Source of the DNA: Lycium barbarum
Taxonomy: Eukaryota > Streptophyta > Magnoliopsida > Solanales > Solanaceae
Assembly: GCF_019175385.1 (NCBI RefSeq)
Contig: NC_083346.1
Span: forward strand, 62,711,821-62,775,820
Direction: 5' to 3'
Length of the DNA: 64,000 bases
Shown here: piece after piece, positions 1 to 64,000 of the stretch
Layout: every line of letters starts with the position of its first letter
Position numbering within the stretch: position 1 is the first letter of the stretch
Program-made: the position numbers and the translations under genes
Notes under the pieces: model-generated
Databases searched by the model: none
What the model was told of the DNA's origin: nothing
Seen by the model: the letters and a program-made list of their open reading frames with translations, nothing else

Positions 1-1094
1 ATATGGCCGTGTGTATACTACATTGTATGCATGTGATGTGTTGAATTTTATGTTGCATTCTAGTTGTGTGTAGGATGGAATGTATATTGAGAATGAAGGT
101 TGAATGAATTTGATGGAAGTTGGGAAAATGGAGTGTGGCCGTGTGGTATTTGAAGTTGGAAGGAGAATGAATTAATTTGGTTTAACATGTTTGTTGTGTT
201 GTTGTGATGCTTGCAATGTAAATAAAGATAAAATGATGTAAGTTTGCAATTAAATGGAAAGTACAAGTTTATGCCGTTTTAGTATGATTTTATGACATTA
301 TGAAAATGGAGTTGTTAAGGTGCAAATTATGATCATTGTTGATGAATTTGGGATATGGAAGCATGTTATGAATAAGTATGTTAAAGATTATATGTTTTGA
401 ATGAATTATGACTTTGGTGGAAAGTTGTATATTTTGTATATCGAATGAATATTTCGTACAAATGATATGAAGTGTTTCCAAACTATATTGTGATGATTTT
501 GGTTAATGATGAATGTGAAATCCTTGAGACTTGTTTGGAAATTTGAAATTTGAAATGGAAGTATTGCTTTATGTAGAAAAGAAGAATATTGACGTTAGAA
601 CCATTTTGATGACATTCGTGATAACTTTGGTATTATGGGTTGTGTTGTTGATATTTATTGAGCCGAGCTAAGCCTCGGGGATGTTATATGTATAGGGGAG
701 GTGCTGCCGAAATTTCGGCAGACAAACATGAAGTTAAGTGAATTCTTAAGTTTTGCAATTCCTAATTGGTAACAATGACCAATTGCAGATTTTGGACGAA
801 ACGGGAATCGAGTTTGAACGAGCGTAAGAAGTGAGAAAGGTATGTAAGGCTACCCCATTCCTTCTTTTGGCATGTCCTAGGTATACTAGGTCGATATTGG
901 AGCCCCGGGGGCAATTCTGTTCCTTGAAATCCGAAATGGAAATCGAGTACTATTCCTTCAATTGAATTGAACTATAAAACTCATATTTTGTTGGAAAGTG
1001 ACCATATGTTCAAAACGTTTGTAAACGTAATCGATTTGCTTTGAAACCTCCATGTATGATTCCATAGACCCCAAATGTCCGCGGTTCAGGTCCG

Positions 1095-1118
1095 CCACCT
1101 CGACTTGGCCCGAGGTGG
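1095..1118 (+). other. 8-bp hairpin in LTR-1
   Basis: CCACCTCG (1095-1102) and CGAGGTGG (1111-1118) form a perfect stem around an 8-nt loop. The same stem is seen in LTR-14 (around 60885-60910) and LTR-13 (around 54605-54635). There the changed base gives a G-U pair when read in the LTR sense strand. A conserved RNA stem is therefore more likely than chance. Confidence 0.55.
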
Positions 1119-1801
1119 GCCCTCTAACTCCGAGATTCTTTTGTTTGCTCTATTAGTCTCATTTTTGTATAATGTCGGCAAAGGATTTTCGTTTGTGAAT
1201 TTGGCTATCGAAAAATAATACTTTGATTGCCACGATATCCTAAATTATATTTTGAGCCATAATTACCATTTTGGAAATACTTTTGTGAAATGAACCCCGT
1301 TTTGATTAATTGTTCGAACTATTTTGACTAATGAGTCAACATATGATTTTATCAAGTTTGCAAAAGTATTTTTATATATATAAATTGCATTGTTTGCTCA
1401 CGACTCCGCTCGTGCCCTTATTATGATTTCGTCCACCGGTTCCCGGGCCGGTTATGGTTCGTGCGCCCTATGATAAATTTGGCCGTATGCTGTGTTACGG
1501 TTCCCGAGGCCTCGCCATAGGGCCGGGTTCCGTTTGGAGTTATGCTGTGATATGGCTGGTGATATGTTATGATGATATGTGTGTTCGGGGATGTACGGAG
1601 ATTTGAACCTTCTGGTGTTATGCTGTGTGTGGCACCTGCGTCGGAGGGGTGACCACGTTCCTGAGCTTTGCAAGATTTTTATCTGCATTATGTACATACG
1701 TTTTTGGTACAGATTTTGATATACTGGTCAGTATTCTCCTTTTTGTATCCTGTTTGTTTTCAGTTATGGTTTACACTTCTGCACTCTATGCTTTACATAC
1801 T

Positions 1802-1857
1802 CAGTACATCTTTCGTACTGACCCCCTTTCTTCGGGGGCTGCGTTTCATGCCCGCAG
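1802..1857 (+). other. Stem-loop chain HP1-HP2-HP3 in LTR-1
   Basis: Three stems follow each other. HP1 is CAGTAC (1802-1807) with GTACTG (1815-1820). HP2 is CCCCC (1822-1826) with GGGGG (1834-1838). HP3 is CTGCG (1839-1843) with CGCAG (1853-1857), with the loop motif TTCATGCC. In E1, E2 and E3 the same positions read CGTCC/GGACG and CTGTG/CACAG, so both arms changed together. The role is unknown; an RNA structure in the R/U5 part of the LTR is my inference. Confidence 0.65.
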
Positions 1858-2369
1858 GTACAGACGCCGGTGATCCACCACTGTAGGCTCCACGTCCTGC
1901 TATTACAGAGTGCTCCTTTTGATTCGGAGCCCATATGTCGGAATATATCTTTTGTGATGTATATGCACCTGTATATTTGACTATTTGGGGTACGGCGGGG
2001 CCCTGTCCCGTCATATGTTTTCGTTTTGTATTTGTAGAGGCCTGTAGTCATATTTGTGGGTCGAGGGTCCGGTATGTGTCTGTTTGATTACGATCTATGT
2101 CTTAATGCGGTCCGTCTGTTATGGTGGCCAAAATGGCCCTTATGTCTATATTTGTACATATGATCGGCGATGTGCGTTCCGCCGCTTCTATCTGTTCCGA
2201 TATTATATTTTGGTATGCACGACCGCTTAAGACCAGTTTTGATTTAAATTATGTTTAAAATAACTATTGTGAACTCTGAGCTAAGTTTGGATATGATAAT
2301 TGGATATGTAAGTCTAGCTGGGTGCCCAAGTAGGGTGCCAGTCGTGGCCCACGGGGTTGGGTCGTGACA

Positions 2370-2800
2370 CTTGATCCGTAACTTTATTACTCAGGGACTA
2401 CATAGTGGAGCTCTATTTCATTCGGAGCTACAGCTTTTGGTATTTATTCTTTTGTGTACATATTTATGGTCATGTGCGGGCTCCTGTCCCACCTATATGA
2501 TATGACATACTCTCCTTAGAGGCTCGTAGACATGTGTATGTGGTTAGATGTATTTGGCCTTGTCGGCCTATATTTTGGATATCATTTTTTTAGCCTCGTC
2601 GGCTTATGTACATTGTTGTGGGCATAGTTTTCGATGATGATATAAACGAATTGTTGCCCAATGAAATTAATATGAATAATGGATGGAAAGTATGATTTAG
2701 CTATGTGGCTCACCTAGATGTAAATGTGAAAGTATGAAAATAGGTGCCCGGGTGGGTTAGCCCTGGGTGCCCGTCGCGGCCCTCCGGTTGAGTCATGACA
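2370..2800 (+). mobile_element. LTR-2: 3' end of a gypsy LTR
   Basis: The stretch resembles the last part of a plus-strand LTR, with the HP4-like stem AGCTC...GAGCT near 2410-2435, 'GAGGCTCGTAGACATGTGTA', and the end GGTTGAGTCATGACA at 2800. AATAT at 2801-2805 is the probable right target copy. LTR-1 is inserted into it, and the rest lies left of the window. Confidence 0.7.
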
Positions 2801-3477
2801 AATATGTACACAAAATAATAATAGCACTAGACTACAACTCCTAAGCAAATGGAGCGCTCCTTTGCAATCGCTGATGAAGCACCAAGGGATCTAATCCATT
2901 TCCCTGCCTACCTGCGGGCATGAACGCAGCAACCACAAATAAAAAAACGTCAGAACGAATAATGTACTGAGTATGTAAGGAATGAATAACAACATAATGA
3001 AAATATAGAAGAAACATGAGATAGGAAAGATAACCTGCATACCTGTTGCCTCTTAAGGCAGATATCATGCATGTTTAGTTTTCTTTTAAAAAAAACATTT
3101 TCATGCATATATAATATAAATGTTAGTGCTGCGGAACGTGCGGCCCGATCCATATATCATATCATCCCGCGTCCGGGGTATCCCACATCCCGGTATCATC
3201 ATAATGTATCTACTACAGTGGCGTGCACATCTACGTGCCGTAACCGGCCGACTATAGCGCGGCTTGGTGTGAGAAAATATCTACATATATATAAAGCATG
3301 CATGAGAGCCCAAATAAAAGCTATAAATATATCGAAGTGACGTAAGGTCGGTAAACCTCCGATTTCAATTATGAAATCATCATCATCGCTATATCTCATC
3401 TTGAAAGAACAACTACTATAAGATGAGATCAACAATAATGAATAAAACCAATAATCATGGAACAAGCTCAACGATAT
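2801..3477 (-). mobile_element. LTR-3, left segment (minus orientation)
   Basis: LTR sequence in reverse orientation. The HP3 stem (CTGCGGGCATGAACGCAG) lies near 2912-2932 and a weak HP1 near 2962-2980. An S2 stem lies at 3394-3428 (TCTCATCTT with AAGATGAGA), a co-varied version of the CTCACCTT/AAGGTGAG stem of other copies. It continues at 8629 after LTR-4. Its own left end is missing because LTR-2 sits there. Confidence 0.75.
3394..3428 (-). other. S2 stem-loop, co-varied form
   Basis: TCTCATCTT (3394-3402) pairs perfectly with AAGATGAGA (3420-3428). Most LTRs here have CTCACCTT/AAGGTGAG, and LTR-11 has CTCGCCTT/AAGGCGAG (40460-40491). Substitution of both partners in different copies is the classic sign of a selected stem. 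Confidence 0.65.
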
Positions 3478-3763
3478 TGTCACGACCCAACTAGGGGACA
3501 TGACGGGTACCCGAGGCTAACCCCCGAGCACTGCTCAAACTACTAGTAATCATATTCGTCCTGCGATCATTCATTAATCTCATGCTTATAATCATAGAAG
3601 AACCATTTTAACTTGAAACATATTTACCTTTATATACATAAGCGCTTCGGCTATCAAAATAATATATATACAATGAGGAAATCGCGAGACCATACTAACC
3701 ACACATACGTATCTACGAGCCTCTAGTACTAGACATATGGACGGGACAAGACCCCGTCGTGCC

Positions 3764-3768
<5 letters not shown>

Positions 3769-3814
<46 letters not shown>
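3769..3814. repeat. (TA)n microsatellite in LTR-4
   Basis: An uninterrupted TA run of about 46 bp between GCCCAAAA and CACAAAATAAT. The same spot of the LTR carries TA runs in LTR-5, E1, E2, E3 and others. It yields spurious Tyr-Ile repeat reading frames. Confidence 0.95.
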
Positions 3815-3818
<4 letters not shown>

Positions 3819-5341
3819 AAATAATAAGCAATGGCACCTCCGGAACAATGGAGTGCTCTCAAAGTCTGTTGATAACTCCTATGAATCTGGGTCACCTCCC
3901 TGTCTACCTGTGGGCGTGAACATAGCGTCCAAAGAAAAGGACATCAGTACAAATATTGTACTGAGTATGTAAGGAATAAACAATAACAATACATCCATGA
4001 AATAAGGAGACATCAAGTGAAGAACAACCTGTAACTGACTGTCAATCATGATAGAAATAATGCATGCTGACTTACTTCAAAAACATCATATATCTATCTA
4101 TCTATCTATATATATATATATATATATAAAAGCTTCCCGACCATATAGGTACGGTGTGATTATCATTAGCCTGCGTCCAGGCCTCCGGCGTTCGGGGTAA
4201 CCATCTCATGCCGCCCACTAGTGGTGTCTGCCCATGCCATCTAGACATGGTGTATACGCTGCCCACTTAAGTGGTGTCTGCCCAGCCATATAGGCGCGGT
4301 GTAATATCATCATCATATGCTTATCATGAATCATTCATAGAAACTCAAATACAACTATACCCTATCGGGGTGACGTAAGGTCGTGAACCCCCGATTCCAT
4401 TATGGAGCAATCATAAGAATTCAGCCTCACCTTGAAGGAATTAGCATATAAGGTGAGTGTGGCACAAAGAACAACATCAATAAGTCATAATTTGGATCAT
4501 TAGCTTTATAGAAGCATCATATCATGAACTGTAGAATCTTTAGACTTAAGCTCACCGTCTTCATTATCTTACATCATCTCATATAAGGCTCTTCATGAAC
4601 ATAGACTCGTGATTTCCATTATATACATATATTTAGAGAAGTCATAGAAATATAGGAAGATTCATGCCATGGAGTTATGCCTTAGAAGGAAAGGACTAGC
4701 CTTACATACCTTTTGGTTTAGCTATTCTACCGCTTGGTCGTTCTCCTTCAATGCTCACGTTTCTACCTTCAAGAGAATTCGTATTAACATTAGCTAATCG
4801 ATCATATAAACATGCTCAACTAAGGCTAGAGAAAATTGGGCAGCATTTCCTTTGTTTATGCAACTTTCCCCATATCATATATCAACTCCCGAACGTCTAT
4901 AATACATTCACAATATTATAACTAACAATCTTCATTCATCTACATTATCCACATTTCACAATTTCACTTCAATTCATCCATAATCATGGTCATAGTACAC
5001 TAGTACGTTTTCTCACATATAATGCTTATCCCATGTTCTTAATGTCATTTATAACATATTTATAATCATAGCATATCAAGAATCATGACTCATTCCCAAC
5101 TACTACTCAAAATCTCATTATTCTCATCTTTGTAACCCATTTTTTATCTCCTTTCATAATTGTCACGACCCGAATAGGGGCCGCGACGGGTACACGGGGC
5201 TAACCACCGAGCACCGCTCGTTCTGCTACTCATCATACTCATTTAACGCTCTTTTATCAAATTTATACTCAAATCATGAGAAAGTCATATTTCATTTGAA
5301 AACATAAATACTTTAATATACATAAGCCTTTCGGCCATCAA

Positions 5342-5345
<4 letters not shown>

Positions 5346-5388
<43 letters not shown>
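5346..5388. repeat. (TA)n microsatellite in LTR-5
   Basis: A TA run of about 43 bp lying between AAAATAA and CATAGTAGC. It is offset from the usual GCCCAAAATA position, being placed after the 'GGCCATCAAAATAATATA' part of the LTR. Confidence 0.95.
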
Positions 5389-5390
<2 letters not shown>

Positions 5391-6129
5391 GTAGCTATCT
5401 CGTGAGACCATATAACCCACACTGCGTATCTACGAGCCTCTACTGGAGTGCTAGACATAAGGACGGGACAAGACCCCGTCATGCCCAAAATACACATACA
5501 TGAATATACACAAAAGAATAATCATAAGCACCTCCGGAACAATGGAGTGCTCTCTACTCAGCTACTAGCTCCTACGAGTCCGGATCAAGCTCACCTCCCT
5601 GTCTACCTGTCGGCATGAACACAGCGTCCAAAGAAAACAGATGTCAGTACGAACATTGTACTGAGTATGAGAGGCATAAACAATAATGAAACATCAATGA
5701 AATGAGGAGGCATCAAATGAGGAGCAATCTGTAACTGACTGTGAATCATAAAAGAAATAAATCATGTTGTCTTACTCATACTCGTCATCATATCATATAT
5801 GCATAAATGTATAAGTATAAGCATAAGCTACCCGTCCATATAGGTACGGTGTGATAATGTATAAGCTGCCCGTCCAAATAGGTACGGTGTGATAATAATT
5901 AACCTGCGTCCAAGCCTCCCGCGTCCGGGGTATAAGCTGCCCACTATAGTGGTGTGTATATCTACCCGACCCTATAGGTACGGTGTAATATCATCATCAT
6001 ATATTCATCATAATATGCTTATAATAATATGCTCATCATAATACATGCATGAAGACTCAAGGACAAATATACTTTATCGGGGTGATGCAAGGTCGTGATC
6101 CCCCGATTTCATTATGGAGCATTCGCAAG

Positions 6130-6330
6130 CGTTCTGCCTCACCTTGAAGGAAGTAGTATATAAGGTGAGTGTGTACAATGCATAACATCATCAACCTTAT
6201 GGTACTCTGCCTCACCTTGAAAGGACAATACATAAGGTGAGTGTACAGAATACATAACATACTTGACTTAATGGTATTCTGCCTCACCTCGAAGGGAATA
6301 ATGTATGAGGTGAGTGTGTACAACATACGA
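6130..6330 (-). repeat. Tandem triplication of the S2 stem-loop, ~72-bp unit
   Basis: Three units begin TCTGCCTCACC. Each holds a complete stem: CTCACCTT/AAGGTGAG at 6138-6169, the same at 6211-6241, and CTCACCTC/GAGGTGAG at 6283-6314. The third unit has changed both arms and stays paired. LTR-10 has the matching array near 16365-16560 on the other strand. Confidence 0.85.
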
Positions 6331-7319
6331 CATCATTAGCGTTATAGGGACGTCTTATCATGAACTCTAGAATCTTTAGACTCAAGCTCATCATTGGACT
6401 CATAACATATCTCTTATCTCATATAGCTATTCATGATCATAGACTCTTGACTCTCCGGTATATATATAGAGAATTCATGGAGAGAAAGGAGAATCATACC
6501 ATCAAATTCATGCCATAGAAAGAAAGGACTAGCCTCACATACCTTTTACGTTTAACTAATCTATCGTTTGCTTGTTCTCCTTCAATGCCACGTTTCTACC
6601 TTCAAGAGAGAATTCGCATTAACGTTAGTTAATTGACTATAAGAACGTGTCGCTATTTCTAGGGAAAATTGGGTAGCATTTCCTTTGTTTCTACTACTTT
6701 ACCCACATTCTATATCAACTCCCAAACGTTCATAACAACATTCACAATATCGTAAACAACATTCATCATTTATCTACATTTACCACAATTCACCATTTCC
6801 CTTCAATTATGGTCATAGCTCATTACCGTGTTTTCTCATATATAATACTCATTCCATGGTCTATAGGTCATTCATAACATGTTTACAATCTCAACAAACC
6901 AATATTCATAATTCAATCCAACTATTGTTTAACAATGACACTATTCACTCATTTATGACCCATTTTCTATACTCTTCTACCATCCAAGTGTTTCAACTTA
7001 TCAATACTTCAAACATTAGGAAAATACCATGAAACTTACCTTAGATAGTGTAGAAACAAGCCTTGAATGGAAATACTCTTCTAGCACCAAAACCCTATTT
7101 CACTTCTCTTGGGATTTCTTGGCTTGGATGACTTTCACTAGGTTTCATACACTTGTTTTCATGCATTGAAGTTGTTGATCATGGATTTCCTTTGATTTTC
7201 TTGTGGATGAATGTTAGAGAGAATATTCTAGAGGTTTCTTGACTTGTGGAGTGAAAATGAAATGAAAATGAAAATGAAATGAGAGGGAGGTCCCTTATAT
7301 TAATTCACAATCTGTCCCG

Positions 7320-7490
7320 ACCAGAACATATGGACCAACATACAGTCCGTATATTTTTCACTGACAGTATGTCTCGACCGTATGTTTGGTCCAGTGAAGT
7401 GTGCCATTCTGGGCTGAACCTACGGCTGGACATACGGTCCGTGGATTTTATACGGCCAGTATGTCTGGCTGTATAATGTCCAGCTATCCG
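7320..7490 (-). promoter_or_regulatory. U3 palindrome array in LTR-5
   Basis: A cluster of ATACGGTCCGT, ACGGCCAGTATG and GACCGTATG words lies just upstream, in sense direction, of a 'TTAATATAAGGGACC' TATA-like site (7290-7305 on the plus strand). The counterpart in LTR-10 is at 15215-15385. A promoter or enhancer role is inferred from position only. Confidence 0.55.
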
Positions 7491-8149
7491 AGACTTGTTC
7501 TCGTTGACTCGTTTGATCTCCGATCCTTATGGAACCTTCTTGACACTTGTTTAACACCTATACTAATCTAAGGGACGTTATTACTCTTCTCTAAGACGTC
7601 ATTATTCCATCATTAACTCGTCGCTTAAAATTCCTACCCGACACATAACATATCCTTTACTTTCTTTGTCAAGCTTCTTCCTTTTAGTCAAATGTCTTTG
7701 AATCTCGATTAAGACCATCAAATGCATTTCCTTACTTATTCAAATCACCGTATACCTCGTTTTCCTCGTAGCCTGTTTACTGTACATTAACGGGGAATTT
7801 TCCAAGGTGTAACAATAATCTAAGTCTTTCAACCTCTCAATACCTTAAACAACATGGAATGATCATAAAACTTACCTTAGATAGTATGGTAATGAGCTTT
7901 GAGTGGAAATACTTCACTTGATCCAAAACCCTAGTTCACTTCCAATGGGATTTCTTGACTTGGATGAACCCTAATGAGTTTCTTACACTTGATTCTCTTG
8001 GTTTGATGAAGCTGATCATGAATTTCTCTTGAGTTCTTGTGAAAGAAGTGTGGAGAGCTTTCTAGAGAGTTTTTGAGGTGTAGAGTGAGAAAATGAAATG
8101 AATTGAATGAAGTTGGGTCCCTTATATCAATTTAAAAAACCTGTCCCGA

Positions 8150-8295
8150 CTCAGTTCTATGGACCAACATACGGTCCGTATAATTTATATGGATCATATG
8201 TCTGGCCGTACATTTGGTCCAGTGAGGGCTGCCATTCTGGGTAGGATATACGGCCTAACATACGGCCAGTATGTTGGACCGTATAATGCCCAGCT
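8150..8295 (-). promoter_or_regulatory. U3 palindrome array in LTR-4
   Basis: It contains ATACGGTCCGTATAA, ATACGGCC and ACGGCCAGTATG in mixed orientation, next to 'TTATATCAATTT', close to the U3 start of the LTR. Layout is as in LTR-5. Confidence 0.5.
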
Positions 8296-8628
8296 TTTCC
8301 GAACTCGTTCTCGTCGACTCGTTTAATCTCCCATCCTTATGGAACCTTATTAACACTTGTTTAACACCTCATTAACAATCTAAGGGACATTATAACTCTT
8401 CTCCAAGACATCATTAAGTCATCATTAACTTTCTACTCGTAAATCTTTTCCGATTCATAACGTATACCTTGCCTTTCTCGGCAAACTTTCTTCTCTTTCC
8501 TCGAATGTCTTTGAAATCTCAATTAGGATCATCAAATGCTATTTCTTACTTATTGAAACATCGTATACTTCGTGCCCTTCGTTAGTCTATTCACTGTGCA
8601 TCAATGGAAATTTTTTCGAGGTGTAACA

Positions 8629-10017
8629 GATATGATGAGAACATCAAGAACTATAAGCTTTGGTTTCTCTAGAAATGGAATCATCATCATGAAGAAAATA
8701 TATCAACAATATCATAAGAGCTTTGAGAATTATGAGCTTCTAGCATTTCTAGGAATAGGGATATTATGGGTGTCGTGTGTAGGTTCACAACAAAGGAATC
8801 ATGCCTTAAGAAAGAAAGGGTCAGCCTTAACATACCTTTTCGTCTTCTTAACTACTTAATGTTCTCCTACCAAGCTCGCAATCTACATTAAAGAGGATTT
8901 ATACTAAGGTTAAGTCCTGAAAACACTCTTAAGTTCAAACTAGTGTGATTAACGAGCTAGCAGAAGTTGGACAACAGTTCCCCTATTTTATCAACTTCCA
9001 CCAATTTCCAAAATAACTCCCAATCAACAATAAAAACATCCATAATACCATAATCAAAGAATTTCATTCAATTTAATCTCAAATTAATCCAAAATCTCCT
9101 TTCAAATTCATCTCACAGTCATCTTCTTCAATTCAACACTTTGTGACTTCTCCACTTTAATTCTTTTCCTTTCCAAGAGTTGCTAAACTTTTAGACCAAC
9201 TAAATCATATAAATAAGATGAATAATATACCTTATAATATAATAACTTCACCTCACTCAACTTCTCCCAAGCTCGGGTTCATCAGAACATTAAAGGCAAG
9301 CAAGAACAATCATGTTCGGTGGATTATCTTATGGTTTTGATGTTTGATCTTCTCTTTTGATGGTATGGAAAGTTGTGGAATGTTGTAGAACCTTCAAGCA
9401 CTCTAAAGAAATCTCTTATAATTTGGGGAGACAAGTGTGGGAGGTGGATATGAAAAATGGGGTCTTTTGGAACTTAAAAAGGATTTAAAACAGTATTTCC
9501 GCTTCAACTTGCGGTGGAGATGCGGCACAGCATACTGAGTATGCGGCTGCATCTCCCCTCCTATCCTTGGGGAAGATGTTGGGTAGTGAGGCCCCCAATT
9601 ATTGGGAGTTTACAGCCAATATGCTGCACAGCATACCAAGTATGCGGCCGCATGTTGCCCCAAATTTCCGATTTCATGAAAATGCGTTCTTTTCGATTCG
9701 TTTGACCTCCAATCCTTATGGAACCTTCTTGGCACTTGTATAAAACCTCATTAACCATATAAGGAGCCTTATATCTTCCTCTCGAGGTGATGCTAAATAA
9801 TGTATAACACAAATGATACGAAATCTTCCCAAAACATGACTCCAATTCCAATCCTGCAATGAACTTACTTCCACCAATTCATTTAACTCCGAAACCTTAA
9901 GGTACACACTTAAAATTATTGGATACCCTCCTTAACCTTATAAGGGCTTCATATCCACTTTAGGCTTACTTTAGTTTACTTATAATGCAAACGACGCAAA
10001 ATTTCAAAAATGTAACA
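8629..10017 (-). mobile_element. LTR-3, right segment
   Basis: Continuation of LTR-3 after LTR-4, ending AAAAATGTAACA at 10017 with ATATA next to it. It contains the usual 'AGTTGGACAACAGTTCCCC' stretch near 8965-8985. Its U3 array near 9497-9660 uses GCGGCCGCATAC and CATACTGAGTATGCGG words instead of TACGGTCCGTA. It sits inside LTR-6. No credible gene is present. Confidence 0.75.
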
Positions 10018-10341
10018 ATATATATGTATATACTTATGCATGGGTATGGCGGGGCCCTGTCCTGACCATGTTATGTATGTTTTTCAGTTGAGGCTTGTAG
10101 AAAGTTATATGCAGTCAGATGATGTCCAGACTAGATGTTTCATATGTTTTCACATAGGTGATCATGACATCCTTGTTGGCTCATACAGTACGTCCAGCAT
10201 ATCCATATAGATGAGTCTTTTAGACTATTTGATACAGACATGTTTACCATATGAATCTATCGAGTATCATATGATGGCCCTATCGGCCCACCTATATTCA
10301 TAATCATGTCACAGATGTACATCAAATGGTACTTGACTAGT
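10018..10341 (+). mobile_element. LTR-6, segment before LTR-7
   Basis: Plus-oriented LTR 3' part. 'GGTATGGCGGGGCCCTGTCC' (HP5 region) lies near 10047-10066, as in LTR-7 and LTR-1. It is interrupted by LTR-7 at the CTAGT target and continues at 13016-13057. The 5' part would lie left of LTR-3, outside the window. Confidence 0.7.
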
Positions 10342-10641
10342 TGTTATATCTCGTATTTTTATACGTCGAGTTATTCGCAAGATAATCGACTTAAGTTAAG
10401 GACGGGATCATTTTCGGATACGAAATAGGAACTTTTAATTTTCAATTTTAATTAGAACACAAATTGTTTATAAAATTTTACTTAGTGTAGAAATATTATT
10501 AGAGATTAGGTACTAATTAATTGTGATTAAATTATTAAGCAAAAATTAGTGATTAATTAAAATTAATTAACTTAATTACTATGTGTGGGCCCCACCCGTT
10601 TTCATTAAAAAAAAGAGATAATAGATGACACATTAGGTGGG

Positions 10642-10674
10642 CACGTGTAGGGCCTAGGGGGGCTCATATATAAG
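10642..10674 (+). promoter_or_regulatory. Probable LTR promoter: G-box and TATA box
   Basis: CACGTG at 10642-10647 lies about 20 bp before CATATATAAG at 10665-10674. The position, about 325 bp into the LTR, suits a U3 promoter. Transcription is not shown by the sequence alone. Confidence 0.55.
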
Positions 10675-10757
10675 CCACCAAGATGACTCATGGATCACCA
10701 TTTGAACATTACAATTAGATTGAAAGAGAGAAATTGAAAGGGGGAGGAGAATGAAGC

Positions 10758-10785
10758 TCTCGGCCATGGCCATTTTTGGCCGAGA
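10758..10785 (+). other. 9-bp leader hairpin in LTR-7
   Basis: TCTCGGCCA (10758-10766) and TGGCCGAGA (10777-10785) pair perfectly around a 10-nt loop, about 85 bp after the TATA box. The ATG at 10751 opens no long frame. Confidence 0.5.
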
Positions 10786-11979
10786 ATGAGCTCAAGTGAA
10801 GCTCAAGTGAAAGAGGGTTTGGGAAGCTTGAATTCTAAGGAGTTATAAGTGTTCAAAGGAATTGCAACGTGAATTGAATCATTGAAGGTGGCAACGTTAA
10901 GGAACCAAGATCGTTAAGGTAAGATTCAATCTTTTTCTACATGTTTTGGAGGTAGTTTAAACTTGTATAATTTGGTAGATGTGTGTTGAATGTAAAGGGT
11001 TATGTATGTGGATATTGAAGTGTAGATTGAGCCGAGTAGGGGGCTGTTTTGATTACGAATGGTGAATTGATTTTAAGTAGCATTATGGTTGTTGTTATCA
11101 TGGGTGATATGGTAAAAATGAAGGAATTAAATGGTTAAAGTTAAAGTTGTGTTATTTTATGGACATGTTGTTATCCTTGTTGAATTGAAAGGATTGAAGG
11201 TATGATTATGTTCATATGTTGTTGTTGGTATTTCTGTGATAATAGGAGGATAATTGGGAATTCGGGTTAGGCGAATATATAGGGGAAATGCTGCCCGATT
11301 TCCGTTGGGTCCTTAACTAATGAAAACCCTAATCAAGAAAGTAAAAGTTAAAGAATGAGTCCTATAGGCGATTGGTTACAAATTTATGAGCCAGGAAGTA
11401 TAGTTTACTAACGATAGCGTTACTTTTATATTAAATAGGCGAAAAGGGTGACGAAGCGAACGAGATTATGATTAACCTTGAACAGGTATGTAAAGCTAAC
11501 CCTTCTTTCTTTTTGGCATGATCTTTTTGAAAAAAACAGACGACGTATATATGACTCTAAAGAAGCTCCTATTCTTAGAGCCACTAGGATGGCTAATGTT
11601 CTTGATTTCCAGAAACTATTCATTATGTCTTGATATGTGTATATGATTCCAGAAGTTCTATTTTGATATAATCTGTATTGATATTCGAAAGGTACTAGAT
11701 ATGGCTATTGTCTTGATTTTCCAAGATGATTCGTTTTGAATATTCTATTGAGTCCTTGAATTCCATAAGCTATTTCATGTTAGCTAGATATGTGTCTATG
11801 ATTCCCGAAGTTCCATTTGACATAATCCATAATGATATTTGAGTGATACTTGACATGACAGACTCCTTTGACACTCAAGTGTTAGTTTATTTTACTTATT
11901 CTATCGAGCCTCAGATGATGACTTGGTTTGTATATGGTCACTCACTACTCTTCTCGTGCATGCCTCAATATATCCTTCA

Positions 11980-12175
11980 CCAAGTCCGGGCCCGGGTATG
12001 TTCTCATGCAGAGTTCACTGCATTGTTCACCGAGTCCCTCACTAAAGGGCCGGGTACGGTATATGTATATGATGATATGATGACATGATTATGGCACCGA
12101 GTCCCATGATGGGTCGGGTACGGTATACGTGTACACGACTTTATTCACCGAGTCCCTCACTAGAGGGCCGGGTAT

Positions 12176-12272
<97 letters not shown>

Positions 12273-12320
12273 TGATGATATGATTATGTCACCGAGTCCC
12301 ATAATGGGCCGGGTATGGTA
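11980..12320 (+). repeat. Minisatellite 'CACCGAGTCCC..GGGCCGGGTA'
   Basis: At least four diverged units of about 60-75 bp, with the words ACCGAGTCCC and GGGCCGGGTA recurring, broken by the AT run. This corresponds in place to the 54-bp repeats of the E3 LTRs. Confidence 0.75.
12178..12270. repeat. (AT)n microsatellite in LTR-7
   Basis: About 93 bp of pure AT, between two copies of a 'CACCGAGTCCC...GGGCCGGGTATGG' minisatellite unit (near 11980-12180 and 12290-12320). Confidence 0.97.
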
Positions 12321-12449
12321 TATGATAATGATATGCATGATTTTGTTTCGTAAGGCACAGGTACAGTGATTTCCTGATTATCATACTTGTCTCCTGGAAT
12401 CTCTACTTCAGTTATGATCTTCCTTAATGTATTTCATGCTTTATATACT

Positions 12450-12506
12450 CAGTACATATCTCGTACTGACCCTCTTTCTTCGGGGGGCTGCGTTTCATGC
12501 CCGCAG
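12450..12506 (+). other. Stem-loop chain HP1-HP2-HP3 in LTR-7
   Basis: CAGTAC/GTACTG is at 12450-12468. CCCTC pairs with GGGGG (one U-G pair in sense) near 12470-12487. CTGCG/CGCAG is at 12488-12506. The order is the same as in every other LTR here. Confidence 0.65.
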
Positions 12507-13015
12507 GTACAGATAGTCGGTTTGCTGACCCTTCAACATAGGACTTCCACTCAGTTGTCTTGGCGAGCTCTGTTGTTCCGGAGCCTAGAATTTTGGTACA
12601 AATATTATGATGTATGTATATGTTTATCCAGGGGTATGGTGGGGCCCTGTCGCGTCATATTTCGCTATCGATACTCTTAGAGGTGGGTAGACATATGTAT
12701 GGGTTGTGTATAAGTTTTGTTCAGTTGTGTCTATACGATGTTCTATGATATTGATACGTAGTAGCAGCCTTGTCGACTTGCATATGATATTGATATGTAG
12801 TGGCAGCCTTGTCGGCTTGCGTATCATTTTATGATTTGATTAGTTGTGACTCCTCAGGAGATATCTGGACATATATATGATGACGTTATGAACCTTTGGA
12901 ATTATGTGGCAAGTTTCCATATTGTTCATAGTTTCAATTTGTCCATATCTAACAGGTGCGTATGTGAGTGTCCAGCTCGGGCACTAGTCATGGCCCACGG
13001 GGCTGGGTCATGACA

Positions 13016-13057
13016 CTAGTACGGTCAGGTGCCCATCACGGCCCTTGGGTCGTGACA
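13016..13057 (+). mobile_element. LTR-6, terminal segment
   Basis: The last 42 bp after LTR-7 begin with its CTAGT duplication and run to the end ...CCCTTGGGTCGTGACA at 13057. TTAAG follows as the probable target copy. Confidence 0.7.
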
Positions 13058-13406
13058 TTAAGGTATGCCGGGGGCGTTGTCCTGGTAAACAGTTTAGTAG
13101 CGAGACTCATGTCAGAGGTTTCATGGACTAGTCAGTTATATTTATGTCAGATGTTCAGAGTCGTACAGCCAGCATTGGCTCAGTATTTATTAATTTATTT
13201 TCAGACTATTTTCACACTATGTTTAAACAGTATTTTGGGTATTAATATGACGTCACATGTTTTACCCAGACTATCCATGTCTTTATATTATATTTTGTAT
13301 CAGCTCATGCCCTATGTTGATTCAGCAAGCCATGTGATTCGCTCGGTCACATGCAGCAAGACTCTGAGTACCGTATTACGCCCAGGCCATGGTTCGGGCC
13401 GTGACA
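13058..13406 (+). mobile_element. LTR-8: 3' part of a different LTR family
   Basis: It ends GGTTCGGGCCGTGACA at 13406. The body ('GGTATGCCGGGGGCGTTGTC...', then AT-rich with TTCAGACT words) is unlike the other LTRs. The stretch reads open in one frame for 158 codons (12968-13444), but that frame crosses two LTR borders, so I reject it as a gene. The 5' part is outside the window. Confidence 0.55.
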
Positions 13407-13869
13407 CCCGCCATACCATAAACATGCATACATACTCATACTGAACTAAAACAGCAACTCCGGAGCATGTGGAGTGCAACAACACTTTCTGTTGAGCTGA
13501 TAGCCTACTGGAAGGACCATCAACCTGTCTATCAGGACCTGCGGGCATGAAACACAGCGTCCCCAGGCTAAAGGGACGTCAGTAAGAATAAAGTACCAAG
13601 TATGTAAGGCAGATAGCAACATAAGAAGAGACATCAATGTAATAGAGGAATAAGAAACTCAACCTTGGCTTTGTATTGCCACTGTGGGCCATAATATGCA
13701 TGAATACAGTATATACGTGCATATAGCACCATCATCATATAATATATATATATATATATAGATACGCGCATATAGCGCCGTCAAGCCTCCGTGGGTATCA
13801 TCATCATCATCACCATAATATCCACCTGATCAGGGGTGTGTCTATGGCACCGTCGTACCATATATATGC

Positions 13870-13949
<80 letters not shown>

Positions 13950-14226
13950 GCGCACGTGCGCGCAAGAGCCGTAAAGAAACATCATGAACTTATCAGAACG
14001 GCGTAAGGTTGTTGCACCTCCGATAACGTTATGGAACTAACATCATCAACATAAATTCATCATGAACTAATGAATTAATACAATAAGGATTATAAACACT
14101 TTACGAAAGACAATACACATAAGCTTTCTACAGTTGCTACGAATGGAGTCGTTTATAAGTATCATTCGTTCTGTTACATTTCGTTCGTTGGAATCATGCC
14201 AAAAGTATGAAGAAAAGTGCCTTAAC
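13407..14226 (-). mobile_element. LTR-9, left segment
   Basis: Minus-oriented LTR sequence. HP4 is CTCCGGAGCATGTGGAG near 13459-13476. HP3 has CTGCG/CACAG (one U-G pair in sense) near 13537-13556. HP2 is CGTCCC/GGGACG. E2 is inserted after TTAAC (14222-14226), and the LTR resumes at 36891. Both outer ends lie beyond the window, so this is the outermost layer seen. Confidence 0.7.
13872..13962. repeat. Compound (TA)n(TG)n repeat ending in a CG-rich palindrome
   Basis: About 35 bp of TA run into about 41 bp of TG, then a 14-bp perfect palindrome CGCGCACGTGCGCG at 13949-13962. Alternating purine-pyrimidine over about 90 bp is a strong candidate for Z-DNA or cruciform formation. Confidence 0.9.
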
Positions 14227-14881
14227 TGTCATGACCCGACTAGGGGCCATGACGGGTACCCGGGGCTAACCACCGAGCACCGCTCATACTATTACCTATC
14301 GTACTCATCCTACTTTCATTCATTATTCTTATACTCAAAGTCATAGGAAAACCATTTCCATTTGGAACATATTTACCTTTATATACACAAGCCTTCCGGC
14401 TATCAAAATAATATATATATACAATGAGGAAATCGTGAGACCATACTACCCACACATACGTATCCACGAGCCTCTACTAGAGTACTAGACATAGGGATGG
14501 GACAGGACCCTGTCGTGCCCAAAATACATGTATATACACAAAAAATAAGTCAATGGTACCTCCGGAATAATGGAGTTCTCTCAGGTCAGCAAATAGCTCC
14601 TACGAGTCTGGATCACCTGTCTGCCTACCTGTGGGCATGAACACAGCGTCCAAATAAAACGGGCGTCAGTACGAACATTGTACTGAGTATGTAAGGCATG
14701 AATGAAATGAACATAATAGAGAAATCATAAGACATAAGATAAAGATATAACCTACGTAACTTTTAAGGGTGGATACATTTCATACATATCTCATATATAA
14801 TCATAGTACATGTATCATCATAGCGCATATATCATCGTATGATATATATCATCATCGTTAACCCGTGTCCGGGTAACCATC
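14227..14881 (-). mobile_element. E2 3' LTR, segment 1
   Basis: Starts TGTCATGACCCGACTAGG and runs to the CCATC target of LTR-10 (14877-14881). It includes HP5 (GGGATGGGACAGGACCCTGTC) near 14495-14515 and HP3-HP1 at about 14629-14690. Confidence 0.9.
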
Positions 14882-15214
14882 TGTTACACCTTGGAAAATT
14901 TCCCCGTTAATGTACAGTGAATAGGCTAGGGAATAGCATGAAGTATACGATGAGTTGATAAGTAAGAGATAGCATTTGATGATCCTAATCGAGATTCAAA
15001 GACATTTGACCAAAAGGAAGAAGTTTTACAAAGAAAGTAAAGGATATGTTATGTGCCGGGTAGGAATTTTAAGCGACGAGTTATTGATGGCGTAATAACG
15101 TCTTAGAGAAGAGTAATAACATCCCTTAGATTGGTATTGAGGTGTTAAACAAGTGCCAAGAAGGTTCCATGAGGATCGGAGATCAAACGAGTCGACGAGA
15201 ACGAGTCTCGAATA

Positions 15215-15406
15215 GCTGGACATTATACGGCCAGACATACTGGCCGTATAAAATCCACGGACCGTATGTCCAGCTGTAGGTTCAGCCCAGAATGGCACAC
15301 TTCACTGGACCAAACATACGGTCCAGACATACGGCCAGTGAAAAATATACGGACCGTATGTTGGTCTGTATGTTCTGGTCGGGACAGATTGTGAATTAAT
15401 ATAAGG
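15215..15406 (+). promoter_or_regulatory. LTR-10 U3 palindrome array with TATA-like site
   Basis: Words such as ATACGGCCAG, GGCCGTAT, CGGACCGTATG and ACATACGGTCC recur between 15215 and 15385. AATTAATATAAGG follows at 15394-15406. Then comes a C/T-rich 'CATTTCATTTCATTTC' leader. Arrangement suggests promoter-proximal binding sites; the binding factor is unknown. Confidence 0.6.
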
Positions 15407-16364
15407 AACCTCTTTCTCATTTCATTTCATTTCATTTTCACTCCACAAGTCAAGAAAACTCTAGAACACTATCCAATATTCATCTACAATAAACCAAAGG
15501 GAATCAATGATCAACTACATCAAAACCATGAAATCAAGTGTATGAAACCTAGTAAAGGTTCATCTACCTCAAGAAAACCCAAGGGAAGTGAAGTAGGGTT
15601 TTGGTGCTAGAAGAGTAATTCCAATCAAGGGTTGTTCATCCATCATCTAAGGTAATTTTCATGACCATACTATGCTGTTTAATGTATTGGGAGTCTAAGA
15701 CACTTGAATTGTAGAAAGACATAGAAAATGGGTCATAAAATGAGTGAATAGTGTCATTGTTGAATAGTGGTTGGGATGAATCATGAATGTTGGTATATTG
15801 TGATTGTGAATATGTTACAAGTGACATTTAGACCATTGAATGAGTATTATATATGAGAAAACGCGATAATGAGCTATAACCATAATTGTGGAGAAATTGA
15901 AGAGAAATGGTGAATTGTGGTAAAGATAGATAAATGATGATTGTTGTTTGCAATATTGTGAATGTTGTTGTGAGCGTTCGGAAGTTGATATAGAATGTGG
16001 GGAAAGTAGTATAAACAAGAGGAATGCTGCTCAATTTTCCCTAGAAATAGCGACACGTTCTTATAGTCGATTAACTAATGTTAATGCGAATTCTCTCTTG
16101 AAGGTAGAAACGTCGCATTGAAGGAGAACAAGCGAATGATAGATTACTTAAACGTAAAAGGTATGTGAGGCTAGTCCTTTCTTTCTATGGCATGAATCTG
16201 ATGGTATGATTCTCCTTTCTCTCCATGAATTCTCTCTCTATATATATACCGGAAAGTCAAGAGTCTATGATCATGAATAGCTATATGAGATAAGAGATAT
16301 GATATGAGTCCAAAGATTCTAGAGTTCATGATATGACGTCCCTATAACGCTAATGATGTTGTAT

Positions 16365-16560
16365 GTTGTATACACTCGCTTCATACATTATTCCCTTCGA
16401 GGTGAGGCAGAATACAATTAAGTTAAGTATGTCATGTATTGTATATACTCACCTTATGTATTGTCCCTTCAAGGTGAGGCAGAGTACCATAAGGTTGATG
16501 ATGTTATGCATTGTAAACACTCACCTTATATACTACTTCCTTCAAGGTGAGGCAGAATGC
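16365..16560 (+). repeat. Triple S2 stem-loop array in LTR-10
   Basis: Three units of about 72 bp. The first stem is CTCGCTTC (16375-16382) with GAGGTGAG (16399-16406). Its two non-Watson-Crick positions are G-U and U-G in the sense strand. The next two read CTCACCTT/AAGGTGAG. Confidence 0.8.
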
Positions 16561-17024
16561 TTGCGAATGATCCATAATGAAATTGGGGGATCACGACCTT
16601 ACGTCACCCCGATAAAGTATAGTTTTCCTTGAGTCTTCATGCATGTATTATGATGAGCATATTATGATAAGAATATTATGATGAGCATATGATGATGATA
16701 TTACACCATACCAATATGGACAGGCAGATATACACACCACTATAGTGGGCAGCTTATACCCCGGATGCGGGAGGCCTGGACGCAGGTTATTATTATCACA
16801 CCGTACCTCTATGGACGGGCAGCTTATATATTATCACACCGTACCTATATGGACGGGCAGCCTATGCTTATACTTATACATTTATACATATATGATATGA
16901 TGATGAGTATGAGTAAGACAGCATGATTTATTTCTTCCATGATTCACAGTCTGTTACAGATTGCTCCTCATTTGATGCCTCCTCATTTCATTGATGTTTC
17001 ATTATTTTTTATGCCTCTCATACT

Positions 17025-17081
17025 CAGTACAATGTTCGTACTGACGTCCGTTTTCTTTGGACGCTGTGTTCATGCCCACAG
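17025..17081 (+). other. Stem-loop chain HP1-HP2-HP3 in LTR-10
   Basis: CAGTAC/GTACTG (17025-17043), CGTCC/GGACG (17045-17063) and CTGTG/CACAG (17064-17081) are all perfect, with only 0-1 nt between stems. HP4 (GCACTtCatt...GGAGGTGC type) follows near 17139-17160 and HP5 (GACGGG/CCCGTC) near 17196-17215. Confidence 0.65.
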
Positions 17082-17487
17082 GTAGACAGGCAGCTGAGCT
17101 TGATCCGGACTCGTAGGAGCCAGTAGCTGATTAGAGAGCACTTCATTGTTCCGGAGGTGCTATGATTATTCTTTTGTGTATATGTATTTGGGCATGACGG
17201 GGTCTTGTCCCGTCCTTATGTCTAGCACTCCAGTAGAGGCTCGTAGATACGCAGTGTGGGTTATATGGTCTCATGAGATTGCTACTATGTATATGTATTA
17301 TTTTGCTGGCCGAAAGGCTTATGTATATAAAAGTATTTATATTTTCAAAGGAAATATGACTTTCTCACGATTTGAGAATAATTTGATAAAAGAGCGTTAA
17401 ATGAGTATGATGAGTAGTAGAACGAGCGGTGCTTGGTGGTTAGCCCCGGGTACCCGTCGCGGCCCCTAGTCGAGTCATGACACCATC

Positions 17488-19074
17488 ATATGCCGCCCAC
17501 TAGTGGTGTCATGCTCGTCCCTCTAGGCTCGGTGTAAACATAGCAGCCTGCCTTAGCGGTGACATGCCCGGCCATTTAGGCACGGTGGAATCGTACGCAG
17601 CCCGCCTTCACAGGGAAATGCTCGGCCATTTAGGCACGGTGGAATCGCATTGTCATATACCCATCGTAAACTTAACATTTTCATACATTGCATAGGCATA
17701 TCATAAGCTTAGCATCATTTTACATTTATCATCAAACATACATTAGAACTAGAAGGCATCTGTGTCTATGTCAGGGTGACATAAGGTAGTGAACCCCCGA
17801 TTAAATTATGGAGTGATCATAATCATCATATCTCACCTTGAAGGGACTAACATTTTAAGGTGAGTGCACACAAAGAAAAGCATCAATGGAACCATACTTA
17901 GGATTATTAGCTTCACGGACATCTTATTTTACTCTAGGATTCTTTATACTTAAACTCATCATCATCATTATCATGCTCGAATCGTATCTCTTTTCCTCAT
18001 CATATGCGTATGTAGCTCTTTATAGTCATGGACTTGTAATTTTCATTATTTAGGAAGATCATGGAAAAATAGGAAGATTCATGCCATAGGAGTCATGCCT
18101 TAGAAGGAAAGGATTAGCCTTACATACCTCTTTCGTTTAACAATTCTATCGCTTGATTGTTCTTCTTCGATGCTTGCGTTTCTACCTTCAAGAAAGTTCG
18201 TATTAACATTAGCTAATCGATTATAAAAACGTGCTCACAAAAGCTAGGGAAAATTGGGTAGTCTTTCCTTTGTTTATACAACTTTCCTCATATCACATAT
18301 CGACTCCCAAGCATCCATATCAACATTCACAATATTATAGACAACAATCATCATTCATCTACATTATCCACATTTCACGATTTCACTTCATTTCCTCCAT
18401 AATCATGGTCATAGTTCACTATTGCGTTTTCTCACATATAATACTTATCCCATATTCTAAATGTCACTTATAGCATATTTACATTCACAACATATCAATA
18501 TTCATGACTCATCCCAAACTACTACTCAAAATCTCATTATTCCTATCTTTGTGACCCATTTTCTATCTCCTTCCATAATCTAAGTCTTTCAACCTCTCAT
18601 TACCTTAAAAAACATGAAAAGATCATAAAACTTACCTTAGATAGGGTAGGAATAAGCCTTGAGTAGAAATACTTCTCTTGCACCAAAACCCTAGTTCACT
18701 TCCATTGGAATTCCTTGGCTTGGATGAACTTTAATGTGTTTCTTACACTTAATTTTGTTGGTTTGATGAAGTTAATGACCAATCTCTCTTGGGTTCTTGT
18801 AGATGAAGAGTGTGGAAGGTTCTAGAGAGTTCTTGAGTCGTGGAGAAGAAATGAGAAGATAGGAAATGAAAATAATGAACTTGGGTCCTCTTATTTAAAA
18901 CTTAAAATCTGACCCGTCGGGAAAATATACGGACACTTATACGGTCTGTATAAACTTATACGGTCCGTATAAGTGACCGTGAAATCACCCCATCAACATC
19001 TCGCTTTTGTGACCATTATACGACACATTATACGGTCCGTATAATTTTATACGGTCCGTATAAGTGACCATATA
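17488..19074 (-). mobile_element. E2 3' LTR, segment 2
   Basis: Continues E2's 3' LTR after LTR-10. It holds minisatellite units 'GGCCATTTAGGCACGGTGG' near 17565-17645 and S2 near 17832-17865. The U3 array starts at 18918, with repeated TATACGGTCCGTATAA. E1 is inserted inside this array after ATATA (19070-19074). Confidence 0.88.
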
Positions 19075-19977
19075 TGTCACGACCCAACTAGGGGCCGCGA
19101 CGGGTACCTGGAGCTAGATACCGAGCACCGCTCACTCTACTACTCATTTTACTCATTTAATGATCTTTTGCCAGTTTTACGCATGAAAGTATAGGAAACA
19201 TAATTTGTATCAAAACATAAGTACTTTATATACATATGTCTCTCGGCCATCAAAATAATATATACATAATAATAGCATCTTTTGAGACCCTGGACCCATA
19301 CTACGTATCTACGAACCTCTACTGTCATAATGAGTACATAGACGGAACAAGACTCCGTCGTGCCCAAAATATATATATACATATATACCAAAGAAAAATC
19401 ATAAGCACCTCCGAACAATGGAGTGCTCTCCACCGCTGACAGCTCCTAAGTATCTAGATCAAGCTTACGATGAACACAGTGTCCAAAGAAGGGACGTCAG
19501 TACGAATATTGTACTGAGTATGAGAGGCATGAACAATGAAGAAAAGCATCAATAATATAATGAGAGCATCAATATAAAGCATATGGATCTGACCGATAAT
19601 CATGAATGGAATAATGCATGATGTCTTACTCATACTTATCATCGTAACATGTATGCATCATATGCAAGCTGCCCGCCCATGTCGGAACGGTGTGATAATC
19701 AATAATATAAGCCCGCGTCCAGGCCTCCCGCGTTCGGGGTACCATCTCTTGCCGCCCACTAGTGGTGTCTGCCCCGCCCGAAGGTCGTGGTGTATCCGTA
19801 TCGCCGCCCGCCGAAGCGGTGTCTGCCCGGCCAACTAGGCCCGGTATGCAATGCTCATGCCATGCTTATCATAAAATAATCATAATAATGTACTCATTGT
19901 AAAATACTTATCTTATCATAGCACATGTGTAAGGTTTGAGAACAACTTTACTCTATCGGGGTGACGTAGGGTCGTGA

Positions 19978-20006
19978 CCCCCCCACCCCCCACCCCCCCC
20001 ACCCCC
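19978..20006 (-). other. G-quadruplex-type tract in the E1 3' LTR
   Basis: The plus strand has four C-runs of 7, 6, 8 and 5 split by single A residues, so the sense strand has four G-runs with one-nucleotide T loops. This is close to an ideal parallel quadruplex. Other LTR copies have only a 5-18 C homopolymer here. Confidence 0.75.
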
Positions 20007-21009
20007 GATTACTTTATGGAGCAATTACGGACATTCTGTCTCACCTTGCAAGGACTAACATCATCATCATCCTAGCATCATCATATCGTATAACTTATCT
20101 CATATAGGCATTTAACTTTTTGGAATGTAGGAGCTCATGGAAAGATGGTAATTCGGACTATAAGATTCATGCCATTGGAAAGAAAGGACTAGCCTCACAT
20201 ACCTTGCCGTTTAGCTAAGTTGTTGTCCACTTATTCTCCTTCGATACCACGTCGTCACCTTCATGAGAGAATTCGTACTTCATTAGTTAATTAACTACAA
20301 GAACGGATCGCTAGTTCTAGGAAACTTTGGGCAGTACTTCCTTCGTTTATACTACTTTTCCCATGTTCTATATCTACCCCCATCATTCACAATGCTATTC
20401 GCAATATCGCAATCAAAATCATCATTTATGTACCATTAACAAAATCCACCATTTTCCTCCAATTTTCCCATATTTCTCCCTATAGCTCACCTTAGTGCTT
20501 TCGTGCATTTACTACTTGCCTCACGTTATAAACATCATTTATATCGTATTTGTACTCTCAACACTTCAACATTCATGATTCAATTCCACTATCATTCATT
20601 TATGTCACTATTCACTAAATAATGACCCATTCCTATGTTCTTCTACATTTTAAGTATCTAAGCCTTCCAATACCTTGAATCACGTGGTATAGTCATGAAA
20701 CATACCATAAATGATGATTGAACAGGCCTTGAGTTGAAATACTTCACTTAGCCAAAACCCTAGTGCCGCCCTTTTAAGGATTTTTTGACTTAGATGATCC
20801 TTTGATGTGTTCCTACACTTGTTTTCATGAATTTAGTGGTGTTGATCTTGATGTTCCCTTTGATTCTCTTGAATTCTTATGGAGGAAATATTTGGAGAGT
20901 TCTAGAGCATTCTTGAGTTATATGGAAGAAAAATGAAGTGAAATGAAGCCTAAGTTCCTTTTAATAAACACAAAACTGATCTTTAATGAAAAAATTGTCG
21001 GGATGAACA

Positions 21010-21290
21010 GTGGTCGTAAACCACAGTTTACGGACCGTATTGTGGTTTACAGTCCGTCCTCCGCGATTGTTTTTAAGCATTTCAAAAACAGAAAGTTTTG
21101 CTAAGGGACATGGCAGTTTACGACCGAGGTTTACGGTCCGTAAACCAGTTTACGGGCCGTCCTCCAAGTCGTTTTTAGCCATTTCAACACTTTGACAGAA
21201 CTTGAAATTTTTGGATAGCTGGAGGACGATTGCACTATACGGTCCGTAAATCACTTTACGGGCCGTATAGTGCCCTTTACGACCACTGAG
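21010..21290 (-). promoter_or_regulatory. E1 U3 palindrome array (TTTACGGNCCGTAAA type)
   Basis: Words TTTACGGACCGTA, TTTACGGTCCGTAAA, TTTACGGGCCGTCC and ATACGGTCCGTAAA recur about every 20-60 bp. A sense-strand TTTATTAAAAGGAAC lies just downstream (20955-20970). The right LTR has the same array at 28549-28820. Only position and symmetry support a promoter role. Confidence 0.6.
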
Positions 21291-21425
21291 CTCAAAATTC
21301 CCCACCACTTCCTTATTTCCAAAAATTCATAATTAGCCATTCCCGACTTAGTAAAACATCATACACTCAAGCCCTTCATTGTTCTACTCATCACCCAAGT
21401 ACGGAAAAATTTCCGAGGTGTAACA

Positions 21426-21463
21426 TTCTTCTCCCCTTTTGGAACATTCGTCCTCAAATGTTC
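21426..21463 (-). other. E1 polypurine tract and adjacent hairpin
   Basis: In sense, AAAAGGGGAGAAGAA (21440-21426) directly abuts the 3' LTR, as expected for second-strand priming. Next to it GAACATTCG (21442-21450) and CAAATGTTC (21455-21463) form a stem with a 4-nt loop. Its one non-canonical pair is U-G in sense. E2, E3 and E4 have the same hairpin. Confidence 0.85.
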
Positions 21464-21650
21464 GACACTCGGGAGTTCTAGAAAAATTTTGCCAGAGTCT
21501 CCTTTGTAATTTGATTCTACCAACCTGTCACAGCAACCCACAATATCATGGCCTTACAGGGCTATATCACACTATCAACACATCCATGGCCACACACGAC
21601 TAAAAGCATAATACTAAAGTGTACATACCTTACATCTTTGACGTTTCATC

Positions 21651-22972
21651 TTAAATCCCTTCCGAGGGTTGGAATAAATGCGGGTATTTGGCTTTCATCT
21701 TTTCTTCCGCTTCCCAAGTCATTTCTTCCCGGTTGTTGTTCCGCCATCGAACCTTGACCGAAGCGACTTCTTTATTTTGGAGTCGTCGCACCTGTCTATC
21801 TAAAATGGAAATAGGTACTTCTTCATATGTCAGCTTCTCTGTCACCTGCACATCGTCAACCGGGACTATTCTTGTAGGATCCCCGATACACCTGCGGAGC
21901 ATCGAAACATGGAACACCGGATGGACTGATTCAAGCTCCGAAGGTAGGTCCAATTCATATGCTACCTGTCCCACCTTACGAACAATTTTATAAGGTCCGA
22001 TGTATCTTGGACTCAACTTCCCTTTTTTGCCAAATCTCATCACCCCCTTCATTGGCGATACCTTCAGAAATACCCAGTCATTTACCTGGAATTCTAAATC
22101 TCGTCGGCGGTTGTCCGCATAAGACTTTTGGCGACTTTGGGCTGTTAACAGTCGGTCTCGAATCACTTTAACCTTTTCAACTGCTTGTTGGATCAAGTCG
22201 GGGCCTATCAATTGTACTTCTCCGGTTTCAAACCATCCAATTGGGGATCTATATTTTCTTCCATACAAAGCTTCATATGGGGCATTTGAATACCGGAATG
22301 GTAGCTGTTGTTGTAGGCAAAATCAATTAATGGCAAATGATCATCCCAACTACCGCCGAAGTCTAGTACACACGCTCGTAACATATGTTCTAAAGTTTGA
22401 ATGGTACGCTCGGCTTGCCCGTCAGTCTATGGGTGAAATGCCGTGCTAAATTTGACTTGAGTACCTAACCCTTCTTGAAAAGATTTCCAAAACTTAGCTG
22501 TAAACTGGGCCCCTCTGTCTGTAATAATGGCTACAGGAATTCCATGAAGTCGCACAATTTCTTTCAAGTACAACCTCGCATAATCTTCCGTCGAATACGT
22601 GGTTCTGACTGGGAGGAAATGAGCTGCTTTCGTGAGCCTGTCCACGATCACCCATATAGAGTCATATTTGCCTCGGGAACGGGGTAATCCCATAATAAAA
22701 TCCATATTAATCTCTTCCCATTTCAAGGTAGGAATTTCCAATGCTTGCAATAAGCCCCCTGGCTTCTGATGTTCTGCTTTCACCTGTTGGCAGTTCGGAC
22801 ATTGAGCCACGAAATCTGCTATGTCTCGTTTCATGCCATCCCACCAATATAGAAATTTAAGGTCATGATACATTTTGGTTGTACCTGGATGGATGGAATA
22901 CCGAGAATGGTGCGCTTCCTCTAAAATTGGCTGGTGTTATTTTGCCACATCCGGTACACACAGTCTGTCTCG
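21651..22972 (-). pseudogene. E1 integrase and chromodomain, broken
   Basis: This part would insert the cDNA copy into chromatin. Visible in order: an HHCC zinc-binding end (HHSRYSIHPGTTKMY, then CPNCQQVKAEH), the catalytic core with NMDFIMGLPR and ITDRGAQFTAKF, the GPY-type motif YIGPYKIVRKVGQVAYEL, and a chromodomain (TYEEVPISILDRQVRR...VRWRNNNREEMTWE, ending YPHLF). Breaks: TAA at 22973 and another about 40 bp on, a CAG-to-TAG type stop at 22427, and loss of one base near 22281 in the run coding for QMAPYEALYG. The chromodomain marks the chromovirus branch and usually steers insertion to heterochromatin. Confidence 0.93.
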
Positions 22973-25267
22973 TTATCTAAGAGCCCCATCTATGGATACT
23001 GCAAATGGAGACTTCTCTTTCCCACGGGATACATCCCTGTGATGACACATCTGTGGATCTTCGTACTGGCGGTTTTTTATCTCTGCATTCAAGGGCGAGA
23101 CTGCAGGATCATTAACACTAATTCCTGCCTTACCCGAATCAATTACACGTACCCCAAGATTTTCTAGTTGGTAGAGCTCACGAACCATTTCTTTCTTTTC
23201 TGAAGGGACTTCACTTAAACTGCCCATTGATCGACGGCTAAGCACGTCTGCCACATTCGCTTTCCCGGGGTGGTATAAAATATTCACGTCATAATCCTTC
23301 AATTGTTCCAACCACCGCCTCTGTCGTAGGTTCAACTCCTTCTGCTTAAAAATATGTTGAAGACTCTTGTGATCTGTATAGATATCGACGTGCACACAGT
23401 ACAGATAATGCCTCCATATCTTTAAGGCATGAATGACCGCAGCCAATTCGAGATCATGAGTTGGATAATTCTGTTCATGTTTCCGCAACTGTCTCGAAGC
23501 ATATGCAATAACCTTGCCATGCTGCATCAGCACACATCCTAGTCCCACACCGGAAGCGTCACAATACACGATATAACCATCCGGTCCTTCTGGAAGTGTT
23601 AACACTGGAGCTGAGGTCAATCTATCTTTTAGCTCTTGGAAACTACGCTCACAAGCATCATTCCACTGAAATTTCGTTGACTTCTGGGTTAGCTTCGTTA
23701 ATGGGGATGAAATAGATGAATAGCCCTCTACGAATCTTCGATAATAACCTGCCAAACCCAGAAAACTACGAACTTCTGTAGGCGTCGTAGGCCTTGGCCA
23801 AGTCTTCACAGCTTCTATTTTCTGGGTGTCGACTCGGATGCCATCATCTGAAATAACATGGCCTAGAAATGCCACAGAATTTAACCAAAACTCGCACTTT
23901 GAGAACTTCGCATATAATTCTCGGGCTCGGAGAACGCCAAGAACAATTCTTAGGTGGTCTGCATGTTCTGACTCTCTGAGAGAATATACCAGAATATCGT
24001 CAATAAATACTATCACGAAGAGATCAAAAAATGGCCTGAACACATTATTCATTAAATTCATGAACACCGCTGGGGCATTTGTCAATCCAAACGACATCAC
24101 TCGGAACTCGTAGTGACCATATCTTGTCCTGAAGGCAGTCTTAGGAATATCTGCTTCTCTGATTCTCACCTGATGATAACCCGATCTCAGATCTATCTTG
24201 GAAAACCACTTAGCGCCCTGTAACTGATCAAACAAATCATCGATTCTGGGAAGAGGATATTTATTCTTTATTGTCACCTTATTCAGCTGCCTGTAGTCGA
24301 TACACATTCATAGAGATTCGTCTTTCTTCTTTACGAACAAGACTGGCGCTCCCCACGGCGATGAACTGGGTCTTATAAACCCCTTCTCAAGTAAATCTTT
24401 TAGCTGTGCTTTTAGCTCTTTCAGTTCTGCCGGAGCCATTCGATAAGGGGGAATAGAAATAGGCTCGGTGTCTGGTAATACATCGATAGCAAAGTCGATT
24501 TCCCTTTCTGGAGGAAGACCTGGAAGTTCATCCGGGAATACATCTGGAAATTCATTTACTACCGGGACAGATTGGAAAACGGGTGGCCTTGCCTCCATAT
24601 CATGAACCCGAACTAGATGATAAATATAGCCCTTGGCTATCATCTTTCTCGCCTTGAGGTAGGAAATAAACCTACCCTTAGGGGATGCTGTATTACCCTT
24701 CCATTCAAGTACGGGCTCTCCCGGAAACTGGAATTGAACCATTTTCGTTTGGCAATCAACATTTGCGTAACACGACGCTAACCAATCCATACCCATTATT
24801 ACGTCGAAGTCTATCATTTCCAGTTCAATCAAATCGGCCCTTGTTTGTCGGTCACATATAACGACTACACAATTCTTATATACTTGCCTCGCTATTACGG
24901 GATCACCAACCGGGGTGAACACCTCGAAAGGTTTGATCGGCTCGGGATCCACCCCGATACAATTAGCAACATATGGGGTAACATAAGAGAAAGTAGAACC
25001 CGCATCAATAAAAGCATATACCTCACGGGAAAATATAGTCAAGGTACCTGTGACAACATCGGGGGAGGATTCAAGATCCTGTCGCCCTGCCAAAGCATAT
25101 ACGCGGGGCTGAACAGCTCCTGAAGTAGATGCTCCCCCTCTGCCTCTGCCTCTACCTGCTGTAGTCTGAGAAGTCTGTGCTGCCGGACGCACTGAAGAAG
25201 AACCCGCTGCTGAACCTGTGGGCTGAGTCCCTGCTCTATCTCTCACCAAAGGGCAATCCCTCATCAT
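22973..25267 (-). pseudogene. E1 protease, reverse transcriptase and RNase H, broken
   Basis: The segment copies element RNA into DNA. In order: second half of a zinc knuckle (GHMMRDC), the aspartic protease core YAFIDAGSTFSYVTP (the usual D-S-G is D-A-G here), and RT with [30 protein letters not shown] and the active-site FIDDILVYS. RNase H follows with [16 protein letters not shown] [16 protein letters not shown] and YTDHKSLQ. The frame 25267-22973 is split by one TGA at 24308-24310, replacing an Arg codon just before MCIDYR. It is otherwise continuous for about 760 codons. The change at the protease Ser could itself reduce activity. Confidence 0.93.
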
Positions 25268-26400
25268 GTGACCAACTTACCCACAGGCATAACAAGCATC
25301 GGTACCCTGACGACACGGTCTAGAATGTAATTTACCGCACTGGCTACACCGCTGTACTGGGGTCTCCTCTGGCTAAAATCTCCCTTGAACTGAAAATTGG
25401 AGGCCCTCGAACTCTGGCCTTGTCCCGACTGAAAAGAACGATCGGACCTCCTGTCTGAGAACCTGGGAGGCGCACTGGTCGTTGACTGACCTGAGTGCCT
25501 AGAGTGCGTCTGCCTCGGTCCTCCTCTATACTCTCTACTCGCTCCCATCGATCTAGCCCTCATACCTTGTTTCCTATCACTGTCACGCTCATTCCTTTAC
25601 TGTTGTTGTCATACCTCAAGATTTTGAGCGTGAGCCTGTATCCGGGAAATATCCATCCCATCTTGCAAAGAGGCCGTCAAACAATCTCTAAACAAGTGGG
25701 GTCCTAAACCACTCACAAATCTGTAGACCCTATCCCCCATGTCGCCCACCATAGTTGGAGCATATCTGGCCAACGAATTGAACTGCATACTATACTCTCG
25801 AGCACTCATGCTTCCTTGCTTTAAATTCAAGAACCTGTCCGCTCTAGCTCGGCGGACCTCAGGCGGCAAGTAATGACGAATAAAGGCATCCACAAATTCT
25901 TGCCAAACGGGAGGTGGTGCATTCTCTCCTCTTCATATCATCCAATTTTTGTACCATAGCACCGCCACATCGCGGAGTCTATAAGAGGCCAACTCTACCG
26001 ATTTGGTCTCAGAAGCATGCATAAGTTTCAGCATCCTCAACATCTCATCAACAAACCCTTGGGGGTCCTCATCCGGCTTCGACCCGAAAAATTCCGGAGG
26101 ATTTAAAGTCAAGAAATCACGGGCTCTCGTACTGGCGGAACGGTCACTCGGGCCCGCATTCGGCCGCTGAGCCTGGGCGGCAACCAATTGTGTCAGTAGG
26201 TGTATGGCCTCGGTCACTTGTTGACCCGAAGCAACTGGCGGAGTAATTGGGACTGAGGCTCCTCCTTGTTCTCCTACATTAGGCGAGGCCTCATTCTGTT
26301 ATTCACTTTCCTCTACATTCGCCGGAGGCTCCCTTTCTGCCCGCTTCTTCGTCGTAGCTTTGCCTTTCTGGGCAGCTGTAGCTTTTCCTTTCGGTGGTAT
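25268..26400 (-). pseudogene. E1 Gag, broken
   Basis: This is the structural coat protein. The expected start is ATA at 26400-26398 in the context xPPKGKATAA, where E2 has ATG. The capsid region has LNPPEFFGSKPDEDPQGFVD and VELASYRLRDVAVLWYKNW, followed by IRHYLPPEVRRARADRFLNL and MSAREYSMQFNSLARYAP, a standard plant gypsy Gag core. The basic Arg/Ser-rich tail leads to the zinc knuckle CYACG. Breaks: TGA at 25933 and at about 25609, a frame change between about 25300 and 25380, and TAA in the knuckle at 25277-25279. Length fits a Gag of about 370-380 residues. Confidence 0.88.
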
Positions 26401-26588
26401 TCTGAAATCACAATGCACTTTTAGGGAAGGATAAAATCCTATGCATGGCTCTATCGCACGATCTAGTAAAAAGAAAGATGGTCATTTTCCTAAATGCCCT
26501 GTAGCCTCTTCTTTATTGCTGTGGCGCGCAACACACCATAAACAAGACTCTACTAGACACGGCTCGTAGACACTTCCTAGGACGAACT

Positions 26589-26600
26589 GCTCTGATACCA
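26589..26600 (-). other. E1 primer-binding site (initiator tRNA-Met)
   Basis: In sense TGGTATCAGAGC, complementary to the 3' end of plant initiator tRNA-Met, lying 4 nt inside the 5' LTR end at 26605. The position and the 12-nt match are decisive. Confidence 0.95.
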
Positions 26601-26604
26601 CTTC

Positions 26605-28963
26605 TGTCACGACCCAACAAGGGGCCGCGACCCGGAGCTATATACCGAGGACCGCTCACTCTACTACTCATTTTACTCATTTAATGATCTTTTGCCAGTT
26701 TTACACATGAATGTATAGGAAACATAATTTGTATCAAAACATAAGTACTTTATATTCATATGTCTCTCGGCCATCAAAATAATATATACATAATAATAGC
26801 ATCTTTTGAGACCACCTGACCCACACTACGTATCTACGAGCCTCTACTGTCATAATGAATACATAGACGGAACAAGACTCCGTCGTGCCCAAAATATATA
26901 TATACATATATACCAAAGAGAAATGATAAGCACCTCCGAACAATGGAGTGCTCTCCACCGCTGACAGCTCCTAAGTATCTGGATCAAGCTCGCCTCCCTG
27001 TCTACCTGTGGGCATGAACACAGCGTCCAGAGAATGGACGTCAGTACGAATATTATACTGAGTATGAGAGGCATAAACAATGAAGAAAATCATCAATAAT
27101 ATAATAAGAGCATCAATATAAAGCATATGGATCTGACCGATAATCATGAATGGAATAATGCATGCTGTCTTACTCATATTTATCATCGTAACATGTATGC
27201 ATCATATGCAAGCTGCCCGCCCATGTCGGAACGGTGTGATAATCAATAATATAAGCCCGCGTCCAGGCCTTCCGCGTCTGGGGTACCATCTCATGCCGCC
27301 CACTAGTGGTGTCTGCCCACGCACGAAGGTCGTGGTGTATCCGTATCGCCGCCCGCCGAAGCGGTGTCTGCCCGGCCAACTAGGCCCGGTATACAATGCT
27401 CATGCCATGCTTATCATAAAATAATCATAATAATGTACTCATTGTAATATACTTATCTTATCATAGCACATGCGTAAGGTTTGAGAACAACTTTACTCTA
27501 TCGGGGTGACGTAAGGTCGTGACCCCCCCCCCCCCCCCCCGATTACTTTATGGAGCAATTACGGACATTCTGCCTCACCTTGAAAGGACTAGTACATAAG
27601 GTGAGTGTAGGCAAGGACTAACATCATCATCATCCTAACATCATCATATCGTATAACTTATCTCATATAGGCATTTAACTTTTTGGAATGTAGGAGCTCA
27701 TGGAAAGATGGTAATTCGGACTATAAGATTCATGCCATTGGAAAGAAAGGACTAGCCTCACATTACTTTCCATTTAGCTAAGTTGTTGTCCACTTATTCT
27801 CCTTCGATACCACGTCGTCACCTTCATGAGAGAATTCATACTTCATTAGTTAATTAACTACAAGAACGGATCGCTAGTTCTAGGAAAATTTGGGCAGTAC
27901 TACTTTTCCCATGTTCTATATCTACCGCCATCATTCACAATGCTATTCGCAATATCGCAATCAAAATCATCATTTATGTACCATTAACAAAATCCACCAT
28001 TTTCCTCCAATTTTCCCATATTTCTACCTATAGCTCACCTTAGTGATTTTGTGCATTTACTACTTGCCTCACGTTATAAACATCATTTATATCGTATTTG
28101 TACTCTCAACACTTCAACATTCATGATTCAATTCCACTATCATTCATTTATGTCACTATTCACTTAATAATGACCCATTCCTATGTTCTTCTACATTTTA
28201 AGTATCTAAGCCTTCCAATACCTTGAATCACGTGGTATAGTCCTGAAACATAATGATTGAACAGGCCTTGAGTTGAAATACTTCACTTAGCCAAAACCCT
28301 AGTGTCGCCCTTTTAAGGATTTCTTGACTTAGATGATCTTTTGATGTGTTCCTACACTTGTTTTCATGAATTTAGTGCTGTTGATCTTGATGTTCCCTTT
28401 GATTCTCTTGAATTCTTATGGAGGAAATATTGGGAGAGTTCTAGAGCATTCTTGAGTTATATGGAAGAAAAATGAAGTGAAATGAAGCCTAAGTTCCTTT
28501 TAATAAACACAAAACTGATCTTTAATGAAAAAATTGTCGGGATGAACAGTGGTCGTAAACCACAGTTTACGGACCGTATTGTGGTTTACGGTCCGTCCTC
28601 CACGATTGTTTTTAAGCATTTCAAAAACAGAAAGTTTGGCTAAGGGACATGGCAGTTTACGACCGAGGTTTACGGTCCGTAACCAGTTTACGGGCCGTCC
28701 TCCAAGTCGTTTTTAGCCATTTAAACACTTTGACAGAACTTGAAATTTTTGGATAGCTGGAGGATGATTGCACTATACGGTCTGTAAATCACTTTACGGG
28801 CCGTATAGTTCCCTTTACGATCACTGAGCTGAAAATTCCCCGCCACTTCCTTATTTCCAAAAATTCATAATTAGCCATTCCCGACTTAGTAAAACATCAT
28901 ACACTCAAGCCCTTCATTGTTCTACTCATCACCCAAGTACGGAAAAATTTCCGAGGTGTAACA
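26605..28963 (-). mobile_element. E1 5' LTR
   Basis: About 2359 bp. Signals left to right: HP5 GACGGA/TCCGTC at 26866-26884 (other elements have GACGGG/CCCGTC, a co-varied pair), HP4 near 26932-26952, HP3-HP1 at 27006-27060, a C18 run at 27523-27540, S2 at 27574-27605, and a U3 palindrome array at 28549-28820. Starts TGTCACGACCCAACAAGG. Confidence 0.93.
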
Positions 28964-28968
28964 GTATA

Positions 28969-29403
28969 ATCCCATCAGTGAGGGACCTTCACTGTGACGA
29001 TTTTGCGGACCATTATATGGACCGTATAATATTATACGGATCGTATAATTGGTCGTATAATCTTTCTCTCTCCGATTTTATTCTCATCACTTCATTTGAT
29101 CTCAAATCCTTATGGAACCTTCTTCGCACTTGTTTAACACTTCATTAACAATCTAAGGGACGTTATAACTCTTCTCCAAGACACCATTAAGTCATCATTA
29201 ACTTGTTACTCATAAATCCTTTCCGATACACATCGTATGCCTTACCCTCTCTTGGCAAACTTTCTCCTCTTACTCCGAATGTCTTTGAAAATCTCAATTA
29301 GGGTCATCAAATGTCATTTCTCACTTATTGCTACACCGTATACTTCGTGCCTTTCGTTAGTCTATTCACTGTGCATCAACGGGGAATTTTTCGGGGTGTA
29401 ACA
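28969..29403 (-). mobile_element. E2 3' LTR, segment 3
   Basis: Resumes after E1 with ATCCCATCAGTGAGGGACC, exactly as in the uninterrupted E2 copy at 36476. It ends TCGGGGTGTAACA at 29403. It holds the rest of the U3 array (ATTATACGGATCGTATAAT and similar, 29010-29060). Confidence 0.92.
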
Positions 29404-29440
29404 TTTTTTCCCCCTTTTGGAACATTCGTCCTCGAATGTT
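29404..29440 (-). other. E2 polypurine tract and hairpin
   Basis: Sense AAAAGGGGGAAAAAA touches the LTR. AACATTCG (29421-29428) and CGAATGTT (29433-29440) form the same hairpin as in E1, E3 and E4. Confidence 0.85.
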
Positions 29441-29607
29441 AAGCACTCAGGAATTCTATGAAAATTTCGCCAGAGTTTCCCCTGTAATATGGCACTACTA
29501 TCCTGTCACAACAGCCCACAATAACATTGCCTTATAGGGCCACAACACAATAACAATATAACTTGGCCACACATGATCCATATACATAAAAAGAAAACAT
29601 ACATACC

Positions 29608-31023
29608 TCATAATCCCGATGTTTCATCGTGGATCTCTTCTGGGGGATGAAATAAATGCGGGTATTTGGATTTCATACTCTCTTCTGCTTCCCAAGTTAT
29701 TTCTTCTCGATTGTTATTTCCCCATAAGAATTTAACTGAGGCCACTTCCTTATTTCGAAGTCTTCGTACTTGCCTGTCTAATCTGGCAATGGGCACTTCT
29801 TTACAGACTAGCTTTTCTGTCACTTGAACATCATCTATTGGGACAATCCTCGTAGAATCTCCAACACACTTGCGGAGCATTGAGACATGGAAAACTGGAT
29901 GGACTTATTCAAGTTCTAGAGGAAAGTCCAATTCATAAGCTACTTGACCCACCTTGCGGATAATCTCATAGGGTCCAATGTATGGAGGAGTTCCTTTCTG
30001 ACCAAATATCATCACTCCTTTGATTGGTGACACCTTTAAGAATACCCAATCATCAACTTGAAATTCTAAGTCTCGCCGGCGGTTGTCCGCATAAGATTTT
30101 TGCCGACTTTGGGCTGTCAATAATCGATCTCGGATTACCTTGACTTTCTCTACTACTTGTTGAATTAACTCAGGGCCTATTAGCTGTACTTCTCCTATTT
30201 CAAACCATCCGATTAGGGATCTGCACTTCCTTCCATATAGAGCTTTATACGGAGCCATTTGGATACTCGAATGGTAGTTATTGTTGTATGCAAACTCGAT
30301 TAGAGGTAAGTGGTCATCCCAACTACCACCAAAATCTAGAACACATGCTCTTAGCATATCCTCCAAGGTCTGAATGATATGTTCTGCTTGCCCATCAGTC
30401 TGCAGATGAAATGTCGTGCTAAGCTTTACTTGAGTACCTAGACCTTCTTGGAAAGATTTCCAGAACTTGGCTGTAAATTGCGCTCCTCTATCTGTGATAA
30501 TGGATATCGGAATACCATGGAGTCGCACAATCTCCTTGAGATACAACCTTGCATAATCTTCTACTGAGTATATGGTTCTAACAGGAAGAAAATGAGCTGC
30601 TTTCATCAATCTATCCACAATCACCCATATAGAATCATACTTGCTTCGGGAACGAGGTAATCCCACAATAAAATCCATATTAATCACTTCCTATTTCCAA
30701 GTAGGGATTTCCATTACTTGCAATAATCCTCCTGGCTTTTGATGTTCGATTTTCACTTGCTGGCAATTTGGACATTGAGCTACAAATTCTACTATGTCTT
30801 TCTTCATGCCATCCCACCAATATATTAACTTGAGATCATGATACATCTTCGTTGCACCTGGGTGAATAGAATACCGAGAATAATGAGCTTCTTCGAGGAT
30901 TCGATGACGTAATTCTGCGACATTCAGAACACATAGCCTGCCTCGCTATCTAAGAATTCCATCCATAGAAGTTTCAAATGGAGACTTCTCTTTTTCATGA
31001 AGTGTGTCTCTATAATGGCTCAA
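29608..31023 (-). pseudogene. E2 integrase and chromodomain, broken by stops
   Basis: Same domain order as E1: HHCC region, core with NMDFIVGLPR, ITDRGAQFTAKF and GQAEHIIQTLED, GPY motif YIGPYEIIRKVGQVAYEL, chromodomain ending KYPHLFHP. The phase never changes. Stops: TAG at 30946-30948 (same codon as an E1 stop), TAG at 30691-30693 (Trp codon), TAA at 29905-29907 (Ser codon). The C-terminal 90 codons (29880-29608) are intact. Confidence 0.92.
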
Positions 31024-33054
31024 CTAAGGATCTTCATATTGACGCTCTTTTACTTCCATATTCAGGGACGAAACTATGGGATTATTAATACCAATTCCTG
31101 CACTACCTGAATCAATTAAACGTACTCCAAGATTAGCTAGTTGGTGGAGCTCATGAATTAATTCTTTCTTCTCCGGAGGAACTTCACATATGCTGCCCAT
31201 CGATTGGCGGCTAAGCGCATCGGCTACTACATTTGCCTTTCCGGGGTGGTATAAAATACTCATATCATAATCTTTCAATAATTCTAACCACCGCCTCTGC
31301 CGCAGATTCAACTCCTTCTGTTTGAAAATATATTGAAGACTCTTGTGATCTGTATAGATATTAACATGCACACCATACAAATAATGTCTCCACATCTTTA
31401 ATGCATGAATAACTGCAGCCAATTCGAGATCATGAGTTGGGTAGTTCTTTTCATGTTTCCACAGCTGTCTCGAAGCATAAGCAATGACTTTACCGTGCTG
31501 CATTAACACACATCCTAGCCCAACACCGGAAGTATCACAATATACAACATAACCATCTGGCCCTTCTGGGAGTGTCAAGATTGGGGCTAAGGTTAATCTA
31601 TCCTTCAACTCTTGGAAGCTGCGTTCACAAGCATCATTCCACTGGAATTTAACTGACTTTTGGGTTAGCTTCGTCAATGGGGCTGAAATAGAGGAAAATC
31701 CTTCTATGAACCTTCTATAGTAACCTGCCAATCCCAGAAAACTACGAACTTCTGTAGGCGTCGTAGGCCTTGGCCAAGTCTTCACAACTTTAATTTTCTG
31801 AGTATCAACTCGAATGCCATCATCTGAAATAACATGACCTAAAAATGTCACAGAATTCAGCCAAAACTCGCACTTTGAGAATTTTGCATACAATTCTCGG
31901 GTTTGAAGAATTCCAAGAACAATACGTAAATGATCTGCATGTTCTGATTCTGTGCGAGAGTATACCAAAATATCGTCAATGAATACTATTATGAATAAAT
32001 CCAAGAGAGGCCTGAATACGTTAATCATCAAATTCATGAACACCGCCGGAGGGTTAGTTAACCCAAACGACATCACCCGGAATTCATAATGGCCATATCT
32101 CATTCTAAAAGCTGTTTTTGGAATATCTTCTGCTTTAACTCTCACTTGATGATAACATGACCTCAAGTCTATTTTGGAAAACCGCTTGGCACCCTGTAGT
32201 TGATCAAATAAATCATCAATTCTCGGAAGAGGATATTTGTTCTTTATCGTCACCTTATTCAACTGCCTATAATCGATGCACATTCGTAGGGAGCCATCTT
32301 TCTTTCTCACGAATAGGACTAGTGCTCCCCACGGCGATGATCTGGGTCTAATAAACCCCTTCTCAAGCAAATCCTTAAACAGTGCCTTTAACTCTTTCAA
32401 TTCTGTCGGAGCCATTTGGTAAGGAGGAATAGAAATAGGCTTGGTATCCGGCGATACATCAATAGCGAAATCAATCTCTCTTTCCGAGGGAAGGCCTGGA
32501 AGTTCATCTGGAAATACATCCGGAAATTCATTCACTACCGGAACGGATTGGAAAGTTGGTGACTTTGCTTCGGTGTCATGAACTCGAACTAAGTGATAAA
32601 TATAGCCTTTTGCTATCATCTTTCTTGCCTTAAGGTAGGAAATAAACCTACCTCTTGGAGATGCTGTATTACCCTTCCATTCAAGCACGGGTTCTCCCGG
32701 AAATTGAAATCGAACTACTTTCATTCGGCAATCAACATTAGCATAACATGAGGCCAACCAATCCATACCCATAATCACATCGAAATCTAACATTTCCAGC
32801 TCAACCAAATCAGCTTTAGTCTGGCGGTCGCATATCACAATTACACAATTTTTATACACTTGTCTAGCTATCACGGGATCACCAATCGGAGCAGATACCT
32901 CAAAAGGTTTTATTGGCTCAGGTTTCACCCCAATACGACCAGCAACATACGGAGTAATATAAGATAGGGTAGAACCCGAATCTATCAATGCATACACATC
33001 ATGGGAAAATATGAATAATATACCTGTAACCACATCCGGGGAGGACTCAAGATC
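31024..33054 (-). pseudogene. E2 protease, reverse transcriptase, RNase H
   Basis: A 669-codon open stretch. Protease: [15 protein letters not shown] with the canonical D-S-G (about codon 18). [20 protein letters not shown] (about 251), [12 protein letters not shown] (Gly of the usual SGYHQ is Cys), FIDDILVYS (about 351). RNase H: VVYCDTSG (D about 500), HDLELAAV (E about 537), YTDHKSLQ (D about 562), NVVADALS (D about 605), so the four acidic residues are in place. It is bounded by TAG at 33055-33057 upstream and TAG at 31024-31026 downstream, both replacing Gln codons as judged from E1 and E4. The longest intact pol fragment in the window. Confidence 0.95.
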
Positions 33055-34413
33055 CTATCGTCCGGCTAAAGCATACATACGGGGCTGAGTGGCACCTGAA
33101 GTAGATGCTTCCCCTCTGTCTCTACCTCGACCTGCTGGAATCTGGGGAGTCTGCCCTACCGGGCGCACTGAAGAGGAACCAGTTGTCGATCCTGTGGGAT
33201 GAACCCCACCACTACCATACCTAGAGGAACAATCAGGTATCATGTGCCCAATCTATCCACAAACAAAGAAAGCATCTGTGCCCTGGTGACATGGCCCCAA
33301 ATGTAATTTACCGCACTTACTACATCGTGGTACTGGTGGTCTCCTCTGACTATAATCACCCCCAAACTGAGAACCTGAAGCTCTCGAACTCTGACCCTGT
33401 CCTAAAGGAAAAGAGCGATCAAATCTGCTACCTGCAAATCGTGGAGGCGCACTAGTCGCCGACTGGCCTGAGTGTCTGGGATATGTCTGCCTTGATCCCC
33501 CTCTATAATCACTACCGACCCTCATAGATCTGGCCCTCTTGCTTTGCCCTCTATCATTATCGCGATCACCCCTTTGCGGATGTTGTTGTCCTTCTAAATT
33601 TTGGGCATGGGCTTGAATGCGGAAAATATCCATCCCATCTTGCAACGAAGCCGTCAAGCAGTCCTTGAAAAAATGTGGCCCTAATCCACTCACGAACTTG
33701 TGCACTCTATCCCTCATGTCGGCCACTATAGTCGGGGCATATCTAGCCAATGAATTAAACTGAAGGCTATACTCCCGGACACTCATACTTCCTTGTTTCA
33801 AATTTAAAAATCTATCCGCTCTAGCTCAGCGGACCTCGAGTGACAAATAGTGGCGGATGAAGGCATCTACAAATTCTTTCCAAACGGGAGGAGGCGCATT
33901 CTCTTTTCTTGATGATATCCAATTATTGTACCATAATACCGCCACATCTCGGAGTCTATAAGATGCCAACTCCACAGATTCAGTTTCGGAGGCATGAATA
34001 ATCTTCAATGTTCTCAACATTTTATCAATAAAACTTTGCGGGTCTTCATTCGGCTTTGACCCGAAAAACACCGGAGGATTCAAACTCATGAAATCACGGG
34101 ATCTAGTACTAACGGCCCTGTCACTCGAACCCGAACCTTGTCGCTACACCTGGGCGGCAACTAACTACATCAATAGATGAATAGCCTCGGTCACCTGTTG
34201 ACCCGAAGTAGCCGGTGGAGGAACTGGAGGCATAGGAGCTAGAGCTGAAGCCCCTTCTTATTCTTCTATAATAGGCGGAGTGGGAGAAGTATTTGATGGA
34301 GCTTTATTATGTGATTCTCCCTCTTCTACATTCATTGGCGGCTCTCTTTCTACCCGCCTTTTCATCGTAGTCATGCCCTTCTGGGTGGCTGTAGCTTTTC
34401 CCTTTGGCGGCAT
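33055..34413 (-). pseudogene. E2 Gag, broken by stops
   Basis: The start is ATG at 34413-34411 (MPPKGKATATQKG), chosen because it opens the phase that continues through the whole polyprotein to 29608. Core motifs: LNPPVFFGSKPNEDPQSFID, VELASYRLRDVAVLWYNNW, MSVREYSLQFNSLARYAP, then an Arg/Ser-rich tail and the zinc knuckle FFVCG...GHMIPDC. Stops: 34258 (TAA), 34165 and 34144 (TAG for Gln), 33826 (TGA for Arg), 33253 (TAG inside the knuckle). No frameshift is seen. Gag would be fused to Pol in one frame, as usual in this clade. Confidence 0.9.
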
Positions 34414-34430
34414 TTTTGAAATCATAGGAA
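34414..34430. other. Deletion junction that removed the E2 primer site
   Basis: Seven bases upstream of the Gag ATG the sequence switches into LTR interior (GAAATCATAGGAAAACC). From E1 about 205 bp of leader with the primer site, and from the E2 3' LTR about 114 bp of LTR end, are missing. AAATCA occurs at both parent sites, so a microhomology-joined deletion is likely. Confidence 0.75.
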
Positions 34431-36890
34431 AACCATTTCCATTTGGAACATATTTACCTTTATATACACAAGCCTTCCGGCTATCAAAATATATATATAT
34501 ACAATGAGGAAATCGTGAGACCATACTACCCACACATACGTATCCACGAGCCTCTACTAGAGTGCTAGACATAGGGACGGGACAGGACCCCGTTGTGCCC
34601 AAAATACATGTATATACACAAAAGAATAAGTCAATGGCACCTCCGGAACAATGGAGTGCTCTCAAGTCAGCTAATAGCTCCTACGAGTCTGGATCACCTC
34701 CCTGCCTACCTGTGGGCATGAACACAGCATCCAAAGAAAAAGGACGTCAGTACGAACATTGTACTGAGTATGTAAGGCATGAATGAAATGAACATAATAG
34801 AGAAATCATAAGACATAAGATGAAGATATAACCTGTGTAACTTTTAAGGGTGGATACATTTCATACACATCTCATATATAATCATAGTACATGTATCATC
34901 ATAGCGCATATATCATCGTATCATATATATCATCATCGTTAACCCGCGTCCGGGTAACCATCATATGCCGCCCACTAGTGGTGTCATGCCCGACCCTCTA
35001 GGCTCGGTGTAAACATAGCAGCCCGCCTTAGCGGTGACATGCCCGGCCATTTAGGCACAGTGGAATCGCATCGTCATATACCCATCGTAAACTTAACATT
35101 TTCATACATTGCATAGGCATATCTTAAGCTTAGCATCATTTTACATTTGTCATCAATCATATGTTAGAACTAGAAGACATATGTGGCTATGTCGGGGTGA
35201 CATAAGGTCGTGAACCCCCAAATACATTATGGAGTGATCATAATCATCATATCTCACCTTGAAGGGACTAACATTTTAAGGTGAGTGCACACAAAGAAAA
35301 GCATCAATGGAACCATACTTAGGATCATTAGCTTCATTGACATCTTATTTTACTCTAGGATTCTTTATACTTAAACTCATCATCATCATTATCATGCTCG
35401 TATCGTATCTCTTTTCTTCATCATATGCGTATATAGCTCTTTATAGTCATGGACTCACAATTTCCGTTATTTAGGAAGATCATGGAAAAATAGGAAGATT
35501 CATACCATACGAGTCATGCCTTAGAAGGAAAGGAATAGCCTTACATACCTCTTTCGTTTAACAATTCTATCGCTTGATTGTTCTTCTTCGATGCTTGGTT
35601 TCTACCTTCAAGAAAGTTCGTATTAACATTAGCTAATCGATTATAAAAACGTGCTCACAAAAGCTAGGGAAAATTGGGCAGTCTTTCCTTTGTTTATACA
35701 ACTTTCCTCATATCACATATCGACTCCCAAGCATCCATATCAACATTCACAATATTATAGACAACAATCATCATTCATCTACATTATCCACATTTCACGA
35801 TTTCACTTCAATTCCTCCATAATTATGGTCATAGTTCACTATTGCGTTTTCTCACATATAATACTTATCCCATATTCTAAATGTCACTTATAGCATATTT
35901 ACATTCACAACATATCAATATTCATGACTCATCCCAAACTACTACTCAAAATCTCATTATTCCTATCTTTGTGACCCATTTTCTATCTCCTTCCATTATC
36001 TAAGTCTTTCAACCTCTCATTACCTTAAAAAACATGAAAAGATCATAAAACTTACCTTAGATAGGGTAGGAATAAGCCTTGAGTAGAAATACTTCTCTTG
36101 CACCAAAACCCTAGTTCACTTCCATTGGAATTCCTTGGCTTGGATGAACTTTAATGTGTTTCTTACACTTAATTTTGTTGGTTTGATGAAGTTAATCACC
36201 AATCTCTCTTGGGTTCTTGTAGATGAAGAGTGTGGAAGGTTCTAGAGAGTTCTTGAGTCGTGGAGAAGAAATGAGAAGATGGGAAATGAAAATAATGAAT
36301 TTGGGTCCTCTTATTTAAAACATAAAATCTGACCCGTCGGGAAAATATACAGACACTTATACGGTCCGTATAAGTGACCGTGAAAACACCCCATCAACAT
36401 CTCGCTTTTGTGACCATTATACGGCACATTATACGATCCTTATAATTTTATATGGTCTACATAAGTGACCATATAATCCCATCAGTGAGGGACCTTCACT
36501 GTGACGATTTTGCGGACCATTATACGGACCGTATAATTGGTCGTATAATCTATCTCTCTCCGATTTTGTTCTCATCACTTCGTTTAATCTCAAATCCTTA
36601 TGGAACCTTCTTTCACTTGTTTAACACTTCATTAACAATCTAAGGGACGTTATAACTCTTCTCCAAGACACCATTAAGTCATCATTAACTTGTTACTCGT
36701 AAATCCTTTCCGATACACATTGTATGCCTTGCCCTCTCTTGGCAAACTTTCTCCTCTTACTCCGAATGTCTTTGAAAATCTCAATTAGGGTCATCAAATG
36801 TCATTTCTCACTTATTGCGACACCGCATACTTCGTACCTTTCGTTAGTCTATTCACTGTGCATCAATGGGGAAATTTTCGGGGTGTAACA
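34421..36890 (-). mobile_element. E2 5' LTR, truncated at its U5 end
   Basis: About 2470 bp, ending TCGGGGTGTAACA at 36890. It matches the E2 3' LTR segments base for base over long stretches, including 'CAAAAGCTAGGGAAAATTGG'. HP3-HP1 lies at about 34708-34770, minisatellite near 35030-35065, S2 near 35253-35285, U3 array 36345-36550. The first about 114 bp are lost. Confidence 0.92.
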
Positions 36891-37889
36891 TAAACATACC
36901 TTTGCCATTAACTTATCCACTCAGCGATTATCATCTAAAGCCTTTTGATCTACAACAAGAATGATTGAATCTATAATTAATGCCACAAAGGGCTTAAAAC
37001 AAGCTTCTAAGCCACTAGCCCATTTATAGAAAATTGGCAGCACTTCCCCTATAATCGTCACTTCCATCTAATCCAAAACAACACCAAAAAACAAAAAAAC
37101 AAGAACAACATCAAAAACAACAACATAGCCAAGTTACTGCATCAAGAACCAACCAAAACACATCCTAAATCCCCTTTCGAAATAGTCCACACGGACAACA
37201 CCTTAATCTTCACTTTCAATCTCAAGTTTCATATGTATCTTTCATCAATTAACTTGATAAACTTATAGACATGCATAACAACAACAATCATATCATAATC
37301 AAGTTGTTTCCACAATTTCCAGCCATAACAACTTAAATGTATAGCCTTAAAACAGTCCAACAAAAGGCTAACAACATATCTTCCCCTTTCAAGTGCTATC
37401 TTGTAATCTTTCACTCAAACAACACAACCAACAAGTAATTAACCTTAAACACAACCAACAATATTTTAAACATAACTTATAGACATGCATAACAACAGCA
37501 ATCATATCATAATCAAGTTGTTTCCACAATTTCCAGCCATAACAACTTAAATGTATAGCCTTAAAACAGTCCAACAAAAGGCTAACAACATCTCTTCCCC
37601 TTTCAAGTGCTATCTTGTAATCTTTCACTCAAACAACACAACCAACAGGTAATTAACCTTAAACACAACCAACAATATTTTAAACATACCTTAGGCAGTA
37701 GACACAACTTGAACCCTAAGCTTAACTCAGCTCACAATGGCCCTCAATTACATCACAACATCATAGTAGAATTTCTTTAGTCTTTAACACTTTGATGGAA
37801 GATTTGAGTTGAATCTCTTGGGTTTGGCTCTTGAACCTTGGAGAGGTGTTATGCCCTAGGGGAGTTTAAGAACTGATTTGGGTCGAAAA
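36891..37889 (-). mobile_element. LTR-9, right segment
   Basis: Resumes with TAAACATACCTTTGCC, matching the 'CCTTAACATACCTTTT' point of related LTRs. It holds the 'AAAATTGGCAGCACTTCCCC' stretch near 37030-37052. It is interrupted by E3 at 37890 (flank GAAAA) and continues beyond the right edge of the window. Confidence 0.7.
37260..37688. repeat. 214-bp tandem duplication in LTR-9
   Basis: Copy 1 starts at 37260 and copy 2 at 37474 (both AACTTATAGACATGCATAAC), nearly identical through the TTTTAAACATA end at 37688. It gives two parallel spurious reading frames of the same peptide, which confirms the near identity. Confidence 0.93.
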
Positions 37890-38166
37890 TGTCATGACCC
37901 GACTAGGGGCCATGACGGGTACCCGGGGCTAACCACCGAGCACCACTCATTAAACGTACATTCATTAGTATAATACTCAAATCATAGGAAAACCATTTTT
38001 CCTTTGGAAACATAATTACCTTTATATACATAAGCCCTTCGGCTATCAAAATAATAATATAGATACAATAGTAACATCGTGAGACCATACTACCCACAGA
38101 TGCGTATCTACGAGCCTCTACTAGAGTACTAGACATATGGACGGGACAAGCCCCGTCGTGCCCAAA

Positions 38167-38201
<35 letters not shown>

Positions 38202-39047
38202 AAAGAATCAACCAAATAGCACCTCCGGAATAATGGAGTGCTCCTGTAAATCTGCTGATGGCTCATATGGATCTGCACCATCTCCTTGTCTACCTGTGGG
38301 CATGAACACAGCGTTCAAAGAAAACAGACGTCAGTACGAATATTGTACTGAATATGTAAGGCATGAATGAAATGAACATAATAGAGAAATCATAAGTCAT
38401 AAGGTGAATATACAACCTGCGTAACTTTTAAGGGTGGATACATTTCATACATACATCATATACATAATTGTAGTACATGTATCATTATAGCGCGTACATC
38501 ATCGTATTGTATAAATCATCATCGTCAATCCGCGTCCGGGTAACCATCATATGCCACCCACTAGTGGTGATCGTGTCCACACTTCTAGGCATGGTGGAAT
38601 CATAAGCAGCCCGCCTGAGCAGTGACATGTCCGGTCATTTAGGCACGGTGGAATCACAAGCAGCCCGCCTTTGCGGTGACATGTCCGGCCATTTAGGCAC
38701 AGTGGAATCACAAGCAGCCAGCCTTAGCGGTGACATGTCCGGCCAACTAGGCACGGTGGAATCATATCGTCATATAATCAATCATAAAATCATCGTTATT
38801 ACACATCTCATAGGCATATCATAACTTTACCATACTTAGCATCATCATACATCTATCATCAAAACATACATTAGAACTTGAAGGAAACTATGGCTATATC
38901 GGGGTGACATAAGGTCGTTAACCCCCGATTATATTATGGAGTAATCATCATCATCATATCTCACCTTGAAGGGACTAACATTTTAAGGTGAGTGTACACA
39001 AGGAAAAGCATCAATGGAGCCATACTTAGAATCATTAGCTTCATGGA
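37890..39047 (-). mobile_element. E3 3' LTR, segment 1
   Basis: TGTCATGACCCGACTAGG start, preceded by GAAAA. HP3-HP1 at about 38294-38351, a TA run at about 38168-38200, 54-bp repeats at 38565-38765, and S2 at 38960-38992. It ends at the ATGGA target of LTR-11 (39043-39047). Confidence 0.9.
38565..38765. repeat. 54-bp minisatellite in E3 3' LTR, about 4 units
   Basis: GTGACATGTCCGG starts at 38622, 38676 and 38730 (period 54), with one diverged unit before them. The right LTR has one unit more. Confidence 0.9.
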
Positions 39048-42000
39048 TGTTACACCTTGAAAATTTCTCCGTGAACGTATAATTAATAGACCAACGAAGA
39101 GTATGAGTGTACGATGTTTTACTAAGAAGGGGATGACTACTTATGAGTTTCGAAAATGTGAAAGTTGCAGATTTGCTCTTCGGCTCAGTTGGTCGTAAAA
39201 TAGAATACGGCCCGTAAAGTGGTTTACGGACAGTAAACTGCTATCGTCTTTCAACATTCCAAAACTTCAACTTTCTGCCAAATGTCTAAACGGTTAAAAA
39301 CGCATACGGATCGTAAATCGAAATACGGCCCGTAAACTGTGACCGTAAACCACCATGACCTCCAGCAAACCTTTCTGGTTCTGTTATGCTTAAATACGGT
39401 CGTGAAAGACGGACCGTAAACCAGAATACGGCCCGTAAACTGGGTTTACGGCCACTGTGCACTTCGACTACTGTTCATAAAAATCAGATTTTAAGTTAAG
39501 TATAAGGGACCCTTTTTCATTCTATTCATTTCATTTTCACTCCACACTTCAAGAAAAATCTAGAATACTCTCTAATATTCATCCACAAGAGAAACAAAGG
39601 AAAATCAAGATCAACAACACTAAATCCATGAAATCAAGAGTGTGAAACTCATCAAAGTTCATCTACACCAAGAAATTGCAAAGGAAGTGAAGTAGCGTTT
39701 TTGGCATAGAAGAGTATTGCTACTCAAGGCTCGTTCCTACCACATCTAAGGTAAGTTTTATGACTTTCTCACGATAATTTAAGTATTTATACGTTGAAAC
39801 ACTTGGATTATAGAAGAGTGTAGTAAATGGGTCATAAAATGTGAATAGTGCCATAGTTGAATGATAGTTGGATTGAATTATGAATGTTGATGAGTTGGGA
39901 GTATAAATATGTTATAAATGACGTGTAGACCATAAAATAGGTGTGATGTATGAGAACATGTGATGATGAGCTAAAACCCATAAATGTGGAGAAATCGGAG
40001 AAAAATGGTGGAATGTGGTAAATGTAAATAAATGACGATTATTGATACGATATTGTGAGTGTTGTTGTATATGTTTGGTAGTTGAAATGAAACATGGGAA
40101 AAGTAGTAGAAACAAAGGAAATGCTGCCCAATTTTCCCTAGAAATAGTAGCTCATTCTTCTCGTCGATTGACTAACGATGGTACGAATTCTCTCTTGAAG
40201 GTAGAGACGTGACATCAAAGGAAATCGAGCAAACGATAGCATAGTTAAACGACAAAGGTATGTGAGGCTTATCTTTTCTTTCAAAAGCCATGAATCCTTC
40301 AAGTCATATATAATCCTTCTACAAGAAGAAGCCTATGAGTTCTTTAATATATTGAATTACATATGAATATGATGGTGATGATAATGAGCTAGAGTATAGC
40401 GATTCAAGAAATTTTGGCATGATGTTCCTACAAGGCTAATGATGTTATCTTTTTTAACACTCGCCTTATGCTCTATTTCCTTCAAGGCGAGGCACGATAC
40501 TCGCAAACATTCATAATATAATCGGGGGTTCACGACCTTACGTCACCCCGACATAGTGTGGTTTCCCTTAAATCTTAACGTATGCTCTTAATGCTAATAT
40601 ATGATATGTATAAGATACCAAGAAATGATAAGATGATGCTATGTTATGAGAAGTGTAATAGTGATGTGCTATGATTGATTTTGTGATGATAAGACTCCAC
40701 CGTGCCTATTAGGCCGAGCATGTTACCGCGAATGTGGGCTGCGTATGATTCCACCGTGCCTATTTGGCCGGGCATGTCACCTCGAATTGTTATATCCCGT
40801 ATTTTGCACGTTCGGATAAATTGAGATAATCAAGACAAGTTAAGGACAAGGCTACAATTTTATCTTGTTTAATATATAAGTTGTTCATGAAAATATTGAC
40901 GCGGAAATATTGAGGAAGGCTAAGGGAAAAATTGGAAATTTGGAGAATAGTTTCATAAATTGCAAATTGTCATGAAATAAAAGTGGGCTTGGAATGAAAA
41001 GAAAAAAAAATTGGGCTTGAATTAATTGGCCAAGGTGGCCGTCCACCTTAGTGGGCCAAGGCCCATGCGAGAGCCCATTACATGCTATTAAAAGATGACA
41101 AAGTCATCTTATTTATCATCTTCACTTTAGAAAGTTCAAGAAAATTTGAGAGACAAAAAAAATGAAGGGCCATTCGGCCAAGGTGCTCAAAAATTGAGCC
41201 TTCAATTTTGATCCCCAAAAAAATATTTCCTCCTAGCATTCCTACTAATTTGAAGGTCCTCTTCAATGTGGTATAATTATTTAAGCAAGAAAACCACTCT
41301 TGGTGGCAAGTGGAAAATTGAAGAAAAGGTAAGAATTTCTAATCTTTTACATGTTATGGAAGATTTATATATGTTATAGTGAGTAGAATTGAATGAAAAT
41401 CATGGAAATGTTATGTGTTGTGTGTGGGCCGTGTGGGTGTGTTGTGTGTGTGTGGCCGTGTGGTGTAAATTGGTGGAGGAAGGATGAATTAATTTTATTT
41501 AGCATGTTAGTTGTGTTGTTGTGGCCTTTATAATGTAAATGAAGGGTTAATGGTTCAAGTCGGCATTGAAATTTGTTGTGGATTGTTGTAGGAACTTAAT
41601 GCGATTTTAATATGGTTTTATGTAATTGTGGAAATGGAGTTGCTAAAGTGTGCATTATTATTGTAGTTTATGAATTTGAAAGAAGAAAATGTGTTGTTGT
41701 AGTTCTTGTTGTATTTGGATGGTTTTGGATGGAATGGAGGTTGGTTGGATTGTTTTGAATGTAATGCGAATTGTTTGAAATGTACTTGAATATGTAAGCA
41801 ATTGTGAATTGAACGTAAATGGAAAGTCGTCAAGTTTATAGAAAGAAGTTGTTAACGTTGGAATGTGTTTTGAATTGATTGTCGATATTGTTGGAATAAC
41901 TGTTGGCATTGTTGTTGCTAAGTTGGCCGAGTTAAATTCTCGGATTTGTTGTTGTATTTTTGGCCAAGTTGAATTCTCGGGGATGGTGCATTTACAGGGG

Positions 42001-44039
42001 AAATGCTGCCGAAATTTTTGTAGATTAAGTGTTGGTTTAAAATTGGACTCTAAGTGTTGATGGCTAATGTTTGGTATGTATGAATATTGTTGTAGATCTT
42101 GCAAAGTCAAAGACTTAAGTTCGGATTAGCGTAGAAAGCGGGCCAGGTATGTAAGGCTTAACCTCTTCTTCTTTGGCATGATCCTTATGAAATAAGTCTA
42201 TGACGTATATGTATGACTTCAGAAAGATCCTTATTCTTAGAGCCACTAGGATGGCTAACATTCTTGATTTCCTATAAGCTGTTCCGTATGGTTTTGATAT
42301 GTATCCATGACGTTCGATGATGTGTATCTATGATGTCCGAAGTTTGGCCAATATGTCCCGAATAGCATGTGAGAAACAAACGATATGACTATAGTTTTGA
42401 CCTTCCAAATGTTAACATATTCGATTGTTCCATCGGGCCTTTGATATGTTTGATATGTACATAAGATTCCAAAAGTTCTATTTGATTTGATCCATAACGA
42501 TATCCAAAGGATTTTGACATGATTATGGTTGTGATTTTCCAAAAACGGCTTCTGAAACGCTTATAGAACGTTTTGTACTTCAAAAGCTCGTAACTTTCTT
42601 ATGCTAATTCCAATCGACCCGAAACTTGTTTCTGAGTACTCAGATGTCGGTAAATATATTTGTCCATCGAGTCTTGGAATTTATTCATTCAGTTATATGC
42701 ATATGGTTTTGATACGTATCTATGACTTCTGAAGCTATATTTGAGATGTTCCGAGTTGTCTACGATTCTTGTCCATTTTCGATATGGGTACGCTCGATAT
42801 GATCGAGCTTATTATATGAATGAATAACGAGATAAGCATAAAGAATTTTTTTTTCTAAAGAGTTCTGTAAGTTTTGATGTCCCTAACTTTCGTAAGAAAT
42901 CTCGGATTTGCTTGAATGTCCGTAAAAGTTCTGTCGTGTCTGTTAGAGGCCTGTAGACATATGGGTCATGGGTCGCTATTGTTCGGTTATGTTTGTGGTT
43001 TCCGTCTAAGCGATCCTACTTGCTATGACAGCCTCAACGGCTTGTATGTATATATGCTTATGTATATGCTTCGGATGGTATGTTCCACGACAGCCTTAGC
43101 GGCTTCTGTATGATATGTATGTTATATGTGACCACTTCAGATTAATATCTGTATAAATTAATATATGTTGGATATGAACAAGATATGGCTATGTCAATTT
43201 GGTAAGTAGGTGTGTATGGCTGTCCAGCTCGGGCACCAGTCACGGCCCACGGGGTTGGGTCGTGACACGAATGCCGGCTGCGTTTGATTCCACCGCGCCT
43301 ATATGGCCGGGCATGTCACCGCTAATGCGGGCTGCTATGTTTACACCGAGCCTAGAGGGCCGGGCATGATCACCACTAGTGGGCGACATATGAGGATTAC
43401 CCGGACGCGGGTAATGATGCTGAGTACGATATGACCTTGTACGTGATGAAGTATGTGATGATGAATGTGTTGATATATGGGATATGACAAAACATATACT
43501 ATGATGATGTAAAATATGATATATGTAAAAAGTATGTTGCTTATAACACTCAAGCAGGTTATATATTTTCTTATGATTCATGATGCTTCTATGACATTGT
43601 TCATTTCATTCCTGCCTTACATACTCAGTACAATGTTCGTACTGACGTCCGTTTTCTTTGGACGTTGTGTTCATGCCCACAGGTAGACAGGGAGGAGATC
43701 TTGCTCCGGACTCTTAGAAGTTCTTAGCTGACTAAAAGCACTCCCTTGTTCCGGAGGTGCTCATGATGAATCTTTTGTGTACAGTTGTATGTGTAATCCA
43801 ATAGAGGCTCGTAGATACTCAATGTGGGTTATGTGGTTTCATGACGTGGATATTGTGTAAATATATTGATATATATTATTGTATAAAAGCATTATGTTTT
43901 GTAATGAAAAGCAGATTCTTTTGTAAAATGAGCATGAAATCGATAAATGATTGTTGAATGAGTCTAAGAAGTAATAGTACGAGCAATGCTCGGTGGTTAG
44001 CCCCGAGCACCCGTCGCGGCCCCTAGATAGGTCGTGACA
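39048..44039 (+). mobile_element. LTR-11: solo LTR, split by LTR-12
   Basis: TGTTACACCTTG at 39048 to GGTCGTGACA at 44039, flanked by ATGGA (39043-39047, 44040-44044). Own sequence is about 2.5 kb. U3 palindromes (AATACGGCCCGTAAA and similar) lie at 39190-39455 and S2 CTCGCCTT/AAGGCGAG at 40460-40491. Minisatellite units lie on both sides of LTR-12, with HP1-HP3 at 43626-43682. Opposite sense to E3. Confidence 0.93.
40788..43267 (+). mobile_element. LTR-12: solo LTR
   Basis: TGTTATATCCCGTATTTT at 40788 to GGTTGGGTCGTGACA at 43267, flanked by CGAAT (40783-40787, 43268-43272). 2480 bp. It landed in a minisatellite unit of LTR-11. A TATA-like GCTATTAAAAGATG lies near 41087, and 'AGGGGAAATGCTGCCGAAAT' near 41996. 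A 150-codon minus frame at 41658-42110 is low in complexity and not credible. Confidence 0.93.
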
Positions 44040-44044
44040 ATGGA

Positions 44045-45551
44045 CATCTTATTTTACTCTAGGATTCTTCATACTTAAACTCATCATCATCATTATCTTG
44101 CTCGTCATCATATCTCTTTTCTTCATCATATGCGTATGTAGCTCTTTATAGTCATGGACTCATAATTTTCATTATTTAGAAAGATCATGGAAAAATAGGA
44201 AGATTTATGTCGTAGGAGTCATGCCATAGAAAGAAAGGATTAGCCTTACATACCTCTTTCGTTTAACAATTTCCATCGCTTGATTGTTCTCCTTTAATGC
44301 TCACGTTTCTACCTTCAAGAGAATTCGCATTCATATTAGCTAATTGATTATATGAACGTGCTTACTAAAGCTAGAGAAAATTGGACAGCATTTTCTTTAT
44401 TTATTCAACTTTTCTCATAGTACATATCAACTCCCAAACGTCAATAACAATATCCATAATATCATACTCAATAATCTTCATCAACCATACATTATTCAAT
44501 TCTCCTACTTCCATTTCAAGGGCATCCATAACCATAGTCATAATACAACATTACCTTCATCCTCATATAATGTTTCTCCTATGTTCTTAATATCATTTAT
44601 AACATATCTACACTCGTAATATACAAAGAATCATGGTTCATATTAAGCTACTATTCAAAAATGTCACCATTCTCATATTTACCCATTTTCTATTTCCTTC
44701 TATAATCCAAGTCTTTCAACCCCTCAATACTCTAAATAACATGAATTGATCATAAAACTTACCTTTGGTGGTGTAGGAATGGGTTTTGGATAGCAATACT
44801 CCACTGGAAGAAAAACCTTAGCTTCAACTTCCAAGGAATTTCTTGACTCTAGCAACCCCAAAGAGCTTCCTTGCACTCTATTCAGTTGAATTTATGGTAT
44901 GAACCTTTGATTTCCCCTTGTATTCTTGAAAATGAGATTTATGGAATATTCTAGAGGCTTGGAGAGAAGTGGAGAAGTGGAAAGAATGAGAAAATAAAGT
45001 GGGAACATGTATTTATAGTTTCAACTTAATCAGTCCGTCGGGCATTATATGGACCACTTATACGGTCCGTATAACATTATACGGTCTGTATAAGTGTCTG
45101 TGGTTCACCACCATGGAAAACATTGTTGCTGTTGGGTTATACGGACCCTTATACGGTCCGTATAAAGTTTCACGGTCCGTATAAGGTGGTCATGTAACTC
45201 ACAGTTTTTCCGAAGTTGTCCTCGTCGTTTCGTTTGATCTCCAATCCTTATACAACCTTCTTAAAACTTGTTTAGTGCTTCATCAATGATCTAAACATCC
45301 CTATAACTCGCCCTCAAGGCCTTACCAAACAATTCTTAACGCAATGATTTACGAAACCTTCTTAAACCCCACTTATACTCCACTTGTCCTTATCATTCCT
45401 TACTTCATCAATTTATATAACTTCAAATTCTTAACGTATGCATCCTAGGACCACTAAATATCCATCTTATAGTCTTAGGAACTTCCTGTTACCCTTAAGC
45501 TCGCATTGGTTCATTCACTACACGACAACATGAAATTTCCAAGGTGTAACA
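44045..45551 (-). mobile_element. E3 3' LTR, segment 2
   Basis: Continues after LTR-11 to AAGGTGTAACA at 45551. It contains a strong sense TATA box (AACTATAAATACAT at 45023-45010). Upstream in sense is a U3 array with TTATACGGTCCGTATAA at 45050-45200. Confidence 0.9.
45010..45200 (-). promoter_or_regulatory. E3 U3 palindromes and TATA box
   Basis: TATTTATA on the plus strand at 45012-45019 is TATAAATA in sense, the best TATA box in the window. The palindromes end about 35 bp upstream of it in sense direction. The copy in the right LTR has the TATA at 52692-52699. Confidence 0.65.
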
Positions 45552-45588
45552 CTCTTCCCCCCTTTTGGAACATTCGTCCTCGAATGTT
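45552..45588 (-). other. E3 polypurine tract and hairpin
   Basis: Sense AAAAGGGGGGAAGAG adjoins the LTR. AACATTCG (45569-45576) pairs with CGAATGTT (45581-45588). Confidence 0.85.
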
Positions 45589-45785
45589 AAGCACTCGAGA
45601 ATTCTATGAAAATTTCGCCAGAGTTTCCCCTATACTATGGCACTACCATCCTATCACAACAGCCCATAATAACATTGCCTCACAGGGCTACAACACAATA
45701 ACAATATCAGTTGGCGACACACGACCCATGTACATAAAAAAAAAGCATACATACCTCACAATCCCGGTGTTTCATTGTGGATCAC

Positions 45786-46154
45786 TTATGAGGGATGAAA
45801 TAAGTGCGGGTACCTGGACTTCATACTCTCTTCTGCTTCCCAATTCATTTCCTCTCAGTTGTCATTCCGCCATAAAACTTTAACTAAGGCTACTTCCTTA
45901 TTTCGAAGTTTCCGTACTTGCCTGTCTAATATGGCAATGGGCACTTCTTCATATGCTAGCTTTTCTGTCACTTGAACATCATTTACTGACACGATCCTTG
46001 TAGGATTTCCAATATATTTACGAAGCATCGAGACATGGAAAACTAGGCGAACTGACTCCAAATCAGGAGGTAGATCTAATTTATAAGCCACTTTGCCTAT
46101 TTTTCGCACAATCTCATAAGGCCTAATGTATCGGGGACTAAGCTCCCCCTTCAT
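45786..46154 (-). pseudogene. E3 integrase C-terminal end with chromodomain
   Basis: Starts abruptly inside the GPY region (LSPRYIRPYEIVRKIGKVAYKL) and goes through the linker MLRKYIGNPTRIVS to the chromodomain (AYEEVPIAILDRQVRKLRNK...VLWRNDN). It then continues past one TGA (Arg codon, 45855-45857) to EEMNWEAEESMKSRYPHLFH and the natural stop near 45786. Catalytic D, D and E are all missing. The upstream border at about 46150 is the edge of the spacer. Confidence 0.88.
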
Positions 46155-49100
46155 TTAGTGATCTTATTACATTCGCAAGTTGTCATACCCTAGGGCTACC
46201 GTAGGAAGCGTATAGCATGTACCTATGTCATATTCCAATTAATTGTCCTATTTATCCCTAACGATAATCCCAACTCAACATTTCAACTCAATTTACCATA
46301 TATTTTCCTTCAACTGACCCGGAGTATCATGACTACACTATCCTTGTTTACCTCCTACTCCTCTTTTTAAGTACCCACTTGGTTTCATTGGTGACGTATA
46401 AATACTTGTAAGTTACATAGTCGTTCTTGCATAGTTCGTGTACATACACATCTATACATATACATTTATCCATATCCGTATACATATTCGTGTCCATATT
46501 CATATCCATAGCATGCCCGACCTTGAAGGTTCGGTGGTTTTCGCATATCCGGCCACGACAAGGCTCGGTTTCATTCATACCAAAACTCTTTTGTCTATCT
46601 GCAGTAACTTATCTTGTCATGCTCTCTTCCTTCCCTTATTTTTCCCTTGATTATCATATCTTACGTTCTACTATAGAAAACCATAGGTCCCTTTCTTAAT
46701 TGTCGCTTATAAATTGCAATATCATTAACAACGAGTTTACCGTTAGTGCCTTTGCCTCCATTCTAATATAGCATCACTATCTTTTACAATATCCCTTGAG
46801 TTATCTGCTCTCCGTGTCACGTGGTTCAAGGTCATCACGAATGATTTTCAGTACGGTCTCAGATGCCTGCTCAATTCGTGTTCGTTTATTTACTAGTTAT
46901 TAAACTCATTTTTGTGTAACTCTCACTCTTTGTTTTAGAGTCTATATCTATCACATCTTAGGGTCCATCGTTTCAATTTCTACACTTGTATTCTCTTTAC
47001 TCGCTTCCCCCCTTTTAGGGTTTTACTTGTACCATTCTCAAATCTGTTGCCTCACTTTCAAATCTTGAATTCACATATCCCTTACTATACTACATCTTAT
47101 TCATGTTGTTTCCCATAATCTATAGCTACGAAAATTCATGTGTGAAGTCTTAACATACTCATCTTGCAGGTGTGTAACCAAGTAACACAACCGACATAGC
47201 AATCCGAACAAAGATGTATTTTACTTGGCTCATCTGGTAATTATGAGTCAATGTCTAAATCCTCTCCAATTAACAACTTTTATCCCATATGGATGCTGAC
47301 CATAGTAGTATGCCTAGTTATCCATACCATACATGCAATGTCACTTGCTCTCTTCTTCGGTGCTCAAAGTTCACTTGTAACGTCATCTTTGTTTTCCAGG
47401 GCCTAAGTCTCATGCGCAACTAATACCCCTTATGCCTCATACTCTTTTGCTCTTGTGTTGCACTCAATATTGATTTCAAAACCAATCATAATCATATTGT
47501 GTTTGTCGTTGATGATAGCTTTACTCTATCGCTTTATCGCTGTACGGTAAACTCATAACTCATGGCCATATTTTTCTTTTCAACTCATTACTTCATATAC
47601 TTTACTCCTTCTAACTTGGTATAGGATATTCGTAGGGGATGCATCTTCCTTTAATCATTACACGACTACTTCTTAAGCGCGCGTACTTTGCAGCGCATTT
47701 TCCTTCTCTTTTTATTCCCATTCTTATTCCTTTACATTCCTTCCTCCTCAATTTATCTTATTTCCTCCCATTTTATAATCAATCCTTTATTCTTCGCACG
47801 AGGAACCTTATTCTTAACTTAGTACCGCTTGTCCTTTAGAATATACTACCTTTGTACAATCCATCCTTCGTTTCCAAAACTTATTATGTTCATTCTGATC
47901 ATCCCCTCTCATCCTTATTGTGTTGATCCTTTCGTTATTCATATTTCTGTAGCCTTGGTCTTTTACATCCAACTAAAGATATCACTCATACTTTAGATTA
48001 TACAAATCAGAAACTACTACTTTGCCATATCACTTTTCTCTAATTTCTTTTTCAGGTTGACTTCCCCCTTTTGCTTGCTATCATTTCTGTCATTGAGGAA
48101 CCTTTGTGTAGGACTTTCCCTTAACAAAGTCTTATAATCTTTCTCATCTACATCCCCATTTCTCGCTTGTTGGTTTCACACTTGCGTTCACTCTTTATTC
48201 ACATAGAACATGTCACATCTTTAGTCGTTTCCTCGCTATACTTTACTTACAGTTCTTGTTACGTTCTCATTATACCCTGATCATAATCAACTCTATAGAG
48301 TGCCACTTCTTGATCTCATTCACAAGCCCACTTATAAAATAGAATAAACCTCATGAAGTAAGCATACTTAACCTGTTACCCTTTCTGATCAGCCTTACTA
48401 CACTCACCACATAAGTTATCTTACCAATGTATTCACATTCATTGTAACCCTTCATATTCGTACCTCTGTCTCCGTGATGTTGTTACTTTATTTTGCTAAT
48501 AGACCTGTCGTATTTTACTTGCACTTATCCACCCAATCAATACTTCAGTATCACACTCTATTGGAGTTACACTTTCTCTTCTATGTCATGCTTTAGTACT
48601 ACCAGTCTCCTTAATTTATTCTAATATTTCTCTTTACCATATCATTGTCGATCTTATAATTACCGTTACTATCAATTCAATAATATTTAACTCATCTCTT
48701 GTAGTTGTCAACGATACTCCTAACTTAATCTCGTTCTGCCATTACTTTTTGCACAACATCTTTTCCCGTTAGGACATACTACATGCTTATATCTTATCTC
48801 CTTTAGATTATAGGAAAATTTTAGCAAAAGTTCTCTTGTAAGCATAACAATCCCAAACCTGCACATAACCCAGAAAACACATCCGATGCCTCAATAGGAC
48901 ATATATAGGGACACGCATAATATGCAACTCAGCAACATAAGATCACTTACCATTAAAGGATATAAATAGTAGAGCTTGTCTCATAAGTTGTGCCTGCACA
49001 CTCGGTCTAAAATTCTAATATATATATATATATGCATACACATATTATTTATATTCACTCACTGTCAATCAACTTACTCATAAATCGTGATTCTAGCTAT

Positions 49101-49160
49101 CACTAGGTCACTAACAAATATAGTCATCTCAAATTGTTGGATTGGCTAAGATTTTTCACC
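46155..49160 (-). other. Unrecognised ~3-kb spacer inside E3
   Basis: It replaces protease (most), RT, RNase H and the integrase core. The plus strand is strongly pyrimidine-rich, so the sense strand is rich in A and G, as in retrotransposon genomic RNA. No frame longer than about 90 codons looks protein-like. A short ATACATATAC-rich patch lies at 46440-46510. I recognise no motif and make no functional call. Borders: coding similarity stops at 46155 and restarts in the protease near 49160. Confidence 0.6.
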
Positions 49161-50072
49161 TCAACGCAATCATCGCAATGGGAGTGATATATGACAGCAT
49201 AGGATCCGAATCAATTGATGCATACATATCATAAGAGGATACTAACAATATACCTAGGACAATATCAAGGGGAGACTCAAGATCCTATCGCTCAGCTAAC
49301 GCATGGATATGATGCTGGGATCCACTTGGACTGGGCATTCCTCTTCGGTCTCTATCACCGTCTACTAACATCTGTGGCCTTTGCCTTGGAGGGCGTACCG
49401 ATGATGACGAGCCAGTTACCACCCCCGTAGTCTGAACCTTATCTTTACCACGTAGCGATGGGCAGTCGTGCTTGAAATGGCCTAGCCGAGCAAAGGCGTA
49501 ACAAACATCCGAGCCCAAGCGGCACGGTCCCCAATGTAACCTAGAACACTGAGTACATCATGGTACTGATGATCTCGTCTGACTAGAACCACTCCGAATC
49601 TGAGAACTGGAAACTCTAAGACTCTGGGGTGGCCTAGAATAAGTAGGTCTATCAAACCTGGGTCTAAGAAACTGTGGAAGGGCACTACTTATTGAATGAA
49701 CTGAGTTCCAAGATAATTGTTGCCTCGGAGCACCCCTAAACTCATGATCAAACCCTGAAGAACTAATTCTCTTCCTCCAACCCCTGTTATCGTGGCCCAC
49801 ATCCTGCCGCTGAGCTTGAGCGGCTACCAATTGAGTAAGCAAAAGAATGGCATGTCTCATCTCTTGGCCCGAGGCATCTGGTGGAGGAACTGGGGGTGCT
49901 GGAGCTAAAGTTAAGGCTCCCTTTGATCCTCTAAAGTGGGCGAAGTATGGGAAAATCGAGATAGGGTCTTATTCTGGGGTTCGCTCTACTCCATATCCAC
50001 AGACGACTTCCGTTCAAGCCCTTCTTCAACCACTATCTTGCCCTTCTGGGCTGCCGTAGCTTTTCCTTTCAT
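49160..50072 (-). pseudogene. E3 shortened Gag and start of protease
   Basis: ATG at 50072 opens MKGKATAAQKGK. HAILLLTQLVAAQAQRQDVGHD is followed almost at once by the basic tail (RKRISSSGFDHEFRGAPRQQ). The capsid core found in E1 and E2 (FFGSKP...VLWYNNW) is missing. The zinc knuckle CYAFARLGHFKHDC has lost its second Cys. Protease begins DLESPLDIVLGI and reaches YASIDSDPMLSYITP, where the catalytic D-S-G reads D-S-D, then breaks off. Several frame changes are present. Confidence 0.8.
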
Positions 50073-50269
50073 CAGCTTTGCTGAAATTATAACACACAAT
50101 TAGGGAGGGGATAATCTTATAATACAGCTCTATCGCACGATCTCTTAAGATGAATGATGGTCATTTTTCCTAAATGCCCTGTAGCCTCCTGTTTATTAGT
50201 GTGGCGCGCAACACACCATAAACAAGACTCTACTAGACACGGCTCGTAGACACTTCCTAGGACTGAACT

Positions 50270-50281
50270 GCTCTGATACCA
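50270..50281 (-). other. E3 primer-binding site (initiator tRNA-Met)
   Basis: Sense TGGTATCAGAGC, 4 nt from the LTR edge at 50286, identical to that of E1. Leader sequence between Gag and this site is also close to E1. Confidence 0.95.
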
Positions 50282-50519
50282 CTTTTGTCACGACCCGACT
50301 AAGGGCCATGACGGGTACCCGGGGTTAACCACCGAGCACCACTCATTCTATTACTTATCATACTCATTAAACGTACATTCATTAGTATAATACTCAAATC
50401 ATAGGAAAACCATTTTTCCTTTGGAAACATAATTACCTTTATATACATAAGCCCTTCGGCTATCAAAATAATAATATAGATACAATAGTAACATCGTGAG
50501 ACCAGACTACCCACGCAAG

Positions 50520-50588
50520 CGTATCTACGAGCCTCTACTAGAGTACTAGACATATGGACGGGACAAGACCCCGTCATGCCCAAAATAC

Positions 50589-50659
<71 letters not shown>

Positions 50660-50782
50660 CCTCTACTAGAGTACTAGACATATGGACGCGACAAGACCCC
50701 GTCGTGCCCAAAATACATATATATATAAGCCTCTACTAGAGTACTAGACATATGGACGGGACAAGACCCTGTCGTGCCCAAA

Positions 50783-50845
<63 letters not shown>

Positions 50846-50860
50846 CATAAAAGAATCAAC
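50520..50860. repeat. Triplicated ~70-bp block with (TA)n tracts
   Basis: GCCTCTACTAGAGTACTAG...CCCAAAATACATATA occurs three times (starting about 50532, 50659, 50729), each followed by a TA run. The left LTR has one copy at about 38112-38170. Growth therefore happened in the right LTR after insertion. Confidence 0.9.
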
Positions 50861-51210
50861 CAAATGGCACCTCCCGAATAATGGAGTGCTCCTGTAAATC
50901 TACTAATGGCTCATATGGATCTGCACCGTCTCCCTATCTACCTGTGGGCATGAACATAGCGTCCAAAGAAAATGGACTTCAGTACGAATATTGTACTGAG
51001 TATGTAAGGAATGAATGAAATGAACATAATAGAAAAATCATAAGTCATAAGGTGAAGATACAACCTGGGTAACTTTTAAGGGTGGATACATTTCATACAT
51101 ACATCATATACACAATCGTAGTACATGTATCATTATAGCGTGACATCATCGTATCATATAAATCATCATCGTCAACCCGCGTCCGGGTAACCATCATATG
51201 CCGCCCACTA

Positions 51211-51480
51211 GTGGTGATCGTGTCCGGCCTTCTAGGCGCGGTGGAATCATAAGCAGCCCGCCTTAGTGGTGACATGTCCGGCCATTTAGGCACGGTGGAA
51301 TCACAAGCAGCCCGCCTTTGCGGTGACATGTCCGGCCATTTAGGCACGGTGGAATCACAAGCATCCCGCCTTTGCGGTGACATGTCCGGACATTTAGGCA
51401 CAGTGGAATCAAGATAAGCCCGCCTTAGCGGTGACATGTCCGGCCAACTAGGCACGGTGGAATCGTATCGTCATATAATC
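51211..51480. repeat. 54-bp minisatellite in E3 5' LTR, about 5 units
   Basis: GTGACATGTCCGG starts at 51269, 51323, 51377 and 51431, with one diverged unit in front. Exact 54-bp spacing. Confidence 0.92.
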
Positions 51481-52827
51481 AATCATAAACTCATCGTTAT
51501 TACACATCTCATAAGCATATCATAACTTAGCATCATCATACATTTATCATCAAAACATACATTAGAACTTGAAGGAAACTATGGCTATATAGGGGTGACA
51601 TAAGGTCATGAACCCCCGATTATATTATGGAGTAATCATCATAGTCATATCTCACCTTGAAGGGACTAACATTTTAAGGTGAGTGTACACAACGAAAAGC
51701 ATCAATGGAGCCATACTTAGAATCATTAGCTTCATGGACATATTATTTTACTCTATGATTCTTTATACTTAAACTCATCATCATCATTATCTTGCTCGTC
51801 GTCATATCTCCGTTCTTCATCATATGCGTATGTAGCTCTTTATAGTCATGGACTCATAATTTCCGTTATTTAGAAAGATCATGGAAAAATAGAAAGATTT
51901 ATGTCGTAGGAGTCATGCCATAGAAAGAAAGGATTAGCCTTACATACCTCTTTCGTTTAACAATTTCCATCGCTTGATTTTTCTCCTTTAATGCTCACAT
52001 TTCTACCTTCAAGAGAATTCGCATTCATATTAGCTAATTGATTATATGAATGTGCTTACTAAAGCTAGAGAAAATTGGATAGTGTTTCCTTTATTTATTC
52101 AACTTTTCTCATAGTACATATCAACTCCCAAACATCAATAACAATATCCACAATATCATACTCAATAATCTTCATCAACCATACATTATTCAATTCTCCT
52201 ACTTCCATTTCAAGGGCATCCATAACCATGGTCATAATACAACATTACCTTCATCCTCATATAATGTTCTCCTATGTTCTTAATATCATTTATAACATAT
52301 CTACACTCGTAATATACAAAGAATCATGGTTCATATTAAGCTACTATTCAAAAATGTCACCATTCTCATATTTGTAACCTATTTTCTATCTCCTTCTATA
52401 ATCCAAGTCTTTCAACCCCTCAATACTCTAAATAACATAAATAGATCATAAAACCTACCTTTGGGTTTTGGATAGCAATACTCCACTTGAAGAAAAACCC
52501 TAGCTTCAACTTCCAAGGAATTTCTTGACTCTAGCAACCCCAAAGAGCTTCCTTGCACTCTATTCACTTGAATTTATGGTATGAACCTTTGATTTCCCCG
52601 TGTATTCTTGAAAATGAGATGTATGGAATATTCTAGAAGCTTGGAGAGAAGTGGAGAAGTGGAAAGAATGAGAAAATAAAGTGGGAACATGTATTTATAG
52701 TTGCAACTTAATCAGTCCGTCGGGCATTATACGGACCACTTATACAGTCCGTATAACATTATACCGTCCGTATAAGTGTCCGTGGTTCACCACCATGGAA
52801 AACATTGTTGTTGTTGGGTTATACGGA

Positions 52828-52972
52828 TGTCACGACCCAGCTAGGGGCCGCGACGGGTACCCGGGACTAACCGCCGAGCACCGCTCGCTCTATTACCCTC
52901 CTTACCCGATTAATGCCTTATCATCACATTTATGCTTAAAACATGGAAAAAGATCATAACTTATATGGAAAA
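52828..52972 (-). mobile_element. E4 3' LTR, segment 1
   Basis: TGTCACGACCCAGCTAGG to the GAAAA flank of LTR-13 (52968-52972). Confidence 0.88.
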
Positions 52973-54124
52973 TGTCACGACCCGACTAGGGGTCGTGACG
53001 AGTACCCGATACTTGTACCGAGCACCCCTTAGTTATCCTGCATAAACAGTGCCATATTTTTTTTTCCACATTAACATTAGCAGTAATCTTTCTAATATCG
53101 CGTCACACCGGAGCGCGAACCATTCAGAATACAATACATTAAACTGTACAGAACTGACTGTGTATATCTGTCTACGAGCCTCTAGACATAGTACATTTAT
53201 ACATAGAAAGGGCCGAGTACTGTCGCGCCCAAACATACATACACAAAATAGTACCAATGATATGAGGCTCCGGAACGACTGGAGCGCTGTACAATGCTGC
53301 AGATAGAGCCCTAGAAACCCGGTCCGTATACCTGCTGACCTGCGCGGCATGAACACAGCATCCACAAGAAGGGACGTCAGTACGAATAATGTACCGAGTA
53401 TGTAAGGCATGGAAAACAATGCAAGCAGTAACTTAGAGTGCGATCAATAGTAATATCACGGAGTCATAGCGCGTATAACGAGGCAAGAACGTAACCTGTA
53501 CATAGGGAGGCCCCTTTTCGGGCTGGCTGTCATGTAGGCTTGCCTTTCCGTCTTTGAAACGTTTCTTTTCATAGGCATAGGAATCAACATTTTCATATTA
53601 CTTATTCTCGTGTACAGAAATAAAACAGTACGTTTCAGTAACGGTATCTTTTGCTCACGTTTACGGACGCCGAATACAATCGGCTCTCCCAACCCCCTCG
53701 GTGTCCCTTTTTCATGTATACAGAAAACAGTACAATTCAGTAGACGGTGTCTTTCATTTATATTTACAGACGCCGAATACAAGCGGCTCTCCCAACCCCC
53801 TCCCCAACGATGACCCAACATAGTACATCACATACGTATCACACATTATATATATATATATACAGACGCCGCGTACGGCTCATCCCATATCCCGCGTCCG
53901 GGCATCCCGCGTCCAGGATGGAATCCAGCTGATCAGGTGGTGATATAACAGTGGCCCTTCCCTTTTCCCCATATACACATACACATACATATACATTTAC
54001 TCATCTTTTATGCATATACCTGTCTCATATACAATTACTTTATCTTATATATATGCATACCCATACACGTATACCCGTTTTATATACATATATCATATAG
54101 GCACACAAGAGAGCCAAGGAAAAT

Positions 54125-54230
54125 CATATATCCATCGGAGTGACATAAGGTCGGTGATCTCCGATTACTTTACGGAATGCTAGTGATAGCTTTGTCTCAC
54201 CTTGGAGGAACAAGTATTTTAAGGTGAGAC
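54125..54230 (-). other. S1 and S2 stem-loops in LTR-13
   Basis: ATCGGAG pairs with CTCCGAT around 54134-54165 (most other LTRs have ATCGGGG/CCCCGAT). S2 is a perfect 10-bp stem, GTCTCACCTT (54194-54203) with AAGGTGAGAC (54221-54230). It is the longest version in the window. Confidence 0.65.
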
Positions 54231-55876
54231 TATCAACGGAGAATAATGTTACAGTAACCAAAAATGAAATCGTAGGCATTTTAGATGACAGTCATAGGTT
54301 TTGGGAGTCTTAGAAAATAAAGTTATAACTAGGAAATATAAATACGGTTTAGAAATTAGTTTATCAATTTCATATAACATTAGATCCTTAGCTTAGAGAT
54401 TTCGGTCGTAGGATCATTCCGGTCGTACTTATCATAGCTACCTTCTCTTATCTGACATTGCCGTTATCATTATCGTCATAGAAACACTCTCGTTGGAGCA
54501 GCCATAGTACTTATCACTTGGTGACGAAATCGGGATCAGAGGCCCCCTTTGGATTCACTTCAAGTACGTCAACCAAGGCTATAGAAAGATTCGAGAGTAA
54601 CGGGCCCACCTCGGACCGGATGAGGTAGCGTATACAATTTACCCATATTACGTGTCATAACGTTACTTGTATGAGTCTTAGGGTAATCGGGTCCCATTTA
54701 GGCAAGTTATAAGAGTCTAGAAGGTCTTTTCATCATTTTGCACACTTTCTACTTCAATTCAATTGAACGAAAAGTTGAAAACTTTAGGTGCAGGTTCCGG
54801 GGAACCAAGTTGTCCCCGAGTCTCGCGCCCGACTTATTACAACCAAGACATGCCATAGAAAGAAGGGTGACGCCTTACATACCTCTTTTCGCTCCTTTAG
54901 CTACTCCAAATTCGCGTCACAATCTCGTCAAAATCTGCGAATTGGTCATTTTTACCAAAACTTTCATTAGTATACTTTGAGTTAGAATCTTGAGGAAACA
55001 CTTGGCTACCGAAATTTCGGCAGCATTTCCTCTGTAAATACACCATCCTCGATATTCAACATGGCCAAAGTCTCATCAAACACAATCCGGGAATTTAAAC
55101 CCGGCCAAACTATTAACATAATCAACAATCATCCTAGCAATTCACATATTCAACTCACGATACATTATATCAATTTACCACTTTCTTCAACACTTTCCAA
55201 CTTCCATAAAGTCAATAACAACCTTATATATATACATTCCAACAACATCATTCTAATATCATGACATTTCATACATGCAAGAACATAACATTCGATTCAC
55301 ATAACCTTCCGAAACGAACTTCCAACTACTAATATGTTACTAAGTTCATTATTCTTCCACTCGTAATATAAGCTCCCACATACATGTACACTGCAATTTT
55401 TCCAACTCATTAAATTTCCATTTTCTACATATCATTCACAACCAAACACTAGACAACATGATTCCTACACATACATATATATATGCTACCTCACGGCCAA
55501 CATGCTACATTTATTTCCTTCATGAATTTCATTCATCTTAGCATACTACAACACATATAAACCTTCATAACACACAAAACAAGATTAAAACTCACCTTTC
55601 TTCTTCAACTCCTCAATTTGCCTAAAGTGGTAGATAGGGAAAACGATCAATCCAACGCTTCTAACAACACTCCCACGTTAACAAGCACCTTTCAATTAGC
55701 AAGTTTGCACCAAGAAATTATTTTTTTGATGGCTCCAATTTGATCTTGAATTTCCAAGGGTTGGCCGAACCCTCCTTCTTTTCTTTCTTCTATTCTTTTG
55801 TTTTTGTTCTTATCCTTTTTCTTGTCTTGAATTGGAAGATAATACAAATATATATCCATATATATCCCATACATGT

Positions 55877-55894
55877 GAGGGGCACATGCCCCTC
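55877..55894. promoter_or_regulatory. 18-bp palindrome upstream of an AT-rich promoter-like stretch
   Basis: GAGGGGCA / TGCCCCTC with a 2-bp centre. In sense it precedes ATGGGATATATATGG by about ten bases. Placement parallels the U3 palindromes of the other LTR lineage. Confidence 0.45.
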
Positions 55895-56285
55895 TCTAGA
55901 AGACTCCCCAATTTTCTTGATTTTCCTCCTTTTTTTTTTTTGGATTGTTTTATTTGGTCAAAGAAGACCAAATGTGTTTCTTGATACACTTTAGCCCCCA
56001 AAGCAATGTGGGCATATACTTATGCCACACAACCAACACGGAAATTTTTATAAACTTTCAAAACTTTTGTGAAGTTCCCATTTTGCCCCTCGACTCTTCT
56101 CATTATTACCACAAGTCATTTTGTGAATTACCCTTTATGCTCTGAACCATTCTCATTGTCTCCACTTCTAGAGTTTTTCACAAACAACCCATGTGTCAAA
56201 CAACATAAAATATTGCCTTGATTGTTGTCTCCCCGCGATTATCTTGAATTATCCAATTTCACAAAACGCGGGATATAACAGAAAC

Positions 56286-57948
56286 ATAAACACTTGTGTA
56301 TATAGAAAGGTTTGGTACACCAAAATAATAAGTGCACGTATACATGAAAGATGTGAGACCATGATACCCACACTACGCATCTACGAGCCTCTACTGACAT
56401 ACCATACAATGGACGGAATAAGACTCCGTCATGCCCAAAATATATATATACATATGTACCAAAAGAGAAATCACAAGCACCTCCGAACAATGGAGTGCTC
56501 TCAACAGCTGACAGCTCCTAAGTATCTGGATCAAGCTCGCCTCCCTGTCTACCTGTGGGCATGAACACAGCGTCCAAAGAAGGGAGGTCAATACGAATAT
56601 TGTACTGAGTATGAGAGGCATGAACAATGAAGAAAGGCATCAATAATATAATGAGAGCATCAATATAAACCATATGGATCTAACCGATAATCATAAATGG
56701 AATAATGCATGTTGTCTTACTCATACTTATCATCGTAACATGTATGCATCATATGCAAGCTGCCTGCCCATGTCGGAACGGTGTGATAATCAATAATATA
56801 AGCCCGCGTCCAGGCCTCCCGCGTCCGGGGTACCATCTCATGCCGCCCACTAGTGGTGTCTGCCCACGCCCGAAGGTCGTGGTGTATCCGTATCGCCGCC
56901 CGCCGAAGCGGTGTCTGCCCGACCAACTAGGCCCGGTATGCAATGCTCATGCCATGCTTATCATAAAATAATCATAATAATGTAGTTATTGTAAAATACT
57001 TATCTTATAATAACACATGCGTAAGGTTTGAGAACAACTTTACTCTATCGGGGTAACGTAAGGTCATGACCCCCCCCCCCCCCCCCGATGACTTTATGAA
57101 GCAATTACGGACATTCTGCCTCACCTTGAAAGGACTAGTACATAAGGTGAGTGTAGGCAAGGACTAACATCATCATATCGTATAACTTATCTCATATATA
57201 ACTTTTTGGAATGTAGAAGCTCATGGAAAGATTGTAATTCGGACTATAAGATTCATGCCATTGGAAAGAAAGGACTAGCCTCACATACCTTGTCGTTTAG
57301 CTAAGTTGTTGTCCACTTATTTTCCTTCGATACCACGTCGTCACCTTCATGAGAGAATTCGTATTTCATGAATTTGGTGTTGAAAACCTTAGGTTTCCTT
57401 GGATTTTCTTGATATTCTTAGAGTTGAAGTGTTGAAGAACACTCTAGAGCCTTCTTGAAGTGTTTGGATGAAAAATGACGTGAAATGGGCTTAAGTTCCC
57501 TTTTAATAATTCAAAACCTGGTCTTTAATGAAAATTTGTCGGGATGAACGGTGATCATAAATTGCAGTTTACGGACCGTATTGTGGTTTAAGGTCCGTCC
57601 TCCATGGTCGTTTTTAATCATCCTAGAAACAGAAAGTTTGGCTGAGGATTATGGCAATTTACGACTGAGGTTTACGGGCCGTCCTCCAAGTCGTTTTTAA
57701 CCATTTTCACAATTTACAGAAAGTTGAGATTTTTGACAAGCTGGAGGACGATTGCACTATACGGTCCGTAAATTACTTTACGGGCCGTATAGTGCCATAT
57801 ATGACCACTGGGCTGAAAACTTTTCCGCGACTTTCTTATTTCCAAAAATTCTTAATTAGCCATTCCCGACTTAATAAAACATCATTCACTCAAACTCTTC
57901 ATCATTCCACTCATCATACAAGTACGGAGAAATTTCCGAGGTGTAACA
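56286..57948 (-). mobile_element. E4 3' LTR, segment 2
   Basis: HP5 GACGGA/TCCGTC near 56412-56432, HP3-HP1 near 56551-56610, C17 run at 57070-57086, S2 near 57119-57150, U3 array 57545-57810, end GAGGTGTAACA. A deletion of roughly 540 bp relative to E1 at 57369 joins two TTCAT words. Confidence 0.9.
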
Positions 57949-57986
57949 TTCTTCCCCCCTTTTGGAACATTCGTCCTCGAATGTTC
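57949..57986 (-). other. E4 polypurine tract and hairpin
   Basis: Sense AAAAGGGGGGAAGAA abuts the LTR. GAACATTCG (57965-57973) and CGAATGTTC (57978-57986) form a perfect 9-bp stem with 4-nt loop. Confidence 0.88.
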
Positions 57987-58153
57987 GACACTCGGGGATC
58001 CTGGAAAAATTTCGCCAGAGTTTCCTTTGTAATTTGGACACTACCTTTCCTTTACAACAACCCACAATATCTTCGCCTCACAGGGCTATATCATAATATC
58101 AACACATTTATGGCCACGCATGACCAAAAGCATAAAACTAAAAGATACATACC

Positions 58154-59016
58154 TTATATCGTCGACGTCTCATTTTGAATCTCTTCTGGGGATTGGAACA
58201 AATGGGGGTATATGGATTTCATCTTCTCCTCTGCTTCCCAAGTCATTTCTTCCCGATTATTGTTCCGCCATAGAACTTTGACTGAAGCAACCTCTTTATT
58301 CCGAAGCCTTCGTACTTGTCTATCCAAAATGGCAATGGGCATTTCCTCGTATGTTAGCTTCTCTGTTACTTGCACATCATCAACCGAAACTATTCTTGTT
58401 GGGTCTCCAATACACTTGCGGAGCATCGAAACATGGAATACTGGATGCACGGATTCGAGCTCTGAGGGCAAGTCCAATTTATAGGCTACTCGACTCACCT
58501 TGCGAATGATTTGGTAGGGTCCGATATATCTGGGACTTAGCTTTCCCTTCTTGCCAAATCTCATCACTCCCTTCATCGGCGATACCTTCAGGAACACCCA
58601 ATCGCCCACTTGAAATTTCAAGTCTCGTCGGCGATTATCTGCATAAGACTTTTGGCGACTTTGAGCTGTTAACAGTCGGTCTCGAATCACTTTAACCTTT
58701 TCAACTGCTTGTTGGATCAAGTAGGGGCCTATCAACTGTACTTCTCCGGTTTCAAACCATCCAATTGGAGATCTACATTTTCTTCCATATAAGGCTTCAT
58801 ACGGGGCCATTTGAATACTGGAATGATAGCTGTTATTATAGGCAAATGCTCATCCCAACTACCACCAAAGTCCAGCACACACTCTCGTAGCATATCTTCC
58901 AAGGTCTAAATAGTACGCTCGGCTTGTCCGTCGGTCTGCGGGTGGAACGTCGTGCTGAGCTTAACTTGGATACCTAGGCCTTCTTGGAAGGACTTCCAAA
59001 ACTTGGCTGTGAACTG
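58154..59016 (-). pseudogene. E4 integrase C-terminal half with chromodomain
   Basis: The last 218 codons (58810-58154) are open: MAPYEALYGRKCRSPIGWF, the basic linker, YIGPYQIIRKVSRVAYKL, and a full chromodomain (TYEEMPIAILDRQVRR...VLWRNNNREEMTWE, ending YPHLFQ). Upstream, AKFWKSFQEGLG and HPQTDGQAERTI (catalytic Glu) are readable in another phase, because 16 bp are missing near 58852 between two GGCAAA words. The frame ends at LTR-14, which sits between the second catalytic Asp (TDRGAQF) and this Glu. Confidence 0.92.
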
Positions 59017-59391
59017 TGTCACACCCCGACCTCGCTGGGGTGTGATGGGCATCCGACCCTTACTTAGGGCCGAGCGAACCCTCAGACTCTCGCTGCACAT
59101 AAAATCACGTCAACTTTTTTTTCTTTAAAATAAATAATAAAGTACATAGCAAAACTTTTCTTTCAGAAATATTCTTTCTCGTGGCTTTCAAGCCGAACAA
59201 ATTTGTGATCATACAAAATTCATTACGTACACAGACCGACAACCAATACCCACGACATTGTCTGCAAAGTCTCTAATAAGATCCCAAAAGCATAACATAG
59301 AGAATCTGACTCGGCAGCACTCCGGCAACAAATGGAGCTTGCCATCTGCACTGGAACATCTTCCATCTGTCCTCAACTCAACTGGGAGTAC

Positions 59392-59448
59392 CTGCGCGGC
59401 ATGAAACGCAGCCCCCGAAGAACAGGGGGTCAGTACGGAAATGTACCG
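59392..59448 (-). other. Stem-loop chain HP3-HP2-HP1 in LTR-14
   Basis: CTGCG/CGCAG (59392-59411), CCCCC/GGGGG (59412-59429) and CAGTAC/GTACCG (59431-59448). In the last, the A-C mismatch on the plus strand is a G-U pair in sense. Confidence 0.65.
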
Positions 59449-60062
59449 AGTATGTAAAGCGGAAATATAACAATATAAGCAAAACCGAGCCAGAAGTATA
59501 GAAATAGAACAGGTAGTATCGGCTCCAAGTCCGAAACGGAAATACAGAGTGTATGGCCAGGACCACGATATATATCATAAGCACGGGGTGTAGCCGTCTG
59601 AATCGTGATATGAAACAGAGGTACAAAGCCTAACTGGCAGGATCATCGTGCGGATCGGGGCACAGAGTGCGACTGACATACCCGCAACCGAAGCTAGGGG
59701 TGTAGAACTATAACCGACTGAAGCATAGTCCGGCTCAATCATGCAGAAGCAACACCAACAGAATCATTCTCCGAATCCGCTGTCCAGAAATGTAACAGGC
59801 AGAACCATGCATGCAGAATCATAAACTTACACAAGCACAGGTAGTATACATTTACCTCAGGTTTCGGCCCTTTAGTGAGGGGCGCAATGGACAGTGCACT
59901 GGGGTGTGCACGAATAACCAGGTCGCCACAGGGTCGCCTCTAGTGCACAAGTCATACCCAAGAGGTTCCAGCAGGCAAATACGGCAGTTAGAATGTCAAA
60001 ATGCTTTACTTTCTTTTGAAAAACATTTTTGTTTCACACATATAAAGGAATCAACGCACAAT

Positions 60063-60380
60063 TTCCGCGGCCATAAGTCCAGCGGTCGCTACCACGCATA
60101 ACGCGGCCAAGCACCCAGCGGTCACTATCACACGTACCGCTTCCAAGGGTCCAGCGGTTATAATCACACATACCGCGACCAAAAGTCCAGCGGTTACAAT
60201 CACACATTTGACATACCGCGGTCAAGGGTCCAGCGGTCTATGTCAGGCACAATCACAAGTGTGGCAGACGCAGTCAAGGGTCCAGCAGTCAATGCCACAC
60301 GTCCGGCATGACGCGGTCAAGGGTCCAGCTGTCAATGTCGGACACGCCGCGGTCGAGGGTCCAGCGGCCAATATTACATA
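60063..60380 (-). repeat. ~36-bp minisatellite in LTR-14, about 9 units
   Basis: Units carry CGCGGYCAAGGGTCCAGCGG followed by TCACAATCACAC-like spacers, diverged by up to about 25 percent. This replaces, at the same LTR position, the 54-bp units of E3. Frames through it encode repeated Cys/Arg/Trp peptides that are by-products. Confidence 0.88.
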
Positions 60381-62502
60381 TGCGCATATTCACATAACCG
60401 GCCCGGGACTCGGTAAAACAGAAAACAACCATACAGAATGCCAAATTATCACTTTCCCAACATAATCACACACGCCAGGATCATACATCACACAAGATTC
60501 AGGTATACCAAAATCGTATATCAGTAAGTACGGGAGGTAAGTAGTTTATCCAAAATATCAGGGTAATATTTTCAAAACGTTTTAGATGTCAAAAAAATAT
60601 TTTATAAAGCTCATAAAGGTGGTCATAGCACCTATCGTATAGTAAACAACATAATAACCAGGAGCTACCTGCGAGCTCCGGACACGAGTACATTGGCTAA
60701 AGCCATACAGAATTTATATCAGGGTTTATGTCCCCGTAATTGTTTCCATGAACATTAAATCAATTCAGGTTCGTTAAAATAACTCCCGTTTAGTAGTCGG
60801 AACAATAGCCATAAGTTTCCTCGACTTATCGTATGGGAATAAGACAGACAGAACAATAAGAGAGGCATCGGGGAATAGCGGGCCCACCTCGGGCCAAGTC
60901 GAGGCGGCGGACAAGAATCACGCCCATTAGACTCTACGGAGTCATCCAAGAAGGTTTCATAGTGATCGGGTTACATTTGTACAAGTTATGGAGGTTTAAC
61001 CACTTTTCTAGCAAAATGCGCCTTTTGAAATTCAATTAAATTGAATGAATAGTACCAAAAATCAATCTCGAGTTTCTATGAGCAGAATCTCCCCCGAGGC
61101 TCCGATCTTGACCTAGTACATCTAGGACATGCCAAAGAACAAAGGGGAAGACTTTACATACCTCGATTGCGCCTTACGCTCGCTTGGCTTCAATTCCAAT
61201 TTCGTCCAGAATCTACAAATGGTCATGTTTACCAATTGTCAATTTCAAGCTTTTCGAGAATCTAAGCTTAATCACATAATTGCCTACCGAAATTTCAGTA
61301 GCATTTCCCCTATATATATGACATCCCCGAGACTTAGCTCGGCTTAATGTATCAACACAGCAACCCAACAACAACATCACTAACAACAACAAGCATTACA
61401 AAACACATAGTATGGCATAACTAGCCTTGTTTTCCACATGGTCCAACAACTTCCACTTCAACTTCACAAACCCAAACTAGTATCAACATTTCCATATTCA
61501 TCATTAATCAAGACCATTACAATGTGATTTGGAAGTATTTCATATCATTTCTATACAATATTCACATGATATACAAAATATACAAATTTTCCACCAAACC
61601 ATAATCCATCCAAAACTTCAAATCTTCAGCATACATATTGATAACATATTTCCACCTTCCAATTTCATCAACCATAATCATAATTCACATCTTAACAACT
61701 TCATTTCCATAATATCATAAAATCATATTAAAATGACATAATCTTCTACAATCAATTTCAATGCCAACGGACGAATTTATATCGCTATTTTCCCGTTCTA
61801 TTCCGTTGAAACTTTAAATAAACTTGTTGGCAATGAAAAAGAGCCTTAATCATACCTTAAGTGCACAGCTACCACGTCCACCCTCTTATTTTTAGTTGAT
61901 TTTTAGCTCAAATCGAAGGCAACGCGACGTAGAACACTTTTCTCTTCATGGGCTTCGGGATTCGGGGCTCAGATTTTGATCAAACTTTATTTATCTCTCT
62001 AAGTCTTTCCTCCCTCTCTCTCTATAGAATTTTCTGGATCTTTTCTGATCTGAAAATGTGGAGGAGGAGGCTGAAACCTCCCTTAAATAACAAGGAAATG
62101 GGCCTGACCCGGATTGGAATCGGGTTGGGCCCATTTCACTGCCCAGCTTGACCTTTCCGCTTTAAACTGTTCATATCTCCTTATCCTGATGTCACCTATA
62201 GGCCCACGACCTACCGTTGGAAATCTATTTCAATTATCTACAACTTTTATTTCTGGGCGTTTTCCAAAATTCCAGACTTATAATGCTGTTTTTGCCCCTC
62301 CAAGTCAGGTCATCCGAAAACGTTTTCTTAAAAATATTCGTTTGGAGGGCTTCCACTTTGATTTGGCCCCAAGGCCCTTCACAAGTTGTGTTTTAATTTA
62401 CATATGCGATTCATATAACTTGTCATGTGTCCCAAAAAAAATATTGACGTGTGGGCCCCACCTCAGTTAATAATATGACGTTCAAAAATACGGGATATAA
62501 CA

Positions 62503-63317
62503 AACTGTGCCCCTCTGTCTGTGATAATGGCCAATGGAATACCGTGAAGTCGTACAATCTCCTTGAGATACAATTTAGCATAATCGTCCGCTGAATATGT
62601 GGTTCTAACGGGGAGAAAATGAGCTGCTTTCGTGAGTCTATACACGATCACCCATATAGAATCATACTTCCCCCGCGTACGGGGTAGTCCTACCACAAAA
62701 TCCATGTTAATTTCTTCCCATTTCCACGTGGGAATTTCCATTGCTTGCAATAAGCCTCCTGGCTTTTGATGCTCGGCCTTCACTTGCTGGCAATTTGGGC
62801 AATGTGCTACAAATTCTGCTATGTCTCGCTTCATGCCATCCCACCAATACATCAATTTGAGATCGCGGTACATCTTGGTTGTACCTGGATGAATAGAATA
62901 CCGGGAATAGTGTGCTTCCTCTAAATTCTGTTGGCGCAAGCTTTCCACATTCGGTACACATAGCCGGCCTCGATATCTAAGAACCCCTTCTATGGAAACT
63001 TCGAATGGAGACTTTTCCTTTTCCTGAGATAGATCTCGATAGTGGCTTAACTGAGGGTATTCATATTGCCGTTCCTTCACTTGTAGATTCAATGATGAAA
63101 CTGTGGGGTCATTGACGTTAATACCTGCATCTCCTGAATCAATTGGCCGTACGCCGAGACTTGCTAACCGATGGACCTCACGAACCATTTCTCGCTTTTC
63201 TGAAGGAACTCCACACAAACTACCCATCGATCGGCGGCTAAGTGCATCCGCTACTACATTCGCCTTCCCTGGGTGATATAGAATGTTCACATCGTAATCC
63301 TTCAGTAATTCCAACCA
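62503..63317 (-). pseudogene. E4 RNase H end and integrase N-terminal half
   Basis: [21 protein letters not shown] (end of RNase H), the linker, GVLRYRGRLCVPNVESLRQQ, the HHCC region HYSRYSIHPGTTKMYRD and CPNCQQVKAEHQKP, then the core NMDFVVGLPRTRGKYDS and ITDRGAQF, where LTR-14 enters. Open from 63314 to the insertion. A TGA at 63315-63317 (Arg codon of the RQRRWLE motif) separates it from the upstream part. At the linker codon where E1 and E2 have stops, E4 has Tyr. Confidence 0.92.
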
Positions 63318-64000
63318 TCACCTTTGCCGCAGGTTCAACTCCTTCTGTTTGAAAATATATTGAAGGCTTTTGTGATCCGTATAGATGTCCACGTGCACAC
63401 CATATAAGTAGTGTCTCCATATTTTCAATGCATGAATGACCGCAGCTAGCTCAAGATCATGAGTGGGATAATTCTGTTCATGTTTTCGCAACTTTCTCGA
63501 AGCATATGCAATAACTTTCCCATTCTGCATCAATACACATCCTAATCCCACACCGGAGGCGTCACAATATACTACATAGCCATCTGATCCTTCTGGAAGT
63601 GTTAGCACTGGCGCTGAGGTCAACCTATTTTTCAACTCTTGGAAGCTACGCTCACAGGCATCACTCCACTGGAATTTAGCCGACATCTGGGTTAACTTTG
63701 TCAATGGGGCTGAAATAGATGAGAAGCCCTCTACAAATCTTCTATAGTATCCTGCTAACCCAAGGAAACTACGAACTTCTGTAGGCGTCGTCGGTCTTGG
63801 CCAGGTCTTCACAGCTTCTATTTTCTGAGTGTCAACTCGAACACCATTATCTGAAATAATATGACCCAGGAATGCAACAGAATTAAGCCAAAACTCGCAC
63901 TTTGAAAACTTTGCATACAATTCCCGATCTAGAAGAACGCCAAGAACAATTCTTAGATGATCTGCATGTTCTGACTTTGTGCGAGAGTACACCAAAATAT
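63318..64000 (-). pseudogene. E4 reverse transcriptase end and RNase H (runs off the window)
   Basis: An open frame of 225 codons to the edge. It holds [19 protein letters not shown] just after the RT active site, [37 protein letters not shown] (first RNase H Asp), [13 protein letters not shown] (Glu) and [13 protein letters not shown] (Asp). The catalytic FIDD itself is at or just past the window edge. Confidence 0.93.

Follow-up and report, generated by a model that had tools for sequence, protein, structure and literature searches.

A compact three-hairpin module, probably acting at the RNA level, in diverged LTRs of plant Ty3/gypsy chromoviruses

Three short hairpins (HP1, HP2, and HP3), preceded by an unpaired conserved flank, constitute the best-supported structural unit of the LTR analyzed in this work (core module, positions 17016..17083, + strand), which is delimited by its fold and by the stretch common to 14 of 15 pairs of LTR families. 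This widespread three-hairpin module probably works at the RNA level and, judging from the sequence, we tentatively read it as an RNA structure that acts in cis within the sense transcript of Tekay/Del-type chromoviruses, a reading to which we give somewhat less than an even chance. The unit is smaller than the seven-stem chain for which an earlier, sequence-only reading of the same DNA had proposed selection in diverged LTRs: HP1-HP3 are its best-supported part, but it is not supported for all seven stems, as the support for HP4 and HP5 is mixed, S1 had been given no sequence, and S2 is a separate element. Nor does the proposed placement in R/U5 find support as it was stated.

Host Elements and Genomic Context

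The window, i.e., the whole 64,000-nucleotide stretch of DNA analyzed, is plant DNA densely filled with nested Ty3/gypsy elements, which make up much of many plant genomes. Domains scoring above cut-off in its ORFs were RVP_2, RVT_1, RNaseH, Integrase_H2C2, and SH3_Tf2-1; Chromo reached 26.0 bits in one ORF (cut-off 25.1) and 24.4 in another, and rve scored 22.0, under its cut-off of 32.6. By their protease, reverse transcriptase (RT), RNase H, integrase, and chromodomain, the elements are Ty3/gypsy chromoviruses, and from their long LTRs we take Tekay/Del to be the name that probably applies to them. Amongst the best 120 of 7,979 RT relatives, the named ones were mostly from flowering plants, Tanacetum first, and those listed included Nicotiana sylvestris (85% identity over 68%) and many Solanum sequences.

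The hairpins are carried by a solo LTR of 2,601 bp (14882..17482, + strand; TG...CA, boundaries set by self-comparison), which has the target site duplication CCATC on both sides (14877-14881 and 17483-17487) and is inserted into an LTR of an opposite-strand element. Insertions are nested within 14224-36891, where one LTR of element B contains the solo LTR together with element A. The primer-binding site (PBS) TGGTATCAGAGC directly follows the LTR at 26589-26600 and 50270-50281. In families 53346 and 59398 (L109-L112), the LTR pairs are 5.7 and 4.9 kb apart, which is short for a full gag-pol element.

The Core Module and Its Copies

The flank (17016..17023, +) reads TCTCATAC in the solo LTR and TTACATAC in most copies. 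It is followed by HP1 (17024..17044, +; 7 bp, 7-nt loop, TCAGTAC/GTACTGA, arms 17024-17030/17038-17044), HP2 (17045..17063, +; 5-6 bp, CGTCC/GGACG, arms 17045-17049/17059-17063), and HP3 (17064..17081, +; 5 bp). HP1-HP5 lie where the sequence-only reading had placed them, at 17024-17214, and include the proposed CTGTG/CACAG stem of HP3 (17064-17068/17077-17081), whose loop is TTCATGCC with CATG.

The minimum free energy (MFE) fold of 17015-17085 consisted of exactly HP1, HP2, and HP3, abutting one another (-21.2 kcal/mol), and this 71-nt core had a z-score of -3.10, with none of 200 shuffles folding as well; its antisense strand gave -2.95 (2/200 as good) and the whole 209 nt gave -1.61. There was no Rfam match above the gathering threshold in the whole 64 kb, and two patterns for the module had no match in the viral and prokaryote contigs. 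A splice donor (CAG/GT) after HP3 was rejected by eye, as several families read CAGGTCC.

The anchor pattern TTACATAC...TTCATGCC...GT, which sets no pairing requirement, had 48,955 matches in the single genome searched (1.67 Gb, 164 contigs), 24,494 forward and 24,461 reverse, versus 2 (one forward and one reverse) for the reversed-pattern control; the solo-LTR copy, with its flank TCTCATAC, is outside these matches. The copies gathered from the window (15) and from genome places (171) numbered 186, or 179 without exact duplicates, and 126 at <92% identity, i.e., 14 window rows, 35 pattern loci, and 77 rows of neither kind; the genome similarity searches gave the best 40 per query, near relatives of that query, and families are thus unevenly sampled. 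Because the exact loop TTCATGCC served to pick the window copies and the anchor pattern to pick 40 loci, change counts in those motifs are biased downward, and analyses were repeated on 91 rows (without pattern loci) and on the 77 rows selected by neither pattern nor exact loop. In the 77 rows, CATG of the HP3 loop was present with C in 71, A in 77, T in 75, and G in 73. Among the genome sites listed, those with long spacing frequently had long G or C runs in the HP2 region.

The extent of the shared unit was read from six LTR families (15 pairs); the pair lineage 1/59398 gave no match at E 1e-3, and the core lay inside the shared stretch in the other 14 pairs. It was the sole match in three of the 10 pairs with at least 1.49 kb of sequence on both sides, spanning, relative to the HP3 loop, -59..118 (1845/53346), -107..16 (2917/59398), and -73..16 (53346/59398); the 13544 family, represented by 634 nt only, gave one match in each of its five pairs. 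In the tightest pairs, similarity stops at about -54 and +17 from the HP3 loop, i.e., at HP1 and HP3; lineage 1, 2917, and 53346 have further stretches in common. The HP3 loop precedes the PBS by 418-530 nt in 30 out of 121 places, with up to one mismatch tolerated (a 31st candidate, with a mismatch and at 1105 nt, was not counted); in L109 and L111 the distance is 385 and 394 nt, respectively.

Conservation of Stems and Loops

Internal-to-terminal ratios of branch change were calculated on a tree made without the stem columns, for 126, 91, and 77 rows (values below in this order). Low internal change was robust for the HP1 stem (0.16, 0.12, and 0.10; p<=0.00025 each) and the HP3 loop (0.04, 0.04, and 0.09; p=0.0005, 0.003, and 0.038), and in the other parts it varied with the row set. 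The HP3 stem gave 0.26, 0.22, and 0.22 (p=0.003, 0.039, and 0.10) and the HP2 stem 0.27, 0.26 (p=0.065), and 0.29 (p=0.47), so that the constraint on both is weakened by the p-values of the 77-row set. The ratios were 0.68, 0.36, and 0.28 for the HP1 loop, 0.65, 0.52, and 0.41 for the HP2 loop, and 0.68-0.70 for spacers (126 rows). Changes in the flank were few (0.62 internal and 3.00 terminal per column in 77 rows), and its ratio (0.30 in 126 rows) was not significant in any of the three sets (p=0.21, 0.57, and 0.39). Within the 77 rows, low internal change was confined to the HP1 stem, the HP3 loop, and the HP5 stem.

Sense RNA or DNA Element

An RNA or a cruciform had been proposed for the hairpins. 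Sense RNA is moderately favored over a cruciform or DNA palindrome when the alifold result and the G.U bias are weighed together with the equal z-scores of both strands. RNAalifold, which had been suggested as a check, recovered HP1 (7 pairs), HP2 (4), and HP3 (5) on the sense strand of the 126 rows, and returned no structure for their antisense strand. Core A-U pairs passed to G.U 19 times versus 3 times to A.C (p=0.0002 against the per-site background), and G-C pairs showed a weak G.U excess in the core (103:59, p=0.064) and none in HP4-HP5 (65:74); G.U states were found in 40/126 rows at one HP1 pair and in 31/126 at one HP3 pair. Single-sequence z-scores were alike on both strands (-1.93 and -1.96, n=42; below -2 in 20/42), and the MFE fold within 225 nt included HP1, HP2, and HP3 in 61, 59, and 40% of copies.

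The same region might be read as a DNA element, with proteins binding to the inverted repeats and to a fixed motif within a core promoter, and an upstream T-rich tract and TTACATAC that mark the transcription start region. T-rich DNA does lie immediately upstream, the flank and the HP3 loop change per column no more than the stems do, and of the 30 placed copies only 5 have TATAAA or TATATAA anywhere from HP3 to the PBS, at scattered positions. However, the sequence of HP2 varies while its pairing is kept, which, together with the A-U to G.U bias and the sense-only alifold structure, makes this explanation unlikely, if still the strongest of the alternatives. The TATA-like TATATAAA (17324..17331, +; lineage-1 window copies) was rejected as a general promoter, as it is not shared across copies.

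Stems and Motifs Outside the Core

Support for HP4 and HP5 is mixed. HP4 (17138..17160, +; 7 bp with one bulge, arms 17138-17144/17153-17160) showed no low internal change in 126 (ratio 0.39), 91, or 77 rows. For the stem of HP5 (17196..17214, +; GACGGG/CCCGTC, arms 17196-17201/17209-17214) the ratio was 0.47, 0.23, and 0.16 in the three sets (p=0.49, 0.004, and 0.0006), and for its loop 0.19 (91 rows). Together, HP4 and HP5 fold unremarkably (z -1.00, 35/200 shuffles as good). The HP5 variant GACGGA/TCCGTC, which had been listed earlier, is present in the copy at 27011, and the 59398 family lacks HP5, which agrees with the earlier remark that stems are absent from some copies. Inside one LTR (50643-50797), a 70-nt unit with the HP5 block stands in tandem about 2.2 times. 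A further candidate, HP6 (GCC-GAAA-GGC, 17309..17318, +), absent from the earlier list, was spotted by eye downstream of HP5 in copies of several families, with GCC...GGC around different loops in others.

Alternatively, the hairpins and the UGUA-rich stretch after HP4 might form a 3'-end formation signal that determines where polyadenylation takes place in the 3' LTR. An TTTTGTGTATATGTATTTTGGG-like stretch is visible by eye after HP4 in several families, and we take it to resemble the plant far-upstream poly(A) element; but it lies outside the core and HP4 is without low internal change, and we hold such a signal to be improbable.

The inverted repeat S2 (CTCACCTT/AAGGTGAG, 16520..16551, +; 8/8 paired) had been listed as part of the chain of stems. 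The repeat is real, but it is separate: it precedes the core by about 0.5 kb here and by 294-897 nt among copies, and was not found in every family. Its variants read as previously written at 3395, 6283, 16520, and 40460, the first of them having been placed one position off, at 3394. It should be stressed that the S2 search demanded at least 7 of 8 pairs, and the frequency of broken S2 is not readable from it. Tandem 72-nt units with S2 occur at 6133-6317 and 16366-16558, and the S2 copy number varies among LTRs.

Compensatory Changes

Same-branch double changes were scored against a tree null. They numbered 5 in HP1 versus 1.1 expected (p=0.003), 15 versus 3.1 in HP2 (p=0.0017, the floor), 4 versus 1.2 in HP3 (p=0.02), 3 versus 1.8 in HP4 (p=0.27; canonical retention p=0.013), and 9 versus 3.9 in HP5 (p=0.012; six of the nine GC>AT). 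Their frequency was 1.65-fold over control in HP5 and equal to control in HP4 (ratio 1.02). None of 20 register-slid controls reached p 0.05, and a tree including the stem columns led to a similar outcome (6, 13, 4, 5, and 8 doubles for HP1-HP5).

Such doubles may arise as a mutational artefact, in which cytosines that decay in both strands of the arms mimic compensation and shared ancestry adds to it. The type produced by this decay, CG>TA or GC>AT, accounted for 25 of the 36 doubles, it was also found in complementary non-partner columns (0.43 per pair vs 0.83 per partner pair), and the global covariation test described below is dominated by subfamily structure. Nevertheless, with event counts matched, decay-type doubles remained at about 2.0-2.3 times control (a ratio with no separate p-value), non-decay doubles numbered 11 in 30 partner pairs versus 32 in 505 control pairs (in the core, 8 in 17 versus 2 in 140), and the HP1 stem kept its low internal change in the 77 rows, all of which renders the artefact quite improbable.

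HP2 contributed seven of the eight core non-decay doubles, in 5 pairs, and keeps its pairing through the states CGTCC/GGACG, CCCCC/GGGGG, and CGCCC/GGGCG; two of the variants reported earlier were confirmed, CCCCC/GGGGG (copies at 1845 and 59398) and CGTCCC/GGGACG (13544). The re-pairing permutation gave p=0.0005 for all stems pooled and 0.0035 for the core, and 0.50, 0.84, 0.51, 0.09, and 0.09 for HP1-HP5 singly, the single helices being too small for it. When arms were swapped among 89 distinct copies from the 100 pattern matches listed, with no account taken of ancestry, canonical cells fell from 95.5% to 81.7% (maximum 86.5%) in HP2 and from 94.8% to 91.0% in HP3; in HP1 they were the same before and after (96.6% and 96.5%), and HP1 is therefore conserved, not covarying.

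A lack of pairs that co-vary significantly beyond the phylogenetic null had been named by the sequence-only reading as its refutation, and in an R-scape-like test of all 21,528 column pairs none was significant (best E 9.7 and 8.9 in two runs), the top pair was outside the stems, and HP2 pairs ranked 5 and 9. Among the 30 proposed pairs, two of HP2 passed (E 0.018 and 0.026). Compensation is clear for HP2 only; the statement that arms change together holds for this stem, beyond controls, but in the others the doubles are mainly CG>TA or GC>AT. Template-switch correction during reverse transcription, which would keep the arms complementary with no RNA selection, would account for both HP2 arms changing on one branch, but it should remove the G.U states, which are common, and is very improbable.

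Possible Function

If the core is a cis-acting RNA structure, as we prefer to read it, it would be part of the transcript, possibly close to the genomic RNA's 5' end (within R or where U3 meets R), as three abutting short hairpins of which the third would expose a nearly invariant UUCAUGCC loop. It might then be a recognition signal for packaging, dimerization, or strand transfer whose contact would be the HP3 loop with its self-complementary CAUG. The CATG loop is the likeliest contact; the specific role (packaging, dimerization, or strand transfer) is a guess, with a low chance of being right. Should the TATA at 17324 serve, the core would be in U3 and the hairpins in the untranslated part at the RNA's 3' end; should the UGUA-rich stretch after HP4 be a poly(A) element, the core would be in R.

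No ORF of at least 90 aa follows the PBS in eleven copies of the 1845 family (1.15 kb) and in one 59398 copy (0.59 kb), and the core is kept in them; in other families, related ORFs, putatively gag by position, follow the PBS. Retention of the core in ORF-less copies agrees with a cis signal that is used in trans, although a long leader would give the same picture. A further, rather improbable suggestion is that the module is the plant counterpart of the retroviral leader, i.e., a compact three-hairpin RNA of coding and possibly also non-autonomous chromoviruses, the UUCAUGCC loop of which would pair two genomic RNAs or bind Gag. If true, this would explain the mobilization of parasitic copies in trans and survival in tens of thousands of copies. 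A compact module kept during LTR divergence gives RNA-probing experiments a defined target and can serve as a marker for such LTRs. Searches of the open-licence literature turned up no account of leader or packaging structures in plant Ty3/gypsy elements.

Comparison with Known Systems

The R and leader regions of retroviruses contain hairpins such as TAR, the poly(A) hairpin, and DIS/psi. The predicted hairpins of the core resemble them in being short, abutting, and in fixed order before the primer-binding site, and the likeness seen is one of arrangement.

Another point of comparison is offered by the LTR palindromes of Sireviruses (Ty1/copia), which are conserved in diverged plant elements and have been discussed as cis-regulatory and as a source of siRNA (Bousios 2010, PMC2829016; a 2016 maize study as cited in PMC10760457). 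The likeness consists in palindromic elements conserved across diverged plant LTRs. However, Sireviruses have one palindrome in many copies, with a CGG-CCG core, upstream of a TATA box in Ty1/copia elements (PMC2829016), and the module studied here consists of three different hairpins in a single fixed order, located in the 3' part of Ty3/gypsy LTRs. With Ty3/gypsy-type domains in the window and three different hairpins, these elements are not Sireviruses.

Retrozymes, reported to be plant LTR-type elements with hammerhead ribozymes (PMC4918200), likewise have a structured RNA on a plant LTR-type element, but differ in the ribozymes; no Rfam family of any kind matched the window. Finally, in work on LTR profile HMMs, residual conservation in long R regions was linked to stem-loops (Benachenhou 2013, PMC3601003).
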